A DNA stretch of 64,000 nt, taken from contig CANDAG010000007.1 in assembly GCA_947382625.1 (NCBI GenBank), forward strand, positions 1-64,000. The letters run 5' to 3'. This DNA comes from an uncultured Lachnospiraceae bacterium. GTDB taxonomy: Bacteria; Bacillota; Clostridia; Lachnospirales; Lachnospiraceae. Positions 1 through 64,000 of this stretch are shown in pieces. How positions within the stretch are numbered: position 1 is the stretch's first letter; the number at the start of each line of letters is the position of its first letter. A program made the translations under genes and the position numbers. The notes beneath the pieces were generated by a model, which ran no database searches, was not told where the DNA came from, and worked only from the letters and a program-made list of their open reading frames with translations.

Positions 1-53
1 GTGCTTTTGCCGGTTCCGCAGGCTCCTGAAACGAGAATGATTTTTGCTTCCAT
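1..53 (-). CDS. P-loop NTPase or kinase, 5' end only
   Basis: Only the first 17 codons lie in the window. Read on the minus strand from ATG at 53, they give MEAKIILVSGACGTGKS, a hydrophobic beta strand followed by a Walker A motif (GACGTGKS), so this is a nucleotide-binding protein of the P-loop kinase/ATPase type. An in-frame ATG at 68 exists, but the AAAGGA at about 60-65 sits correctly for ATG 53. The gene is divergent from spoVT. The family cannot be narrowed from this fragment. Confidence 0.6.
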   Translation of the reverse strand, partial: MEAKIILVSGACGTGKS

Positions 54-148
54 AGGGATTCCTTTCATTAGATTCTTTTCATTAAAAAGTGCTTTTGCCT
101 GCATTATACAGGGAATGCTTCGGGATTTCAATTGAAATTTGTATGCAG

Positions 149-178
149 TGAATAATTCTCCATTTTTTACAGATAATA
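149..178 (+). promoter_or_regulatory. Candidate sigma-G-like promoter of spoVT
   Basis: TGAATA (149-154) and ATAATA (173-178) are separated by 18 nt, which resembles forespore sigma-F/G promoters (TGAATA-like -35, CATnnTA-like -10). spoVT is sigma-G controlled in Bacillus subtilis. The -10 match is weak, so this is only a candidate. Confidence 0.3.
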
Positions 179-252
179 ACTCCACGACCAATGTGAAACC
201 CTATGGACAGGCAGTCATATGGATCTACAAGTGGAAATGGAGGAAGTAACAG

Positions 253-798
253 ATGAAAGCAACAGGCATTGTCAGACGGATAGACGACTTGGGGCGTATC
301 GTCATCCCCAAGGAGATCAGGCGGACTTTGCGGATCAGGGAGAGCGATCCGCTGGAAATATTTACAGACAGAGAGGGAGAGATCATTTTAAAAAAGTATT
401 CTCCCATCGGAGAGATGAATACATTTGCAAAGCAGTATGCCGAAAGCCTTGCGCAGGTGTCGGGGCGGATCGCTCTGATCGCGGACAGGGATCAGTTTAT
501 TGCAGTGTCAGGGGGCTTCAAAAGTCTTATGGGGAAATCCATCAGCAAGGAATTAGAGGAGAAGCTGAACAAGCGGGAGATGCTGATCGCTTCCAAAGAG
601 GATTCCAATTTCATTCCCATCGCCCAGGATGTGACCGATGAGTTTGAGCAGGAGGCCATCAGCCCTATTATCTGCGAGGGAGATATGATCGGCGGAGTGG
701 TACTGATCGACAACGGAGAGAAGGGGAAGATGGGAGAGGTGGAGCAGAAGCTGATCCAGTCGGCGGCAGGATTTTTGGGAAGGCAGATGGAGCAGTAA
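253..798 (+). CDS. spoVT: Stage V sporulation protein T (SpoVT)
   Basis: This 181-residue protein is a forespore transcription regulator that modulates sigma-G dependent genes. The N-terminal 50 residues (MKATGIVRRIDDLGRIVIPK and onward) form the AbrB/SpoVT swapped-hairpin DNA-binding domain. Residues about 56-178 form the GAF-like domain, with the typical IADRDQFIAVSGG and PIICEGDMIGGVVLI stretches. The length is close to that of B. subtilis SpoVT (178). The start is preceded by GGAGG (about 240-244) at good spacing. It is monocistronic, closed by a terminator at 801-838. Its presence indicates a spore-forming host. Confidence 0.95.
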   Translation: MKATGIVRRIDDLGRIVIPKEIRRTLRIRESDPLEIFTDREGEIILKKYSPIGEMNTFAKQYAESLAQVSGRIALIADRDQFIAVSGGFKSLMGKSISKELEEKLNKREMLIASKEDSNFIPIAQDVTDEFEQEAISPIICEGDMIGGVVLIDNGEKGKMGEVEQKLIQSAAGFLGRQMEQ

Positions 799-800
799 AG

Positions 801-838
801 AAAAAGTCCGGACACAGAAAGCAATCCGGACTTTTTGT
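801..838. terminator. Bidirectional terminator between spoVT and the C39-like gene
   Basis: AAAAAGTCCGGA (801-812) and TCCGGACTTTTT (825-836) form a 12-bp inverted repeat with an A run on one side and a T run on the other, so it can stop spoVT on the plus strand and the facing minus-strand gene. Confidence 0.85.
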
Positions 839-866
839 ATCAGATGAAATGGGGCGGTGATATTGA

Positions 867-1478
867 TCAGGCGCGCTCCTCTGTGTTGAACATGACCAGC
901 GCTTCCCGGCAGGGATAATCGCCCATTTCATAGTAATCCTTTGTGAAGCGGTTCATGCGCTCCATGGATACGGAACGGTTGGCCCTTTTGGGCTGATCCC
1001 AGATAAAGGCGATCTCATCGGTACTGTACTCTTCGTCCAGCTCCGGATCATCCGCTTCCTCATAATAAGGATCAAAGAAAAGAATCCGGTCCTTTTCGAT
1101 ACCGGTCAGCAGAACATAATGTCCTACGTCCAGGAAGAGGTGGAGGACTACCACGCCCCCTTTTTCGAGGGCAGCAATGATGGGGCTTCCCGGGGTAAGG
1201 GTTACCTGTTCCCCGGAATAGTGTTCGCATTGGATCGGGAACTTCTTGGTCTGGCCGAAATGATTGAGCCAACAGGTCATATAGTTCATGGCGGCAGGGG
1301 AAGTACCGTGCTTACATAATTCTCCCGCTTCATTATAAGTGTCCATGCAATAGAGCATAATGAATTTGACGAGATCGGGATAGATATCTTCCCTCTCAAA
1401 AAGGTAGCGGATCCCATTCAAAATGCTGACAGGGCCGCAGTCGTATTCAGATGTCTGGTAGTTTAGCAGATTTTTCAT
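867..1478 (-). CDS. C39-like cysteine peptidase-fold protein
   Basis: This is a 203-residue protein with no signal peptide or membrane segment. It has the papain-like C39 layout: Cys in YDCGP (residues 13-17), His in GHYVLLTG (about 119-126) and Asp in FFDPYY (about 134-139). C39 peptidases cleave double-glycine leaders, but stand-alone forms of this size are mostly uncharacterised, and some have other amide-bond activities. It is a single gene, divergent from cysK, with an AAAGGGGGG ribosome site just before ATG. There is no leader-peptide gene next to it, so its substrate cannot be named. Confidence 0.6.
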   Translation of the reverse strand: MKNLLNYQTSEYDCGPVSILNGIRYLFEREDIYPDLVKFIMLYCMDTYNEAGELCKHGTSPAAMNYMTCWLNHFGQTKKFPIQCEHYSGEQVTLTPGSPIIAALEKGGVVVLHLFLDVGHYVLLTGIEKDRILFFDPYYEEADDPELDEEYSTDEIAFIWDQPKRANRSVSMERMNRFTKDYYEMGDYPCREALVMFNTEERA

Positions 1479-1584
1479 GATGTACCCCCCTTTAAAGTGA
1501 TAGTAATATAACGCTGTTTGGGGGATTTGTCAAGAAAAGAACGCGATATAGAAAAAATCTATAACCAGTTGTATTTTTTATGTA

Positions 1585-1614
1585 TTAACACCTTTCCTGC
1601 TAAAATAATATACT
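1585..1614 (+). promoter_or_regulatory. Candidate promoter of cysK
   Basis: TTAACA (1585-1590), 18-nt spacer, TATACT (1609-1614). It lies about 78 nt before the cysK start in an AT-rich region. No T-box or clear CymR site was recognised. Confidence 0.45.
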
Positions 1615-1691
1615 TTTTTAAGGCGGCAGACAGAAGCTCCTTTTACATAGGATATAAGATAAGAGGGAATTAGAAGAGGAGGAGAGACATT

Positions 1692-2630
1692 ATGAGTAAA
1701 ATTAAAAAAAGCGCATTGGAGCTGATTGGGGGCACTCCCATGTTAAGGCTGGATCGTTATGCCGAAAAAGCCGGCGTGACAGATGCAGTGATCCTGGCGA
1801 AGCTGGAGTATTTAAACCCTGCCGGTTCCGTGAAGGACCGGGTTGCACGGGCCATGATCGAGGACGCGGAGGAGAAAGGGATCTTAAAGCCCGGAGCCAC
1901 CATCATCGAGCCGACTTCCGGAAACACGGGGATCGGTCTTGCAGCAATTGCGGCGGTAAAGGGATACAGGGTCATTCTTACCCTGCCGGATACTATGAGC
2001 GTGGAGCGCAGGAATCTGCTGGCGGCTTACGGGGCAGAGCTTGTGCTTACGGAAGGGGCGAAGGGAATGACAGGAGCCATTGCCAGGGCAGAGGAGCTAA
2101 AAGCATCTATTCCCGGAGCGGTGATCCTGGGGCAGTTTGAGAATCCTGCCAATCCAAAAGTGCATAAGGAAACCACCGGGCCGGAAATCTGGGAGCAGAC
2201 CGAAGGGAAGGTGGATATCTTTGTGGCAGGCGTAGGCACAGGGGGAACCATTACCGGGGTGGGAGAATATCTGAAGTCCCAAAATCCTGAGGTTAAGGTG
2301 GTGGCGGTGGAGCCGGCCTCCAGCCCCGTGCTGTCAAAAGGCACATCGGGAGCGCACGAGATCCAGGGAATCGGCGCCGGATTTGTGCCGGAGGTGCTGG
2401 ATACTGAGATTTATGATGAAGTCATTACCATTGAAAATGAAGACGCCTTTACAGAGGGAAGGGCATTTGCGGTAAGCGAGGGTATCCTGGTGGGGATCTC
2501 CTCAGGAGCAGCCTTAAAGGCGGCCGCGATTCTTGCCGCCCGTCCCGAAAACGCCGGGAAGACCATTGTGGCCCTTTTGCCCGATTCGGGGGACCGCTAC
2601 TTGTCCACGCCGCTGTTCCACAGGGAATGA
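1692..2630 (+). CDS. cysK: Cysteine synthase A (O-acetylserine sulfhydrylase)
   Basis: This 312-residue PLP enzyme makes L-cysteine from O-acetylserine and sulfide. Diagnostic features are the PLP lysine in NPAGSVKDR (about residues 40-48), the substrate loop EPTSGNTG (about 75-82), the phosphate-binding glycine loop GVGTGGT (about 178-184) and SSGAALKAA near the C terminus. The length is standard for CysK. The start follows GAGGAGGAGAG. It stands alone; the opp operon promoter begins 45 nt after its stop. Confidence 0.95.
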
Positions 2631-2674
2631 TAGGGTCTGATAGCGGTTATTTTGTTATTTTCTTTTGGAGAATA

Positions 2675-2703
2675 TTGACATTTGACCCCCGTAACAGTAT
2701 AAT
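2675..2703 (+). promoter_or_regulatory. Sigma-A promoter of the opp/ABC operon
   Basis: A near-perfect promoter: TTGACA (2675-2680), 17-nt spacer, TATAAT (2698-2703). Transcription should start near 2710, about 80 nt before the substrate-binding protein gene. Confidence 0.85.
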
Positions 2704-2713
2704 GAACCAACTA

Positions 2714-2756
2714 TTAATAACAGCATCGGGCGTTCCGGCGTCTGGTGCTGTATTAA
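2714..2756 (+). promoter_or_regulatory. Hairpin in the 5' leader of the opp operon
   Basis: TTAATA..ACAGCAtC (from 2714) pairs with GgTGCTGT..ATTAA (ending 2756) with one bulge. It begins right at the predicted transcript start. No T run follows, so it looks like an mRNA 5' stabilising or regulatory hairpin rather than a terminator. Confidence 0.4.
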
Positions 2757-2791
2757 AAGGTGCAAAGCAATGTGCGTAGAGAGGAGTAGAA

Positions 2792-4501
2792 ATGAAAAAA
2801 TTGATCAGAAATGCGTTATCTCTTGTGTTGGTTCTGGCCCTTGCCTTTACCATGGCAGGATGTTCTTCTTCTAATGGACAGGGATCCGGAAGCGGAGAAG
2901 CCCAGAATGAGAATGAAGCCTCAGGAGATACCTCTGCCGGAGAAAATACCGGGGCAGGTGAGGAGATTTCTGCAGGAGGAAGCGCGGCAGAAGGAGAAAA
3001 GATCGTAAATGTAGGCGTTACTGATTCTCTTGGCGGGATCAATCCTTTCGTGATCGATCAGACAGAGATCAATAAATATGCGTTAGGACTGATGTTCCTG
3101 CCTCTGGTGGAGCTGGATAAGGATCTGAATTTTCAGGGAATGCTGGCGGATTCCATTACCACAGAGGATAATATAAATTTTATCGTACACATCGATGATG
3201 CGGCCGTATGGTCCGACGGAACACCGGTTACAGCAGAGGATGTGGAGTATACCGTGCGCCGTCTGGCAAGCCCGGTAGTCAACAACACCACCCTGATGCT
3301 GTATGCTTTTGAAGGCGTTGGCGATGCGGGCTTTGTAGAGGAAGGCGCCGAGAGCGTGGAAGGGATCAAGGTGATCGATGAGAAGACAGTTCAGTTCACC
3401 TCCAAATATCCCATGGCTCTGACCACCTTTGAAAACACCTATGCAAGATATCTGCATACCATGCCCAAGCATAAGATCGAGCAGTTCAGTGAGCAGGAGC
3501 TTACCACAGCGGAATGGTTCAATCACCCGGATGTGATCAGTGGCCCTTTCTTTTTGACAGACTACGATAACGACCATTATATTTCCTATGAAGCCAACAA
3601 GGACTACTGGAAAGGGGCTCCGAAGATCGATAAGCTGAATATCAGGATCGTGGATGCCAGCCAGATCTACGCAGGGCTTCAGTCGGGAGAGATCGATATT
3701 ACCCATCACACCATGACAGCCGTTCCTCAGGAGGACTTTGAAAGTATTGAAGCTCTTGAGAATGTGAAGACTGTTTACGGGGCTCCGATCACCAACCAGT
3801 CTGCTTTTATCCAGACGGCGAACCTGCCCGATGTAAGAGTACGTCAGGCACTATTGTATGCCATCGACAGGCAGCAGCTTGTGGATCAGCTGTTAAAGGG
3901 CCATGGAGAGGTAGTGGATGGATTTTTATCTTCCGCAAGTCCGTTCTTTGACGAGAACATCACGCCCATAGCTTATGATCCGGAGAAGGCAAAGGCCCTC
4001 CTTGAGGAGGCAGGATGGGACGGCTCCCAGACCCTGCGGTTCTATGTCAATTCCGGTGACAATACCTTTGTAAACGGAGCACAGGTGCTGGTGGCACAGT
4101 GGGCGGCAGTAGGGATCAAGGTTGAGGTACAGACCGTGGATCTGGCAACGCTTATGACCATTGCAGGATCCACCGATTATGATATCATGGCAGTACAATA
4201 TACCTATGCGCCGGTTGACCCTTATCCGGATGTAGACTGGCTTTTAAGTGGGGAGGGAAGCTGGACAGGTTATTTCAGCGAAGAGATCAGCCAGGCTCTG
4301 GCAGGAACCCAGCAGACCAGCGATGTTTCCGAGATCAGGGATCTGTATTCCATCGTAGACAAGAAGGTTCAGGAGGATGTTCCCATGTTCTCCGCATATA
4401 TCATCAGTGCCCAGGGAGCGGTGAGCAACCGTTTAAGCGGGGCAGAGCCCAGTGCATACGGATTCTTTAATGACGTACAGAACTGGGATGTTACAGAGTA
4501 A
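2792..4501 (+). CDS. Oligopeptide/dipeptide-type ABC transporter substrate-binding lipoprotein
   Basis: This 569-residue lipoprotein is the extracellular receptor of a peptide- or nickel-type importer (SBP family 5). It has a lipoprotein signal peptide with the lipobox TMAGC (Cys at about residue 24), then a long Gly/Ser/Glu-rich tether (about 25-70) before the folded domain. Family features include PFVIDQTEINKY, the WSDGTPVTAEDV strand-loop (about residues 145-156), the NKDYWKGAPKIDKL segment and RQALLYAIDRQ. It is the first gene of an operon with two ATPases and two permeases. The ligand cannot be read from sequence; peptides, nickel chelates or other small solutes are possible. Confidence 0.9.
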   Translation: MKKLIRNALSLVLVLALAFTMAGCSSSNGQGSGSGEAQNENEASGDTSAGENTGAGEEISAGGSAAEGEKIVNVGVTDSLGGINPFVIDQTEINKYALGLMFLPLVELDKDLNFQGMLADSITTEDNINFIVHIDDAAVWSDGTPVTAEDVEYTVRRLASPVVNNTTLMLYAFEGVGDAGFVEEGAESVEGIKVIDEKTVQFTSKYPMALTTFENTYARYLHTMPKHKIEQFSEQELTTAEWFNHPDVISGPFFLTDYDNDHYISYEANKDYWKGAPKIDKLNIRIVDASQIYAGLQSGEIDITHHTMTAVPQEDFESIEALENVKTVYGAPITNQSAFIQTANLPDVRVRQALLYAIDRQQLVDQLLKGHGEVVDGFLSSASPFFDENITPIAYDPEKAKALLEEAGWDGSQTLRFYVNSGDNTFVNGAQVLVAQWAAVGIKVEVQTVDLATLMTIAGSTDYDIMAVQYTYAPVDPYPDVDWLLSGEGSWTGYFSEEISQALAGTQQTSDVSEIRDLYSIVDKKVQEDVPMFSAYIISAQGAVSNRLSGAEPSAYGFFNDVQNWDVTE

Positions 4502-4530
4502 TCAGAGCAACAGTTTAATGAGGGAGTGCC

Positions 4531-5511
4531 ATGTCACATTTACTGGAGGTACAGGGCCTGACCACCGCTTTCACAGGAGATTACGGAGAAAATATCAGTG
4601 TTGACCACATTCATTTCCATGTGGATGAGGGAGAGGTGGTTTGCATTGTAGGGGAGTCAGGCTGCGGAAAAAGTGTAACATCACTGTCAATTATGGGATT
4701 ATTAGGGAGGGGCGGAGCTGTCACTGACGGCTCTGTCCTGTTTGACGGTAAGAACCTTCTATCCCTGACGGAAAAGGAGCTGGATCAGGTTCGGGGGAAT
4801 CAGATCACTATGATCTTTCAGGATCCTCTTACCTCCTTAAATCCTGTCTTTACAGTGGGAAGCCAGATCATGGAAAGTATTATCACCCATATGCATCTGC
4901 CAAAGGAGGAGGCCAGAGAGCGTGCCCGGGCGCTGCTTGCCAGAGTCGGGCTGCCGGATGCCAAAGGGATCATGAAGAAGTATCCCCACACCCTTTCGGG
5001 GGGAATGCGGCAGAGGGTGATGATCGCCATGGCATTGTCCTGCAATCCAAGGCTTCTGATCGCGGATGAGCCCACAACGGCTTTGGATGTGACCATCCAG
5101 GCTCAGATCATGGAGCTGCTTAAGGAACTGCAGAAGGAAACAGGGATGTCCATGATACTGATCACTCACGATATCGGCCTGGTGGCTAATATGGCGGACA
5201 GGGTTCTTGTCATGTATGCAGGCCAGATCATTGAGGAGGCAAAGACAGCAGAGCTGTTTGAACATCCGAAGCATCCTTATACCATGGCTTTGCTTGATAC
5301 AGTGCCCACCATACGGGACGGGGCAGAGAGAGAGCTTTTTGCCATTCCCGGTATTGTGCCGGAGGATTATGACGATATTAAGGGATGTCGTTTTGCAGAC
5401 CGCTGTAAATACCGTCGGCCGGAGTGTGACAGGCCTCAGGAGGATTATGAATTTTCGCCCCACCACAGGGCAAAATGTATTGTGAGTAAGGAAGGGGGAA
5501 TAGCCAAATGA
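4531..5511 (+). CDS. Peptide-type ABC importer ATPase, OppD/DppD-like
   Basis: This 326-residue ATPase drives peptide import. Walker A is GESGCGKS (about residues 44-51), signature LSGGMRQR (about 154-161), Walker B LLIADEPTTALD and H-loop ILITHD. The C-terminal oligopeptide-transporter extension carries the Cys-rich GCRFADRCKYRRPEC segment, which in this family holds an iron-sulfur or metal site. It begins 30 nt after the receptor gene. Its last bases (ATGA at 5508-5511) overlap the next ATPase gene, so the two are translationally coupled. Confidence 0.92.
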   Translation: MSHLLEVQGLTTAFTGDYGENISVDHIHFHVDEGEVVCIVGESGCGKSVTSLSIMGLLGRGGAVTDGSVLFDGKNLLSLTEKELDQVRGNQITMIFQDPLTSLNPVFTVGSQIMESIITHMHLPKEEARERARALLARVGLPDAKGIMKKYPHTLSGGMRQRVMIAMALSCNPRLLIADEPTTALDVTIQAQIMELLKELQKETGMSMILITHDIGLVANMADRVLVMYAGQIIEEAKTAELFEHPKHPYTMALLDTVPTIRDGAERELFAIPGIVPEDYDDIKGCRFADRCKYRRPECDRPQEDYEFSPHHRAKCIVSKEGGIAK

Positions 5512-6542
5512 GTACCCCGGAAAATGCAGTGCCAAGAGATGTGAATAAAAAAACAACGGAGCGCCGGAATGCGCTTATTCAGGTTGAAAATTTAAAGGTA
5601 TATTATCCTGTGAAGGGCGGAATCATCAATCATGTGACCGGATATACCAAGGCAGTGGACGGCGTGGATCTTTCCATTATGGAAGGGGAGATCCTGGGGC
5701 TGGTAGGAGAGTCCGGCTGCGGAAAGTCCACGATCGGGAGACAATTAGTGGGACTTGAGAGGCCTACGGAGGGTAAGATCTTTTATGAAGGAAGGGATTT
5801 ATCCCGGCTGAAAAAGAAAGAAATGCAGGGAATACGGACCCAGCTTCAGATGGTATTTCAGGATCCTTATTCTTCCTTAAATCCCAGAAAGCATATTTAC
5901 GAAATCCTTTCCCAGCCCATGCTTTACCATGGCGTTTCCACCAGGGAGACGGTGGAGAAGGATATGGTAAGGATCCTGGATATGGTAGGGCTTGCCAGAA
6001 ATGTTCTGGGCAGATATCCCCATGAGTTTTCGGGAGGACAAAGACAGAGGATCGGCATTGCCCGGGCACTCTCTTTAAATCCAAGATTCATTGTCTGTGA
6101 CGAGCCGGTAAGCGCATTGGATGTGTCTATTCAGGCTCAGATCCTGAATCTCTTAAAGAGTCTTCAGAAGGAGTTAAACCTTACCCTTCTTTTTGTGGGA
6201 CATGGGTTGGGAGCAGTGAACTATGTCAGCGACAGGATCGCAGTCATGTACCTGGGAAAGATCGTGGAGATGGGAGAGGCAAAGGAAATCTTCAATCATC
6301 CGGTGCATCCCTATACCAGGGCGTTGATCGATGCGGTGCCGGTGCCTGATCCCAGGGAACGTGATAAGGAAAAGAAGCTTCTGCAGGGGGAGATCGGAGA
6401 CAGTAATCATCCACCCAGGGGATGCCGCTTTCATCCAAGATGTCCTTTTGCTGTGGAGGGCTGCAGCAAGGAGGAACCTGAGTTGCTGGAAACAGGAGAG
6501 GGAACCGCTCACTATGCTGCCTGCCCGGTTATCACCGCTTAG
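5508..6542 (+). CDS. Peptide-type ABC importer ATPase, OppF/DppF-like
   Basis: This 344-residue partner ATPase overlaps the upstream gene by 4 nt. Walker A is GESGCGKST, signature FSGGQRQRIGIARAL, Walker B FIVCDEPVSALD, and the H-loop reads LLFVGHGL, with the histidine kept but the usual SHD sequence altered. The C-terminal GCRFHPRCPFAVEGC motif is the family Cys cluster. It forms the ATPase heterodimer with the preceding product on the membrane permeases encoded next. Confidence 0.92.
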   Translation: MSTPENAVPRDVNKKTTERRNALIQVENLKVYYPVKGGIINHVTGYTKAVDGVDLSIMEGEILGLVGESGCGKSTIGRQLVGLERPTEGKIFYEGRDLSRLKKKEMQGIRTQLQMVFQDPYSSLNPRKHIYEILSQPMLYHGVSTRETVEKDMVRILDMVGLARNVLGRYPHEFSGGQRQRIGIARALSLNPRFIVCDEPVSALDVSIQAQILNLLKSLQKELNLTLLFVGHGLGAVNYVSDRIAVMYLGKIVEMGEAKEIFNHPVHPYTRALIDAVPVPDPRERDKEKKLLQGEIGDSNHPPRGCRFHPRCPFAVEGCSKEEPELLETGEGTAHYAACPVITA

Positions 6543-6641
6543 TCGGCCCTGGACAGGGAGCTGCCGGTTTGCGGGAAGTGACGGTGCTTGGCGGATTTTT
6601 TCAGACAGCAGTTCGGTGGGGCCGGGCTGTTAAGGAGGAAA

Positions 6642-7595
6642 ATGGGATTGGGTAAATATATCATCAAAAGAATTTTAATTGCAATTCCTGTGCTGATCGG
6701 CATTACCATCATAGACTACGCCATTATGTGTATGGCGGGCAGCCCTCTGGAAATGCTGCAGGGGCCGAGGATTTCCGAGGCGGCTGTGGAAGCAAGGAAG
6801 ATCGCCTTAGGGCTGGATAAGCCCTTTTATATTCAGTACTTTGTCTGGCTGGGACAGCTTTTGCAGGGAAATATGGGATATTCCATTAAATCCTACCAGC
6901 CGGTCAGCGAGATGATCGGGAGCCATTTGGGGCCTACGCTTCTGCTGATGGGAGCATCGCTTATCGTGAGTCTGCTTATGGCAATTCCGGCAGGGATCTA
7001 CAGTGCTATCCATCAGTATTCCAAGGGAGACTATGCTGTGGTGACCTTTTCCTTTTTGGGAAGCAGTATTCCGGGATTTTTCATGTCTTTGCTTCTGATC
7101 TACATTTTCACGGTGAAGCTGGGCTGGCTTCCTTCCAGCGGGATGACGACTCTCGGTACAGACGGAGGCTTCGGGGATGTGGTCAGACATATGATCATGC
7201 CGGTGATCGTCCTTGCCTTATCTATGGCCGGCAGTAATATCCGCTATATCAGAAGCGCGGTGCTTGAGATCCTGCAGCAGGATTATCTGCGTACTGCCCG
7301 GGCAAAGGGGATCGGCAGGTTTAAGGTGATCAATAAGCATGCTCTGCGCAATGCGCTGGTACCTATTGTGACGGTGATCGGTATGGAGATCCCTGTTCTG
7401 TTCGGCGGTGCCGTGATCATCGAGCAGGTATTTTCCTGGCCGGGGCTTGGTCTTATGACCATGAGTGCCATCACCAGCAGAGATTATCCTGTGATCATGG
7501 GAGTGTGCCTTTTGTCCGCAGTGGTGGTTCTGGCGGCGAATCTGATCACGGATATTTTGTATGCGCTGGTGGATCCTACCATTCAGCTGGATTAA
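6642..7595 (+). CDS. Peptide-type ABC importer permease, OppB/DppB-like
   Basis: This 317-residue integral membrane subunit begins IIKRILIAIPVLIGITIIDY, the canonical first helix of DppB. The ATPase-coupling EAA loop is seen in YLRTARAKGIGRFKVINKHALRN. The start at 6642 is chosen because AAGGAGG (6632-6638) sits just before it; an upstream in-frame extension to 6588 has no ribosome site and adds an 18-residue head foreign to the family. A 99-nt gap separates it from the ATPase gene, with no terminator. Confidence 0.92.
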   Translation: MGLGKYIIKRILIAIPVLIGITIIDYAIMCMAGSPLEMLQGPRISEAAVEARKIALGLDKPFYIQYFVWLGQLLQGNMGYSIKSYQPVSEMIGSHLGPTLLLMGASLIVSLLMAIPAGIYSAIHQYSKGDYAVVTFSFLGSSIPGFFMSLLLIYIFTVKLGWLPSSGMTTLGTDGGFGDVVRHMIMPVIVLALSMAGSNIRYIRSAVLEILQQDYLRTARAKGIGRFKVINKHALRNALVPIVTVIGMEIPVLFGGAVIIEQVFSWPGLGLMTMSAITSRDYPVIMGVCLLSAVVVLAANLITDILYALVDPTIQLD

Positions 7596-7605
7596 GGAGA
7601 TTGCC

Positions 7606-8517
7606 ATGAAAAAAGAGGAGAAGATACCAAGAGAAAAGATACTCAGAGAAAAAAAGAAGCAGGATATTGTCAGCGAAAGCTATCTGCAGACGGTGATGCG
7701 GCGTTTTGCCCATCATCATCTGGCGGTGGTGAGTCTGGTGGTGGTAGCCCTTCTTGGAGGAGCTGCGCTTTTGGCTCCTGTGATCGCCCCTTATAATCCG
7801 GACGATATTGTGGGGCCCTTCAGCGGCGCTCCCAACAGAGAATTCTGGCTGGGAACGGATCAGATCGGAAGGGATGTGCTCAGCAGACTTTTGTACGCTA
7901 TGAGGATCTCGCTTCTGGTAGGGATCATGGCGACTCTGATCTCCACAGTGATCGGAGTGGTGTTAGGGCTGATCGCCGGTTATTTCGGAGGCGTGGCAGA
8001 TATGGCGATCATGCGGTTTACGGATATGGTGATGTCCTTTCCTTATATTCTCCTGGTGCTGGTGGCGGCAGCCGTGTTTAAGCCGGGGCTGTGGAACATC
8101 ATATTGATCCTTGGATTTGTGGACTGGCCGGGGATCGCAAGGCTGGTCCGGGGAAATGTTTTAAGCCTTCGGGAGACCAATTTCGTCAAGGGGAACATTG
8201 TGGCGGGTATGCCCCTTCGTCATATTCTTTTTTCGGAGATCCTGCCCAATACTGTGGCGCCGATCCTGGTTTACGCCACCTCCGTGCTGGCGCTCTCCAT
8301 GCTGGACGAAGCTGCCTTAAGCTTTCTGGGGCTGGGCGTGCAGCCGCCTACGTCAAGCCTGGGCAATATGTTAAATGGAGCCCAGTCCCTTACGGTGCTG
8401 ACCAAGCAGCCCTGGCTGTGGATTCCGGCAGGATTATTGATCGTGGTGCTGGTGATGGCCATCAATTTCATTGGGGATGCGCTGAGGGATGCGTTGGATC
8501 CGAATAGCAGGAGATAG
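7606..8517 (+). CDS. Peptide-type ABC importer permease, OppC/DppC-like
   Basis: This 303-residue permease has an N-terminal charged cytosolic segment, then helix 1 (HHLAVVSLVVVALLGGAALL), the FWLGTDQIGRDVLSRLLY motif typical of DppC and the coupling loop near MPLRHILFSEILPNTVAPI. Start 7606 follows TAAGGAGATTGCC; the longer frame from 7561 overlaps the upstream permease and lacks a ribosome site. It completes the five-subunit importer. Only 6 nt separate its stop from the exporter-fold pair, so co-transcription is likely. Confidence 0.92.
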   Translation: MKKEEKIPREKILREKKKQDIVSESYLQTVMRRFAHHHLAVVSLVVVALLGGAALLAPVIAPYNPDDIVGPFSGAPNREFWLGTDQIGRDVLSRLLYAMRISLLVGIMATLISTVIGVVLGLIAGYFGGVADMAIMRFTDMVMSFPYILLVLVAAAVFKPGLWNIILILGFVDWPGIARLVRGNVLSLRETNFVKGNIVAGMPLRHILFSEILPNTVAPILVYATSVLALSMLDEAALSFLGLGVQPPTSSLGNMLNGAQSLTVLTKQPWLWIPAGLLIVVLVMAINFIGDALRDALDPNSRR

Positions 8518-8523
8518 GTTGGA

Positions 8524-10197
8524 ATGAAACATAATAGTTTGTTGAAAGTCATGAAGAAACCATTATCCGGAAACGCAGGACTTTTTGTGCTTGTGTCCAT
8601 CGCGTTGCTTTTGGAGACGGGAATCTCGTTACTTATGCCTCAGATCTTAAGTACGGTCATTGATAACCTGGAAACAAAAGCGGAAAAATGGTTGTTTACC
8701 TGTACGCTGTTTTTCTGCTTTGTGGTGGTTATGAAGGGTGTCATCGGGGTATTTAATACCTGGCTAAGGGAAAAGCTGGGCTGGCGTTTATGCGACCATC
8801 TGCGGGAGGACATGTTTGGAAGGATCTTTTCCTTTTCCATGAAGCAGCATAAAGCAGCCCGGAGCGGGATCTTTCTGGAACGGCTGGAAGGGGATGTCAA
8901 TATTCTGGTGGGCTTCTTTTCAAGCATGTTCATCGACATCGTGGAAAGTCTGTTGATGGTGATCGGGATCCTGGCGGTCTTTTATATCAGATCCATAGAG
9001 CTTGGCATTGCGTTCACGGTACTGTCCGTGGGCGTTCTTTTGTTGTTCGTTCTGACTCAGAACGCCATCGCCGCTCTGTGGAGAGAGGCCAGGGAAAAGG
9101 AAACGGAGGTGCTGGGGGAATTTTCGCAGGATATCGCGGCATGGCAGGACGTTGTGGGCGTGGGCAGGGAGCGCTATATCCTTAACAGGTGCGCAGAAAA
9201 ATTCGGGATTTTTGAGGAGAAACAGGTAAAAGCTTCCTTCCGGGGAAATATTCCGGCCACGATCTTTTATTCCACGCTGAATGTGGGTGAGGGACTGGTG
9301 CTGGCCGTGGGGATTTATCTGATGAGCCAGGGCAGCATGACGATCGGAGGGCTGTATCTGATCTTAAGCTATGTGGGATTGTTGAACATCCCCTTTGCCA
9401 GCCTGAAATACGAGTTTGCCGAGCTGCCCCAGGTGCTGGCGGCTGTGGGGCGTATCGACGATATCTATAAATGGCCCTGCGAGACCGGGAAGGAAGATGG
9501 CAGACTGTGGGACGGGGATGGAAGCGTTTCCTTTGAGCAGGTGTCCTTTGGCTACACCCCGGAGAACAGGGTACTTGATAAGGTCAGCTTTCAGGTAGAG
9601 CCCGGAGAGCATGTTTTGATCCAGGGAAGGACCGGTAGTGGCAAGAGCACTATTTTACAGCTGATCGCAGGGTTTTATATTCCGGAGGAGGGGAACGTGA
9701 AGGTGGGCGGCCATATGGTGGCAGAGTACCGGCCGGACAGCTATTACCGGGGGATCAGCTATATTTTGCAGTCCAATCCCATTTTGGAGGATACTATACG
9801 AAATAATGTTTCCAGGTATCAGGAGACATACACGGATCAGGAGATTCTTGAGGCCTTAAAGAAAGTACATCTGGATCGATGGGTGGAGGAAAGTGGCGAG
9901 GGTCTTTCGACTGTTATCAACAGCAGGGACATCACCCAGGATGTGGCGCAGCTCCTGGCATGGGCAGGCGTTCTATTGTCGCGGCCGAAGGTGCTTCTGG
10001 TGGACGAATTTGACGGGAGCATACAGGACGCCACCATTCGGATCATAGACGAGGTCATCTGTCAGGAACTTACGGAGACCACCATACTCATGGTTACCCA
10101 TAGGCGCAGGAGCGCCATTGAGTTCCAAAAGGAGATCAGGATCGAAACGGGAAGGATACTGGAAATTGTAACGCATGAAAGGGGAGGCACGGCATGA
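8524..10197 (+). CDS. Exporter-fold ABC half-transporter A (degenerate signature motif)
   Basis: This 557-residue protein joins a six-helix membrane domain (about residues 15-310) to an ATPase domain. The nucleotide-binding residues are complete: Walker A GRTGSGKST (368-376), Walker B VLLVDE with catalytic Glu495, and His526 in VTHRR. The LSGGQ signature, however, is absent: the matching region reads DITQDVAQ (from about 469). Its partner, overlapping by 4 nt, has the opposite pattern. In a heterodimer this leaves one complete ATP site. Such pairs export peptides, lipids or drugs, and a few related ones import siderophores. The substrate is unknown; cotranscription with the peptide importer is inferred from the 6-nt spacing. 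Confidence 0.88.
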   Translation: MKHNSLLKVMKKPLSGNAGLFVLVSIALLLETGISLLMPQILSTVIDNLETKAEKWLFTCTLFFCFVVVMKGVIGVFNTWLREKLGWRLCDHLREDMFGRIFSFSMKQHKAARSGIFLERLEGDVNILVGFFSSMFIDIVESLLMVIGILAVFYIRSIELGIAFTVLSVGVLLLFVLTQNAIAALWREAREKETEVLGEFSQDIAAWQDVVGVGRERYILNRCAEKFGIFEEKQVKASFRGNIPATIFYSTLNVGEGLVLAVGIYLMSQGSMTIGGLYLILSYVGLLNIPFASLKYEFAELPQVLAAVGRIDDIYKWPCETGKEDGRLWDGDGSVSFEQVSFGYTPENRVLDKVSFQVEPGEHVLIQGRTGSGKSTILQLIAGFYIPEEGNVKVGGHMVAEYRPDSYYRGISYILQSNPILEDTIRNNVSRYQETYTDQEILEALKKVHLDRWVEESGEGLSTVINSRDITQDVAQLLAWAGVLLSRPKVLLVDEFDGSIQDATIRIIDEVICQELTETTILMVTHRRRSAIEFQKEIRIETGRILEIVTHERGGTA

Positions 10198-11768
10198 GAA
10201 AGGAAAGAGCCAGCCTTTATCGCACTGCGATAGAAGGGATACGGCGTTTTTATATCGTAGTGATCGTGATAGAGGTCGTCACTTATACCCTCAGCTTTCT
10301 GATCAGTGGATTGGCGAAAAAAGATATTTTCAATGTCCTGGAAGGAAAAGAGACCACTTTCGGCATCAGTTCCCTCTGGGTCCTGATCCTGTTGAATACC
10401 ATGATCCCCCTGGTCATTAACTGCGTGAAGCAGGTGAACGCCGCTTTTGTGGCCAGGCTGACCGTCCGGCTGAAGAAAAATGTAAAGCAGAATCTGCTGG
10501 CCGGCGTTTTACAGAGGAAGATTGGGATGAAGGGATGGAAAAGCGATGGGGAGCTGATCAGCTTGTTCCGGAATGAGTGCGAGGACGTTTCCGTGTATTT
10601 TTTGGAATTTTATTATCATCTTCCTAAGATCGTGCTGAGCATCGCGATCCTTATCATGATGTTCTACATCAATCCCGTGTTCGCCGTTGTGAGCCTTCTT
10701 CCCACGGCGGGCATTGTGATCCTGCTCCGGTTCTTGAACCGCCATATCACTTATAACCGCGAGTCTGCCAGAAAGGAGACCGGAAAGCTGACGGAATATG
10801 TGGAAACGGTGCTGGGAAATATGGAATATTTCAAGATGGCCAACTGCCAGAACCGCATATACAGGGATTTTCATGAGCGGTGCCGGAGACGGTCAGCCTG
10901 CGAGGTCAGGGACAGGGTGATGGATCGTGCCATCGGCTCTCTGTCGGAAAATTCCGCCAACCTGACGCTGGGCGTGGTTCTGCTGATTGCGATCCCGCTG
11001 TTCCGGACCGGGCTGTTCACCGTGGGAGAGTTTGTGATGTTTGAGTACTACTATGCCTTTCTGGCTTCCCTGCCGGACGCGGTGGGAGCCCTTATCAAAC
11101 GGCGCAGGCAGACCAATGTATCGGTGGATCGGTTGCAAGCGGCATGGGAGCCGGGGGAATCAGATGGCGGCGGTACGGAAGGTCAGAAGAAAGACTTTGG
11201 AATCGGCAGCGCGGCATACCGGGGGGAAGAGTTGGAAATCTCTGTGGAAGGGATGGAACAGCCGTTCCACGTCCACGCCAGGAAAGGTCAGGTGATTCTG
11301 CTGTCGCCCCAGGAGGGCAGGGACCGGAGCGCATTGTTGCAGGAGCTGTACCGGATATGCAGCGGCAGTCTTTCGGTGCGGTGCGCGTATGTACCGGAGG
11401 AGCCGGTGCTGCTTGAGGAGTCCGTCCGGGAAAATATCTGTATGGGAGAGGCTTATGGGGAGAAAAAATTTATGCAGGTGCTGGAGCAGACTGACTTAAA
11501 GAAGGACGTGAAGGATTTCAAGGAAGGCGTCTTCAAGAACGTGGGGAGGAAGGGCACCACGGTATCGGGCGGACAGAGGAAGCGTATTGCCATCGCCCGG
11601 GCCCTGTATGCGGAGGCGGAGGTTCTCTTCATTGACGGGATCACAGACCAGGTGGACCGTGAGACGGAGGCGCACATCATGGAGCGGATGCTGGATGAGT
11701 TTGAGGGGATCCTGTTCATCACGTCAAATTCCCGGCAGCTGGCCGGACGGGTGCAGACAGTTGTATAA
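10194..11768 (+). CDS. Exporter-fold ABC half-transporter B (broken P-loop)
   Basis: This 524-residue protein has a membrane domain (about 1-310) followed by an ATPase domain in which the Walker A position reads SPQEGRDRSA (371-380), with no GxxGxGK[S/T]. The catalytic Glu after Walker B is Gly482 (VLFIDG), and the H-loop histidine is Ser511 (FITSNS). In contrast the signature VSGGQRKRIAIARAL (from 457) is perfect. The reading frame is intact and overlaps the partner by ATGA, so this is a maintained, asymmetric subunit rather than a pseudogene. It should contribute only the signature to the single working ATP site formed with half-transporter A. Confidence 0.87.
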   Translation: MRKERASLYRTAIEGIRRFYIVVIVIEVVTYTLSFLISGLAKKDIFNVLEGKETTFGISSLWVLILLNTMIPLVINCVKQVNAAFVARLTVRLKKNVKQNLLAGVLQRKIGMKGWKSDGELISLFRNECEDVSVYFLEFYYHLPKIVLSIAILIMMFYINPVFAVVSLLPTAGIVILLRFLNRHITYNRESARKETGKLTEYVETVLGNMEYFKMANCQNRIYRDFHERCRRRSACEVRDRVMDRAIGSLSENSANLTLGVVLLIAIPLFRTGLFTVGEFVMFEYYYAFLASLPDAVGALIKRRRQTNVSVDRLQAAWEPGESDGGGTEGQKKDFGIGSAAYRGEELEISVEGMEQPFHVHARKGQVILLSPQEGRDRSALLQELYRICSGSLSVRCAYVPEEPVLLEESVRENICMGEAYGEKKFMQVLEQTDLKKDVKDFKEGVFKNVGRKGTTVSGGQRKRIAIARALYAEAEVLFIDGITDQVDRETEAHIMERMLDEFEGILFITSNSRQLAGRVQTVV

Positions 11769-11807
11769 GGATGGTTTCCTGACATTTCAAATTTCTTTTA
11801 TTTTTCA

Positions 11808-11836
11808 TTGACACTCGAGAGCTTATAAGCTATCAT
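11808..11836 (+). promoter_or_regulatory. higBA promoter with embedded palindromic operator
   Basis: TTGACA (11808-11813), 17-nt spacer, TATCAT (11831-11836). A perfect 12-bp palindrome, AGCTTATAAGCT (11820-11831), fills the spacer and touches the -10, exactly where an autoregulating antitoxin would bind. Confidence 0.75.
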
Positions 11837-11861
11837 ATGGGCAGATAGAGGAGATAATAGA

Positions 11862-12230
11862 ATGTACGAGGTTCACTTTTATCAGGATGCTAACGGTAAT
11901 CAGCCGGTCAGAGATTACCTTGATAAGTTGGAAGAAAAATCCATAAGAAGCAAAGATGCCAGAATAAAATATAATAAAATTGATCAGTATATTGGAATAT
12001 TAATGGAACATGGGACAGCGGTGGGAGAGCCGTATGTAAAGCATTTGGATGGAGATATTTGGGAACTGCGTCCGTTAAGAGACAGGATTTTATTTTTTGC
12101 ATGGGATGGGAATGCATTTATTTTGTTAAGCCATTTTATGAAGAGTACACAAAAGACACCTAAAAGAGAGATTGAAAAGGCGAAAAGGTTAATGGAAGAT
12201 TTTAAGGAAAGGAGCAGGAAAGATGGATAA
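11862..12230 (+). CDS. higB: RelE/HigB-family toxin (Gp49-like)
   Basis: This 122-residue toxin belongs to the phage-Gp49/HigB branch of the RelE fold, ribosome-dependent mRNA endonucleases. Family features are the N-terminal strand MYEVHFYQDANGNQPVRDYL, the conserved VKHLDGDIWELRPLRDRILFF core with catalytic-type Arg residues, and LLSHFMKSTQKTPKREIEKA near the end. The toxin gene comes first and overlaps the antitoxin by 8 nt, the usual hig order. The local sequence is clearly more AT-rich than the ABC genes on either side, which suggests acquisition. Confidence 0.88.
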   Translation: MYEVHFYQDANGNQPVRDYLDKLEEKSIRSKDARIKYNKIDQYIGILMEHGTAVGEPYVKHLDGDIWELRPLRDRILFFAWDGNAFILLSHFMKSTQKTPKREIEKAKRLMEDFKERSRKDG

Positions 12231-12528
12231 TGTAAAGAAAATTTCCCCAGTGGGGGAAAATTGGAGTGAATACAGAAAGAAGCATTATACGGCGGAAGAA
12301 ATTGCCGAAAATGATTTAATGGTTAAGTTAGTTGGAGAAGTAATAAAGACGAGAAAGGAAAAACATATATCGCAAAGAGAATTGGGGAATATGACAGGGA
12401 TTAAGCAGTCTGTGATTGCAAGGATGGAAAGCGGAAAAACAGACCCTCAATTATCAACAATTTTAAAATTGTTGGTATCTATGGGAAAAACCCTTACAAT
12501 CGTTCCTTTGGAACTGTCTGAAAAATAG
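12223..12528 (+). CDS. higA: HTH antitoxin, HigA/XRE family
   Basis: This 101-residue antitoxin has an XRE-type helix-turn-helix at about residues 38-92 (RKEKHISQRELGNMTGIKQS through SGKTDPQLSTILKLLVSMGK). It is translated from within the end of the toxin gene (8-nt overlap). It should neutralise the toxin by direct binding and repress the operon at the palindrome between the -35 and -10 elements upstream. It is AT-rich like its partner. Confidence 0.88.
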   Translation: MDNVKKISPVGENWSEYRKKHYTAEEIAENDLMVKLVGEVIKTRKEKHISQRELGNMTGIKQSVIARMESGKTDPQLSTILKLLVSMGKTLTIVPLELSEK

Positions 12529-12689
12529 AACTGGAGAAGTAGGAAAAAAGAGCACATAATCTTTATAACTTCCTAAAAGTGTATTTTTGAGCATAACCGA
12601 TAAACAAAGGGGATGGTATGCTCATTCAATAAAAATCCAAAATGCACTTTTGTTGTACTTTGGCGAAGTGGAAATTTTTGATGGGAATA

Positions 12690-12718
12690 TTGTAATCGAA
12701 ATTGGCATATGCTATAAT
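12690..12718 (+). promoter_or_regulatory. Promoter of a short RNA (candidate RNA antitoxin)
   Basis: TTGTAA (12690-12695), 17-nt spacer, TATAAT (12713-12718), with an extended -10 (TGCTATAAT). Nothing long is encoded downstream; a strong terminator follows at 12760-12808, giving a transcript of about 84 nt. Confidence 0.7.
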
Positions 12719-12724
12719 GCCAAT

Positions 12725-12808
12725 AGGCAAAGCGAGGACATAAGTCCATGTGAACAAAGAACGAAACCTCGAACTATGTGTCAGCATAGTTCGAGGTTTC
12801 GTTTTTTC
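12725..12808 (+). ncRNA. Candidate antitoxin RNA of a par/Fst-like type I locus
   Basis: A predicted RNA of about 84 nt is bounded by a consensus promoter (12690-12718) and a strong terminator hairpin. It points at the small membrane-peptide gene on the other strand. Its segment 12736-12756 matches 12923-12941, the start region of that gene, as a direct repeat on the plus strand: ACATAA, CCATGT and AACA blocks in the same order, 17 identities, two mismatches and a 2-nt gap. Transcribed convergently, the RNA would therefore be complementary to the toxin initiation region. This mirrors RNA II of the plasmid pAD1 par locus. Existence and function are inferred. Confidence 0.6.
12760..12808. terminator. 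Strong terminator hairpin, possibly shared by two convergent RNAs
   Basis: A perfect 19-bp stem (12760-12778 with 12785-12803), loop TGTCAG, is followed on the plus strand by TTTTTCTT. On the minus strand the hairpin is followed by a less T-rich CTTTGTTC, so it may also stop the facing toxin transcript. Confidence 0.85.
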
Positions 12809-12835
12809 TTTTATAGTGGCAAAGCACCCACCAGG

Positions 12836-12934
12836 TTATTTGTTGTCCTTATTGTTACGGCTATCTAACCATTTGATGATGTAGTGGCAGGCTACACCAC
12901 CCATGACGGTAACGAAAAGCGAGAACATAACCAT
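12836..12934 (-). CDS. 32-residue single-helix membrane peptide, candidate type I toxin
   Basis: ATG at 12932-12934 to TAA at 12836-12838 encodes 32 residues: a hydrophobic helix (VMFSLFVTVMGGVACHYII) followed by a charged tail beginning KWLDSRN and ending in KDNK. This is the layout of Fst/Ldr/TxpA toxins, a membrane helix plus a WL..R-type polar tail. A very strong ribosome site, GGGAGGAGG (about 12942-12950), lies 6-7 nt before ATG. An extended -10 (TGCTATATC, 12984-12992) lies upstream. The start region has a direct-repeat copy inside the convergent small RNA. No family match could be searched, so toxicity is inferred. Confidence 0.65.
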   Translation of the reverse strand: MVMFSLFVTVMGGVACHYIIKWLDSRNNKDNK

Positions 12935-12983
12935 GTCAACACCTCCTCCCGTTGCCAGGTATCATCGGTAGGACAACGAAAAA

Positions 12984-12992
12984 GATATAGCA
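12984..12992 (-). promoter_or_regulatory. Candidate extended -10 promoter of the small membrane peptide
   Basis: On the minus strand TGCTATATC is an extended -10 similar to that of the facing RNA (TGCTATAAT). No good -35 is visible at 16-18 nt. A second option is TTGGGA, 17 nt, TATAGA a little upstream. Either start would give a short 5' leader before the 32-codon gene. Confidence 0.4.
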
Positions 12993-13028
12993 TATCTTTT
13001 GACATTGTTCTATATTTTAAGTGAATTT

Positions 13029-13379
13029 TTATCCCAAAATCTGCTTTAATGATTTTGAGAAGCGTTTTGTCAGCCTGCAGGTAATCCCACAATCAAGTTC
13101 TATGAGTCTTTGGGTATAATCAACTCTATTTACATGTGAAAGATTGATTATTTCAGAGGAGCTGCATCGAAAAAATGTAGTATTGTCGAGCTTATTGCAC
13201 CAGTCCCGAATACTTCCATATGTATTTATAACGCCATTGATCGTGATGAGGGATAAACGATGCGGTTCCGGGCAGGTTTGGATCGCTATAATTTTAGAGG
13301 AACTAAAAGAAATCGTTTGCTTGTTGATGGTAACGATAATTAAAGATGCTTCTTCCCCTATTAATTTCTGAATCAGGGA
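13029..13379 (-). pseudogene. LytTR-domain remnant of an AgrA-type response regulator
   Basis: Read on the minus strand from 13379 to a TAA at 13029-13031, an open frame without a proper start encodes a complete LytTR DNA-binding domain. It reads from EEASLIIVTINKQTISF through PEPHRLSLITINGVINTYGS and FFRCSSSEIINLSHV to CRLTKRFSKSLKQILG. The pattern PHRL, YGS, FFRC...S.IINL.HV, C..TKRFSK.LK matches the C-terminal half of AgrA/ComE-type regulators. The receiver domain is missing and the frame runs directly into the broken kinase gene upstream. It is therefore a deletion remnant. Confidence 0.7.
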
Positions 13380-14083
13380 TCAGGTGGGCGGCTTTCAGAC
13401 TATTGTCCAAAAAAAATCCCCAGTATTCTGACCAGATTATAGGATTTTATGTGAAATTCAATACTATTTGGTATATTTAAGACAAAATTAATGTGTAAGG
13501 AAAAAGCAACCTGTGCTTTGGTGAGAAGGATGCTTTTGATCTCTTTTTGTTTAATGGATTCCAAATCTTTAATATTATTCTGATGAAATTTGATTTTATC
13601 ATTCTGTGGCAGTATTTCATTTTTATAGTAATTCCGAAGCCCGTTTAAGTCATCCTCCTGTATAAAGCAATCAATGGAATAAAGGATATTCATATAGTCA
13701 TGTTTTGCTGTGCGGAGCTGGTCGGAGAACTCTTCCAAATTTTTAATGTTTTCTTTCAGAATTTGTTGTTCTATTAATTGAATATGTAGATTTTCACTTT
13801 TCTTATACTCTCTATATTGTATATAGAGCAGGAAGGTAGATGATAGGAAAAAAAGGAAAAATAAAATACCGTTGATCATAAGGATTTTATTTGTGTATCC
13901 CATTTGTTCTGCTATGGTGAAATTTAAAACCATCATACATGCACCAACAAAATGATTTATGGCCATAACCGAGAGCAAATGATGCATATGCTTTATTTTG
14001 TTATGAATGAATTTATTCAACGGATATCTGGCAAGCCGTAATATTACGTATATGAAAAAAAGAAAGCTCCAGCTGAAAATCAA
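13380..14083 (-). pseudogene. Broken AgrC-type sensor histidine kinase
   Basis: An open frame from TTG 14083 encodes about 227 residues: two or three membrane helices, a coiled-coil linker, the dimerisation/phosphoacceptor helix LRTAKHDYMNILYSID (His in KHDYMN), and the start of the GHKL ATPase domain (YNLVRILGIF). The frame then ends at FGQ. Deleting one base from the A8 run at 13409-13416 (T8 on the coding strand) restores LDNSLKAA, the expected N-box, so a homopolymer frameshift has occurred. The rest of the ATPase domain is deleted. The N terminus is also short and lacks a normal start. Only about 13 residues after the N-box remain recognisable. Confidence 0.7.
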
Positions 14084-14169
14084 TGTAGACCTGGAAAAAT
14101 CAGTTACACAAGCAGAATGGTAAGCTCTGCATCTGCTAATAAAAGAAGTGTTTATTCATAATATATTTA

Positions 14170-14200
14170 TTGTATTATAATAAAGATATTAATATAATAC
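14170..14200 (+). promoter_or_regulatory. Promoter of ABC pair 2 with an overlapping inverted repeat
   Basis: TTGTAT (14170-14175), 17-nt spacer, TATAAT (14193-14198). GTATTATA (14172-14179) and TATAATAC (14193-14200) form an 8-bp inverted repeat spanning the promoter, a likely repressor site. Confidence 0.6.
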
Positions 14201-14255
14201 AAGACAATGGATGGAATTGTAATTGTGATTAAAGTGACAATGACAGGAGGGCAAA

Positions 14256-15914
14256 ATTAAAAAGATACTACAGCTTATTAATTCCGACAGAGCCGCCAGG
14301 GGAAGGATTCTGTTCCTTCTCCTGTTGTATATCCTCCAGGCACTGTTCCAGGTGGCACAGCCGGAGGTACTCAACCGGGCCATGGACGCGGTAGGGGAGG
14401 GAAGCTGGGACAGGCTTAAGGCTGTGGTGGTCTTTGCAGTTTTTGTGACGGCGGGCACTCTTGTGGTGGATGCCCTGATCAAGCTACGGTTGGTCTCGTT
14501 TTCCAACATAACGCTCCAGAATGTGCAGACAGAGCTGATGGAGAAAGCTATGGGATTTCAGAGGAAGCGTTTCCAGAGAAACGAGATCCCGGATTACCTG
14601 ACAGGAATAACAGATCATGCGGAGTCTGCGGTGGAGAGCTCGGTAAGCTGTTTTTTTGATACCTGTTCCAGCATGGCAATCCTGCTGGTCTGCACGCTGT
14701 ACATGTGCTATCTGAGTATCCCCCTGACATTGGTAGTAGTAGCGTTCAATATTATCCTGCGGATGTTACTGACCATTGCGGAGAAGTATACCAGGCGGGC
14801 GGCAGATGCCTGCAACCGGGTGGTGAAGGAGAATAACGGCTTCCTGGTGGAGCTTCTTTCCCACATGCTCACAGTGCGGACCTACCGGGAGCAGGATTAT
14901 TTCAATGAAAAGCTCCTGGTGAGGGAAAAGGAAACCTGCAGGAGCCGCATCCGGAAGATGGTATGGGGGAGCGGGCAGAGCGAGTTTGTCTGGTGCTCCC
15001 TTAAGTTTGCGGAGTATGTGCTGGTCTACGGAATCGGAGGCGTCCTGTATTACCGGGGGAGGATTGATTTTGGCCTTTTTCTGGCCTATCCCATTGCTAT
15101 GGACTATTTTGTGAAGGGCATCAACATGTTTCTGCGCACATTGGTGGAGAAGAATACGGCGCTGAGCGCCATAGACGCCCTGGGATGGCTTTATGATGGA
15201 ACGGAGTCAGAAGGCGGGCGGGAGATGTCTGCAGATGAGGAAAAAGCCGTAAGGCCCGGGGAGATCTGTGTGGAGAATGTGTCCTTTTCCTATAAGAGGA
15301 AGGACGGAAGCGCCAGAGAGATCCTGAAGGATGTATCCTTTGTGGTGGAACCGGGGGACAAGGTGCTGTTGCAGGGGCCTAACGGGGAAGGGAAATCCAC
15401 GCTGCTCTACCTGCTCAGTGGCCAGTACCGGCCGGACGGCGGAAGGATCCTGTACGGCAGCACGCCTACAGCGGAGCTTTCCCTGAAGGCACTCTCTGAA
15501 AGGTACCGGCTTATCGCCCAGGAGAACGATCTGTTCCACTGCAGCGTGCCCCGGAATATTGAGCTGGGGGCAGAGCCGGACCGGGAGGCCTGCAGGGAAG
15601 TACTGAGAAAGCTTCGGATGGAGGACCGCCTGGAGAGGGAGGCGTTCCGGCTTTCCCAGGGAGAAAAGCAGAGGGTGAACATTGCCAGGGCCTTAAGGCG
15701 GGGAGGGGACGGGAGGATCTTCCTTCTGGGGGATGAGATTACGGCCAACATTGACCCTGAGAATGCAGCGAACATTTACCGGCTCCTGCAGGAGGAATTT
15801 GCCCAAAGCACCATTATCCTGGTGGCTCACGGGGACTGTGCTCTGGCGTGGAATAAACGGATCACGGTGGAAGGCGGGCAGGTTACCGTAGAAGAAGCCC
15901 GTGCTTTGGCATAA
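14256..15914 (+). CDS. Exporter-fold ABC half-transporter C (apparent ATT start)
   Basis: This 552-residue protein has a membrane domain (about 1-310) plus an ATPase domain with Walker A GPNGEGKST (374-382), a near-consensus signature LSQGEKQRVNIARAL, Walker B IFLLGDE and H-loop VAHGD; all catalytic residues are kept. The start is unusual. A perfect AGGAGG (14245-14250) is followed 5 nt later by ATT at 14256, giving (M)KKILQLINSDRAARGRILF, a normal transporter head. The first ATG/GTG/TTG in frame is TTG 14325, which would delete half of helix 1 and has no ribosome site. It pairs with the next gene. Confidence 0.82.
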   Translation: MKKILQLINSDRAARGRILFLLLLYILQALFQVAQPEVLNRAMDAVGEGSWDRLKAVVVFAVFVTAGTLVVDALIKLRLVSFSNITLQNVQTELMEKAMGFQRKRFQRNEIPDYLTGITDHAESAVESSVSCFFDTCSSMAILLVCTLYMCYLSIPLTLVVVAFNIILRMLLTIAEKYTRRAADACNRVVKENNGFLVELLSHMLTVRTYREQDYFNEKLLVREKETCRSRIRKMVWGSGQSEFVWCSLKFAEYVLVYGIGGVLYYRGRIDFGLFLAYPIAMDYFVKGINMFLRTLVEKNTALSAIDALGWLYDGTESEGGREMSADEEKAVRPGEICVENVSFSYKRKDGSAREILKDVSFVVEPGDKVLLQGPNGEGKSTLLYLLSGQYRPDGGRILYGSTPTAELSLKALSERYRLIAQENDLFHCSVPRNIELGAEPDREACREVLRKLRMEDRLEREAFRLSQGEKQRVNIARALRRGGDGRIFLLGDEITANIDPENAANIYRLLQEEFAQSTIILVAHGDCALAWNKRITVEGGQVTVEEARALA

Positions 15915-15927
15915 GGAGGGATGGAGG

Positions 15928-17700
15928 ATGAAGCAGACAGAAAAAGCAGATAAGACAAAACTGTCCCGGAAGGCAGGGAGGCGGACATCTCCGGCCCTCT
16001 TTTCGGATTTCCTGAAAAAGGAATGGCCCATGCTCATGCTTGCCAGTCTTCTGCTGGCAGGGTTTGCGGTGGTGCGGACCTACAGCGCTTCCTTTATCTC
16101 GGATATCGTGGAGCATCTGCAGGCGAAGGCCCCGCTTTCTGAGGCGGTGGGGCTGGCTTTTCTGGGGGCGGCAGCAGCCTGCTCCTCCTATGTGATGCGG
16201 TATGGGGGCTCCATGCTCTGCGTGGCGCTGACGGAAAAGCTGGCGCTGCAGACCCGGTGTCGTCTGGTGGAGCATCTGTGCCGGATCCCCTGGAGCGAAT
16301 ACGAGAGACAGAGGACAGGGCAGCTGCAGGCGGTGATCCGGGGGGACGTCCAGCAGGGGGCGGATATGGTCTATTCTATTTTTTCCAGGATAGAGCTGAA
16401 CGTGTTGCTGTTCGTGTCCACCTTTGTATACATGCTCATGATCAGCCCGGCCCCGGCTTTTATCATCGCAGGCTTTACCCTTTTTATGGCCTTTGTAAAC
16501 CAGCGGATCCTGACCCGGCAGAAGGTCTACAGGAAGCGTTCCCGGGATGCGGCGGGAGAGGTAGCAGAGACGGTGCTGACATCCTGCAGGGGGATGAGTA
16601 CGGTCAAGGCGTATCGGGCAGAAGGCTTTATCCTGAGCCTGCTGGGAGAAAAGAAAAGGGCGTACAACGACGCCGTCTACCGGGCGGAGCTGATCGATAC
16701 GGGACGGCTCTCGGCCTACAACCTGACCAGCAGCTTTGTGCTGTACGCCACCATCCTTCTGATGGGATATAAGGGGATCCGGGGAGAGGTGAACTGGGGG
16801 GATATCCTGGTATTTATCGTGCTGGTGCGCCAGGTGATCATGCCGGCGGAGGTGGTGTTCCGTTGGATGGGACAGGTGGCAGTGGGGATTGCGGCGTGGG
16901 AGAGGATCGGCGGGATCCTGGAGATCCCTGTGCCTGAGGAGGCCGGGGAACTGCCGGAGCCGGAAAATACAGTTGCTTTAGAAGCAGTCTCTTTTTCCTA
17001 TGGGCCGGAGGCACAGATCCTGACGAACCTTGATCTGGAACTGAAAAAGGGAGAGACCGGCGTCCTTATAGGGGAAAGCGGGAGCGGTAAGACCACGCTG
17101 TGTAAGATTCTGTGCGGCTTGTATGGAGATGAGAGCCAAAGGAAGGAGCAGGAACCGGAGGAAAACAGAGAGCCGTCCCGGGAACAAAAGCAGGGGCAGG
17201 AGCCTTATGAGCTGCACGGGAAGTGGATTCTGGACGGAAAGGAGTGGGAGGGCGGCGCAGTGCCCTGGTGTGTCTACAACCCTGCGGAGCCGGAGCTGTT
17301 CCATATGAGTATTTATGAGAATATCGTGTTCGGGCAGACACAGACCAGCCGAGAGGAATGCATGGCGCTGGCAGAGGAGCTTGGCGCGGCAGACTTCATC
17401 CGCAGGCTGCCGGATGGTATCGACACGGTGGTGGAGGCGGGAGGCCGGACCCTTTCCGGAGGACAGAGACAGCAGATCGCAAACCTGCGGGTGCTGCTCT
17501 CCGGCAGGAAGCTGCTGATTTTGGATGAGGCGTTTGCGTCTCTGGATGTGGAAAGGCGCCAGAGGCTTTGGGAGGTTCTGGAAAAGAGGCGGCAGAGGCA
17601 GCTGGTATTGCTGGTGACCCATGAGAAAGGGGCGGGAAGCCTGAACGAGGGGGCAGTCCGTTTTGATATGAGGGTGATAAATAAAAAGGAGTGCAATTAA
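15928..17700 (+). CDS. Exporter-fold ABC half-transporter D
   Basis: This 590-residue partner of the preceding gene has six membrane helices (about 30-320) and an ATPase domain with Walker A GESGSGKTT, signature LSGGQRQQIANLRVL, Walker B LLILDE and H-loop LVTHE, all consensus. Between Walker A and the Q-loop there is a Glu/Gln/Lys-rich insert of about 30 residues (DESQRKEQEPEENREPSREQ and onward), probably a surface loop. Start 15928 follows AAGGAGG at 15913-15919; the longer frame from 15901 lacks a ribosome site. It forms a second, apparently fully active heterodimeric exporter. Confidence 0.87.
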   Translation: MKQTEKADKTKLSRKAGRRTSPALFSDFLKKEWPMLMLASLLLAGFAVVRTYSASFISDIVEHLQAKAPLSEAVGLAFLGAAAACSSYVMRYGGSMLCVALTEKLALQTRCRLVEHLCRIPWSEYERQRTGQLQAVIRGDVQQGADMVYSIFSRIELNVLLFVSTFVYMLMISPAPAFIIAGFTLFMAFVNQRILTRQKVYRKRSRDAAGEVAETVLTSCRGMSTVKAYRAEGFILSLLGEKKRAYNDAVYRAELIDTGRLSAYNLTSSFVLYATILLMGYKGIRGEVNWGDILVFIVLVRQVIMPAEVVFRWMGQVAVGIAAWERIGGILEIPVPEEAGELPEPENTVALEAVSFSYGPEAQILTNLDLELKKGETGVLIGESGSGKTTLCKILCGLYGDESQRKEQEPEENREPSREQKQGQEPYELHGKWILDGKEWEGGAVPWCVYNPAEPELFHMSIYENIVFGQTQTSREECMALAEELGAADFIRRLPDGIDTVVEAGGRTLSGGQRQQIANLRVLLSGRKLLILDEAFASLDVERRQRLWEVLEKRRQRQLVLLVTHEKGAGSLNEGAVRFDMRVINKKECN

Positions 17701-17702
17701 GG

Positions 17703-17892
17703 ATGGAGGAAAAATTTGTAATTCCGTCAGTGGGAGCAATTATTGAAAAGCGGAAAAACAATTAGCAATCCTCAGGAAAACGGGGAAGTTCAGTGGAGAA
17801 AGATTGGAGAGGTCAAAAAAGAACTAACGGAATTTCCTGAGAGATTTTATCCAATGCATTTATTAACATTAAGAAAATACCTGAAAATATGA
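17703..17892 (+). pseudogene. Shrunken Nudix hydrolase remnant
   Basis: ATG 17703 opens a 20-codon frame, MEEKFVIPSVGAIIEKRKNN, which looks like the first strand of a Nudix hydrolase. It stops at TAG 17763. A second frame, offset by one base, continues directly with NPQENGEVQWRKIGEVKKEL and ends YPMHLLTLRKYLKI at TGA 17892, resembling a Nudix C terminus. The Nudix box that should lie between them is gone. An internal deletion plus frameshift explains this. Confidence 0.45.
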
Positions 17893-17969
17893 ATGTAGGT
17901 TTATAAAATTGGGGAGCATTTTGCTATAATTATTACACGATTTGTTCCCCAAAGGAAGTAATCAATAGA

Positions 17970-17998
17970 TTGGCTAGCCCCTGGAATTATGTTATGAT
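17970..17998 (+). promoter_or_regulatory. Candidate promoter of the first GH95 gene
   Basis: TTGGCT (17970-17975), 17-nt spacer, TATGAT (17993-17998), 22 nt before the start codon. Confidence 0.5.
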
Positions 17999-18020
17999 AT
18001 GAAAAATAAGGAGGGCGGCT

Positions 18021-20366
18021 ATGAAAATGATATTTAAAACCCCGGCTCAGGGGTGGCACGAATCTCTGGTCCTGGGGAACGGCAGGATCGGCGCGGCTGT
18101 ATATGGCGGGACAAAAGTAGAGCAGATCGCTCTGAACGAGGATACTCTCTGGTCAGGTTATCCGGTGCAGACCCAGAAAGAAATGGATCCGGGATATCTG
18201 GAGCATATAAGAGAGCTTACCGATGGGAAGGATTATGTGGAGGCTATGAGGTACACGGAGAAAGCCTTAGGAGAATCCGAGGATACCCAGATGTATGTTC
18301 CCTTCGGCAATCTGTTTCTGGAGATTGAGGGAGAAGAAGAGATAACGGAGTATCACAGAGAGCTGGATCTGGAAACAGCGGAAGTGACCGTGAGGTATCA
18401 AAATTTCGGAAGTCAGGTGGAGAGACGATGTCTGATCAGCCAGCCGGATCAGATGCTTGTGTATCAGATCCGGTCAGAAAAGCCTGTGGATGTCCGCATC
18501 TGGACGGAAGGGGGATACCTGACCGGAAGCTGTACGGAAAAAGGGACACTGAAATCCTATGGACGCTGCCCGGGAAGGAGCGGTCTTGTCAAGGGGCAGG
18601 CCGGAGGAGAGAAGACGTTACTCATCTTTTCGGAAAAGCCGGAGGAAATGGGGATTCGCTATGAAGGCCGGGCCAAAATCCTCTCATCGGATGGTCAGGT
18701 GGAAGAAGGCGAGGATTCACTGACGGTCAAAAATACCAGAGAGATGACCCTTTATTATGCCATTCGTTCCAGCTTTGCAGGGTATGACAAGCATCCGGAG
18801 CTGGAGGGCTGTGATCCGGATCCACGGCTGGAGAAGGATATGGGGCGTTTAGACGCCTATGAAGTGATCAGGAAAAGACACTTGGAGGAATATCAGCCTT
18901 ATTTTCAACGGGTTTCCCTGTATCTGAAAGGCGATGTATCAGAGGAAACGGATCTGAAGGAGCGGCTTTTGGCGGTGCAAAAGGGGAAAGAGGATCAGGG
19001 CTTGTCGGCGATGCTTTTTCATTATGGGAGGTATCTGCTGATCTCCTCCTCAAGACCGGGAACTCAGGCGGCCAATCTTCAGGGAATCTGGAATAAGGAA
19101 CTGATCCCACCCTGGTTTTGCGATTATACCATCAACATTAATACTCAGATGAACTACTGGCCTGCGGGCCCTTGTAATCTGGATGAGATGACAGAGCCTC
19201 TTATGAGAATGTGCCGGGAGATGGAGGCAGACGGAAGGAAAACTGCCAGGGTCTATTACGGATGTGAAGGAGCCTGCGGTTTTCACAATACAGATCTCTG
19301 GAGAAAAACCTCCCCGGCGGAAGGGCGGGCAATGTGGAGCTTCTGGCCTATGGGCTATGCATGGCTTTGCCGGAATCTGTATGATCAATACCTTTTTAAC
19401 GGGGACAGGGAATATCTCAAAGAGCTCCATCCCATACTGAGGGAAAATGTGCGGTTCTTTCTTCAGGCGGTAACAGATACGGAGAAGGGGTATGTGCTTT
19501 CCCCGGCTACTTCTCCGGAAAATGAATTTGTCTGTGAGGGGGAAAACGTATCAGTGGTGTCCTACAGCGAGAACTGCAACGCCATTATCCGCAATCTGCT
19601 CAAGGACTATCTGGAGTGCTGCAGGGAACTGGAGCTTAAGGATGATCAGGAGGATGAACTGAAGGATCAACTGGAGGATGAGCTACAGGAGAAGGCACGG
19701 AAGGTTCTTGAGAGGATGGCTCCTCCGGCTGTGGATTCCAGGGGGCGGATCATGGAATGGAATGAGGAGCTTACGGAAGCGGATATGCAGCATCGTCATC
19801 TCTCTCATCTCTATGAACTGCATCCGGGCAGAGGGATCGGGCGTAAAACGCCGGAGCTGATGGAGGCGGCAAAAAGGAGTCTGGAGAGCCGGGGAGATGA
19901 AGGAACCGGATGGAGTCTTGCCTGGAAGATCCTTATGTGGGCAAGACTGAAGGATGGAGAACATGTAGGCAGGATCGTTAATAACCTGTTCCATCTGGTA
20001 GATCCGGATAAAGCCATGGCGGTTCATGGAGGCGGCGTTTACGCCAATCTTCTGTGCGCCCATCCACCCTTTCAGATCGATGGGAACTTTGGCTATACTG
20101 TCGGTGTGGCTGAAATACTTCTGCAGAGCCACGAAGAGGAAATCCACATTCTTCCGGCACTCCCTCCTGCGTGGAGAGAAGGGAAGGTAAGCGGATTAAG
20201 AGCCAGAGGCGGTATTACGGTGCAGATTGAATGGAAGGATTCCGGGGTGAGGGCTGTTCTTGTCAGTGAGCAGGCCCGGGAGGTATGCGTGAGGATCAGG
20301 AAAGATGAGAGTCAAAGAGTGAGGCTGGAGGCAGGAAAGGCACTGGAAATCATTTCCGGCCTATAG
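18021..20366 (+). CDS. Glycoside hydrolase family 95, alpha-L-fucosidase-like
   Basis: This 781-residue protein matches GH95 enzymes, inverting 1,2-alpha-L-fucosidases (some members are alpha-L-galactosidases). The N-terminal beta domain holds GNGRIGAAVYGG and the LNEDTLWSG motif. The (alpha/alpha)6 barrel carries ININTQMNYWP around residue 375 (the activating Asn pair), the acid-bearing IMEWNEE around 577 and FQIDGNFG around 685 (conserved Asp). There is no signal peptide, so it should act in the cytoplasm on imported oligosaccharides or glycosides. It is followed 22 nt later by an M20 amidohydrolase. Insertions rich in Glu/Asp/Leu around residues 540-560 are unusual. Confidence 0.85.
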   Translation: MKMIFKTPAQGWHESLVLGNGRIGAAVYGGTKVEQIALNEDTLWSGYPVQTQKEMDPGYLEHIRELTDGKDYVEAMRYTEKALGESEDTQMYVPFGNLFLEIEGEEEITEYHRELDLETAEVTVRYQNFGSQVERRCLISQPDQMLVYQIRSEKPVDVRIWTEGGYLTGSCTEKGTLKSYGRCPGRSGLVKGQAGGEKTLLIFSEKPEEMGIRYEGRAKILSSDGQVEEGEDSLTVKNTREMTLYYAIRSSFAGYDKHPELEGCDPDPRLEKDMGRLDAYEVIRKRHLEEYQPYFQRVSLYLKGDVSEETDLKERLLAVQKGKEDQGLSAMLFHYGRYLLISSSRPGTQAANLQGIWNKELIPPWFCDYTININTQMNYWPAGPCNLDEMTEPLMRMCREMEADGRKTARVYYGCEGACGFHNTDLWRKTSPAEGRAMWSFWPMGYAWLCRNLYDQYLFNGDREYLKELHPILRENVRFFLQAVTDTEKGYVLSPATSPENEFVCEGENVSVVSYSENCNAIIRNLLKDYLECCRELELKDDQEDELKDQLEDELQEKARKVLERMAPPAVDSRGRIMEWNEELTEADMQHRHLSHLYELHPGRGIGRKTPELMEAAKRSLESRGDEGTGWSLAWKILMWARLKDGEHVGRIVNNLFHLVDPDKAMAVHGGGVYANLLCAHPPFQIDGNFGYTVGVAEILLQSHEEEIHILPALPPAWREGKVSGLRARGGITVQIEWKDSGVRAVLVSEQAREVCVRIRKDESQRVRLEAGKALEIISGL

Positions 20367-20388
20367 AAGAGGGGAAAGGAGAATATTG

Positions 20389-21516
20389 ATGTCAGATAAG
20401 GAAAAACTGAAAAAAGACCTGACAGACTGGTTTGAGTGGTTCCACGCTCATCCCGAGCTGTCTTACGAGGAGTATGGCACAACGGACAAGATCCGGGAGA
20501 TTTTAACAAATGCGGGAGTAAAGATACTGCCTTATGATCTGGAAACCGGCCTTGTGGCTGTCATTGAGGGAGAAAAGAAAGGGCCTGTGCAGGCACTGCG
20601 CTGTGACATTGACGGGTTGCCGGTGACGGAGCAGACAGATCTTCCTTATATTTCGGAGTGCCCGGGAAAGATGCACGCCTGCGGGCATGACTTTCATATT
20701 ACAGTGGGAATTGGCTGCGCCATTCTCTTGCAGGCACAAAAAAAGGATCTGGCCGGAACCGTGAAGATCATTTTTCAGCCGGGAGAGGAAACGGCTCTTG
20801 GAGCCCTCAAGATACTGGCAACAGACGTGATGGATGGCGTGGAGCAGATCTGGGGCATCCATTCGGATCCTACCAATGAGGTGGGAGTGCTCGGGATCCG
20901 GGAGGGCTATGTGGCAGCGGCGGCAGACCGGTTTGTGATCAAGGTGAAGGGAACAGGCTGCCATGGCGCTCATCCCGATGACGGGATCGATCCGATCGCA
21001 GCGGCAACAGCCATTGTCCAGGGCTTCTGGACAATACCGGCCAGAAATATGAATGCCTTTCACCCGACTCTGATCAGCGTTGCCAGGATCCAGGCGGGAA
21101 CCACCTGGAATGTGATCCCGGAGACGGCGGAGATAGAGGGAACCGTCCGGACTCTGGACAGAGAGGACAGAGTTCTGTTTGAAAAAAGGGTAAAGGAAAT
21201 TGCCACAGGAGTTGCCAGGGCCTACGGGGCAGAGGCGGAGATCACATGGATCGCAGGAGCGCCTTCGGTTTATAATGACGGGAAAATGGCGGAGAAAAGC
21301 TCGGTGGTGGCAGAAAAATGCGGCTTTTCGGTAGTGCCCGAGGAGAGCTCCATGGGCGGGGATGATTTCTCCCTTTATGAAGAAAATATTCCGGGTTGTT
21401 ACATCAAGATCGGTACCGGAAAAGGGCCGACGATCCATCAGCCCAATTTCCGTGTAGATGAAAAAGCAATCCTGCCTGCGGCGGAATATTTGGTGGAATT
21501 GCTTATGGAAGTATAG
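20389..21516 (+). CDS. M20D-family metal-dependent amidohydrolase
   Basis: This 375-residue enzyme belongs to the M20D amidohydrolase group (N-acyl amino acid deacylases, indole-acetyl amino acid hydrolases, aminobenzoyl-glutamate type). Metal ligands are visible: HACGHD (Cys and His, about 97-102), the Glu pair in FQPGEE, His in GIHSDP and the C-terminal GPTIHQPNF. The dimerisation domain carries GCHGAHPDDGIDPI. Start 20389 is preferred to TTG 20386 because GGAAAGGAG is better spaced. It lies 22 nt after the GH95 gene and is probably cotranscribed. The true substrate is unknown. Its stop is only 4 nt from that of the facing pncB gene. Confidence 0.85.
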   Translation: MSDKEKLKKDLTDWFEWFHAHPELSYEEYGTTDKIREILTNAGVKILPYDLETGLVAVIEGEKKGPVQALRCDIDGLPVTEQTDLPYISECPGKMHACGHDFHITVGIGCAILLQAQKKDLAGTVKIIFQPGEETALGALKILATDVMDGVEQIWGIHSDPTNEVGVLGIREGYVAAAADRFVIKVKGTGCHGAHPDDGIDPIAAATAIVQGFWTIPARNMNAFHPTLISVARIQAGTTWNVIPETAEIEGTVRTLDREDRVLFEKRVKEIATGVARAYGAEAEITWIAGAPSVYNDGKMAEKSSVVAEKCGFSVVPEESSMGGDDFSLYEENIPGCYIKIGTGKGPTIHQPNFRVDEKAILPAAEYLVELLMEV

Positions 21517-21520
21517 ATCT

Positions 21521-22975
21521 TTATTTCTCACTCATCTGATCCAGCAAAGCAATCTTGGTATCATACAGCTTCTGGGACAGATCCACATAGATCGGGTGAG
21601 GATTTACAAAACGTTTGGTTTCATCCCAGAGGGTGGACAGCTCCTCCTGGCAGTAGGATCTGATGTCCATGACCTTAGGAGAGTCATAGCAGCATTTCCC
21701 TTTTTGGAAAATGGGGATCAGCAGTTCCTGCAGTGTATAACTGCCTGCAGGCAGCCTGGTCTTTTTCCAGGGCTCTATGGGGTCGAAGAGCAGTAAAGGT
21801 TCATCTTCGTTGAAGGTCTCGCCTACCAGGCAGATCAGGTCAGCCTTTATTTTGCCGCTGCCTTTTTCGTAGATCCGGTAAATGGTCTTATTGCCCGGGT
21901 TGGTCACCTTTTCGCTGTTTTCGGAAAGCTTGATCTTGGGGATAAATTCTCCCTTTTCGTCCATAATGGCTGCCAGCTTATAGACGCCGCCGAAGGCAGG
22001 ATTATCCTTGGCGGTGATCAGGTTGGTGCCAACCCCCCAGGAGGTAATGGCGGCTCCCTGAGCCTTCAGGCTCTCGATGAGGTATTCATCCAGATCGTTG
22101 GAGGCAGAGATGACGGCGTCGGAAAAGCCTGCTTCATCCAGCATAGCCCGGGCCTTTTTGGAGAGGTAGGCAAGGTCGCCGCTGTCCAAGCGGATACCGT
22201 AGTAGGTCAGGGGGATGCCGGCACTACGCATTTCCTTAAAGACGCGGATCGCGTTGGGAACGCCGGATTTTAGGGTATCGTAGGTATCCACCAGCAGAAT
22301 GCAGGCAGACGGATACAACTCGGCGTAGGTCTTAAAGGCGGTGTACTCATCGGGAAAGCTCATGATCCAGCTGTGGGCGTGAGTGCCCTTTACAGGAACA
22401 TCGAAGAGCTGGCCGCAAAGGACATTGGAGGTACCGATACAGCCGCCGATCACCGCGGCTCTTGCCCCGTAGATACCGGCGTCAGGACCCTGGGCTCTTC
22501 TGAGACCGAACTCCATAATGCCGTCGCCTTTGGCGGCATAGCAGACTCTGGCTGCCTTGGTGGCGATCAGGCTCTGGTGGTTTATGATATTCAAAATAGC
22601 AGTTTCTACCAGCTGGGCTTCCATAATAGGTGCGATCACCTTGACCAGGGGCTCTCTTGGAAAAATAACGGTGCCTTCCGGAATGGCGTAAATATCTCCC
22701 GAAAAATGAAATCCGGCCAGATAGTCAAGGAAATCCTTTTCAAAGATACCCAGGCTGTCCAAGTATCTGATATCCTCCGGAGAAAAGTGAAGCTCCTTGA
22801 TGTAGGCGATGAGCTGCTCTAAGCCCGCGGCAATGGAATATCCGCCGCCACAGGGATTATTCCTGTAAAAGGCGTCGAAGATCACCGTTTCATTCCGGTC
22901 CTTGTGCTTGAAGTAGCCCTGCATCATGGTAAGCTCATAAAGATCTGTGAGCAGGGTAAGGTTTTGATTGTCCAT
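21521..22975 (-). CDS. pncB: Nicotinate phosphoribosyltransferase
   Basis: This 484-residue enzyme salvages nicotinate into NAD by forming nicotinate mononucleotide from nicotinate, PRPP and ATP. Diagnostic stretches are LLTDLYELTMMQGYF at the N terminus, the phosphoribosyl region EFGLRRAQGPDAG, GTHAHSWIM and the GIRLDSGDLAYLS core. The length fits the clostridial long form. A strong AAAAAGGAGG site precedes ATG. It is a single gene read toward the M20 gene with no room for a terminator between the two stops. Confidence 0.94.
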   Translation of the reverse strand: MDNQNLTLLTDLYELTMMQGYFKHKDRNETVIFDAFYRNNPCGGGYSIAAGLEQLIAYIKELHFSPEDIRYLDSLGIFEKDFLDYLAGFHFSGDIYAIPEGTVIFPREPLVKVIAPIMEAQLVETAILNIINHQSLIATKAARVCYAAKGDGIMEFGLRRAQGPDAGIYGARAAVIGGCIGTSNVLCGQLFDVPVKGTHAHSWIMSFPDEYTAFKTYAELYPSACILLVDTYDTLKSGVPNAIRVFKEMRSAGIPLTYYGIRLDSGDLAYLSKKARAMLDEAGFSDAVISASNDLDEYLIESLKAQGAAITSWGVGTNLITAKDNPAFGGVYKLAAIMDEKGEFIPKIKLSENSEKVTNPGNKTIYRIYEKGSGKIKADLICLVGETFNEDEPLLLFDPIEPWKKTRLPAGSYTLQELLIPIFQKGKCCYDSPKVMDIRSYCQEELSTLWDETKRFVNPHPIYVDLSQKLYDTKIALLDQMSEK

Positions 22976-23035
22976 GGGAAACCTCCTTTTTGGGTTGATT
23001 TGGCTGCATGCAACGAAAGGGCGCCAGAGGGCTTT

Positions 23036-24283
23036 TTAAAAATAGTCGGAGAAATAAGCCTTTTCTACGGGGATCAGGCGCTCTAACCAGGTCAGCATAT
23101 AATATTCCGTCTGGATCTTTTCGTGCTCATAGAGATAAGAGGGGCGTTTGTACCCCATCAGCATGGCGGTTAAGGTGTTGACATCAAGCTCTACCACATT
23201 GATGGACTGGTTGTCCTCCACCTGCTCGCAGATGGTTTCGCCGTCATGCCAGGAAACCATATAATCGCCTTCATTCCACTGTGCCATTTTATCATGTACT
23301 TTAAAGTGGATCTTAAAATCCTCAGGCTGTATCTGATAGGGATAATATTCCAGAAAATCCCGGACGTTCACGATCCTGGCCATAATGTAAGGAGAGATCT
23401 TTTCTGTGATCTCACTGTCTTCAAAGAGATATGCCATAGGCTCTCCGGAATAATTGTCGCCCTGGACCTGATCGATCATGGAAAAATGGGCGGTAATATA
23501 ATTCCAGAGTCCGTAATTGGCCTCAATGTTCAGGTATACCATTTCCTTGATATGGAAAATGTCATTGGCAATGTAATAGACTACGTAGCCTAAGGGCTTA
23601 TGGTCTTTGTTGTAGTAAACGGCGGCGATCATATCTTCGTTGTCCCAGCGCCAGTACTCCTCCCAGGCCAGATTGTCCCGGATCAGACAGCCGTGACGCT
23701 GCAGGGCAAAATAAGAATGTACATTGTGATAATCCTCGGAATCCAGACTGACACGTTCTACCATTCCGCCTACAGGACGGGCTTTGGGCAGCTGCGTGTC
23801 TTTTACGGTAAAGGACAGCTTGTCCGAGACGATCTCCCAGCCCATTTTGCGGTAAAAGGGAATGGAATAGGGATAAAGAAAGGAAATCGGCATTTCCTGC
23901 CTGTGCATGTAATCCAGCACATGCTTCATAAGAGAGTGGATCAATCCCCTTCCGGTATATTCCGGATAGGTGGCAACGCCGGTAATACCGCCCATATCCA
24001 TGATCTCGTCGTGGATATTCACCTTCATGGAGTAGACCACGATCATGGATGCCAGCTTTTCTCTGTAAAACCAGCCTAACGCGAAGGATTCCTCCAGCAC
24101 CGGGCGCTTGGAGGACTTGATCTCGTCCTGTTGCCAGCCGGTCTGGAATAAGTCGTAGGAGGTGACCTGAAAAGCGTATTGAAGCAGGGCGTTGAACTGC
24201 TCCAGATCGCTGTTGTCAAGCTCACGCAATCGAAATTCGCCGTCAACCTCAAGATAACTATGTTCTTCGTTTTTGTCTTTCAT
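23036..24283 (-). CDS. Eis-like GNAT acetyltransferase with SCP2-like C-terminal domain
   Basis: This 415-residue protein has the three-part layout of Eis-type N-acetyltransferases: an N-terminal GNAT domain with the acetyl-CoA loop (GGITGVATYPEYTGRGLIHS, about residues 100-120), a second degenerate GNAT domain, and a C-terminal sterol-carrier-like domain. Eis of mycobacteria acetylates amines of aminoglycosides and peptides; most Firmicutes homologues have unknown substrates. Tyr and hydrophobic residues near the end (MLTWLERLIPVEKAYFSDYF) match the family. Divergent from the second GH95 gene, with an AAAGGTG ribosome site. Confidence 0.82.
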   Translation of the reverse strand: MKDKNEEHSYLEVDGEFRLRELDNSDLEQFNALLQYAFQVTSYDLFQTGWQQDEIKSSKRPVLEESFALGWFYREKLASMIVVYSMKVNIHDEIMDMGGITGVATYPEYTGRGLIHSLMKHVLDYMHRQEMPISFLYPYSIPFYRKMGWEIVSDKLSFTVKDTQLPKARPVGGMVERVSLDSEDYHNVHSYFALQRHGCLIRDNLAWEEYWRWDNEDMIAAVYYNKDHKPLGYVVYYIANDIFHIKEMVYLNIEANYGLWNYITAHFSMIDQVQGDNYSGEPMAYLFEDSEITEKISPYIMARIVNVRDFLEYYPYQIQPEDFKIHFKVHDKMAQWNEGDYMVSWHDGETICEQVEDNQSINVVELDVNTLTAMLMGYKRPSYLYEHEKIQTEYYMLTWLERLIPVEKAYFSDYF

Positions 24284-24406
24284 AAAAGATCACCTTTCCC
24301 GGCAAATGGAAAAACCTTTGCCTGCTTTCATATTTTACACCAGTAAAGCATCTTCGTCCATATTTTTCTGATATGGGATCGCGGATGGGCTGACAGGATA
24401 CTATCC

Positions 24407-24435
24407 TTGACAGTCCTGCTGAAACCATCTACAAT
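24407..24435 (+). promoter_or_regulatory. Promoter of the GH95-isomerase-glgX operon
   Basis: TTGACA (24407-24412), 17-nt spacer, TACAAT (24430-24435), about 75 nt before the GH95 start. Confidence 0.75.
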
Positions 24436-24510
24436 GAGGGAAATTTACCAGTTATCCGGGCCGGACATCTGTCTGCCCGCGTCTGCAAAAACACCGTCAA
24501 AGGAGGGAAC

Positions 24511-26904
24511 ATGAACAACGACTATTTATATTTTAACACACCCGGTTCTGATATTTTAACCGCTGTGCCCATCGGAAACGGCAGGATCGGCGCCCTGATC
24601 TTTGGAGAAGTGCTCAGGGAGCAGGTCATTCTGAATGAAAGCTCCGTATGGTCAGGAAGCCGGGAGGATACTGACCGGGAGGATGCGGCAGAGTATCTGA
24701 CCGAGATCAGAAGGCTCTTAAGTCAGGGGCAGAACTATGAAGCAGAACAGATCTATGCAGAGCATTTTACCTGTAAAGGACCTGGCAGTAACTATGCCCA
24801 TGGTTCAAACGTTCCCTTTGGGTGTTATCAGGTGCTGGGAAGGCTTCAGATCTCTTATTTTCAGGCATTGTCCAGCGGTCGTGAAAGCTGTTATGGAATA
24901 AAAGAGTATCAGAGGACTCTGGATCTGACCGGCGGCACTGCCCGGGTTTCTTTCAATATAGGAAAAACCTCTTACCATAGAGAATACCTGTCTTCCGGGC
25001 CGGGAGAGGTACTGTATATTCATCTGACAGCCTCCGAACAGGGAAGGATCAACTTTTCGGTTGGCCTTGACCGCGATGAGTGCTATGACATCGAAAGGAG
25101 CTCCACAGATACCCTGATGATGACAGGGCAGTTAGACGATGGGAAGGGAGGCTCTGACGGCGTCAAATATGCCTGTGCCCTTTCTGTGAGAGCCAAGGGC
25201 GGCACTGTGAAAGGGACCGGACTGAGGCTGGCCGTTTCCGATGCTGACGAGGCAGATATCATTATAGCCATAAGGACGGATCTCCATGGATTTTTGGGGC
25301 GTGAGCAGATAGATGAGAGGCAGGCGGCGCTTTCTGATCTGAACAGGGCAAAGGCTCTTTCCTATGAGCAGGCGAAGAAAGAGTCTGAGGACTGGTACAG
25401 AGCCCAGGCAGAAAGGATGACGCTGCATTTTTCTTCCTCTGTATCCAAAGAATCTCTCCCCACTCCGGAGCGGCTGAAACGGTTTGCAAAGGGAGAGGAG
25501 GATCCCGGACTGATAGAATTATATGTGAAGTATGCCCGGCATTTGATGATCGCCTCCTCCCAAAAAGGTGGTATGCCTTCCAATCTGCAGGGGATATGGT
25601 CGGATGAGATCCAGACGCCCTGGAATGGAGACTGGCATTTAAATGCCCAGCAGCAGATTTACTGGCTGGTGGAAAAGGCAGGACTCTCCGAAAATCATCT
25701 GCCTTTCCTGGAGCTGACCAGAGCCCTGGTGGAGCCGGGGACAATAACGGCTCAAAAATATTACCATGCCCGGGGCTGGGTGGTACACACCATGACCAAT
25801 CCATGGGGCTTTACCTCTCCGCTGGAAAATGCCGCCTGGGGATCCACCACCGGAAGCTCTGCCTGGCAGTGCCATCATCTGTTTGAACACTACCTTTATA
25901 CCCGGGATAAGGCATATTTACAGGAGATCTACCCTGTGATGAAGGGAGCAGCGGAGTTTTATCTGGATATGCTTGTGCCGAAAGGGGAAAACGGCGGTCT
26001 GGTCATTTCCCCATCCTCTTCTCCGGAAAATCTCTTTCTGGATCAGCAGGGACGGCGCTGTGCCCTGTGTGAAGGGGCCGCCTATGATCAGGAATTAGTA
26101 AGGGCATTATTTGATTACTGCATCCAGGCCCAATATGTATTAAAAAATGATAGGGAGTTTATAAATAAACTTTCCGATGTTTCTCAAAAACTCTCTCCCA
26201 TAGAGATCTCCGGGGATGGAAGGATCCGGGAGTGGGACAGGGATTATCCGGAGGCGCTGCTTTTCCACAGACATCTCTCCCATCTCTGGGGCCTTTATCC
26301 GGGGGATCAGATTTCATGGAGAGAAACGCCGGAATTGGCCAGGGCGGCTGAGAAATCTCTGCTGATGCGGGGGACTACCACTGCCGGTTGGGCAACAGGC
26401 TATCGTCTTTGCGTGGCGGCAAGGCTGCATAATGCCGGAGAAGCTTATGGTTATTTAAGGGATGCATTTGCCACCGCAACGGCAGGAAATCTGATGAATC
26501 TGGCTTATCACTGTGATGAGACCCTTCTCCACCACGACCTGCCGGAAATCGGGATAACAAAGCATCAGTTCCAGCTGGACGGCAATCAGGCAAACGCTGT
26601 GGGTGTTTTACTTATGCTGATGGATGATGACGCCCGCATCCTGCCAGACGGAAAGCTGGATGTTTTCGTGCATTTGTTGCCTGCCCTGCCGCCGGAGTTA
26701 GGAGACGGACAGGTCAGCGGCCTGTGCATCAAAGGCGGGATTTGTCTTTCCATGGTATGGAGAAACGGAGAGCTTGTCCGGGCTGTTTTTGAAGGGAATC
26801 CCTTTGAGCAGGCCACGGTCCGGTACCGGAATGAGGAAAGAAGGATTGAACTGGATCAGTCCGGCAGATATGAATGGCAGATCACAGGAAAGGAGCCCGC
26901 ATAG
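24511..26904 (+). CDS. Glycoside hydrolase family 95-like protein, diverged copy
   Basis: This 797-residue GH95-type protein shares the GNGRIGALIFGE and LNESSVWSG motifs with the copy at 18,021 but is clearly diverged. The Asn-pair motif reads WHLNAQQQIYW instead of ININTQMNYW, so one of the two Asn residues that activate water is apparently replaced by His. The acid region REWDRD and FQLDGNQ are kept. It has no signal peptide and is likely cytoplasmic. It is followed 2 nt later by an isomerase/epimerase and then a debranching enzyme. It may act on a substrate other than alpha-1,2-fucosides. Family is reasonably sure; specificity is open. Confidence 0.78.
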   Translation: MNNDYLYFNTPGSDILTAVPIGNGRIGALIFGEVLREQVILNESSVWSGSREDTDREDAAEYLTEIRRLLSQGQNYEAEQIYAEHFTCKGPGSNYAHGSNVPFGCYQVLGRLQISYFQALSSGRESCYGIKEYQRTLDLTGGTARVSFNIGKTSYHREYLSSGPGEVLYIHLTASEQGRINFSVGLDRDECYDIERSSTDTLMMTGQLDDGKGGSDGVKYACALSVRAKGGTVKGTGLRLAVSDADEADIIIAIRTDLHGFLGREQIDERQAALSDLNRAKALSYEQAKKESEDWYRAQAERMTLHFSSSVSKESLPTPERLKRFAKGEEDPGLIELYVKYARHLMIASSQKGGMPSNLQGIWSDEIQTPWNGDWHLNAQQQIYWLVEKAGLSENHLPFLELTRALVEPGTITAQKYYHARGWVVHTMTNPWGFTSPLENAAWGSTTGSSAWQCHHLFEHYLYTRDKAYLQEIYPVMKGAAEFYLDMLVPKGENGGLVISPSSSPENLFLDQQGRRCALCEGAAYDQELVRALFDYCIQAQYVLKNDREFINKLSDVSQKLSPIEISGDGRIREWDRDYPEALLFHRHLSHLWGLYPGDQISWRETPELARAAEKSLLMRGTTTAGWATGYRLCVAARLHNAGEAYGYLRDAFATATAGNLMNLAYHCDETLLHHDLPEIGITKHQFQLDGNQANAVGVLLMLMDDDARILPDGKLDVFVHLLPALPPELGDGQVSGLCIKGGICLSMVWRNGELVRAVFEGNPFEQATVRYRNEERRIELDQSGRYEWQITGKEPA

Positions 26905-26906
26905 TT

Positions 26907-27746
26907 ATGAGAATTGGAATCAATCATGTACCTGAACATAGGGATCCGGAGGAATGGGGAGATATTTTGCTGGATTATGGCTGTTCTGCAGTTTCCTTTC
27001 CGGTGGATCATACGGCCCCTCTTTCTCTGATCGATCAATATGCAAAGGCTGCCAGAGACAGAAATATCATGATCGCCGAGGTGGGGATCTGGGATTCTCC
27101 TTTTTCCCCGGATCCCCGGGCAGCTGACCGGGCAAAGAAGCGCTGCGAGGAACAGCTTGCGCTGGCTGATTATATTAAGGCACGCTGTTGCGTGAATGTA
27201 TCAGGGGCCTTTGGGGAATGCTGGTATGGATGTTATCAGGAGAATTTTAAAGAAGAAAGTTATCAGAAGGTGGTAACCTTTCTTCAGGAGCTATGTGATC
27301 GAGTGAAACCAAAGGATACCTGTTTTACCCTTGAATCCATGCAATGGATGGTCCCGGACTCCCCGGAGCAGTACCTGAAGCTGATAAAGGATGTGGATCG
27401 GAAGGCCTTTGCCGTACATCTCGATGGCATTAATTTTATTAAAGATCCCTATACCTATACGCATCAGAGGGAGTTGTTTGACCGCTGCTTTCAGCTGCTC
27501 TCCCCCTACATAAAAAGCTGTCATGTGAAGGACTGCCTTCTGGGTGAGGCGTCAACTGTGAATATCCGTGAAGTACCTTTAGGCGAGGGCGCAGTGGAGG
27601 CAGGATATTACCTTGCGCAGATTGACAAGCTGGACGAAGACACGCCGGTTCTGGTGGAACACCTTTCTGCCATGGAGGAATACCGGAAAGGGATCAGCTA
27701 TGTGAAGAACCTGTATGCAGATATATGTGCAGACAAATCTATATAA
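26907..27746 (+). CDS. TIM-barrel sugar isomerase/epimerase (AP-endonuclease-2 fold)
   Basis: This 279-residue protein matches the xylose-isomerase-like TIM barrel group. Candidate metal-binding residues lie in FTLESMQWM (Glu), FAVHLDGINFI (His/Asp), YIKSCHVKD (His) and VLVEHL (Glu, His), the usual pattern of Glu, His/Asp, His and Glu at strand ends. Start 26907 is chosen because GGAAAGGAG precedes it and the next residues (RIGINHVPEH) begin the first strand; the longer frame from 26874 overlaps the GH95 gene. It could process a sugar released by the GH95 protein. The substrate is not known. Confidence 0.72.
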   Translation: MRIGINHVPEHRDPEEWGDILLDYGCSAVSFPVDHTAPLSLIDQYAKAARDRNIMIAEVGIWDSPFSPDPRAADRAKKRCEEQLALADYIKARCCVNVSGAFGECWYGCYQENFKEESYQKVVTFLQELCDRVKPKDTCFTLESMQWMVPDSPEQYLKLIKDVDRKAFAVHLDGINFIKDPYTYTHQRELFDRCFQLLSPYIKSCHVKDCLLGEASTVNIREVPLGEGAVEAGYYLAQIDKLDEDTPVLVEHLSAMEEYRKGISYVKNLYADICADKSI

Positions 27747-27809
27747 GGATCTGCACATAAAAATTCTTATAAAACAGAGGAAAAACAAGTGACAGGAGGA
27801 ATTCTTAAG

Positions 27810-29909
27810 ATGGAAGAGAAAGAACTTATCGCCGCCCCGATCAGTAAGATCCATATGGAACCCATGGATGTGATCAATGGCTTTGAAGTCCGCCCGGGGA
27901 TGTATGAGGTAAACGGCGCCACTGCCATTCCCTGCGGGGTGAATTTTACGGTGCATTCCTACGGGGCAACTTCCTGTGAGCTGCTTTTGTTTAAGCGGAT
28001 GGAAGAGAAGCCTTATGCAGTGCTGAAGTTTCCTGAGAACTATAAGATCGGAAAGGTCTATTCCATGATCGTGTTCGGGCTGAACATTCACGATTTTGAG
28101 TACGCTTATCGGATGGACGGGCCTTATGACCCAAAGGAAGGCCTTTTGTTCAACAAAAATAATATACTCCTTGATATCTATGCCAAGGCGGTGGCAGGTC
28201 AGAGGATCTGGGGAGTCCCTCAGATGGAGGGGGACTGCTACAGAGCCAGGGTAGTAAAGGATGACTTTGACTGGAAGAAGGCCGGACAGCCCCTGATCCC
28301 CATGGAGGATCTGATCATATATGAAATGCACGTGAGAGGGTTTACAAAGCATGCTTCCTCCGGAGTGAAATACCCGGGAACCTTTGCGGGGCTTAAGGAG
28401 AAGATCCCTTATCTGAAGGAGCTGGGCGTGAACGCGGTGGAGCTGATGCCTATTTTTGAGTTTGATGAGATGCGGGATTATCGTGTGGTAGACGGAAAAG
28501 CAGTGATGAATTACTGGGGCTACAATACGGTCTGCTTCTTTGCTCCCAATACCAGCTATACGGCGAAGGTGGAATACAATAAGGAAGGGACGGAGCTGAA
28601 GGAGCTGATCAGTGCACTGCACGAAAATGGGATAGAATGTATTCTGGATGTGGTGTTCAACCATACGGCGGAAGGGGACGAGCGGGGACCCTGCTTTTCA
28701 TTTAAGGGCTATGACAACAACATTTACTATATGCTGACTCCTGACGGTCATTATTATAATTTCAGCGGCTGCGGCAATACCTTAAACTGCAATCACCCTA
28801 TTGTGCATCAGATGATCCTGGAGTGTCTGCGGTATTGGACCACAGCCTACCATGTGGACGGCTTCCGGTTCGATCTCGCAACGATCCTGGGACGGAATGA
28901 GGACGGCTCTCCCATGAGCAAGCCCCCACTTCTGCAGAGTCTTGCCTTTGATCCCATTCTGGGCAACGTGAAGCTGATCGCTGAGGCGTGGGATGCCGGC
29001 GGGCTGTACCAGGTGGGAAGCTTTCCCTCCTGGAACCGCTGGGCAGAGTGGAATGGAAGATACAGGGATGATCTCCGGAACTTTTTAAAGGGAGATTATG
29101 GCATGTGGGAGGCAGCAGCCCAGAGGATCACCGGCTCCCGGGATATTTACAATCCGGAGCGCAGAGGAAACGCCTCCGTGAATTTTCTTACCTGCCATGA
29201 CGGCTTTACGCTCTGGGATCTGTATTCTTATAATGAAAAGCACAATGAAGCCAACGGCTGGAATAATACGGACGGAAGCAGCGATAACCGCAGCTGGAAC
29301 TGCGGCGTAGAAGGGGAGACCCAGGATGAAGGCGTGCTTTCCCTGCGCAGGCGTCTTGCCATGAATGCCTTTGCGGTGCTGATGTGCAGCCGGGGAACTC
29401 CCATGTACTTTTCAGGGGATGAATTTTTGAACACCCAGTTCGGCAATAACAACGCTTATTGCCAGGACAATGAGATTTCCTGGCTGAACTGGGAGGATTT
29501 AGAAAAAAACAGGGCCCATTTTGATTTCTGCAAATATATGACGGCCTTTCGGAAAGCCCATCCTGTACTACGCAAATTCTCGGGAAACAGCTGGTGCGGA
29601 TTCCCGGAGATCCAGGTAATGGGACCTGATGGAGGGGGCAGGGTGCTTCGGGTGATCTATGCCGGAAGGATCGAGGTGGACGAGAGAGGGAACGGCCATG
29701 ATGATATTGTCTGTCTGGCAGTGAACGTTTTTTGGGAGGAGCAGGAGTTCTTCCTTCCGGAGCTGCCGGGCGGGAAGGTCTGGTATGTGGCGGCGGATAC
29801 CAGCGGCAATTATCTCCGTAACCATATACCCGGGCAGCAGGGAATGATCAGGCTTTCCGAAAACAGAGTAAGGATGGGGGCACGGAGCGTGTGCGTGTTT
29901 GTTTCCTGA
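27810..29909 (+). CDS. glgX: Glycogen debranching enzyme, GlgX/isoamylase-like (GH13)
   Basis: This 699-residue protein has an N-terminal CBM48 domain (about 1-140), then a GH13_11 barrel. Catalytic residues sit in VDGFRFDLA (nucleophile Asp), LIAEAWDAGG (acid/base Glu) and TCHDGFTLWD (transition-state Asp). It should cleave alpha-1,6 branches of glycogen or limit dextrins. Start 27810 is preferred because CAGGAGGA precedes it. It is the third gene of the operon starting at 24407 and is closed by a terminator at 29944-29991. Confidence 0.88.
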   Translation: MEEKELIAAPISKIHMEPMDVINGFEVRPGMYEVNGATAIPCGVNFTVHSYGATSCELLLFKRMEEKPYAVLKFPENYKIGKVYSMIVFGLNIHDFEYAYRMDGPYDPKEGLLFNKNNILLDIYAKAVAGQRIWGVPQMEGDCYRARVVKDDFDWKKAGQPLIPMEDLIIYEMHVRGFTKHASSGVKYPGTFAGLKEKIPYLKELGVNAVELMPIFEFDEMRDYRVVDGKAVMNYWGYNTVCFFAPNTSYTAKVEYNKEGTELKELISALHENGIECILDVVFNHTAEGDERGPCFSFKGYDNNIYYMLTPDGHYYNFSGCGNTLNCNHPIVHQMILECLRYWTTAYHVDGFRFDLATILGRNEDGSPMSKPPLLQSLAFDPILGNVKLIAEAWDAGGLYQVGSFPSWNRWAEWNGRYRDDLRNFLKGDYGMWEAAAQRITGSRDIYNPERRGNASVNFLTCHDGFTLWDLYSYNEKHNEANGWNNTDGSSDNRSWNCGVEGETQDEGVLSLRRRLAMNAFAVLMCSRGTPMYFSGDEFLNTQFGNNNAYCQDNEISWLNWEDLEKNRAHFDFCKYMTAFRKAHPVLRKFSGNSWCGFPEIQVMGPDGGGRVLRVIYAGRIEVDERGNGHDDIVCLAVNVFWEEQEFFLPELPGGKVWYVAADTSGNYLRNHIPGQQGMIRLSENRVRMGARSVCVFVS

Positions 29910-29943
29910 GGAACTCAGAAAATAAAGAATAGAATAAACTGAT

Positions 29944-29991
29944 AAACCATCCCAAGGTACAGAGATGATCTGAGCTTTGGGATGGTTTTTG
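29944..29991. terminator. Terminator after glgX
   Basis: AAACCATCCCAA (29944-29955) pairs with TTGGGATGGTTT (29977-29988), followed by T's. It separates glgX from the facing TPM gene. Confidence 0.8.
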
Positions 29992-30017
29992 TTATCATAA
30001 GGATGGCTCGCTTCACC

Positions 30018-30938
30018 TTAAAATCGATGTCCGCCGCCACCGCCGCTATGTCCGCCGCCACTGCTGTGTCCGCCAGCGCCGCCGCTGTGCCCGCCGCCTC
30101 CACCGCTGTGGCTTCCACTGCTGCCGCTGCTGCGGGGGTGATACACCTTGCTCTGGCTGGTCAGTTTTTTCTGTACATTTGAGAAGGTGAATCTGGCATA
30201 GATGGAATTCAGGATCTCTCTGGTGTCCGGCTTTGATGTAGTTGAGAGAAGCCGGACCACAAAATAATTGATCAGCGCTGCGAGGATCAGTGCAAGCAGG
30301 GCATTGCTTATGTATTTCATGGGCTGTGCGATCCGTCTGCCGGCTAAGAGGGTGCTGATCTGCTCAAAAGCCCTGGAGGCACACTGATAATAGTCGCTGT
30401 CTGAGGCATACCGGTATACGTTATCTGTGATGGTATTGGCATAGGAGGTCGTGATTGTCCGGTATACGGCCCCATCGCTGAAAATATAAATTTCCCGATT
30501 GCCCATATCAATAAGGAACAGGGTACCGCTCTCCGGGCCCAAAAGTCTGTGGTAGTAATCCTCGGCAAACCATGAGGTGCTGTAATTATTGTAGGAAATG
30601 GACTTAAAAACCGCATTTCCGTAAGAGGTGATCCCCTGCATTTGTGCGATGAGCAGGTTTTCCTCTTCAGCGTTCAGCAGGTCCGCATCATCCTCAAGGA
30701 TCACACAGTAACCGGTTTCCGGATTACTCCAGAGGGTAGAGCCGGAGGAAGGATCGGGATCGGCCTCAGACGCAGATTCCATGTCACTGTCGTCCCGGGA
30801 TTCGGCAGCCTTGTAATTTCCTTTCCGTGGCAGCTCTGCTTGATCGCTGGCGTTTATCGCTATGGAGGAAGACAAAAAAAGGAGCATAAACATAACAACA
30901 GACAGCCTTTTTATGAAATAAGAGCAGTTTCTACGCAC
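30018..30938 (-). CDS. TPM-domain membrane protein with Gly/His-rich tail
   Basis: This protein of about 306 residues has an N-terminal signal/anchor segment (MFMLLFLSSSIAINA), a TPM_phosphatase domain (about residues 75-205), a second membrane helix (YISNALLALILAALINYFVV) and a C-terminal tail of Gly, Ser and His repeats ending GGGGGHRF. This is the YgcG-like layout; its function is unknown, with proposed roles in membrane protein turnover. GTG 30938 is chosen because GGAGGT lies 7 nt before it; ATG 30944 directly abuts that site. It overlaps the upstream zinc-ribbon gene by 8 nt, so translation is coupled. Confidence 0.75.
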   Translation of the reverse strand: MRRNCSYFIKRLSVVMFMLLFLSSSIAINASDQAELPRKGNYKAAESRDDSDMESASEADPDPSSGSTLWSNPETGYCVILEDDADLLNAEEENLLIAQMQGITSYGNAVFKSISYNNYSTSWFAEDYYHRLLGPESGTLFLIDMGNREIYIFSDGAVYRTITTSYANTITDNVYRYASDSDYYQCASRAFEQISTLLAGRRIAQPMKYISNALLALILAALINYFVVRLLSTTSKPDTREILNSIYARFTFSNVQKKLTSQSKVYHPRSSGSSGSHSGGGGGHSGGAGGHSSGGGHSGGGGGHRF

Positions 30939-32379
30939 GGTCATCACCTCCGGTTCTGTCAAATTGTGGGAGCCGCCTGGTGGCCAGCACGTTATACTTT
31001 CTGATGATGTCCATCACCGTGACCAGAATCCCCAAAAAGGAAAGGATCGTTCCGGCATAATACCAGAGATCCGATATTGGATTAAGGAGCCAGATTAGCA
31101 CGGCTATGGCCACTGCCAGAACAGCACTGAAGGCGCCGCCCATCCGATAGCTTTTGTCGGTTCTGCTGAAGGAGAACAGATCCTTTAGAGGGATGGAGTC
31201 ATCAGCTTTTTTGGTGCTTTTGGAGCCGTCCTCTTTTATGGATTGGCGGTAGCGGTAGCCCCGGTCATCATGGTGTCCGTCGCGGCGGAAGATGGCAGCA
31301 ATTTCCGCGATATAAATGAAAAAGCTGAAAACTGCCAGAAAGCCTGCGAAAGCCAGAACCGTTTTGGGCTTAATGGTGAAAAACAGGTTCAGCAGCAGGA
31401 AGATCGGCAGCGCCAGAAGGAGGGAGCCGATCATATATTTTTTTGGGTCTACAGGCGTATCCACGGCAACCTTTCCGGTCTGTCCGTTTACCGTAGCGTA
31501 GGCCACACGGTCATTTTTGCGGTAGGACATAAACCAGACAGGATACATGACACGGTAGGGAGGATCGCAATAGGTGTGAAAGGTGGTGGTCATGGCAAAG
31601 CTGTTTTTGGTACAGGAAAGCTTTAAGTCAGCAAAGGCCGGTACCTTTCGGATATTGTCATAGCTGGTATTGTTGGCAATGGCAATGGCATCGTTTTTGT
31701 ACAGGTCACTGTCCACATCGGAGGTGTCTGCATAAAAACCGCTTAAGAAAGAAGGCGTAAATTCCTTTTTATCTCTCACATCAAAGGGTGCGATCTGCTC
31801 ACTGATGTTATCCGCAAAGGAGGCGGAGGCATCATAGGAAAGATTGTTGTAGTTGGCATCGATTTGGCCGCTGAGGTCATAGTGATCGGTGTAAGTGTAA
31901 TCTCCTCTGCTGTAGGATTTCTCACCCTTCAGGTGCACCGGCCCTTCCTGGGAAATATCATAGCTCCAGTAGGGCATATAAATCCCACGGAAGCTGTCGA
32001 TATGCTTCTCATCCTTCAGATCATCCGGGGCAAAGAGGGCGCGCTTCATCCGGGCAATATATGCCTTTTTGCAGGCCTCCTTAGTCTGCTTGAAGGGAAT
32101 GATCTGGGCCGGACGGTTTTCTTTGCTGATCCGGCTTGAGAGTATGGTGGAGGCGCCGCAAAAGCTGCAGAACTCGGCGGCAGAGGTGTCGGTACTCATG
32201 ATCTCGCCGCCGCACTGGGGGCAGGTAAAGATGGTGACGTCAAACACATCATTTTCTTCCGCGTCCTGCTCCTTTGTGACCTCATAGGGGTCCTTGATCG
32301 TCTCGCAGTAATCACATTTTAATAGCTGGGATGGAATATCAAATTTCAGATTACCACCGCAGTTGGGACATTCGTACAA
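30931..32379 (-). CDS. Zinc-ribbon membrane protein of unknown function
   Basis: This 482-residue protein starts with two zinc ribbons: CPNCGGNL..CDYC (residues 4-25) and CPQCGGEI..CSFC (about 54-75). A large beta-rich middle region follows (about 90-300), with HIDSFRGIYMPYWSYD and MYPVWFMSYR. Four membrane helices lie in the C-terminal part (about 310-365 and 420-465). The start is TTG 32379 after AAGGAGG. Such proteins are often found with TPM-domain partners, as here, where the two genes overlap by 8 nt. The role is unknown; a membrane quality-control or surface function is only a guess. Confidence 0.72.
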   Translation of the reverse strand: MYECPNCGGNLKFDIPSQLLKCDYCETIKDPYEVTKEQDAEENDVFDVTIFTCPQCGGEIMSTDTSAAEFCSFCGASTILSSRISKENRPAQIIPFKQTKEACKKAYIARMKRALFAPDDLKDEKHIDSFRGIYMPYWSYDISQEGPVHLKGEKSYSRGDYTYTDHYDLSGQIDANYNNLSYDASASFADNISEQIAPFDVRDKKEFTPSFLSGFYADTSDVDSDLYKNDAIAIANNTSYDNIRKVPAFADLKLSCTKNSFAMTTTFHTYCDPPYRVMYPVWFMSYRKNDRVAYATVNGQTGKVAVDTPVDPKKYMIGSLLLALPIFLLLNLFFTIKPKTVLAFAGFLAVFSFFIYIAEIAAIFRRDGHHDDRGYRYRQSIKEDGSKSTKKADDSIPLKDLFSFSRTDKSYRMGGAFSAVLAVAIAVLIWLLNPISDLWYYAGTILSFLGILVTVMDIIRKYNVLATRRLPQFDRTGGDDRA

Positions 32380-32406
32380 GGGAAGTTCCTCCTTTTTTCT
32401 GTGAAA

Positions 32407-34449
32407 TTAAGTGGTTTCCCAAAGGATCTGGTCTGCGCTTTCATGACCGGCAAAAGGTCCGGGAACAGGGAATACGCCCCGGTGACCGCCGAAATAATCT
32501 CTGTCAAACAAGATGGCGGAGCCGTCCGGGGATTCGAACCGTTGCTCCGGTTCAAAGGCCATACCCAACAGTTCTGTGGAGATAAAGGGAACAGAAAGCT
32601 TTATTTTGGACAGTTCCTCATAGAGGTTGGTCTTTAGACGGTAAGCGCCGCCGGATTCTTCCAGTTCCAGGGATACTCTGCCGGTTGCCTGAAGGGGAGC
32701 GTTTTCTTTTTCCCAGGGCTTTGCCCCGTTGCAATACACATTTCCCTCCGACCACACAGGCAGATGCATATAATACCGGTCGCTGGGCTCGGAGCCCATA
32801 CCGCAGTAGCCGTCAAATTCTTTATCCCATTCCTCAAAGGTTGGGTATCCATTATAGGGGAAGGTGCCCACGGTAATGTTGCCGTCATCCCATTCATTTC
32901 CGGCCGAATGTGCCTCCATGGCCTTCAGGGCAGGATGTACAGGCTGCTGGATAAAGATATTATTGTAAAACCGCGCATCTCCGTGAAGGAAGGTCATAAA
33001 GCCTGCCACTTCCGTTCTATGAGGCATGTGGTAGGGCGTGTACCGGGGGGAGGAGAGGGTTTTGGAGCCATTGTCCGTGCCGATCCCCACGGCGGTAAAG
33101 CTTCCGGCGATCAGATTATGTACCAGCGCAACCCCCTGGCAGGCCAGCTTCACAGATCTTTCGGAGAGCATGATATTGTTGTCGATCAGGGTAGGGCCAT
33201 GGGAAACCTCCACAAAAAGGTCCTCTCCGATCCCCTGCAGTACCTGGGGATCCACGTTTTCCTGTCCGGGCTTCAGGTTGGGCAGGGTATTGTGATGGAA
33301 CAGGTTTTGGGTTACCCGTGTGCCCTGTGCCTGCCAGTCAAGCCATATTCCCCGTGTGCAGTGATGGATATGATTTCTGCGGTAGACCACATCGATGGCT
33401 GCATGCATTTTAATGCCGCCGATCTCAGCACCGGCCAGATTCTGTCTGTTATTAATATGATGGATGTGGTTATCCTCTATCAGGGAGAAGACTCCGCCCA
33501 GGTGGCCTACAATGCCGGTCTGCCCGCAGTCATGGATATTACACCGGCGGATAATGTGGGATCCGATAGTTTCCCTGGACCAGCCCTCGGCCTGTGCCTG
33601 GCAGATGCATTCCCGCTCGGTCTGGGTGCCGTCTTTATATTTCTTATGCAGCCATTTGTTGTCATTGCCTTTTTGACGGTATTTGCCCAGAGAAATACCG
33701 GAGCACTTGGAGTTGGAGATATCACAGTCTTCTATGATCCAGCCCCTGGACCAGTGAGGGCCGATCATGCCCTCCTGATAAGCAGTAGGCGGCGCCCATT
33801 GAGTGGCAGCCATGCAGACAGTAAAGCCCGAAAGGGTGATAAAGCTTTTGCCGGTTTCAGAAGGATAAAAGCAGTTCCGGCGTACATTGATCTCTACATT
33901 TTCCGCATTGGGATCAGCGCCGTGGAAATTGGCGTAGAGGATGGTCCGGCCTTCCTCCTGCTCTGTATACCATTTGTAAAGGGAAAATTCGGGATCCCAG
34001 GAGGGCAGGAAAACAGCGGGCTCCAAAACCTCCTGCAGGGTCTGGGCCTCGTACATGGCCCTGCCGTTCAGATACACCTCCCCGGTATGGGCCGGTTTAA
34101 AGGGAATATACCAGTCCCCCTCCACCAGAGTGGTATAGGGGTTGTAGTCGCCGAAAATCCCGTTAGGGATTTTGACCATCCATACATCCTTTTCGTAGGG
34201 GATCCAGCTTTTGATCTGCTCCGCTCCGGTGATGACTGCCGCTCCCTTTTCCTGAGAGATATACTGAATGCGGAGGTCATCGGATATGCCGCCGTTTTTG
34301 GGATCGACATACTCCCTGTACACGCCGGGGGCTACCAGAACCCGGTCACCGGCTCTGGCGATCTGCGCCGCCCGGGAAATGGTCTGAAAGGGATTTTCTC
34401 TTGTGCCTGTCCCGCTCCGGGAGGCCTTTTGATCTACATAAATGTCCAT
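32407..34449 (-). CDS. Right-handed beta-helix enzyme, possibly GH141-like
   Basis: This 680-residue protein begins MDIYVDQKASRSGTGTRENP, the typical entry of parallel beta-helix carbohydrate enzymes (DUF1565/PbH1 type). Repeats of the form SHIIRRCNIHDCGQTGIVG and VYRRNHIHHCTRGIWLDW (about residues 290-380) form the helix coils. It has no signal peptide, so it is probably cytoplasmic. The general layout resembles GH141 (alpha-L-fucosidase or xylanase activities), which would fit two fucosidase-like proteins nearby, but this family call is not proven. AAGGAGAT precedes ATG. It lies 48 nt after the dehydrogenase gene on the same strand. Confidence 0.62.
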   Translation of the reverse strand: MDIYVDQKASRSGTGTRENPFQTISRAAQIARAGDRVLVAPGVYREYVDPKNGGISDDLRIQYISQEKGAAVITGAEQIKSWIPYEKDVWMVKIPNGIFGDYNPYTTLVEGDWYIPFKPAHTGEVYLNGRAMYEAQTLQEVLEPAVFLPSWDPEFSLYKWYTEQEEGRTILYANFHGADPNAENVEINVRRNCFYPSETGKSFITLSGFTVCMAATQWAPPTAYQEGMIGPHWSRGWIIEDCDISNSKCSGISLGKYRQKGNDNKWLHKKYKDGTQTERECICQAQAEGWSRETIGSHIIRRCNIHDCGQTGIVGHLGGVFSLIEDNHIHHINNRQNLAGAEIGGIKMHAAIDVVYRRNHIHHCTRGIWLDWQAQGTRVTQNLFHHNTLPNLKPGQENVDPQVLQGIGEDLFVEVSHGPTLIDNNIMLSERSVKLACQGVALVHNLIAGSFTAVGIGTDNGSKTLSSPRYTPYHMPHRTEVAGFMTFLHGDARFYNNIFIQQPVHPALKAMEAHSAGNEWDDGNITVGTFPYNGYPTFEEWDKEFDGYCGMGSEPSDRYYMHLPVWSEGNVYCNGAKPWEKENAPLQATGRVSLELEESGGAYRLKTNLYEELSKIKLSVPFISTELLGMAFEPEQRFESPDGSAILFDRDYFGGHRGVFPVPGPFAGHESADQILWETT

Positions 34450-34497
34450 AATTTTTATCTCCTTAAGGGTTGTTTATTGGATATTGATTTCAGCTTC

Positions 34498-35496
34498 TTA
34501 TTTGGTCATACGGATCGCATAGTCATAGGGAATGCTGTGGCGTGTCGCATCGCCCTTTATGAGCCTTTGAATGTCTTCCGCAAGGGAAAGCACCACTACC
34601 TCACGCATATCCAGGGTAGGTCCGGCTACGTGGGGAAGGAGCATCACATTGGGCATCTCACGATAGGGACTGTCCATTGGCAGAGGTTCCTCATCGTAGA
34701 CATCCAGCACAGCCCGGAATCGCCCGGTGGCCAATTCCTCCATAAGCGCCTTAGTGTCCACCAGTCCGGCCCGGGCGGTGTTGACGAACAGGGCGTCTTT
34801 TTTGATCAGCCTGATCAGGTCGCCGGTGATCATGCCATAGTTGGCGTCGTTTAAAGCCGAATGAAGGGAGATCACATCGCACTTCGCAAAAATTTCCTCC
34901 TTGCTTGCCCGCTTTGCACCGATCCTGCCCAGTTCATCCTCTGAGATATGCCCGGAGTATACATAAAGCTCTGTCCGGAACCATTTCAGAAGCTCTGCGT
35001 AATATCTGGCAATGGCTCCGTAGCCTACAAGACCCACCTTCTTGCCGGTCAGCCCCTGGTCCGTCACTACATCGGGCTTCCATCCGTCCTTTTTCATAAC
35101 AGACATTACGTCAGGAAGCCTCCGCAGCGCCATCAGGGTGTAGGTAAGACAGCCCTCCGCCACGCTTCTGGCATAGATGTCATTTCCGGAAAGCACACAG
35201 ATCCCTCTGTCATATTCCTCCCGGCTGATATAAGGCGCAACAGAGCCGCCCACATGGGCATGGACCTTCAGATGCCTGGCATGAGCCAGGATCTCTTCAT
35301 CGATCCTGGGGGCGCCCCAGCCGGTAAAGAGTACCTCTGTCTCTTCAAGCTCCTCCATCAGTACTTCTCTTGTGCAACTCAGCGCCGGCCGGTCAAATAA
35401 CCGGACTTCCCCAAGCTCTTTTACTTTTTTGAGGGCATTCGGGGTAAAAAAGCTCTCTCTTACCGCGGTGCTGCCCATGGCAATGTAAACCTTCAT
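34498..35496 (-). CDS. D-2-hydroxyacid dehydrogenase family protein
   Basis: This 332-residue NAD-dependent dehydrogenase has the nucleotide-binding loop VGLVGYGAIARYYAELL (about 153-169) and the catalytic triad of the family: Arg in NTARAGLVDT, Glu in DEEPLP and His in LPHVAGPT. The substrate could be a 2-keto acid or a sugar-derived acid. ATG 35496 overlaps the valS stop (ATGA), and its ribosome site GGAGGCGATC lies inside valS, so the two are coupled. It precedes a carbohydrate-active beta-helix gene. Confidence 0.85.
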   Translation of the reverse strand: MKVYIAMGSTAVRESFFTPNALKKVKELGEVRLFDRPALSCTREVLMEELEETEVLFTGWGAPRIDEEILAHARHLKVHAHVGGSVAPYISREEYDRGICVLSGNDIYARSVAEGCLTYTLMALRRLPDVMSVMKKDGWKPDVVTDQGLTGKKVGLVGYGAIARYYAELLKWFRTELYVYSGHISEDELGRIGAKRASKEEIFAKCDVISLHSALNDANYGMITGDLIRLIKKDALFVNTARAGLVDTKALMEELATGRFRAVLDVYDEEPLPMDSPYREMPNVMLLPHVAGPTLDMREVVVLSLAEDIQRLIKGDATRHSIPYDYAIRMTK

Positions 35497-37859
35497 TTTT
35501 GATCGCCTCCTTTTTCATAGTATATCATTGTTGCCCCTGAACACGCCAGCAAATCCTTCTCCGACCGGCGAAAAAGAGGGAGCAGGTCTGCCGGGGCAGT
35601 GATGGTCAAAGAATCAATGGGAGCCCGCATGGAAAGATTGTTTTCGGATTTATATCTCCGCATTCCGGCTACGGTATCCTCCAGTATCGTTCCGAATTCC
35701 AGCAGACGGGCGTCGGGCTCTTCCGGCTGCTTCCAGCACAGCAGATGGATAGAGGTTTCTTTTTCGTAAGACCTGAAAAATTCCTGGTAGATATATTCCG
35801 TAATATGAGGTACATAAACCGCGTACAGCTTCAGGATAGCAAGCAGGGTGTGATACAGTGCAAACTGAGCGCTTTTGCATGCCTCCTCTCCATGGAGATC
35901 GGGGCGGTAGAGCCGTTCCTTGGTGATTTCAATGTAGTTGTCACAAAAATCCTTCCAGAACAGCTCGTCGATCTCATGCCGTGCAGAGCCGGTCTCATAT
36001 TCCTCAAGGAGGGCAGAAGCCTTTTTTATGGTCTCGTCTGTGCGGGCAAGAATCCAGCGGTCTATGGGCAGAAGAGGCAAAGTGCATGACGGATTAATGT
36101 CCTGCAGGCGGGAAACGGCAAATTTGGAGGCATTCCACAGCTTGGTGAGAAAGCGCCTGGACAGGGAAAGATCCTCCGGTGCAAAAAAGGTATCGGTTCC
36201 CAGCTTTGCGTTTGCCGCCCAGTACCTGATAACATCGGCGGAGTGAGTCCTGATCAGCTCCACAGGGGAGAGATCGCTGTTGTTTTTGGATTTGCTGATT
36301 TTTTCTCCTTTTTTGGCCAGGACGAAGCCGCTGATCATAATGTCCTTCCAGGGAAGCTTTCCTGTATGGTAAAGGCTTCTTACAATAGTGTAAAAGGTCC
36401 ACGTGCGGATGATCTCATGAGCCTGGGCGCGCATGCTCATGGGAACAAGGGGCAGGCCGAAGCGCTCGTTGATCTGAGGAGACAGGGAGGAGGTGGCCCA
36501 GGTATCCAAAACCGCGCTTTCGGGTATGAAATCCCGGCATCCGCATTCGCACTGAGGGGTGCTGCAAGGCGTTTCCAGCGGGTTGACCGGGAGCTGATCC
36601 GGGGATGCAAAGACAGCCTTGCCGCAGTTTTTGCAGTACCATACCGGAAAAGGAATTCCGAAGTACCGCTGGCGGGAAATACACCAGTCCCATTTCAGGT
36701 TGGATACCCAGGAAATATAGCGGCTTTTCATGTGGGCGGGATGCCAGTTGATCTCATCGGCCGCCTTTAAAAACCGTTCCTTTTCAGATAAAACATCGAT
36801 ATACCACTGACGGGAGGGAATGATCTCAATTTCCTTGCCGCAGCGTTCATGAACGGCTACCGTATGAGTGATGTCCTCCGATTTCAGAAGAAGCCCTTTT
36901 TCGGATAGGAGACGAAGGATTTCTGCTCTGGCGGCGGCAATTTTCATGCCACCGATAAAGGGAACCTGACCGTCAATGGTCCCGTCAGGCAGGATGACTC
37001 TGTGGTAGGGAAGCCGGTATTCCTCCGCCCACTGCACATCGGTGCTGTCGCCGAAGGTAGCGCACATAACGGCGCCTGTTCCCTTGTCTGTGCTGACCTT
37101 GCTGTCTGCCATGATGGGAATCTCGTGACCGTAAAGGGGTACCCTGGCGTTTTTTCCAATATATCGGGCGTATCTTTCATCCTCCGGATGGACAAAAAGG
37201 CAGACACAGCCATAAAGCAGCTCAGGGCGGGTAGTGGCAATCTCGATCACATCATTTTCAACCGGAAAGGGAAGATAATGGAAGGCAGACCCGATGCCCT
37301 TTGTGTCCAGCTCCGCCTGGGCAATGGAGGTTTGGCATTTGGTGCACCACAAAACCGGAGACTCTTTGGCATAGGCCTTCCCCTGCCTGACCAGCTCAAG
37401 AAACAGCTCCTGGGAGATTTTTCTGACTTCCGGGCTGATGGTGGTGTACTGCAAAGACCAGTCAACGGAAAAGCCCAGAGATTTCCACATTTCCCGGAAA
37501 TCCTTTTCATACCTTTGGGTAGTGGCAATGCATTTTTCGGTAAACGCACTGCGGGGCAGGTCCTTGGCAATAATGCCCTCGTCCCGCTCTACAAGCCGTT
37601 CTGTCGGAAGCCCGTTGTCATCAAATCCAAAGGGATAAAAAACGTTATATCCCTGCATACGGCGGAACCGTGCGATCATTTCCGCCTGGGTGTAAGAAAA
37701 GACATGGCCGATATGCAGATGGCCGCTGACCGTGGGAGGCGGCGTGTCGATGGAGTAAAGGGGCCCTTTTTTATCCCCATCAAAGCGGTAGATCTGCTCA
37801 TCCTCCCAGAATTGCTGCATTTGTTTTTCGACGGTTTCAAAGGAATAGTGTTTGTCCAT
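35493..37859 (-). CDS. valS: Valine--tRNA ligase
   Basis: This 788-residue class I synthetase charges tRNA-Val. It shows HLHIGH (about residues 45-50), the KMSKS equivalent GEKISKSKNN, the editing-domain TTRPELLYGCVCLFVHP and a zinc-like Cys cluster (CKNCGK, CSTPQCECGC). Most bacterial ValRS are near 880 residues; this one ends without the long C-terminal coiled-coil arm and looks like the shorter variant. Start 37859 follows CAGGAGGACATCATT; the in-frame extension to 37970 reads into the leader. A T-box leader whose antiterminator bulge fits an A discriminator base supports a valine enzyme. It overlaps the next gene by 4 nt. Confidence 0.9.
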   Translation of the reverse strand: MDKHYSFETVEKQMQQFWEDEQIYRFDGDKKGPLYSIDTPPPTVSGHLHIGHVFSYTQAEMIARFRRMQGYNVFYPFGFDDNGLPTERLVERDEGIIAKDLPRSAFTEKCIATTQRYEKDFREMWKSLGFSVDWSLQYTTISPEVRKISQELFLELVRQGKAYAKESPVLWCTKCQTSIAQAELDTKGIGSAFHYLPFPVENDVIEIATTRPELLYGCVCLFVHPEDERYARYIGKNARVPLYGHEIPIMADSKVSTDKGTGAVMCATFGDSTDVQWAEEYRLPYHRVILPDGTIDGQVPFIGGMKIAAARAEILRLLSEKGLLLKSEDITHTVAVHERCGKEIEIIPSRQWYIDVLSEKERFLKAADEINWHPAHMKSRYISWVSNLKWDWCISRQRYFGIPFPVWYCKNCGKAVFASPDQLPVNPLETPCSTPQCECGCRDFIPESAVLDTWATSSLSPQINERFGLPLVPMSMRAQAHEIIRTWTFYTIVRSLYHTGKLPWKDIMISGFVLAKKGEKISKSKNNSDLSPVELIRTHSADVIRYWAANAKLGTDTFFAPEDLSLSRRFLTKLWNASKFAVSRLQDINPSCTLPLLPIDRWILARTDETIKKASALLEEYETGSARHEIDELFWKDFCDNYIEITKERLYRPDLHGEEACKSAQFALYHTLLAILKLYAVYVPHITEYIYQEFFRSYEKETSIHLLCWKQPEEPDARLLEFGTILEDTVAGMRRYKSENNLSMRAPIDSLTITAPADLLPLFRRSEKDLLACSGATMIYYEKGGDQK

Positions 37860-37952
37860 AATGATGTCCTCCTGGATGATTTTTGCCGCAGGCCTGAGGC
37901 TTGATCGAGTAGGTCGGTAAGATCGGACAGAAGGAAATTTTTCCCTGTACAC

Positions 37953-38313
37953 AAAAAAGCCCCAGAGCAACGTAAATTACTCTGGGGCGAACAAAAGTCC
38001 GTGGTACCACCCAAATTCAGAAGATGGGTCTTCTGCGCTTAACAGGTACGGTGATGATCGTAAGGATTTCCTGCCGGTGACGGAGTTTTCATTACGATAA
38101 AACGATACCCTTTCCCTGTGACGGGGGAATTCCGGTGAAGCTTACTTGGGGCAGTCTGACTAAAAAGCAGATCCGGTTCAGATGCCCCGTTGGGTTCACA
38201 GCTCAGAGGACACTTCCATACTTTCTTCACGAAGGCTTCCACCAGCCGCCTTCTCTCTGTGCATCGGACGAGTATGTACTTCCTCCTCCTCATAGCCTTT
38301 GGTTTATTTGATT
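37953..38313 (-). promoter_or_regulatory. T-box riboswitch leader of valS
   Basis: On the minus strand the leader runs from about 38313 to a terminator at 37953-37989 (GCCCCAGAG..CTCTGGGGC then T6). The T-box core GGGTGGTACCACGG is at 37999-38012 and offers UGGU to an uncharged tRNA ending ACCA, consistent with tRNA-Val. An AGAGAGAAGG box (AG bulge) lies around 38250. Valine codons GTA and GTG occur in the expected specifier region (about 38205-38225), but the specifier loop was not folded. Uncharged tRNA-Val would promote readthrough into valS and the downstream genes. Confidence 0.9.
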
Positions 38314-38319
38314 TTCTCG

Positions 38320-38348
38320 AGTCTACTACAATTCTTTGAGGGTGTCAA
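38320..38348 (-). promoter_or_regulatory. Promoter of the T-box/valS operon
   Basis: On the minus strand TTGACA (38348-38343), 17-nt spacer, TAGACT (38325-38320). Confidence 0.8.
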
Positions 38349-38428
38349 CCGGAAATTCATGAAGGGGTAATGGCCGAATGATTGTGATATGCGTATCGTG
38401 AATGTCAAAAGTTCAGGATGCAATCATC

Positions 38429-38457
38429 TTGACAACCACCGGAAAGGGAAATATGAT
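38429..38457 (+). promoter_or_regulatory. Promoter of the bceRS-like genes
   Basis: TTGACA (38429-38434), 17-nt spacer, TATGAT (38452-38457). It lies inside the longer open frame from 38389, which argues for the downstream start at 38518. Confidence 0.7.
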
Positions 38458-38517
38458 TTGTTCAATAAGCCGTCGCACGAAACGTGGCAGCCCTTGACGG
38501 ACGGGGAGATGATTCAC

Positions 38518-39228
38518 ATGGAGCAAAAGAATTTATCCGAGAAAATGAAGATCATGCTGATTGAGGATGACCGGGCCCTTGCCGGGGAGATTGAGTGCTT
38601 TTTGACCAAATGGGGATACGAGGCGGTTTCCGCAGAGGACTTTGAAAACATCCTCCGGGAATTTAATGAACAGAAGCCCCAGCTTGTTCTGATGGACATT
38701 AATCTTCCCAATTATGACGGATTTTACTGGTGCCGGAAGCTTCGGCAGATTTCCCATGTGCCGATCATCTATATCAGCAGCCGGGGAACGGACGGGGACA
38801 AGCTTATGGGGATCGCCCAGGGCGGGGATGATTATGTGGAAAAGCCCTTCCGTCTGGAAATGCTGAAGGCGAAGATTGAGGCCATTCTGCGCAGGACCTA
38901 TGAGTACGGGGCGGGGGATGGACTTTTCAGGAACAGGATCCTTTTAAAGGACGGGCTGGTCTTTGATAGCGCTTCCGGGCTTTTGTTCTGGAAGGACAGA
39001 GGGATCGAGCTGACGAAAACGGAACGCCGGGTGCTGGCAAAGCTGGCGGAAGCAAGGCCCAGGGTGGTGACCAGGGAGGAGCTGATGATGGATTTATGGG
39101 ATACAGATGAATATCTGTCAGACGGAACCCTTACCACACTGGTGAGCAGACTGCGGAGTAAGCTGAAGGCGGCCTGCGGAGAGGAGATCATCCTGACAAA
39201 GAAAGGACAGGGATATTTTATTTCATGA
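38518..39228 (+). CDS. OmpR-type response regulator, BceR-like
   Basis: This 236-residue regulator has a receiver domain (IMLIEDD near residue 15, phospho-acceptor Asp in LVLMDINLPN, Lys in YVEKPF) and a winged-helix OmpR DNA-binding domain (ELTKTERRVLAKLAEARPRV through TLTTLVSRLRSKL). Start 38518 follows GGGGAGA and sits 60 nt after a consensus promoter; the frame could extend to 38389 but would span that promoter. It overlaps the kinase gene by 4 nt. Its likely target is the bceAB-like promoter, which carries an inverted repeat at 40250-40264. Confidence 0.9.
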   Translation: MEQKNLSEKMKIMLIEDDRALAGEIECFLTKWGYEAVSAEDFENILREFNEQKPQLVLMDINLPNYDGFYWCRKLRQISHVPIIYISSRGTDGDKLMGIAQGGDDYVEKPFRLEMLKAKIEAILRRTYEYGAGDGLFRNRILLKDGLVFDSASGLLFWKDRGIELTKTERRVLAKLAEARPRVVTREELMMDLWDTDEYLSDGTLTTLVSRLRSKLKAACGEEIILTKKGQGYFIS

Positions 39229-40217
39229 GTTATTTCAAGAGAAGGGGAAGACAATATTTTCTCTCCGGTGTAGTATTTCTTTCCTTTAACCTTTACTTTA
39301 TCCTGCTGATACAGGAGCGCAGGCGGGAATATCTGTGGTATCTGGATTTCCTTATCCTGCTGTTTCTTTTGGTTTTCGCAGGGATCGACATCTGCTTTTT
39401 CCGGCAAAAAGAAAAGAAAAAACAACGGCTTCTGTTCCAGGAGGATGTGATCTACAGGCAGATGGGGGACTTTGAAAACCGGGAGATCGCAGAGCATGAT
39501 GTCAGGATACTGGAGGCTCAGCTTAAGGAGAAATTTCAGGAGAACTGCGAGCTTCAGGATTATGCGGCAAGGTGGTGCCATGAATTTAAGATCCCTCTGG
39601 CGGCAGGGCTTTTGATGGTGGAGAGGCTTAAGGATGCATCGGAGCGGCAGGCTCTGCGGGAGCAGCTTGAAAGGATGAACGGGCAGGTACGCTCTATGAT
39701 GGCGGGATGTCGGCTTCAGGGGGCTCTGGCGGATTTTCAGATCAGGAGGACGGATCTGCGGGAGTGTGTGAAAAGGTCGGTAAAAAATAACCAGTTTTTC
39801 CTGATCCAAAAGGGGATCGCACTCAGTATGCAGGTGGAGGAGCTGTCTGTGTATACGGACCCGGAATGGCTGGTGTATATCCTGGATCAGCTCATTGACA
39901 ATGCGGTGAAATATACCAAAAAGGATCCGGAGCGGCAGCTGCGCCTGTGGACGGAAGGCAGTGGAGAGAAGGTCAGTCTCTGGATAGAGGACAATGGGGA
40001 GGGCATTAAGGACAGCGATATCCGCAGGATTTTTGAAAAAGGGTATACAGGAAGCAATTACCATAACGGGAAGTATAAATCTACGGGAATGGGGCTTTAC
40101 ATGGTCTCAAAGATCATCCGGGGCCTGGGCCATGAAATACGGGCAGAAAGTGAGTATGGCGAGTATACAAGGTTCGGGATCACATTTACCGGTAATGATT
40201 ATTTTCAGATTCAGTAA
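39225..40217 (+). CDS. Intramembrane-sensing histidine kinase, BceS-like
   Basis: This 330-residue kinase has two membrane helices at the N terminus (about 11-30 and 38-58) with almost no extracellular loop, as in BceS/GraS sensors that detect antibiotic peptides through their partner transporter. The phospho-acceptor is in WCHEFKIPLA (about residue 122), the N-box in QLIDNAVKYT, and the G-boxes in EDNGEGI and STGMGLYMV. Its last codons (Gln-Ile-Gln-stop) are supplied by a small dispersed palindromic repeat (40206-40244). Confidence 0.9.
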   Translation: MSYFKRRGRQYFLSGVVFLSFNLYFILLIQERRREYLWYLDFLILLFLLVFAGIDICFFRQKEKKKQRLLFQEDVIYRQMGDFENREIAEHDVRILEAQLKEKFQENCELQDYAARWCHEFKIPLAAGLLMVERLKDASERQALREQLERMNGQVRSMMAGCRLQGALADFQIRRTDLRECVKRSVKNNQFFLIQKGIALSMQVEELSVYTDPEWLVYILDQLIDNAVKYTKKDPERQLRLWTEGSGEKVSLWIEDNGEGIKDSDIRRIFEKGYTGSNYHNGKYKSTGMGLYMVSKIIRGLGHEIRAESEYGEYTRFGITFTGNDYFQIQ

Positions 40218-40244
40218 CTATGAAGCAGTTGGCTGAATAGTTAC
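40206..40244. repeat. Palindromic repeat family 1, short copy
   Basis: The core GTAACTATGAAGC..GGCTGAATAGTTAC (40214-40244) is a 31-bp palindrome with loop AGTT. The 39-nt unit including CAGATTCA on its left matches 45018-45056 at 35 of 39 positions, the differences being only the four loop bases. It overlaps the end of the histidine kinase gene. Confidence 0.8.
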
Positions 40245-40249
40245 GAAGA

Positions 40250-40264
40250 TTACAAAAATTGTAA
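40250..40264 (+). promoter_or_regulatory. Candidate BceR-type operator
   Basis: TTACA-AAAAT-TGTAA is a perfect inverted repeat (TTACAA/TTGTAA arms), similar to the TnACA-N4-TGTAA sites described for BceR-like regulators. It lies 54 nt before the -10 (TATAAT, 40318-40323) of the transporter genes, where no good -35 is seen, as expected for an activated promoter. Confidence 0.6.
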
Positions 40265-40348
40265 GATTAGAGGTTCTTTTGTAATGCTGCCGTAAGGATT
40301 TTTTGTATTGGCCGGTCTATAATGATCTCATCAAAGGAGGATGCCAAT

Positions 40349-41113
40349 ATGAATGAAAACAAAGTAAGCCTGTCGGCTAAAAATCTGTTGAAAAATTACG
40401 GGACAAAGAATTTCGAGACCAGGGTGCTTAAGGGGATCGATCTGACCGTTTATCAAAACGACTTTATTGCCATTATGGGGCCGTCGGGGTCGGGGAAGAC
40501 CACACTCTTAAATATCCTTTCCACCATTGACAAGCCTTCCCAGGGGGAGGTAATGCTGGCGGATAAGGAGATTGCCAGGCTGTCCAATAAGGAGCTTTCC
40601 AGGCTCCGCAGGGATAAGATCGGGTTCATCTTTCAGGATTATAATCTGCTTGATACCATGACCTTGCAGGACAATATCGCACTGCCCCTTTCCTTAAACG
40701 GGGTTTCCGGTAAGGAGTGTGTGAGGAAGGCAAAGGAGCTTGGTGATATGTTCGGCCTTTCGGAGCATCTGGGCAAATATCCATGGCAGCTTTCGGGTGG
40801 GCAAAAGCAGCGGGGCGCTGCCTGCCGGGCTCTTATTACAGATCCGGAGATCATCTTTGCGGATGAGCCCACCGGGGCTCTGGATTCCAAAGCCAGCCGG
40901 GAGCTGCTTAAATGCTTAAAAGCGGTCAATGAAAACGGACGTGCCGCCATTCTTATGGTGACCCATGACCCTTTCTGCGCTTCCTATGCAAAGGATGTGT
41001 ATATTTTAAGCGACGGCCTGATCAAATGCAGGATCAGCAGAGGCGGGGAGCGGAAGGAATTTTATGACAGGATCATAGAGGTGCAGAGCTCCATGGGAGG
41101 TGATCTTTCATGA
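40349..41113 (+). CDS. Antimicrobial-peptide resistance ABC ATPase, BceA-like
   Basis: This 254-residue ATPase of the MacB/LolD/BceA type has Walker A GPSGSGKTT (about 43-51), signature LSGGQKQRGAACRAL, Walker B IIFADEPTGALD and H-loop VTHD. With the FtsX-type permease that follows (4-nt overlap) it forms a Bce-type resistance transporter that frees membrane targets from peptide antibiotics. Start 40349 follows AAAGGAGG; the frame from 40322 includes that ribosome site and is rejected. Confidence 0.92.
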   Translation: MNENKVSLSAKNLLKNYGTKNFETRVLKGIDLTVYQNDFIAIMGPSGSGKTTLLNILSTIDKPSQGEVMLADKEIARLSNKELSRLRRDKIGFIFQDYNLLDTMTLQDNIALPLSLNGVSGKECVRKAKELGDMFGLSEHLGKYPWQLSGGQKQRGAACRALITDPEIIFADEPTGALDSKASRELLKCLKAVNENGRAAILMVTHDPFCASYAKDVYILSDGLIKCRISRGGERKEFYDRIIEVQSSMGGDLS

Positions 41114-43023
41114 GAATGATGAAGCTTGCCTTACTGAATTTCAGAAACGGCTTCAGAAATTATCTGTCCCTGGTGATTTCCCTGGCCTTTACCATGTCGG
41201 TTTTTTTGAATTTCCAGAATATCATTTATTCCGATGCGCTGGCTCTTTTGGGGGAGCGGAACAAGAATAATGTGGACACCATTGTGCAGGTGATCTCTGT
41301 GGTGCTTGTGTGCTTTATGTTCTTCTTTATCTGGTATTCCACCAATGTTTTTCTTACCAGACAGAAAAAGGAGATCGGTATTTATGTGTTTATGGGGCTT
41401 ACCAACCAGAAGATCGGAAAGCTCTATATGATTGAGATCACGTTGATCGGCTTATCTGCTCTGGTTTTGGGAATTGCTTTCGGCACAGCCTTCACCGGTC
41501 TGTTTCAGATGGTACTGCTGGCCCTTTCGGATCTGGTGGTGGAGATCAGCTTTCAATTTGTGCTGCAGCCGGTGCTGATCACAGCCGGGGTCTATCTTGT
41601 GATCTATCTGATCTTTGTACTGAAGGGGTATGCGGATATTGTAAGAAGCAGTGTGCTTGACATGTTTACAGGAGCAAGGCAAAATGAGTATATAAGACAA
41701 AGCTTTATCCTTTTGTGGATCCGGGCGCTTTTGGGAGTGGTTGTGCTGGGAACCGGATTCTATTTTGCCGTGAAGGAGGGCGGGATGGAGGTACTCGGGA
41801 ATGTATTTCTTGCGGTGGTCCTTGTCATTGCAGGAGTTTACCTTCTCTTTGGAGGACTGATCCCTCTTATTTTTCAGGGACTGGCGGGAAGAAAAAGCTT
41901 CCTTTACCAAAAGACCCGGTGTCTGTGGGTGAACAATGTGATCTTCCGGATGAAAAAGAATTACAGAACCTACGCCATGGTCTGCGTGCTGGTGCTCTGC
42001 TCCGTAACGGCCCTGGCAACCGGGTTTGCTATGAAGGCGCGGTATGAGAATATTGTCCATTTTGAAAATACCTACACCTTTCAGCTTTTAAGCGACCGGA
42101 AGGATCTGGATGATGAGGCCAGAGAGCTGATAGAGGAATGTACGCCCATCGCCTTCAGCTCTTACATTCCCATCACGACTCTGGAGGAGAGTCAGATAAA
42201 AACCACTACCAGATATACCGGATATGCAATTACCTCCTGGTCGGCGTTAAAGAATCTGGCGGAGGAAGCGGGGCTTTCCTTTGAGCTGGAGGAGCCGGAA
42301 GAGGACGAGTATATCAGAGCAACCAATATGATACTTTTTTCTCTTATCACGGATGTGACCTCCGAGACGGCAGTGATAGAGGGAAAGACCTTCCGGCAGA
42401 TACAAAGGACCCAGGAGCCTTATCTTGGTTATCTTCAGGAAAGGCATGTGAATTTATTCATCTTAAACGATGAGGAATATGAAAAGCTCCGGCCCGCCGG
42501 AAGAGAGCTGTATGTCTATAACTATAAGATTACGGATCCAAAGGCGTTTGCGGCTGCCAGAGACAGGCTCTCGGAGCTTGTAGAGCAGATAAGACAGAAG
42601 GATGGATATATCGGGCGTGTGGCCATTGACCCTGAGGGGGAGGATGACAGAAAATGGATCAAGGTACTTTACTCCCTTTGTGAATTTATGTTCATGGTTT
42701 TCATTTTTGCCAGCGGCAGTATTATGTCTATGAAGCTGTACAATGATTCCTTTGAGGAAAAGGAGCGGTATCTGGTGATGAAAAAGCTGGGATTTGAGAG
42801 CAGGCTTCTGGGAAGATCCATCGCCTGTGAGCTGGCGGCAGCCTATGGTATGCCATTTGTTGTGATGAGCATTGCCTCGTACTTTTCGGTGCATGCTCTG
42901 GAAAAAATGATGTTTGCAGATCTGCGGATGATTAATGTGGTAAGCGTGCTGGCGGTGGGAGTTGTCTTTTTTGTCTGCTACAGATTGTCTGTGAGAGTAT
43001 ATCGGAGGAATGTAGGGGTATAA
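41110..43023 (+). CDS. Bce-type ABC permease, FtsX family
   Basis: This 637-residue permease has the ten-helix BceB layout: one helix at the N terminus, groups of helices to about residue 290, a large extracellular domain of about 200 residues between helices 7 and 8 (about 320-510) for drug and kinase sensing, and three C-terminal helices (VSVLAVGVVFFVCYRL near the end). The FtsX-like pattern is clear in the first and last blocks. It is coupled to the ATPase gene by ATGA. Specificity (bacitracin, lantibiotic or other) cannot be predicted. Confidence 0.9.
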   Translation: MRMMKLALLNFRNGFRNYLSLVISLAFTMSVFLNFQNIIYSDALALLGERNKNNVDTIVQVISVVLVCFMFFFIWYSTNVFLTRQKKEIGIYVFMGLTNQKIGKLYMIEITLIGLSALVLGIAFGTAFTGLFQMVLLALSDLVVEISFQFVLQPVLITAGVYLVIYLIFVLKGYADIVRSSVLDMFTGARQNEYIRQSFILLWIRALLGVVVLGTGFYFAVKEGGMEVLGNVFLAVVLVIAGVYLLFGGLIPLIFQGLAGRKSFLYQKTRCLWVNNVIFRMKKNYRTYAMVCVLVLCSVTALATGFAMKARYENIVHFENTYTFQLLSDRKDLDDEARELIEECTPIAFSSYIPITTLEESQIKTTTRYTGYAITSWSALKNLAEEAGLSFELEEPEEDEYIRATNMILFSLITDVTSETAVIEGKTFRQIQRTQEPYLGYLQERHVNLFILNDEEYEKLRPAGRELYVYNYKITDPKAFAAARDRLSELVEQIRQKDGYIGRVAIDPEGEDDRKWIKVLYSLCEFMFMVFIFASGSIMSMKLYNDSFEEKERYLVMKKLGFESRLLGRSIACELAAAYGMPFVVMSIASYFSVHALEKMMFADLRMINVVSVLAVGVVFFVCYRLSVRVYRRNVGV

Positions 43024-43092
43024 AATGGATTTTGCAAGAACCGAAAAGAGCAATTTGTTATGTCGTTTGCTGTAAAGAAAAGGAGGCGTGGT

Positions 43093-43956
43093 ATGAATCT
43101 GGAAAAATTTGGGGAAGGTGCACAGAAGCTGGGCGTTTTGGGGATCAAGGTAACCCAGGACGGCGTTCTTAAGGCACAGCAGCTTTGGGATGAGGAATGC
43201 CGGAGGAATGTGTATTCGGCCAGCAAAAGCTTTACCGCCTGTGCGGTGGGGTTTGCCGTAAAGGAAGGCCTCATCACGTTGGAAGAGCCGCTGACAGAGG
43301 CTTTTTCGGAGGATCTGCCGGAAACCATCGGCGAAAATCTCAAGAAGGCCAGGGTCAGGGATCTGTTGACTATGTGCCTGGGGCAGGAGAGCGGAAATCT
43401 TATGGGCGCCCAGAGGCCTTTATATGAGGAGGAAGACTGGGTAAAAATGTCCCTGGGGATTCCTTTTGTCTATGAGCCGGGAACCCATTTTGTGTACAAC
43501 AATGTGGGACCGTATCTGGCAGGCGTTCTGGTCCAGCGTCGGGCAGGCTGTGACCTTGTATCCTACCTGATGCCCAGATTATTTAAGCCTCTGGGGATCA
43601 GGCGGCCTATGTGGGAAAGTGATCCTACAGGCTACACCTTCGGTGCAGGCGGACTGTTTTTGACCCTTTCGGAGCTCCATAAGTTCGGGCTTTTCTGCCT
43701 GCAAAAGGGAAGCTGGGGCGGAAAGCAGCTTCTTCCTGCCGCATGGATTGAGGAATGCGCAAAGAGGCAGTCAGACAATCCCTATGGGTATCTGTTCTGG
43801 ACGGGAGATAAGAATTCTTACCGGGCTGACGGAAAATACTGCCAGTGGTCCATAGTGTTTGAGGATAAGAATGCCGTGATAACCATTGTGGCTGAGTGCA
43901 GGGATGGAGATGCGTTGAAGGAACTGGTTTTTGGGGAACTGTATCCGCAGCTGTGA
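43093..43956 (+). CDS. Serine hydrolase, class C beta-lactamase/DD-peptidase fold
   Basis: This 287-residue protein has the SxxK nucleophile motif in SASKSFTA (about 42-49), the YxN motif in FVYNNVG, and conserved LLTMCLGQES and FGAGGLFLTLSELHKFG stretches. It is shorter than usual and has no signal peptide, so it is an esterase or peptidase-like cytoplasmic member rather than a secreted beta-lactamase. Start 43093 follows AAAAGGAGGCGTGGT. It lies 69 nt after the permease gene on the same strand; a role in resistance is not established. Confidence 0.8.
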   Translation: MNLEKFGEGAQKLGVLGIKVTQDGVLKAQQLWDEECRRNVYSASKSFTACAVGFAVKEGLITLEEPLTEAFSEDLPETIGENLKKARVRDLLTMCLGQESGNLMGAQRPLYEEEDWVKMSLGIPFVYEPGTHFVYNNVGPYLAGVLVQRRAGCDLVSYLMPRLFKPLGIRRPMWESDPTGYTFGAGGLFLTLSELHKFGLFCLQKGSWGGKQLLPAAWIEECAKRQSDNPYGYLFWTGDKNSYRADGKYCQWSIVFEDKNAVITIVAECRDGDALKELVFGELYPQL

Positions 43957-43971
43957 GACTGGGGAGGGATT

Positions 43972-44529
43972 TTAGATGATTTTGAAATGTGCGTCTAATT
44001 CATCAATGTACTCCTGACATAAGTGAACCTCGGGGCAGGCCAGAAACAGCGTTTTCCCGGTAGTTTTGCTGATTCCTATATGAATGTCCCAATATTGAAG
44101 AATATCCATTCCTATTAATATATTACCTTTTCTATTGTAGTTGACATATATGGAATTTTGGGGGATGGGGATATCAGCAATGTAAAAATATTTGAGTCTG
44201 TGTTGGAACTTCATAGCTGAGCATTGCATTTTGTCTTTGAAGGTGATTGGTCTGCTATGTCGTTCTCCTCCAGACTCAACACCATAACTTATTTCATAAG
44301 GAATGTTATTTATAATATCGTTTTCTTTTAAAGAATCACAAAATCCATTTAATGCCTGAAATCTTGCCAGAGGGATCGTGCTGATGGAACATCCTGTATC
44401 TATTTTTACAGGAACATTGCTAAAGGGAGCCGGAATATTATCCAGTTTAAAGGAGGCTGTTGTCATAAAAGAGCCTCCGATTCCTGCTTTGGTTGGGAGA
44501 AGCTCTATTGCAATAAATTTATTCATCAT
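43972..44529 (-). CDS. Retropepsin-like aspartic protease family protein
   Basis: This 185-residue protein has the single-domain aspartyl protease pattern: VKIDTGCSIS (catalytic Asp-Thr-Gly, about residues 41-50) and the later hydrophobic-hydrophobic-Gly element NILIGMDIL (about 136-144). It would work as a dimer. There is no signal peptide. The gene is AT-rich relative to its neighbours and overlaps the upstream 88-codon gene by 11 nt, so the two form a small unit. The substrate is unknown. Its 3' end faces the serine hydrolase. Confidence 0.7.
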   Translation of the reverse strand: MMNKFIAIELLPTKAGIGGSFMTTASFKLDNIPAPFSNVPVKIDTGCSISTIPLARFQALNGFCDSLKENDIINNIPYEISYGVESGGERHSRPITFKDKMQCSAMKFQHRLKYFYIADIPIPQNSIYVNYNRKGNILIGMDILQYWDIHIGISKTTGKTLFLACPEVHLCQEYIDELDAHFKII

Positions 44530-44785
44530 ATACTACTCCATCCTCCAATTCTGCGCTGTCAAAGAAAACAGGTGTGATTGCTTTATCTTGTTTGAACCAT
44601 TGCGTGTATTCTTCTGTATTTCCGCTGCCAAAATACACTAATGTTCCTTCTATATCATTATTTGCCAATAGTTTTGTATCCAATAAGATCATACATGTAT
44701 CCAATATATTGCTAAGCTGCGAAACTTTAACGCGCATATTTTTGTGAAGGTCATTGAATGTATATTTCTTTTCAGATATGCCCAT
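44519..44785 (-). CDS. Small unknown protein paired with the aspartic protease
   Basis: This 88-residue protein starts MGISEKKYTFNDLHKNMRV and is acidic at the C terminus (DSAELEDGVVYDE). No signal, membrane helix or recognised motif is seen. It has an AAAGGA ribosome site and its 3' end overlaps the protease gene by 11 nt. It may regulate or escort the protease, or be its substrate; this is a guess from position only. Confidence 0.55.
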   Translation of the reverse strand: MGISEKKYTFNDLHKNMRVKVSQLSNILDTCMILLDTKLLANNDIEGTLVYFGSGNTEEYTQWFKQDKAITPVFFDSAELEDGVVYDE

Positions 44786-44914
44786 ATTTACATATTCCTT
44801 TCTACTAAAATTGTTGTACCGGATTCGGCAGAAATATAAAGACTTTTATTTTAGAATATGCCTAAAACAGATGGAAAGCAATAGAAATTTTTAGAAATGT
44901 ATATTGAAATAAAG

Positions 44915-45056
44915 GTAACTATTCAGCTAGGACTTTGCACTTGCTGCAAAGTCCGTGAGAATGCGTGGATTTAGCCGGGAGTGAATCTGCCCCTCGCCGA
45001 AGGCGATTTTAAATGGGCAGATTCAGTAACTATGAAGCCGAAGGCTGAATAGTTAC
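44915..45056. mobile_element. 142-bp MITE-like element with perfect 13-bp terminal inverted repeats
   Basis: The ends are GTAACTATTCAGC (44915-44927) and its exact reverse complement GCTGAATAGTTAC (45044-45056). Inside are a stem GGACTTTGCA..TGCAAAGTCC (44930-44954), a second stem GAATCTGCCC..GGGCAGATTC (44983-45024) with an inner TCGCC/GGCGA hairpin, and the family-1 palindrome at 45026-45056. It encodes no protein. It occupies most of the 383-nt gap between divergent genes. It could be a non-autonomous element or a structured RNA. Confidence 0.7.
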
Positions 45057-45168
45057 AAACAAAGCAGGAATCAGCTGTGGATTAAAAGTCCAATGACAAA
45101 TGACCAAAAAAAGTATAAGCTATAACTGTAGCTATATGCAAATACGGAAGAAACAGAGGAAGAACGGA

Positions 45169-46785
45169 ATGGGCATCGTTATCAATCTGTATTTGATCCC
45201 CCACCGGATCGCACCGGAGGAATGGAGGAAGGTCTATCAGGAGTCCCTGAAGCTGGTGGAAGCCTTTGATTTTATGGATCGGATAGAGGCAAGGCGCAAT
45301 GGGCTTCAATATTTTTTTGCACGGAAATCGGAGGACAGGGAGGGGTTTCTTTCATCCGGCGGTCACGGATGGCTTTCTGTGGGAGATCTGCGGACGGGAG
45401 AAGTGACAGGGGAATTTATGCTGGCAGAGGATATTCAGGCTTATTTGCCCGGGAAACCTGTGAAGGATCAGGGAGAAGAGATTCTGTTGAATGGGCTTGA
45501 GGGGATAGAAGGGATCAAAAAGTCCCGGGGGTGTGTTAATATATGGGGAGGACAGACCAGAGGCGGAAGCTGTCATATTTATCTGCTGGCCATTGCCTGT
45601 CTGATCGTCAGCCGGCTGCCTGAGGCATCCATGGTTTCAGGCAGTATTTCAGCAGGCCAGTGTAAAAGGGCTGTAAGGTGGGCTGACCGGCATCTTACAG
45701 AGCCGGTGGATCTGCCGGTTACCGGACAGATGAAAAGACTGCTGAAGCGGCTGCGGGCTTGCGGGCTTTCCGGGGTGGGATTGCTGAGGGCCTTTTTACA
45801 GCTTACAGATGAGGCGAAGGATGAGCGGATGGGAGAATTTTTGAGAAAGGAATTTACCGCGGAGGAGCTTTATGATCATTACAGACAGCGGTTTTTGCCC
45901 TATCAGACTGATCAGCGGGGATTCGCCAGAGTGATGAAGGAATATCTGGAAATGGGGTTTTCTTTTCGGGAGCTGTTAAGGCTTGTTGTGGAGGATCCCC
46001 AGGGCGTACGGGCAGAGCCTGAGGCGTTTTTGAGAAGGGTTCTGGAGGCAAAGCTGCACATCCGGGATAAGGAAATTTATGATTTCGCCGAAACGGCAAG
46101 GGAGAGAGCGGACCAGGAGGAACCGGACAGAGACAAAGAGCTGCCTGCCAGGATATTCTGTCTGCTTACCGGCATGGAAAATAAGAATGTGAATGCATTT
46201 TATCCCCTTGATAAGATCAGGGAGGACTGTAAGCATGCATTCGGGGACCTGTGTTGGACAGATTCTCTGATAGACGCTCTGGTGGCGGAGGAAGCGGAGA
46301 AGGATTCCCGCAGGGAGAGTATCCAGTCGATCCTCTACGACAATGAGGACGGCCTGTTCCGGCAGAAGGTTTCAGAGCAGTCCGTCGAAAGCGGGGAAGG
46401 GCAGGATCAAAAGAACAGCAGGTTAAATTCTTATAAAGAACTGTACGGCTTTGTGCCGGGATGCGCTGTGAAGCCGGAGCTCGAGGAGAATCTGGTCAGG
46501 AATTTCCATGCGATCCATAAATACACGGAAGAAACATTCGAAGAATTCCGTATTTTAAAAAAAGAAGAAAGAGAAAATTATCTGATACAGAAGGCGATCG
46601 GCACGTTGTTTCCGGAGGCGGTCTGGGACAGGATATTTGAAAGGATCATGGATGATGGCTATATCGAACGGGTCTATGGGATCCTGAGCATAAACAGAGG
46701 ACAGGGAGATGGAGAGCTGTTTTGCAGAAGCCTGTTTTCCAATATGACAGCGATCGATCATTATTGGGAAAAGACGCAAAAGTGA
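45169..46785 (+). CDS. Unrecognised 538-residue cytoplasmic protein
   Basis: No family was recognised. The protein starts MGIVINLYLIPHRIAPEEWR, is rich in Glu, Arg and Leu, and is predicted mainly alpha-helical without membrane segments. Two sub-regions are visible: an N-terminal mixed domain (about 1-190, with GCVNIWGGQTRGGSCHIY) and a helical C-terminal part with a long charged stretch (about 300-420). Start 45169 is preferred because GAGGAAG precedes it; the frame extends to 45100 but that stretch lacks a ribosome site. It lies 46 nt before a helix-turn-helix gene on the same strand. Confidence 0.6.
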   Translation: MGIVINLYLIPHRIAPEEWRKVYQESLKLVEAFDFMDRIEARRNGLQYFFARKSEDREGFLSSGGHGWLSVGDLRTGEVTGEFMLAEDIQAYLPGKPVKDQGEEILLNGLEGIEGIKKSRGCVNIWGGQTRGGSCHIYLLAIACLIVSRLPEASMVSGSISAGQCKRAVRWADRHLTEPVDLPVTGQMKRLLKRLRACGLSGVGLLRAFLQLTDEAKDERMGEFLRKEFTAEELYDHYRQRFLPYQTDQRGFARVMKEYLEMGFSFRELLRLVVEDPQGVRAEPEAFLRRVLEAKLHIRDKEIYDFAETARERADQEEPDRDKELPARIFCLLTGMENKNVNAFYPLDKIREDCKHAFGDLCWTDSLIDALVAEEAEKDSRRESIQSILYDNEDGLFRQKVSEQSVESGEGQDQKNSRLNSYKELYGFVPGCAVKPELEENLVRNFHAIHKYTEETFEEFRILKKEERENYLIQKAIGTLFPEAVWDRIFERIMDDGYIERVYGILSINRGQGDGELFCRSLFSNMTAIDHYWEKTQK

Positions 46786-46831
46786 AGTGACAGATTAAAT
46801 ATACATTGTGGAAAGGAATGTGATCATAAAT

Positions 46832-47155
46832 ATGCACAACGGGAGTTTATACCCTAATATCCATTTAAAGGGAACAGGTATTTATTTGAAACGATTGATC
46901 CGCAAAAAGGGCTATACAGTAAAGGACATCCAGGAGCTTCTGCATCTGTCATGTCCCCAGCCGATCTATCGGTGGTTTAAGGGACAGATGCTGCCCTCGG
47001 TAGATCATCTGTATACCCTTTCACGGTTATTATATATGCATATGGAAAGTCTGCTCCTTCCCGAGAGAGAAGTGCTGCCGGAAAGGATGCGGCTTCGCCT
47101 GATCGCCTACTTTAGAGCCTTCAGCCTGGCGTATCCGGCAACAGGCAGCGTTTAA
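46832..47155 (+). CDS. Helix-turn-helix protein, XRE-like
   Basis: This protein of about 107 residues has an XRE-type fold in GTGIYLKRLIRKKGYTVKDI through PQPIYRWFKGQMLPSVDHLY (about 13-65). The PQPIYRWFKGQ recognition helix is typical of short clostridial XRE regulators. The start is uncertain: ATG 46832 is used, but GTG 46808 is also in frame. It may be cotranscribed with the upstream unknown gene. Its stop TAA (47153-47155) shares TTAA with the stop of the facing nrdG gene. Confidence 0.7.
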   Translation: MHNGSLYPNIHLKGTGIYLKRLIRKKGYTVKDIQELLHLSCPQPIYRWFKGQMLPSVDHLYTLSRLLYMHMESLLLPEREVLPERMRLRLIAYFRAFSLAYPATGSV

Positions 47156-47736
47156 GCCTCTAAGGGCTCGCAGGGAAATAATTCCGGACACCCCTCTTCA
47201 TGGATCTGAAGGATCCGCTGATTTCGGCTGCCCCGGAACTTTAGGCTGATATCATACAGATCCTGGTCGAATTCTCCGTCCACCAGGATATCGATGTAGC
47301 TTAAGAACTCATCTGTGGCGGGGCAGTGAGCCCTTCCCTGAGGATCCAGAATATCCCGTTCATAGTTGTAGCCGGTGTAGCACCAGATATTCTTGCGGGC
47401 AAACGAAGGGCTGTTTGCCGAGGAAGCTGTCTGGCGCTGATCAGACTGTCCGGAAAAACGTTCATGGAACTGCCGGAGCAGCGGCAGAAGAGCCTGCTGG
47501 TTTGCCGGTTCCATGGGTTCCCCGCCTAAGAGGGTCAATCCGCTGATATAGTGAGGCTCCATGGATTTCAAAACAGCTTTCGCCGTAATCTCCGTAAACT
47601 CTTCTCCATAATTAAAATCCCACGCCATCTCATTAAAGCATCCCCGGCATCTGTGAGTACAGCCGGAAACAAACAGGCTGGTCCGTACTCCCAGCCCGTT
47701 GGATATATCATAATATTTGATATTTGCGTATTTCAT
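47152..47736 (-). CDS. nrdG: Anaerobic ribonucleotide reductase activating protein
   Basis: This 194-residue radical-SAM activase installs the glycyl radical on NrdD. The iron-sulfur motif is GCTHRCRGCFN (CxxxCxxC, about residues 26-36), followed by LLGGEPM and NIWCYTGYNYE. A Ser/Gln/Ala-rich insert (SGQSDQRQTASSANSPSF, about 108-125) makes it somewhat longer than typical NrdG. Start 47736 overlaps the nrdD stop (ATGA), the usual coupling; the frame extends further upstream within nrdD but without support. Confidence 0.93.
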   Translation of the reverse strand: MKYANIKYYDISNGLGVRTSLFVSGCTHRCRGCFNEMAWDFNYGEEFTEITAKAVLKSMEPHYISGLTLLGGEPMEPANQQALLPLLRQFHERFSGQSDQRQTASSANSPSFARKNIWCYTGYNYERDILDPQGRAHCPATDEFLSYIDILVDGEFDQDLYDISLKFRGSRNQRILQIHEEGCPELFPCEPLEA

Positions 47737-49895
47737 AAGTGCATCACCCGTTCCCTGATCTCCTGTGTGCGGCCCTGATTCCAGAACTGAGTGCCGATAT
47801 AGCCGCAGGTCCGTCTTGCCACGTTCATTTTGTCCTGGTCCCGATTCCCGCAATTGGGACATTCCCAGAGCAGCTTTTTGTGAGTGTCCTCAATGATCCG
47901 GATCTCCCCGTCGTAACCGCAAACCTGACAGTAATCGCTTTTGGTATTTAATTCCGCATACATGATATGATCGTAAATATGCTGCATAACGGCCAGGACA
48001 GCATCGATATTGTTCTGCATATTGGGCACCTCCACATAGCTGATGGCGCCTCCCGGGGACAGCTCCTGGAACTGAGCCTCAAAGGTCAGCTTGTCGAAGG
48101 CGTTGATAGGCTCGGTCACATGAATATGGTAGCTGTTGGTGATGTAGTTCTTGTCAGTCACGCCGGGAATGATCCCAAAGCGGGACTGCAGGCATTTGGA
48201 AAATTTATAGGTGGTGGACTCTAAGGGTGTCCCGTAAAGGCTGAAGGAAATATTGGTTTCCTCTGCCCATGTTTTGCAGGTATCATTTAAGTAGTTCATC
48301 ACTTCAAGGGCAAAGGGAGTAGCCTCCGGGTCGGTGTGGGATTTTCCGGTCATGTAACGGACACATTCACACAGCCCCGCATAGCCCAGGGAAATCGTGG
48401 AATATCCGCCGTAAAGCAGCTTGTCGATGGTTTCCCCTTTCTTTAATCGTGCCAGTGCGCCGTTCTGCCAGAGAATGGGAGCCACATCGGAAGGGGTGCC
48501 CTTGAGCCGTTCATGCCTGCACATAAGGGCACGCCTGCACAGGGCAAGCCGTTCATCCATAATGGACCAGAATTTATCCATATCTCCGCCGGAGGAGCAG
48601 GCCACATCTACCAGATTCAAGGTCACCACACCCTGATTAAATCTGCCGTAAAATTTATATTGATCATTTTCATCTTTATAAACAGTGAGGAAGGAACGGC
48701 AGCCCATACAGGGATAGCAGTTTCCGTCCTTGAGCTTTTTGATGATCTTTTCGGATATATAATCGGGAACCATACGCTTGGCGGTACACTGGGCGGCCAG
48801 TCTGGTCAGATCCCAGTAGGGAGTACCTTCGGCAATATTGTTCTCTTCAAGGACATAGATCAGCTTGGGAAAAGCAGGGGTAATGTAAACGCCCTGTTCA
48901 TTTTTGACGCCCTGGATACGCTGAAGGAGCATTTCCTTTATGATCAGCGCAAGATCCTCCCGAAGCTGTCCTTCAGGAACCTCGTTTAAATACATAAATA
49001 CGGTTACAAAGGGCGCCTGGCCATTGGTAGTCATCAGGGTGATCACCTGGTACTGGATCATCTGGACTCCCTGCTTGATCTCGCGTCTTACACGCATTTC
49101 CGCCATCTGAGCCACCAGCTTTTCATCTGCCTCCATTCCCTGAGACTCTAACTCCTCTCTCACCTCTCTGCGGAATTTTTCACGGCTCACCTGCACAAAG
49201 GGAGCAAGATGGGAGAGGGTAATGCTCTGGCCGCCGTACTGGGAGCTGGCGATCTGAGCAATAGCCTGAGTGGCAACATTGCAGGCCGTAGAGAAGCTCT
49301 TGGGTGTCTCGATCATGGTCTCGCTGATAATGGTGCCGTTCTGCAGCATGTCCTCTAAATTGACCAGACAGCAGTTGTGCATATTCTGGGCAAAATAATC
49401 CGAATCATGGAAGTGGATCAGCCCCTTTTCATGGGCATCCACGATATCCTCAGGAAGAAGGAAGCGCCTGGTGATATCCTTGCTCACCTCGCCCGCCATA
49501 TAATCCCGCTGTACACTGTTGACGATGGGATTTTTGTTGGAATTTTCCTGGAGTACCTCCTCATTATTACATTCCAGAAGAGAAAGGATCTGTTCATCCG
49601 TGGAGTTGGATTTACGGACAAGGGCTCTCTTATAGCGATAGGTGATATAGTTTGAAGCGAGCTTGTAGGACTGCTGTTTCATGATCTCTGCTTCCACCAT
49701 ATCCTGGATCTCTTCCACATTAGGACTGTGCCGCAGCTGCTTGCACAGGTCAGTGACGTTGGTTACGACTGCATGGATCTGGGCGTCGCTTAAGCGATCG
49801 CATTCCTGAACGCTTCCGTTGGCTTTCTTCACAGCCTCCTCTATTTTAATGGCGTCAAATACTACTTCCATCCCGCTTCGTTTGATAATGTTCAT
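47733..49895 (-). CDS. nrdD: Anaerobic ribonucleoside-triphosphate reductase, class III
   Basis: This 720-residue enzyme makes dNTPs from NTPs under anaerobic conditions. An ATP-cone occupies about residues 1-90. The body carries NSVQRDYMAGEVSKDITRRF and the catalytic Cys region CYPCMGCRSF; the C terminus has the zinc site CQVCGYD..CPNCGNRD and the glycyl-radical loop RRTCGYIGTQFWNQGR. Start 49895 follows ATGGAGG; ATG 49907 is too far from it. Expression should be controlled by NrdR boxes upstream (49912-49958). Confidence 0.95.
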   Translation of the reverse strand: MNIIKRSGMEVVFDAIKIEEAVKKANGSVQECDRLSDAQIHAVVTNVTDLCKQLRHSPNVEEIQDMVEAEIMKQQSYKLASNYITYRYKRALVRKSNSTDEQILSLLECNNEEVLQENSNKNPIVNSVQRDYMAGEVSKDITRRFLLPEDIVDAHEKGLIHFHDSDYFAQNMHNCCLVNLEDMLQNGTIISETMIETPKSFSTACNVATQAIAQIASSQYGGQSITLSHLAPFVQVSREKFRREVREELESQGMEADEKLVAQMAEMRVRREIKQGVQMIQYQVITLMTTNGQAPFVTVFMYLNEVPEGQLREDLALIIKEMLLQRIQGVKNEQGVYITPAFPKLIYVLEENNIAEGTPYWDLTRLAAQCTAKRMVPDYISEKIIKKLKDGNCYPCMGCRSFLTVYKDENDQYKFYGRFNQGVVTLNLVDVACSSGGDMDKFWSIMDERLALCRRALMCRHERLKGTPSDVAPILWQNGALARLKKGETIDKLLYGGYSTISLGYAGLCECVRYMTGKSHTDPEATPFALEVMNYLNDTCKTWAEETNISFSLYGTPLESTTYKFSKCLQSRFGIIPGVTDKNYITNSYHIHVTEPINAFDKLTFEAQFQELSPGGAISYVEVPNMQNNIDAVLAVMQHIYDHIMYAELNTKSDYCQVCGYDGEIRIIEDTHKKLLWECPNCGNRDQDKMNVARRTCGYIGTQFWNQGRTQEIRERVMHL

Positions 49896-49911
49896 TATAA
49901 CCTCCATAAAA

Positions 49912-49984
49912 TACCTATATGTAGTGCAACACCCCGTTTGAGGGCAGATATTTAGTATTATACCCTGTGGAAAAAAATAATCAA
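49912..49984 (-). promoter_or_regulatory. nrdDG promoter with tandem NrdR boxes
   Basis: On the minus strand: TTGATT (49984-49979), 16-nt spacer, TATAAT (49962-49957). Two 16-bp NrdR-like boxes follow: ATACTAAATATCTGCC (49958-49943) and GCACTACATATAGGTA (49927-49912). They resemble ACACTATATATAGTGT and lie exactly 31 bp apart, the spacing of three helical turns known for NrdR. The first overlaps the -10, so binding would block transcription. Confidence 0.75.
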
Positions 49985-50079
49985 GTAGCCTGGGTTACAT
50001 ACCGGAGAAAAAAATAAATGAAATTTCAGGGTGGAAATTGGTTACTTTTTACATTGATTTTTTTGAAGGCTTTTTAAAA

Positions 50080-50108
50080 TTGCCAAACAGTAAAAGCACT
50101 ATTATAAT
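50080..50108 (+). promoter_or_regulatory. Promoter of the HIT gene
   Basis: TTGCCA (50080-50085), 17-nt spacer, TATAAT (50103-50108). A hairpin GTAACCG..CGGTTAC (50122-50148) falls in the 5' leader and resembles repeat family 1. Confidence 0.7.
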
Positions 50109-50121
50109 GGAAATAGGATCG

Positions 50122-50148
50122 TAACCGTGAAGGTACGGAGCGGTTACG
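50122..50148. repeat. Palindrome related to repeat family 1
   Basis: GTAACCG (50122-50128) and CGGTTAC (50142-50148) enclose TGAAGGTACGGAG. The GTAAC..GTTAC ends and GAAG segment match the family-1 palindromes at 40214 and 45026, but the arms differ, so membership is tentative. Confidence 0.5.
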
Positions 50149-50183
50149 TATGATCTTAAAATCATGATAGGAGGAAGTAAGGT

Positions 50184-50603
50184 ATGAAGGATTCGAACTG
50201 TGGGTATTGCCAGGGGGGAGAGCTGTTGGCGAAATTCGGCATCAAGATCTGCGATCTGGATGTGAGTCAGCTGATCTTATTTAAGGAGCAGAGCAAGCCG
50301 GGAAGATGTATCGTAGCCTATAAGGATCATGTCAGTGAAATCGTGGACATCAGCGAGGAAGAGAGAAATCGCTTTTTTGCGGATGTGACCAGAGCGGCTA
50401 AGGCGATCCATAAGGCCTTTTCACCGGACAAGCTCAATTATGGCGCTTACGGAGACACGGGCTGCCATCTGCATATGCACCTGGTTCCCAAGTATAAGGA
50501 TCAGGATGAATGGGGCGGCGTATTCCAGATGAACCCTGATAAGAAGTACTTAAGCGAAGGGGAATATGAAGAGATGATCGAAAAAATACGGGAATGCCTG
50601 TAA
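50184..50603 (+). CDS. HIT-family nucleotide hydrolase/transferase
   Basis: This 139-residue protein has the histidine triad HLHMHLVPK (about 98-106), the active site for hydrolysis of nucleoside phosphoramidates or dinucleoside polyphosphates. The N terminus CGYCQGGELLAKFGIKICDL includes a possible Cys-x-x-Cys zinc site. It is a single gene, with AGGAGG before ATG, followed by a terminator at 50642-50671. Confidence 0.88.
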   Translation: MKDSNCGYCQGGELLAKFGIKICDLDVSQLILFKEQSKPGRCIVAYKDHVSEIVDISEEERNRFFADVTRAAKAIHKAFSPDKLNYGAYGDTGCHLHMHLVPKYKDQDEWGGVFQMNPDKKYLSEGEYEEMIEKIRECL

Positions 50604-50604
50604 A

Positions 50605-50641
50605 ATCAAACGCCGATCCGCGAAGCGTATCGGCTTATTGA
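50605..50641 (-). repeat. Palindromic repeat family 2, copy 1
   Basis: On the minus strand: arm TCAATAAGC, 19-nt palindromic core (CGAT-CGC..GCG-ATCG), arm GCGTTTGAT. The arms are identical to copies 2 and 3, while the core sequence differs but stays self-complementary, so structure is conserved over sequence. Confidence 0.75.
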
Positions 50642-50671
50642 CAAAGGAGTTGGCGGTTGCCAGCTCCTTTT
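50642..50671 (+). terminator. Terminator after the HIT gene
   Basis: AAAGGAGTTGGC, loop, GCCAGCTCCTTTT forms a stem with a T tail, between repeat copies 1 and 2. Confidence 0.7.
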
Positions 50672-50674
50672 CTG

Positions 50675-50749
50675 GATCAATAAGCTGTCTCGCGGAGCGT
50701 GTCAGCGTTTGATCAATAAGCTGTCTCGCGGAGCGTGTCAGCGTTTGAT
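50675..50749 (+). repeat. Palindromic repeat family 2, two tandem copies
   Basis: Two identical 36-nt units, starting at 50675 and 50711, each GATCAATAAGC, core TGTCTCGCGGAGCGTGTCA, GCGTTT, and sharing the GAT at their junction. They lie between the convergent HIT and aldehyde dehydrogenase genes. Confidence 0.85.
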
Positions 50750-50768
50750 ATTCTGCAACGCGGGCTTT

Positions 50769-52145
50769 TTAGAGAAACAGCTTCAGCATCCGGGATTTTA
50801 ACTGGCTGTAGGGCTGGTAACGCACCGGCAGATCCATCCAGGTTTTCTTGTCTACGATGCTGCGGGTATGGCTGAATTCCAAAAATCCGTCCTTTCCGTG
50901 ATAACAGCCTATACCGCTTTCCCCTACGCCTCCGAAGGGCATGGCGGCGCTTGCAAGATGGATGACGGTATCGTTGATGCAGCCGCCTCCGAAGCGGCAG
51001 CGGGACAGGACCTTTTTCTGTACGGCCTTATCCTCACTGAACAGATACAGGGCCAGGGGATGGGGATGGCTTTCCACACAGCAGATGGCCTGCCCCAGGG
51101 AGCGGAAGGAGAGTATGGGAAGGATGGGGCCGAAGATTTCCTCCTGCATGACGGCATCGCTCCAGGTGACATTGGCCATGACCGAAGGTGCAATGCGCAG
51201 GGTGTCCTCCTCATATTCTCCGCCAAAGACCAGCTTCTTAGGATCGATCAGTCCCAGGATACGCCGGAAATGCCGCTGATTGATGATTTTGCCGTAGTCA
51301 GGATTTTCCAGGGGACGCGGGCCAAACTGGCGGATGATCTCCTTTTTGATGGCAGAGATCAGCGCCTCCTGAATATCCTCATGGCAGAGGATGTAGTCCG
51401 GCGCCACACAGGTCTGGCCGCAGTTCAGATATTTTCCGAAGACGATCCGTTTGGCCGCAAGAGAGATCCGCGCGCTTTTGTCCACGATACAGGGGCTTTT
51501 GCCTCCTAACTCTAAGGTAACAGGGGTCAGATGCTCTGCGGCGGCAGAAAGCACCTGGCGTCCTACGGTACTGCCGCCGGTAAAAAAGATCTTGTCGAAG
51601 CGTTGGTGAAGGAGGGCCTGATTTTCGGCCCTGCCGCCGGTGACAACGGCAACATATGCAGGAGAGAAGCTTTCTCCCAGCATTTTCTGCAGCACAGAGG
51701 AGGTGGCCGGTGCATAGGCGCTTGGCTTGACAATGGCAGTGTTGCCGGCGGCAAGGGCATCGATCAGGGGATCTAAGGTTAAAAGCACCGGGTAATTCCA
51801 GGGACTCATGATCAGTACTGTGCCGTAAGGAGAGGGGGAGCGGAAGCTGCGGGCTGCAAACTGAGCAGGGGGCGTGAAAACGGTTTTATCCCGCATCAGA
51901 GTGCGTAAATGCCGGAGCATCCAGTCGAGCTCAGAGAGCACTAAGCCGATCTCACACATATAGCTTTCGGTTTCGCTTTTTCCAAGGTCTGTATGAAGAG
52001 CCCCGCAGAGCTCCCTTTGATAGCGAAGAATGGTATCTTTCAGAGTTGTCAGGGCCTGGCGGCGGCTTCTGAAGGATAAGGTGGCGCCGGAAGCGAAGTA
52101 ACGGCGCTGGTTTTTGAGGAGCTGTTTTAACTGGGATTCATTCAT
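50769..52145 (-). CDS. Aldehyde dehydrogenase, class 3-like
   Basis: This 458-residue NAD(P)-dependent enzyme oxidises aldehydes to acids. It has no N-terminal extension. NAD loop FFTGGSTVGRQV (about 185-196), general base Glu in LELGGKSP (about 209-216), catalytic Cys in LNCGQTCVAPDY (about 240-251), and GGCINDTVIHLAS near the end match class 3 (coniferyl/fatty aldehyde type, as in B. subtilis YwdH). It is a single gene facing the HIT gene. The physiological substrate is not known. Confidence 0.92.
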   Translation of the reverse strand: MNESQLKQLLKNQRRYFASGATLSFRSRRQALTTLKDTILRYQRELCGALHTDLGKSETESYMCEIGLVLSELDWMLRHLRTLMRDKTVFTPPAQFAARSFRSPSPYGTVLIMSPWNYPVLLTLDPLIDALAAGNTAIVKPSAYAPATSSVLQKMLGESFSPAYVAVVTGGRAENQALLHQRFDKIFFTGGSTVGRQVLSAAAEHLTPVTLELGGKSPCIVDKSARISLAAKRIVFGKYLNCGQTCVAPDYILCHEDIQEALISAIKKEIIRQFGPRPLENPDYGKIINQRHFRRILGLIDPKKLVFGGEYEEDTLRIAPSVMANVTWSDAVMQEEIFGPILPILSFRSLGQAICCVESHPHPLALYLFSEDKAVQKKVLSRCRFGGGCINDTVIHLASAAMPFGGVGESGIGCYHGKDGFLEFSHTRSIVDKKTWMDLPVRYQPYSQLKSRMLKLFL

Positions 52146-52526
52146 ATTGGTTTCCTCCGATCCTGGATGGCTGCAAAAAGAAGCTGAAAAGCAGTTTATA
52201 AAATTGCTTCAATTGCGTAAATATCTCATTAAACTTCCTGTAAAGCATGTTCAGTGATCCGGACAGGTCCCCGCTCTCTGAAACGGGGATATACCGGAAC
52301 CTGAGTGCTTTTGATATAAATTTTATCACATCATAACAGGGATTTCTATCATATATCGGTTTGAGCGGTTACGGGTTCAGCGGGTGATTCCTGCTGTTTA
52401 GTACTATAGTTCTAACGAAATTTCTTTCTGACCTATAATGGGTGGCTGATGCCTGAAAGCAAAAGATCCTGTGGGAGGGGGAGGAACAGATCAGGGCATA
52501 ATAACGAAGAAAAAGAGGAAAAAAAG
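52146..52526. other. Intergenic region between the aldehyde dehydrogenase and the LytTR regulator
   Basis: No convincing gene was found in these 381 nt. A hairpin CCGG..CCCCG / CGGGG..CCGG (about 52258-52298) has no T tail. A TATAAT at 52434-52439 is the likely -10 for the LytTR regulator; the region 17 nt upstream has no consensus -35, so the promoter may need an activator. Confidence 0.5.
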
Positions 52527-53231
52527 TTGCGTATAGCTGTATGCGATGATGTTCCCGCATATGTGGAACAGTTAAAGAAATATATTGAAAGGTGGTCAGT
52601 AAGGAGAGGGTTCCCTGTCCAGCTGGCCGCCTTTCCTAATGGGGAGGAGGTACTGTTTGCACTGGAAACAGAGGGAGACTTTACCGCTGTTTTTATGGAT
52701 ATCCATTTATATGGCATGAACGGCATGGATGCAGCTGTCAGGATCAGAGAACAGAACCCTCAGGTGAGTATCGTTTTTGTATCCCAGTACTGGGAATGCT
52801 TCCGTGAGATGTCCCGGGTTTATCCGTTTCAGTATATTGAAAAGCCGGTAGCCAGACAAAAGGTGTCTGAGGCGTTGGATAAGATTTTAGAGGAGCAAAG
52901 GGTTTCCTACGAGACCTTTGAGTTCCGGTACAAGCGGAGAACCTACAACATCAGTCTTTGGCAGGTGCTCTATTTTGTCAGTGACAGGCGCAGGATCAGG
53001 CTTCTTCTGGAGGACGGAAGGGAGCTGGTATTTTATGAAAAGATGGATGTGCTGGAGGAGCGGCTTTCTGTTTATAATCACTATTTTCTCAGGATACATC
53101 AATCCTATCTGGTAAATCAGAGGCAGATCGAGCAGTATTTTTCCGATCAGGTAAGGCTGCGCAACGGAGAAATACTTCCCATCAGCCGGGAGAAAAGAAA
53201 TCAGGTCCGGAAATTTTGTATGGGCCTGTAA
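52527..53231 (+). CDS. Orphan LytTR-family response regulator
   Basis: This 234-residue regulator has a receiver domain (MRIAVCDDVPAYVEQ, phospho-acceptor Asp in AVFMDIHLYG, Lys in YIEKPV) and a LytTR DNA-binding domain (FEFRYKRRTYNISLWQVLYF through HYFLRIHQSYLVNQRQIEQY). Start is set at TTG 52527, 8 nt after AGAGG, which gives the normal receiver head; the frame runs back to 52449 but adds an odd basic segment. No kinase is adjacent. LytTR regulators often control bacteriocin, virulence or polysaccharide genes; the polysaccharide operon begins 1.4 kb downstream. Confidence 0.88.
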   Translation: MRIAVCDDVPAYVEQLKKYIERWSVRRGFPVQLAAFPNGEEVLFALETEGDFTAVFMDIHLYGMNGMDAAVRIREQNPQVSIVFVSQYWECFREMSRVYPFQYIEKPVARQKVSEALDKILEEQRVSYETFEFRYKRRTYNISLWQVLYFVSDRRRIRLLLEDGRELVFYEKMDVLEERLSVYNHYFLRIHQSYLVNQRQIEQYFSDQVRLRNGEILPISREKRNQVRKFCMGL

Positions 53232-53378
53232 AGGAAATGGCAGAAAGTTACCCCTAAGAGTGCAGATTGTTACATCGAAGTCCAAAAACAAAAATGGTGT
53301 CTATAATACAAAAAGGACGGAAGAAATCTTTTTCACATCTATCCTCAGGCGGGGAATGCTCTGCCTGTTGTCCCCCAC

Positions 53379-53412
53379 ATAACAGCCCGGTGAAAGCCGG
53401 GCTGTTATTCTT
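53379..53412. terminator. Terminator between the LytTR and acyltransferase genes
   Basis: ATAACAGCCCGG (53379-53390) pairs with CCGGGCTGTTAT (53397-53408) around TGAAAG, followed by TCTTG. The T tail is short. Confidence 0.65.
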
Positions 53413-53489
53413 GATATCATAAGGATGTCTGGCGAAGCTTGGCATCCGTTGATCAATAAGCTGTCTCGCGCAGCGTGACAGCGTTTGAT
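53413..53489 (+). repeat. Palindromic repeat family 2, variant plus regular copy
   Basis: A regular copy at 53451-53489 (arms TCAATAAGC and GCGTTTGAT, core TGTCTCGCGCAGCGTGACA) differs from the 50675 copies by changes that improve pairing. Immediately before it, 53413-53454 is a diverged copy with arms TCATAAG and CGTTGATC and the core GATGTCTGGCGAAGCTTGGC. Confidence 0.75.
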
Positions 53490-53491
53490 CG

Positions 53492-54472
53492 TCAGAGTCT
53501 GATGAGCTCCCGGGCAACCGGAATTTTGGACATCACATAGCTGATAAGCAGGGAAATCAGAGTGAGTCCCAGCCAGAGCAAAAGAACTGAGATGGTTCCG
53601 GCAGGGGTGAAAAGTGTGTTCAGTACAAAAAGCAGAATAGGGTGCAGGATAAAAACGCCCATTGTCAGACTGCTAAAACGGCTGATCCATATCTCGTGGG
53701 AAGCCCTGAGGGGAAGCCGTAGCAGAAAAGTGAACAGCAGGCAATACCAGACAATGGAAAAAAGGTTATCATAAAAATATTCCGCAAGACGGCTATGGAT
53801 GAGATAGAGTCCAACCTTTTTTTCCGCAAGGTTGTTGATCAGAGTAAAGGCCAGCAGAAGCATTCCGTGTGTGCGGAGGGAAAAACGCTGTATTTCCTTA
53901 GCCCGGGAGGCAAACAGCCCGCCTGAAAGAAAATAGAACAGCCAGGTCCACAGGCGCAGGGGCTGAGGGATAAACATACTTAAGGGATAGCCTTTGATCA
54001 TGGAGAGAGTGCTGATACAAAGACAGGCGCCCATAAAGATCAGACAGGCGATCCGGTGATAATGCTTTTTTTGGAAAAACAGCCTGTGGAGCATGGGAAG
54101 AAGCAGATAGATCATGATGAGGGCTCCGAAAAACCAGAAATGCCATAAATAGCTTTTCTGCAGAAGGCTGTCAAAGACCAGACGGAAGGGATTCATAAGC
54201 TTTTGCCTGAAAATAAGGACAGGGATAGCGATCAGAAGGTTCCAGGAAAACACGATTTTAAAAATACGGACGATCTTGTGAAGCACATAGGAATAATCCA
54301 TCTGTTCCTTTGACAGGAGCAGATAGCCGTTGACCATAAAGAAAAGGGGTACGCCGCAGTCACACAGATAATAAATGGTGTAGTTATTCATACTCACTGC
54401 ATGGAGGCCCACCACACTGATGCAGGCCAGGGATTTGATCAGATCCAGATTGGCGTTTCGTCTGTTATCCAT
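53492..54472 (-). CDS. Membrane acyltransferase 3 family protein
   Basis: This 326-residue protein has about ten membrane helices and the acyltransferase-3 start NANLDLIKSLACISVVGLHA (His in helix 1), with the PLFFMVNGYLLL motif near residue 50. Such proteins O-acetylate or O-succinylate surface polysaccharides, or membrane antibiotics in some cases. Start 54472 follows GTGAGGTGTCCT. It is divergent from the polysaccharide operon and could modify its product, which is an inference from position. Confidence 0.82.
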   Translation of the reverse strand: MDNRRNANLDLIKSLACISVVGLHAVSMNNYTIYYLCDCGVPLFFMVNGYLLLSKEQMDYSYVLHKIVRIFKIVFSWNLLIAIPVLIFRQKLMNPFRLVFDSLLQKSYLWHFWFFGALIMIYLLLPMLHRLFFQKKHYHRIACLIFMGACLCISTLSMIKGYPLSMFIPQPLRLWTWLFYFLSGGLFASRAKEIQRFSLRTHGMLLLAFTLINNLAEKKVGLYLIHSRLAEYFYDNLFSIVWYCLLFTFLLRLPLRASHEIWISRFSSLTMGVFILHPILLFVLNTLFTPAGTISVLLLWLGLTLISLLISYVMSKIPVARELIRL

Positions 54473-54596
54473 AGGACACCTCACAAGATTAATAATATCT
54501 TAAATAAATCTTAAGGTTTCTTAATAATTGTATTTTACAACAGAGAGGAACTCTTTGCAACAGCCGTCTGTGATATTTCCTGTATGCTGCTTTTTG

Positions 54597-54625
54597 TTGA
54601 GATATTCAGATGTGTATGGTACAAT
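54597..54625 (+). promoter_or_regulatory. Promoter of the surface-polysaccharide operon
   Basis: TTGAGA (54597-54602), 17-nt spacer, TACAAT (54620-54625), about 70 nt before the first gene. Confidence 0.65.
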
Positions 54626-54629
54626 GAAA

Positions 54630-54655
54630 CATGCTGAAGCATGCACTACGTAGTG
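54630..54655 (+). repeat. Two adjacent palindromes in the polysaccharide operon leader
   Basis: CATGC-TGAA-GCATG (54630-54643) is followed at once by the perfect palindrome CACTACGTAGTG (54644-54655). They start 5 nt after the -10, so they sit at the transcript start. They could be operator sites or mRNA structure. Confidence 0.5.
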
Positions 54656-54696
54656 TCAGTCAGGCATAAATCCGGCAGGCAGAAAGGAAAGACAGG

Positions 54697-55626
54697 ATGA
54701 AATTACTCAGCGCGATCGTACCCTGTTATAACGAAGAAGAAAATATCGCTGATTTTTATCAGGAGTTTATGAAGAATGAAGCTTTTTTTCATGAAAAAGA
54801 GATAGAGCTGGAGATTTTATTTATTAACGATGGTTCTAAGGACGGTACGGTGGCGGAGGTGAAGAAGCTGGTCGAAAAGGATAAAAGGGTGCATCTTGTC
54901 TCCTTTTCCAGAAATTTCGGAAAGGAAGCCGCCATTTATGCAGGGCTTGAAAAGGCAAAGGGAGATTATGTGGTGTTTATGGATGCCGACCTGCAGGATC
55001 CGCCTTCTATTTTGCCGGAAATGTACGGGTATCTGGAGCAGGGCTATGATTCCGTTGCCACCAGACGGGTGGACCGTAAGGGGGAGCCGCCGGTGCGTTC
55101 CTTTTTTGCACGGATGTTCTACAAGATCATGAGAAAGATATCCAGGACAGAGATCATGGACGGAGCAAGGGACTACCGGCTCATGAGCCGGCCGGTGGTG
55201 GACGCCATTCTTTCCATGCCGGAATACAATCGGTTCAGCAAGGGAATCTTCGGCTGGGTGGGCTTTGAGACGAAATGGCTGGAATTTGATAACATCGAAC
55301 GCAAAAAGGGAGAGACCAAGTGGTCTTTCTGGAAGCTGTTCATTTATTCCATAGACGGGATCACAGCGTTTTCCACAGCGCCTCTGGCGTTTGCGGCTTT
55401 TATGGGAGTGTTCTTTTGTCTGGCGGCCTTTGTGTTCATTATTTTTATCATCGTCAGGAAGCTTTTGTTCGGGGATCCTACCTCGGGATGGCCGTCGCTG
55501 GTGTGTATTATTTCTCTGATCAGCGGCGTACAGCTGTTTTGTCTGGGGATTGTGGGTCAATATCTGGCAAAGACGTATATGGAAGTAAAAAGAAGGCCAA
55601 TCTATCTTATAAAAGAGGAGCTTTAA
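54697..55626 (+). CDS. GtrB/ArnC-like undecaprenyl-phosphate glycosyltransferase (GT2)
   Basis: This 309-residue membrane glycosyltransferase has a GT-A domain (SAIVPCYNEEENI, VFMDADLQDPPS with the DxD-type motif, about residues 1-220) and two C-terminal helices (FAAFMGVFFCLAAFVFIIFII and the GVQLFCLGIVGQYLAK segment). The layout matches GtrB and DPM1-like enzymes that load a sugar on undecaprenyl phosphate. It is the first gene of the operon; the next gene follows without a gap. Confidence 0.9.
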   Translation: MKLLSAIVPCYNEEENIADFYQEFMKNEAFFHEKEIELEILFINDGSKDGTVAEVKKLVEKDKRVHLVSFSRNFGKEAAIYAGLEKAKGDYVVFMDADLQDPPSILPEMYGYLEQGYDSVATRRVDRKGEPPVRSFFARMFYKIMRKISRTEIMDGARDYRLMSRPVVDAILSMPEYNRFSKGIFGWVGFETKWLEFDNIERKKGETKWSFWKLFIYSIDGITAFSTAPLAFAAFMGVFFCLAAFVFIIFIIVRKLLFGDPTSGWPSLVCIISLISGVQLFCLGIVGQYLAKTYMEVKRRPIYLIKEEL

Positions 55627-56406
55627 ATGACAACACCGGACAAGCTGGTAAGCATCATCGTGCCGGTATATAATGCCGGTAATTATATAGAAGAAACCAT
55701 TGCTATGGTGAAGGCACAGACCTACGAGGACTGGGAGCTGATCCTTGTGGATGACTGTTCAAAGGACGAGAGCAAAAAGCGCATTGAGGCCTGTATGTCT
55801 TCGGAGGAGTGCAATGGAGAGACCGGAAGGATCAGGCTTATAACCAAAGAGGAAAATGAGGGTGCGGCACAGGCCAGAAATACAGGGATAGAAGCGGCCA
55901 GGGGAAGGTATATCGCATTTCTGGATGCGGATGATCTGTGGATGCCGGACAAGCTGGAAAAGGAGCTGGCATTCATGAAGGAGAAGCAGGCGGCCTTTGT
56001 ATGCTCGGCTTATGAATTCGGGGACGAGCAGGCAAGGGGAACCGGCAGGATCGTCCATGTTCCGCCTGTCCTTACTTACGAAAAGGCATTATCGAGAACC
56101 GTAATCTTTACCAGCACGGTTCTTTTGGATACAAAGAAAACGGGGCGGGAGATCATCCGGATGCCGAAGGTAAAAAGCGAGGATACCGCCACATGGTGGA
56201 AGCTTTTGCGTGGTGGCTTTACGGCCTATGGACTGGACGAGGTGCTGGCGATTTACAGAAGACCGGCCGGATCCCTTTCCTCCAATAAGCTGGAGGCGGT
56301 GGGGAGGATCTGGAATCTGTACCGGAGGCAGGAAGAGCTTTCTTTGTGGAAAAGCATCTGCAATCTGATCCCGTGGGCGTTCAGGGCGGCCCGTCGGAGA
56401 ATATGA
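55627..56406 (+). CDS. Glycosyltransferase family 2
   Basis: This 259-residue GT-A fold transferase has KLVSIIVPVYNAGNYIEETI at the start, the ILVDDCSKD loop, NTGIEAARGRYIAFLDADD with the DxD motif (about 97-101) and a truncated C terminus with no membrane helix. It begins immediately after the stop of the first gene. It should transfer a sugar in building the repeat unit; acceptor and donor are not predictable. Confidence 0.88.
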   Translation: MTTPDKLVSIIVPVYNAGNYIEETIAMVKAQTYEDWELILVDDCSKDESKKRIEACMSSEECNGETGRIRLITKEENEGAAQARNTGIEAARGRYIAFLDADDLWMPDKLEKELAFMKEKQAAFVCSAYEFGDEQARGTGRIVHVPPVLTYEKALSRTVIFTSTVLLDTKKTGREIIRMPKVKSEDTATWWKLLRGGFTAYGLDEVLAIYRRPAGSLSSNKLEAVGRIWNLYRRQEELSLWKSICNLIPWAFRAARRRI

Positions 56407-56486
56407 GAGATCAAAAAATGCTTCGTAGGATATGAGAGATGAGGGCGGCAGTGCCGGCAGGACTGCTGCAGCTTTGGAGGATAAAG

Positions 56487-57866
56487 GTGAAACGTTTGGA
56501 GTCTGTCAAAAGGGTGATCATATTGTGGCTGAGTGTGGCGGGAGTGCTGCTTCAGGCCGCAGTTTATATTTATCTTTGGTTTGAATATTATTATCCCATC
56601 ATCAATAACTTTAACCGGGGACTTAAATTTGAGAGGAACGGCCATATTGTTGTGGCGGGGCTTTATATTGTGTTCCTGCTTTTTTTTAATAACACCTACG
56701 GAGGCATGAAGGTCGGCTATCTGAAGCCGGTAGACGTGTTTTTATCTCAGTTTTTTTCGCTCCTGTTTGCAAATATAATTACATATTTCCAGCTTTCCCT
56801 GATGAACAACTGGCTGCTTCCGGTGAGGTATCTTCTGATGGCCATGCCTGTGCAGCTGCTGATCGCGGCGCTGTGTACCTATATCAGCAATTTTGTTTAC
56901 CGGAAGGTATTTCCTCCCAGAGAAATGCTGCTGATCCACGGGGAGCGGGAGATTGATGGTATTTTGCAGAAATTTGCAACCCGGAAGGATAAGTATAAGA
57001 TCGCCAGATGCATGGATGTGCGGGAGGGTATTGAAAGGCTGGAGGAGGAGGCATTAAAGGGCTACGGCGCCGTGGTGCTGTGGGATATTCCCACCATGGA
57101 GAGGAATCAGCTGTTAAAGTACTTTTACAGCAGATCCATCCGTGTTTATACCATGCCCAAGATCCCTGATGTGCTGATCAAGGGCTCCGACCAGCTTCAT
57201 CTTTTCGATACCCCTATCTTTCTTACCAGAGAGTATGCCCTGACTGTGGGACAGCGGGCAGCGAAAAGGATGATCGACATTATCTGTGCCCTGATCCTGC
57301 TGGTGCTGGCGTCCCCCTTTATGCTGCTCACAGCGCTTCTGATCAAATGCTATGACAAAGGGCCTGTGTTTTATAAGCAGGTGCGCTGTACCAGGGATGC
57401 CCGGCAATTTGCCATCATTAAGTTCAGGAGTATGAGAGTGGATGCGGAGAAGGATGGCGTGGCAAGACTTGCATCCAAGCATGATGACAGGATCACCCCT
57501 ATCGGGAGATTTATCCGTGCCGTGCGTATCGATGAACTGCCCCAGCTTTTTAACATCCTGAAGGGAGAAATGTCCTTTATCGGTCCAAGGCCGGAGAGAC
57601 CGGAGATCATTGAAAAATATATGCGAGAAATGCCGGAGTTTGCTTTTCGGATGAAGGTTAAGGCGGGGCTGGCAGGCTATGCCCAGGTTTACGGTAAATA
57701 TAATACCACGCCTTACGATAAACTGAAGCTTGATCTGACCTATGTGGAAAATTATTCTGTGTGGCTTGACCTGAAGCTGATGCTGCTTACCCTGAAGATA
57801 TTGATCAAGCCGGAGAGTACGGAGGGGGTTGAGGACACCCAGGTGACGGCTATGAAGGAGCCCTGA
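56487..57866 (+). CDS. Undecaprenyl-phosphate sugar phosphotransferase (WbaP/CpsE type)
   Basis: This 459-residue priming enzyme transfers a sugar phosphate onto undecaprenyl phosphate to start the repeat unit. It has about four N-terminal helices, a nucleotide-binding-like middle domain, then the PglC-type catalytic part: helix MIDIICALILLVLASPFMLL, KGPVFYKQVRCTRD, KFRSMR, DELPQLFNILKGEMSFIGPR and PERPEI. Start GTG 56487 is preferred since TTGGAGGATAAAG precedes it; the frame extends to 56439 without such a site. Confidence 0.9.
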   Translation: MKRLESVKRVIILWLSVAGVLLQAAVYIYLWFEYYYPIINNFNRGLKFERNGHIVVAGLYIVFLLFFNNTYGGMKVGYLKPVDVFLSQFFSLLFANIITYFQLSLMNNWLLPVRYLLMAMPVQLLIAALCTYISNFVYRKVFPPREMLLIHGEREIDGILQKFATRKDKYKIARCMDVREGIERLEEEALKGYGAVVLWDIPTMERNQLLKYFYSRSIRVYTMPKIPDVLIKGSDQLHLFDTPIFLTREYALTVGQRAAKRMIDIICALILLVLASPFMLLTALLIKCYDKGPVFYKQVRCTRDARQFAIIKFRSMRVDAEKDGVARLASKHDDRITPIGRFIRAVRIDELPQLFNILKGEMSFIGPRPERPEIIEKYMREMPEFAFRMKVKAGLAGYAQVYGKYNTTPYDKLKLDLTYVENYSVWLDLKLMLLTLKILIKPESTEGVEDTQVTAMKEP

Positions 57867-57868
57867 AT

Positions 57869-59050
57869 ATGAAGAGAGAATTTGAGGATAAGGAATTGAA
57901 AGGTAAGGAATCCACAAAAATGGAATTCGACGAGGAATATCGGAACAGGGAAATGGATCTGAAAAGGCTGGTGCTTTATTTTCAGAAGAGGATATGGCTG
58001 GTGATCATGCTGGTGATCCTGGGCGCGGTTGCAGGAGGGATCATCTATCAGATGCTGCATTCTATGAAGACGCCGGTGGAGTATCAGGCGGTATCCAAGC
58101 TTTATATCAGCTTCGGGCATGATGAGAGCGGTGAGGTTTACCAGTATTATAATGGCTACACCTGGAATGATCTGCTTGATACGGATCCTATTATGGATCT
58201 GGTGATGGTGCATCTTCCCGGGTACGAAAAGGAGCAGGTGCGGGAATCCACTACAGCGGAAATCTTATCAGATATCCGGCTTCTGACCATAACGGTGAGA
58301 GGGGAGAATGAAAAATTTGTGCGCGAGATCGATCATGCGGTGGAGAACGGTCTGAAGGAGTTTGCAAGGGAAAGCGAGGAGCTGGAGCAGATCAAGGTGA
58401 TCCGTTCCGGTGTGCCGGAGCGGATTTACTGGGATGACAGGACCACCTCAGCCTGCGTTACAGGAGCCGTGATCTTAGGATTCCTCTCGCTTCTGGTGCT
58501 TGGATTTAATTATGCAATGGACGAGGCGGTGTATGTTCAGGAGGATATTGAGAAGAGATACGGCGTCAGGGCGTTAGGGATCCTTACCCGGAGCCAGAAG
58601 GGGTTAGAGCCCTATGCCAGGGAGCTGAAGGCCAATATACGCTATGCGGCAGGAGAAAAAAGGACCGTTGCAGTGGTGGATATGGGAAATCACGCAGATC
58701 TTCGGGGCGGTGAGCTGGAGCGGTTATTGAACCGGGAAATGCTGGAGGTTTTTGGCGGCGGGCACACCGGGGAAGAGGAAGATTTTGGATGGAATTTTGC
58801 GAAGGAAGAGGAAGAGCAGCTTCCGCCGGGAGAGTGGAAGGTAACCGCCTTTGGAGAAAATATACTCTCGGAGGAGGAGTGTCGGAGGATCAGAGAGATC
58901 GGCGGAGTGATCCTTTTGCTTCCCTTTGGGGTGGATGTGGGGCGGAAAACCTCCCGGATCCTCAGCCTTCTTAAGAATCAGGACTGCCCGGTGATGGGAA
59001 TGGTCATCGCCCAGGCAGATGAGGAGTATTTAAATCGGTATTTTGCGTAG
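57869..59050 (+). CDS. Wzz-like chain-length protein with degenerate cytoplasmic kinase-like domain
   Basis: This 393-residue protein has two membrane helices (about 46-66 and 190-212) flanking an extracellular Wzz domain, as in polysaccharide co-polymerases. The cytoplasmic C-terminal domain (about 225-393) has the fold pattern of a tyrosine-autokinase partner but no Walker A: the position reads TVAVVDMGNHADLR instead of a P-loop. It has no Tyr-rich tail. So it probably sets chain length without an active kinase, or relies on a separate kinase gene outside the window. Confidence 0.8.
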   Translation: MKREFEDKELKGKESTKMEFDEEYRNREMDLKRLVLYFQKRIWLVIMLVILGAVAGGIIYQMLHSMKTPVEYQAVSKLYISFGHDESGEVYQYYNGYTWNDLLDTDPIMDLVMVHLPGYEKEQVRESTTAEILSDIRLLTITVRGENEKFVREIDHAVENGLKEFARESEELEQIKVIRSGVPERIYWDDRTTSACVTGAVILGFLSLLVLGFNYAMDEAVYVQEDIEKRYGVRALGILTRSQKGLEPYARELKANIRYAAGEKRTVAVVDMGNHADLRGGELERLLNREMLEVFGGGHTGEEEDFGWNFAKEEEEQLPPGEWKVTAFGENILSEEECRRIREIGGVILLLPFGVDVGRKTSRILSLLKNQDCPVMGMVIAQADEEYLNRYFA

Positions 59051-59059
59051 GACGGGAAT

Positions 59060-59845
59060 ATGAAATTACAGGTGCTGGTATCGGCAGTAAATGAAAATGT
59101 AAATGCACTGGCGGCAAAAATGAATCTGGAAACAGAGGCAGTCATCGTGAACCAATGCGATCACTTTGCCTATCAGGAGTATCTCCACAAAGGCAGATGC
59201 ATCCGCTGCTTTTCCATGGCGGAGCGCGGGGTGGGCCTTAGCCGGAATACGGCCCTTATGCGGGCAGAGGCAGAGATCTGCCTGTTTTCGGATGAGGATA
59301 TTGTATTTATCTCCGGCTATGAAAAGACAGTTCTGGAGGCCTTCCGGCAGAATCCGGATGCGGATGTGATCACCTTTAACTTTAAGGTAGACCCTTCCCG
59401 GGCTACCTACCACAACCAGGCCAAAAGGAGGATCCGCTGGTATAATTATGGGCGTTATCCCACCTATGCCGTGGCGGCCAGAGTGGAATCCCTGCGGCGG
59501 GCAAATGTGGGCTTTTCTCTGCTTTTTGGGGGAGGGGCCAGGTACAGCAATGGGGAGGACAGCCTGTTTTTACATGACTGTCTGAAAAAGGGTCTGCATC
59601 TGTATGCGGATACGGCACAGATCGGAGAAGAGGTTTATCGGGAATCTACCTGGTTTAAGGGATATAACGCCAGATTTTTTCAGGACAGAGGCGTACTTTA
59701 TCATTCTCTTTATGGTATCTGGGCAAAGCCCTTCTCCCTGCGGTTTCTGATCCGATTGGGGGATTTCGGAGAGCTTTCCCTGAAGCAGGCCTATGGGCTG
59801 ATGAAGCAGGGGATCCGGGAGGGAGCTAAGCGGAGAGCGGATTGA
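59060..59845 (+). CDS. Glycosyltransferase family 2-like protein
   Basis: This 261-residue GT-A-like protein begins MKLQVLVSAVNENVNALAAK and has the acidic motif LFSDEDIVF (about 74-82) at the DxD position, plus GEDSLFLHDCLKKG (about 166-179). The shortened N-terminal domain resembles GT2 relatives in exopolysaccharide clusters. It is 9 nt after the Wzz-like gene. Activity is probable but the donor sugar is unknown. Confidence 0.75.
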   Translation: MKLQVLVSAVNENVNALAAKMNLETEAVIVNQCDHFAYQEYLHKGRCIRCFSMAERGVGLSRNTALMRAEAEICLFSDEDIVFISGYEKTVLEAFRQNPDADVITFNFKVDPSRATYHNQAKRRIRWYNYGRYPTYAVAARVESLRRANVGFSLLFGGGARYSNGEDSLFLHDCLKKGLHLYADTAQIGEEVYRESTWFKGYNARFFQDRGVLYHSLYGIWAKPFSLRFLIRLGDFGELSLKQAYGLMKQGIREGAKRRAD

Positions 59846-59872
59846 GGATAAGGAAAGGGCACGGTTGTTATT

Positions 59873-60982
59873 GTGATCATCTATATTTTTGTGGCGGTAT
59901 TTACAGTTTCTTTGGGGCTTTTGGTGGATAACCATTGTAAAGTCCGGCGAAATAGTGTGACCAGACAGCAGATGCTGAACGGGCTTAGTCTTTCAGCGGT
60001 TTTTTTGCTGCTGTTCGGGATTTCTGCCTGCCGGCTCAATGTGGGGAATGATTATGCCAAATATGTAGAATTTATGCATCTGATCAACAGCAACGCCTTT
60101 GTCCCCACAGAATTCGGATTTAATCAGGTGGTAAGGATTCTCTACGGGATCAGCGGATTTGAAAATTATCTGCTGGTTTTTGCTTTTTTTGCCTTTTTTA
60201 CCATTTTACTGTTTCTGTATGGGATTTATCAGCAGGCAGATTCTTTCCCCTTTAGCTTCTTTCTGTTTATGGCCTTTGGCTATTATTTTCAGTCCTTTAA
60301 TACGGTTCGGTATTATCTGGCGCTGGCCCTTGCCCTGCTGGCAATTCCCTATGTGCTCCGGAGGGAGTGGGTGAAGTTTTTCCTGCTTGCGTGCCTGGGG
60401 GCAACCATGCATAAGTCCATCCTTGTGATCATCCCTCTTTACATCCTGGCGTCCCTTCCCTGGAAAAAGTGGCAGCTGGCCCTGGCGGCGGCTTTTTGCT
60501 CTACCTTCTTTTTTATGCAGGATTTTTACCTGAAGGCAGTGATCTTCCTGTATCCGACCTATGAGGACACGGAGTATTTAGAGGGCGGGACCAGCTATGT
60601 GAATATTGCCCGGTGCGCCGGGGTGCTGATCCTGGCTCTTTTGTGCTATCAAAGGACGGTGAAGGAGAATAAGCGGAACCGGTTTTATTTTTACTGCAAT
60701 CTCGGGGCGCTGGTGATGTACGTGTGCTGTTCCTTTTTGCCTATCATTTCAAGGATCGGCTATTACCTGACCATCACTCACATTTTCTTTCTTCCGACGC
60801 TGCTTGCAGGAATAGAAAATAAGAAACTAAGGAGGCTGGCTTCGGCGGGGGTGATCCTTGCGGCAATGGTGTATTTCGGAGTTTTTATACTGATGAAGGC
60901 GGGAAATGACGGACTCAGGATCCTGCCCTATGAGACGTTTATGTTCCACGATATGGTTCCCATTCTTTCGGATGTGAATTAA
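59873..60982 (+). CDS. EpsG-family polysaccharide polymerase
   Basis: This 369-residue protein of about ten helices matches the EpsG group, Wzy-like polymerases that join repeat units outside the membrane. Typical points are the RLNVGNDYAKYVEF loop after helix 2 and FNTVRYYLALALALLAI. The start is GTG 59873; AAGGAAAGGG lies about 12 nt upstream, so the start is not certain. It comes between glycosyltransferase genes, as in other eps clusters. Confidence 0.83.
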   Translation: MIIYIFVAVFTVSLGLLVDNHCKVRRNSVTRQQMLNGLSLSAVFLLLFGISACRLNVGNDYAKYVEFMHLINSNAFVPTEFGFNQVVRILYGISGFENYLLVFAFFAFFTILLFLYGIYQQADSFPFSFFLFMAFGYYFQSFNTVRYYLALALALLAIPYVLRREWVKFFLLACLGATMHKSILVIIPLYILASLPWKKWQLALAAAFCSTFFFMQDFYLKAVIFLYPTYEDTEYLEGGTSYVNIARCAGVLILALLCYQRTVKENKRNRFYFYCNLGALVMYVCCSFLPIISRIGYYLTITHIFFLPTLLAGIENKKLRRLASAGVILAAMVYFGVFILMKAGNDGLRILPYETFMFHDMVPILSDVN

Positions 60983-61009
60983 GTGGTGAGAGGAAAAGGG
61001 AGAAAGAAA

Positions 61010-61927
61010 ATGGGATTTTTCTTTTCGATCATTGTTGTCTGCCTGAATCCGGGGGACAAGCTGAGAAGCACACTGAAAAGCATAGAGGAGCAGACATTTC
61101 GTGATTTTGAGGTCATTGTAAAGGACGGCCTTTCAGAGGACGGATCTTTAGAGGCAGCCAGGAAGCTTGCAGAGAAATGGGAGGCCGGGGTTGCGGAACG
61201 GGGACTGGACGGAATGGAAGGCGGCAGACAAGAAGTCGGCAGACCAGAAGCTGTCAGACGCCTTAGGATCCTCCGGAAAAAGGACCTGGGCATTTATGAC
61301 GCCATGAACCAGGGGGCGGAAGAGGCTCAGGGAGAATATATCTATTACTTAAACTGCGGAGACCGGTTTTATTCGGAAAGAGTCTTACAGGAAATGGCGG
61401 ATTTTATTTCCGGTGAGAGGAAAAGGAACGGGAATGGAGACCGGCCGGGGATCTACTACGGAAATATTTATGAGAGGCTTACCGGGCAGAAGATTGCATC
61501 TAATCCTCATATGGATGCTTTCGGATGCTACCGGAATGTTCCCTGCCACCAGGCGTGCTTTTATTCCCGGGAGCTTTTGAGGGCACATCCCTTTGAGACG
61601 GGCTACAAAGTGCGGGCAGATTACGAGCAGTTTTTGTGGTGCTTTTTTAATAAGGAAGAAAAGGTGATCTTTGCTTATCAGGACAGGATGATCGCGGATT
61701 ATGAAGGCGGCGGTTTTTCGGAGACAAAGGAAAATCGCAGGATCTCTGCACGGGAGCACAGAGAGATCACCGGGAGATATATGAGCAGGGGAGAGCTTCT
61801 TAAATTTCGGCTGGTGATGGCGCTTACGTTCTCCGGCCTTCGCACGAAGCTTGCTCAAAACAAAAGGACAGCAGGGATATATAACCGGCTGAAGGAAATG
61901 GTATATTCCTGCCGCAGGAGAGGCTAA
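61010..61927 (+). CDS. Glycosyltransferase family 2
   Basis: This 305-residue transferase has GFFFSIIVVCLNPGDKLRST, the VKDGLSEDGS loop and YYLNCGDRFY near the DxD position. Residues about 50-80 contain an extra charged segment (GLDGMEGGRQEVGRPEAVRR) between the first strands and the donor site. Start 61010 is chosen as GGGAGAAAGAAA precedes it. It ends one base before the next start. Confidence 0.87.
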   Translation: MGFFFSIIVVCLNPGDKLRSTLKSIEEQTFRDFEVIVKDGLSEDGSLEAARKLAEKWEAGVAERGLDGMEGGRQEVGRPEAVRRLRILRKKDLGIYDAMNQGAEEAQGEYIYYLNCGDRFYSERVLQEMADFISGERKRNGNGDRPGIYYGNIYERLTGQKIASNPHMDAFGCYRNVPCHQACFYSRELLRAHPFETGYKVRADYEQFLWCFFNKEEKVIFAYQDRMIADYEGGGFSETKENRRISAREHREITGRYMSRGELLKFRLVMALTFSGLRTKLAQNKRTAGIYNRLKEMVYSCRRRG

Positions 61928-63286
61928 ATGAAAAAAGTATTATGGATCTGCAATATCATGCTTCCTGCCATCGGGCAGGAACTGAAACTGCCTTACAGTA
62001 ACCGGGAAGGATGGCTTTCCGGCATTTTTGAACGGGTGCAGAAATATGACGGGAATACCCCGGCGGCAGGAGAAGACCCGGGGGTTAAGCCGTTTACGCT
62101 TGGGATCTGCTTTCCCCTTGGAAAAGAGGTACTGGAGAAGGTGCCGGGAGAGAAGCTGGCAGAAGGGGTCAAAAGGCTTAAGGTACAGGGGGCGGACTGT
62201 TACGGCTTCGCAGAGGATTTAGGGAGGCCGGAGCTTTATGAGGCAGGAATGGAAGAAAGCTTCCGAAGGATTTTTGAAGACTTCGGGCCGGATATGCTCC
62301 ATATTTTCGGAACGGAATTTCCCCACTGCCTGGCGGCAGTGAAGGCCTTTGGCAGACCGGAGAGAACACTGATCGGGATCCAGGGACTCTGCGGCGAGAT
62401 TGCAAAGGTTTATATGGCCGGACTGCCGGAAAAGGTACAGGCTCAGGTGACCTTCCGGGATCTTCTGCGGAGGGATTCGATCCGGCAGCAGCAGAAGAAG
62501 TTTGTCCGCCGGGGAGAGCATGAGGCCAGGGCTCTTAGACTTTGCGGCAATATTACCGGGCGTACCCGGTTTGACCGGGAGGGAACGGCCAGGATCAATC
62601 CGGATGCCAGATATTTCCCTATGAATGAAACCATGCGCAGGGAATTTTATGAGGGAGAGTGGCAGCTTTCCGAATGTGAAGAGCACAGCATCTTTTTGGG
62701 GCAGGGAGATTATCCCCTAAAGGGGATGCACTTTGTGCTGAAGGCTATGGGACTTCTTTTGCCCGAATATCCGGATCTGAAGCTGTATGTGGCAGGAAAC
62801 TGCGTGACGGCCCATGGAAGCCTGAAAGAGAAATTAAAGCTTCCGGCCTACGGAAAATATCTGCTGTCCCTGATGAAAGAATATGGCCTGGAGGATAAGG
62901 TGGTCATGCTGGGAAAGCTGGAGGCCTCTGAAATGAAGGATCGGTTTTTGAAAACCAGCGTGTTTGTATGTCCTTCGGTTCTGGAAAACTCTCCCAATAC
63001 GGTGGGAGAGGCCATGCTCCTGGGAGTACCGGTGGCAGCCTCCGAAACCGGCGGCATACCGGATATGATAACAGACGGCAGGGACGGGCTCCTGTTTCCT
63101 GTGGGGGATGTGAAGGGGCTTGCCCGGGCCATAGGAGAGCTATGGGATAGAAGGAAGGGTGCCGACGGGCTGTGCCTGGCAGAGAGGCTTTCTGCAAAGG
63201 CCAGAAAAACCGCAGCAGAAACCCATGACGGAGAGCGGAATTACCAAAGGCTCGTGGAAATATACGAAGAAATTACAGGGGCATAA
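61928..63286 (+). CDS. Glycosyltransferase family 4
   Basis: This 452-residue GT-B transferase has a C-terminal donor-binding domain with the EX7E-type pattern in SPNTVGEAMLLGVPVAASETGGIPDMI (about 355-385) and HSIFLGQGDYPLKG opening the domain. The N-terminal domain begins KKVLWICNIMLPAIGQEL. It directly follows the preceding gene (stop and start adjacent) in the polysaccharide operon. Confidence 0.88.
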   Translation: MKKVLWICNIMLPAIGQELKLPYSNREGWLSGIFERVQKYDGNTPAAGEDPGVKPFTLGICFPLGKEVLEKVPGEKLAEGVKRLKVQGADCYGFAEDLGRPELYEAGMEESFRRIFEDFGPDMLHIFGTEFPHCLAAVKAFGRPERTLIGIQGLCGEIAKVYMAGLPEKVQAQVTFRDLLRRDSIRQQQKKFVRRGEHEARALRLCGNITGRTRFDREGTARINPDARYFPMNETMRREFYEGEWQLSECEEHSIFLGQGDYPLKGMHFVLKAMGLLLPEYPDLKLYVAGNCVTAHGSLKEKLKLPAYGKYLLSLMKEYGLEDKVVMLGKLEASEMKDRFLKTSVFVCPSVLENSPNTVGEAMLLGVPVAASETGGIPDMITDGRDGLLFPVGDVKGLARAIGELWDRRKGADGLCLAERLSAKARKTAAETHDGERNYQRLVEIYEEITGA

Positions 63287-63288
63287 CC

Positions 63289-64000
63289 ATGACAGTCACA
63301 TTTATATCCAACTATATCAATCATCATCAGATCCCTTTTTCCAATGCCTGCTATGAGCTGCTTGGGGAGGAGTATCATTTTATCCAGACAGAGCCAATGG
63401 AGCAGGAGCGGCTTTCCATGGGCTGGAGCAGTGCCGGAGAGGGGCTGCCTTATGTGAGCTGTCTGTATGAGGAGGAAGAGAAGTGCCGCAGGCTGATCCG
63501 GGACAGTGATGTGCTTCTGGCAGGCTGGAGCGGCCGGGAGGATCTGGTGGAGCAGCGTCTGGAGGAGGGGAAGCTTACCATACGCGTCAGCGAGCGGCTC
63601 TACAGGGAGGGGCAGTGGAAGGCTGTTTCACCCCGGGGACTTTATCATAAATATAAGGAGCATACAAGATTTCGGAAGGGACCGGCCTACCTTCTCTGTG
63701 CAGGAGCCTATGTACCTTCTGATTTTCATATCATCCATGCCTATCCGGGCAAAATGTTCAAGTGGGGATATTTTCCGGAAACCAGATATTATACGGAGGA
63801 GGAGCTTCTGCAGAAGAAGGGGGAAGGACGCCGGGTGGAGATCTGCTGGGCAGGCCGGTTTATTCCCCTAAAGCATCCGGAGTACATGATCCGTCTTGCC
63901 AAAAGGCTGAAGGCTCTGACGGCAGGCTTCCATATCCATATGGCAGGGGGCGGCGAGATGGAAAAGGAGCTGAAACGCCTTGCCGGGGAATATGGCGTGG
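63289..64000 (+). CDS. Glycosyltransferase family 4-like, 3' end outside the window
   Basis: From ATG 63289 the frame is open to the end of the window (237 codons). It begins MTVTFISNYINHHQIPFSNA, followed by DVLLAGWSGREDLVEQRL, and ends inside the donor domain (EICWAGRFIPLKHPEYMIRL). That is the N-terminal half of a GT-B enzyme. It starts 2 nt after the previous stop. The last part of the gene is missing. Confidence 0.8.
   Translation, partial: MTVTFISNYINHHQIPFSNACYELLGEEYHFIQTEPMEQERLSMGWSSAGEGLPYVSCLYEEEEKCRRLIRDSDVLLAGWSGREDLVEQRLEEGKLTIRVSERLYREGQWKAVSPRGLYHKYKEHTRFRKGPAYLLCAGAYVPSDFHIIHAYPGKMFKWGYFPETRYYTEEELLQKKGEGRRVEICWAGRFIPLKHPEYMIRLAKRLKALTAGFHIHMAGGGEMEKELKRLAGEYGV

Follow-up and report, generated by a model that had tools for sequence, protein, structure and literature searches.

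A predicted par/Fst-type type I toxin-antitoxin cassette with a co-varying antisense repeat in a Lachnospiraceae genome

Par-like loci are ubiquitous in Firmicutes, and their features are conserved (Weaver 2020, PMC7472228); as listed in the consulted part of that article, these are convergent promoters, a shared bidirectional terminator, direct repeats at the toxin start, a sequestered mRNA 5' end, a tryptophan at the membrane edge and a charged tail. The same part mentions, as an unpublished observation, a P/D/S/TXXXG helix motif in the majority of the toxins, and states that the YUNR U-turn is not present in all par homologs. In the Lpt locus of Lactobacillus rhamnosus plasmids (PMC5608710, part consulted), a 24-nt complementary repeat takes in the toxin start, and a 5' helix and a stem-loop are present as well; the locus described here resembles it in this RNA plan, while the host class is different. 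The par/Fst kind is already known, and clostridial members were noted before: Fst-like sequences of the gut species Clostridium bolteae and C. asparagiforme, found in an in silico search cited in the consulted part of PMC6563280; compared by description only, they possibly belong to the same branch as ours. Our literature search, to which subscription journals were mostly outside, found nothing joining Fst, type I toxin-antitoxin and Lachnospiraceae, and a broader search with Blautia and Roseburia found nothing on this branch among the titles and abstract openings listed.

The locus lies in the window (the whole stretch of 64,000 nucleotides that was analysed) of an uncultured Lachnospiraceae bacterium, where a first-pass annotation had proposed a par/Fst-like module. 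The features are as follows.

12654-13025: discrete cassette, the span within which DNA matches to other loci fall (best 60 rows)
12690-12718, plus strand: antisense promoter TTGTAA-17-TATAAT with extended -10 TG, 10/12 consensus matches
12725-12812, plus strand: antisense (antitoxin) RNA, predicted, about 84-88 nt; start set 7 nt past the -10, end from the hairpin
12729-12756, plus strand: direct-repeat copy in the 5' part of the antisense RNA, from the alignment
12753-12810: shared bidirectional terminator hairpin, arms 12753-12778 / 12785-12810, 92% complementary
12836-12934, minus strand: toxin ORF of 32 codons with ATG start, GGGAGGAGGTG upstream and C-terminus ...HYIIKWLDSRNNKDNK; putative membrane toxin
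12842-12848, minus strand: GGACAAC, within the codons for the tail; forms the 3' strand of the predicted long-range helix, complementary to the mRNA 5' end
12916-12941, minus strand: direct-repeat copy spanning the toxin start, where the antisense RNA would pair, from the alignment
12940-12949, minus strand: Shine-Dalgarno (SD) sequence GGAGGAGGTG; a purine-rich SD is also found in homologs
12950-12956, minus strand: GGCAACG, immediately upstream of the SD; alternative pairing site, close by, for the 5' end of the mRNA
12971-12977, minus strand: GTTGTCC, predicted start of the mRNA; contributes the 5' strand to the long-range helix, putative 5'-UH equivalent
12984-12989, minus strand: toxin -10 element TATATC (TATACT in the relatives L005 and L098)

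The minus-strand reading frame, claimed earlier together with a very strong ribosome site, was found with its SD and ATG; its product is probably a single-helix membrane peptide of 32 residues, with predicted toxicity. Its start is one codon shorter than in L005 and L098. A tryptophan stands between the membrane helix and the charged C-terminus of the window peptide, and KWL is invariant across 56 aligned family sequences; conservation of the KWLD stretch is partly by construction, because the scans supplying most relatives required Y..KWLD. By eye, the helix motif is TVMGG (TXXXG) in the window and AXXXG or SXXXS in many relatives. The 16 core codons up to KWLD, located essentially past the repeat, had a pN/pS of 0.254, and the two shifted frames gave 0.646 and 0.725 (5022 non-independent pairs from 168 sequences); on this codon comparison, the peptide reading frame is under purifying selection.

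Facing promoters were found in the window (the antisense promoter and the toxin -10); both recur in homologs, and their activity is predicted. The antisense promoter had been called in the first-pass annotation as a consensus promoter for the facing RNA, and its element TATGCTATAAT was found at 90/135 loci. Note that the match at 12690-12718 alone proves nothing, since promoter-like sites in the 1.6 kb scanned were no commoner than expected (5 versus 5.5). The toxin promoter was absent from the first-pass annotation, and a candidate -10 is now placed at 12984-12989. Position 6 of this element was T in 121 of the 123 loci (of 135) that were readable there, T not having been required, and the window copy departs at this position. 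With its atypical -10, the window copy may be weakly expressed; judged from the sequence, its toxin promoter looks weakened.

The predicted antisense RNA and its hairpin agree with the RNA of about 84 nt and the terminator proposed before. Terminator-like matches numbered 6 versus 1.2 expected, 4 of them being overlapping readings of one hairpin, and a hairpin was detected at 135 of the 142 hits remaining after the removal of duplicates and ends. On the toxin strand the loop reads CTGACA and contains a YUNR motif, which occurs in 23/135 terminator loops (a count without a chance control). The direct repeat had been placed at 12736-12756 / 12923-12941; it is real, and that placement was too short, as it extends to 12729-12756 / 12916-12941 with 24 of 26 aligned bases identical, 2 mismatches and one 2-nt gap. 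It forms one continuous block, and separate DRa and DRb were not resolved. Complementarity between the antisense RNA and the toxin start follows from the two RNAs reading the direct repeat in opposite directions, as had been claimed. The 5'-terminal 36 nt of the antisense RNA gave a predicted duplex energy of -36.9 kcal/mol with the start of the mRNA, beyond the best (-31.0 kcal/mol) of 500 single-letter shuffles of those 36 nt (mean -19.8, sd 3.0); a pairing prediction had been proposed as a check.

For the co-variation test, 135 loci were kept of 159 peptide hits (155 loci searched), 24 hits having been dropped (7 without a hairpin, 4 near an end, and 13 duplicates or with N), and, in cognate and non-cognate combinations, the sequence at the toxin start was aligned with the stretch beyond the terminator. 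The median alignment scores were 44 for cognate and 24 for non-cognate combinations. The cognate repeat copy was in the top 5% for 125/135 loci and ranked first for 70, versus 3/135 and 0 for a control region (membrane and tail codons); when ranked by duplex energy, the cognate pair was in the top 5% for 119/133 loci. Conservation of the paired blocks in homologous loci, named in the first-pass annotation as a test, was thus found by both alignment and energy; the loci are related by descent, and these counts are not independent events. The repeat differed from shuffles at p<0.05 in 132/135 loci (failing: L020, L043 and L130). For the copies in the window's own genome, the cognate duplexes had -34.8, -39.0 and -43.5 kcal/mol and the non-cognate ones -14.0 to -23.4 kcal/mol, and therefore little cross-talk is predicted.

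A long-range helix in the predicted toxin mRNA, absent from the first-pass annotation, pairs 12836-12849 with 12970-12983 in the window. Leaders GTTGTC, GTTACC or GTTGCT open the predicted mRNA in most loci, with a partner site where the reading frame ends: a GACAAC site accompanied the GTTGTC leader in 53/59 loci and GGTAAC the GTTACC leader in 23/28, with crossed-over partner sites in 0/59 and 0/28. At least 6 of 7 Watson-Crick pairs between the 5' end and the ORF end were found in 118/133 loci (letter-shuffled leaders: mean 19.2, maximum 35), and exact 6-mer matches in 97/133 loci versus 35.6 (maximum 49) with the leaders permuted among loci. The helix has three main compensated states, which the toxin tail residues follow: the tail is ...DN in 55/60 loci with the GTTGTC leader and SN, GN or CN in 20/21 with GTTGCT, and it has three residues in 21/28 with GTTACC. 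For 21 loci of this last group, the pairing site begins one base past the stop codon. Local pairing of the mRNA 5' end was complete (6/6 pairs) in 73/122 loci (shuffled mean 10.5, maximum 23) and is weakly supported in the GTTACC group (4/28 loci). Since the same 5' end has a distal and a local partner, a switch from local to distal pairing would be possible. In par the SD is sequestered by a stem-loop (5'-SL); in the predicted mRNA fold of the window copy, SD pairing probabilities were 0.42-0.94, and its sequestration would be only partial. By analogy, the distal helix is taken as the equivalent of the 5'-UH of par. In the literature searched, consulted in part, no earlier description was found of the three-state 5' helix with the tail, or of the solo antitoxins of this family (see below).

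When compared with pAD1 par of Enterococcus faecalis (Fst / RNA I / RNA II), as described in the consulted part of PMC7472228, the window module has in common the convergent promoters, the shared terminator, the repeat at the start, the sequestered 5' end and the single-helix peptide with its charged tail. It differs in that the repeat is one continuous stretch of about 26-28 nt, the module is a chromosomal cassette with an Fst profile score below cut-off, the tryptophan stands where pAD1 Fst has valine, and, by eye, the helix motif is AXXXG, TXXXG or SXXXS in this branch and PXXXG in pAD1. The match to the pAD1 plan in the first-pass annotation is supported, with the single repeat block, the low profile score and the unusual toxin -10 of this copy as qualifications. 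With the Fst model NCBIfam NF033608, the window peptide scored 11.2 bits versus the cut-off of 26, which is a model threshold and not a biological feature; the cut-off was reached in 0/60 genomes searched (own included), with a best score of 24.1 bits in L161. In profile comparisons, links to known type I toxins were weak: Fst was matched by 3/56 members (best E 0.00054), Ldr by 1/56 (E 0.04), and the C. difficile type I modules (NCBIfam NF047374), which are convergent as here, showed weak similarity with 17/56 members (best E 0.00035). On these scores the branch, which is large, is unrecognised by the public Fst model.

Assignment to the C. difficile type I class was rejected: its toxins have 50-53 residues and a long complementary region (consulted part of PMC6563280), whereas the window peptide has 32 residues and complementarity at the terminator and repeat, the predicted toxin mRNA and antisense RNA overlapping in the terminator region only. 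Ldr/Rdl of E. coli was also set aside, its regulation being hok/sok-like (consulted part of PMC7472228) versus the convergent arrangement with a shared terminator in the window. A search of Rfam at a loose threshold gave 18 sub-threshold hits to unrelated families and none at the gathering score; many were microRNA models on the hairpin, and these hits were discarded. Pfam had no family for the window peptide and scattered weak hits for relatives, PHROGs had none for the window peptide and phrog_738 (function unknown) in 21/56 members, and the family profile had no sequence match among solved structures.

Two clear paralogs of the window peptide are encoded in the same genome (the fourth match there had E 1.05). 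Relatives were found in 14/98 related genomes, in 85/392 genomes of the order (46/174 genera) and in 15/398 genomes of a phylum-wide sample (own included in each). A scan of named genomes gave at least 391 relatives among at least 595 pattern matches; 80 were kept, of which 37 have record titles naming Lachnospiraceae, the rest being mostly gut clostridial genera or unclassified bacteria. On viral contigs, 132 stretches yielded 51 loci. A phage collection gave 6 matching records and a plasmid collection 209, with E allowed up to 1; 194 of the latter are Enterococcus, with E 0.4-0.5 among the matches listed. For five plasmid or phage relatives, two of them from Bacilli (E. mundtii and Carnobacterium), the repeat was present in all, with 0/500 shuffles reaching it, and the distal 5' helix had 7/7 pairs (G-U allowed). 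Copies are carried by an inovirus genome (L160, PQ006100), where an opposite-strand gene overlaps the copy, and by the small plasmids L156 (NZ_CP128649) and L157 (HG796411), for which the plasmid tables, themselves incomplete, list no gene there.

When the window region 9000-17000 was compared at the DNA level with the family loci, 58 matches to other loci were obtained (best 60 rows), all within 12654-13025. Elsewhere, modules a few hundred bases apart form tandem arrays of 4 (G638:C23 near 95580-96849), 5 (G777:C28 near 40474-42909) and 3 (G767:C4 near 36243-37059). As for the surroundings in the window, the type I module is adjoined by a plus-strand gene pair at 11862-12528 (Gp49-like, PF05973, and HTH), which is likely a type II toxin-antitoxin module; a minus-strand ORF from TTG at 13400-14083 has a partial AgrC-type sensor kinase match (70.3 bits versus a cut-off of 500) and is possibly a remnant; and plus-strand ABC transporter gene pairs (ABC_membrane and ABC_tran) at 8524-11768 and 14325-17700 flank both toxin-antitoxin modules.

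A search for the facing promoter gave 94 distinct copies in the fetched loci (leaving out 6 places, 5 in G049 and 1 in G200): 66 with a toxin, 2 with a weak one, 24 without and 2 near an end. Among the 92 with enough sequence, 26 lack an intact toxin, 2 of them with remnants, and 18/92 (18 of the 26) are antitoxin units with promoter and hairpin and without an intact toxin gene; the hairpin criterion was loose, and in a few (e.g. L240) the hairpin may belong to the neighbouring gene. The window's own genome has such a solo unit (G000:C16:59148-59294; L222 / L238) with promoter, repeat-like stretch and hairpin, whose best toxin duplex had -28.0 kcal/mol; it sits behind a 298-aa ORF. From 211 toxin loci, 192 with start and SD were taken (10 of the other 19 have a repeat); 184/192 have a detectable repeat and 8/192 lack one, although one of these 8 (L191) shows a repeat by eye. 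The asymmetry of loss (18/92 versus 8/192; Fisher p = 8e-5) compares two differently gathered sets of related loci under the loose hairpin criterion. Toxin-less units are thus commoner than antitoxin-less toxins, as predicted for a harmful peptide. In L043 at 5099, a toxin with -10, leader and SD is followed by no detected terminator or antitoxin half. L279, L302 and possibly L314, in which the toxin, the terminator and one repeat are missing, look by eye like products of repeat recombination. As candidate targets of solo antitoxins, L278 paired with L038 (-38.3 kcal/mol) and L226 with L009 (-36.2 kcal/mol); shared ancestry explains this equally, and no target is claimed. We regard it as a doubtful idea, albeit one worth stating, that chromosomal solo antitoxin RNAs are kept by selection as anti-addiction RNAs against incoming phage or plasmid copies and that the charged tail is mainly an RNA element, with residues and length set by 5'-end pairing.

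Convergent promoters, shared terminator, start repeat and co-variation together support the par/Fst-like reading of the first-pass annotation, and the locus is very probably a par/Fst-type type I toxin-antitoxin module; we infer its transcription and toxicity. That a chance repeat and hairpin surround a spurious small ORF might be argued from the promoter-like and small-ORF hits, which are common in the region; the co-variation of both repeat copies, locus by locus, is in our comparison the decisive case against chance and, with the codon-level selection, contradicts this explanation, to which we give practically no weight. A module of the predicted type could nevertheless have a window copy that is a decaying remnant, silent through a broken toxin promoter, as its -10 and its start, one codon shorter than in the closest relatives (L005 and L098), would suggest. 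The ORF, SD, 5' helix, repeat, terminator and antitoxin promoter look intact, and the extended TG may compensate; decay of this copy is therefore conceivable, and we hold the contrary to be likelier.

Another explanation accepts the antisense regulation and denies the poison: the small membrane protein would be non-toxic, with a physiological role, and the RNA would tune its dosage. Purifying selection on the peptide would fit this, as would the statement, in the consulted part of PMC7472228, that the roles of chromosomal Fst homologs remain unclear. Against it stand the patchy presence (14/98 related genomes), the confinement of similarity to the cassette, the copies on viral contigs and plasmids, and the excess of toxin-less antitoxin units over antitoxin-less toxins, which make a harmless product improbable to our minds.

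For the toxin-antitoxin module, we propose that a minus-strand mRNA from about 12977 (GTTGTCC), with its strong SD, would encode the 32-residue membrane peptide, and that the plus-strand RNA of about 12725-12812 would end in the shared hairpin. Contact would probably start at the complementary hairpin loops and spread to the start region, by which translation would be blocked. For the mRNA 5' end there would be two pairing partners, the far end of the reading frame or, locally, GGCAACG; such pairing should protect the message or hold it inactive. Because the repeat is particular to each locus, an antitoxin should act chiefly on the toxin of the same locus; and since the cassette of ~370 bp is also found on plasmids and on phage or predicted viral contigs, it would most likely serve for addiction, or to maintain itself or the element that carries it.

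With relatives in 85 of the 392 sampled genomes of the order, the par/Fst plan appears to be common in Lachnospiraceae and their relatives, and with its many natural toxin-antitoxin pairs it supplies material at hand for the study of antisense specificity. That the tail codons co-vary with the mRNA 5' end offers a testable reason for the differing tail sequences, and the solo antitoxins would open anti-addiction by type I RNAs to testing.
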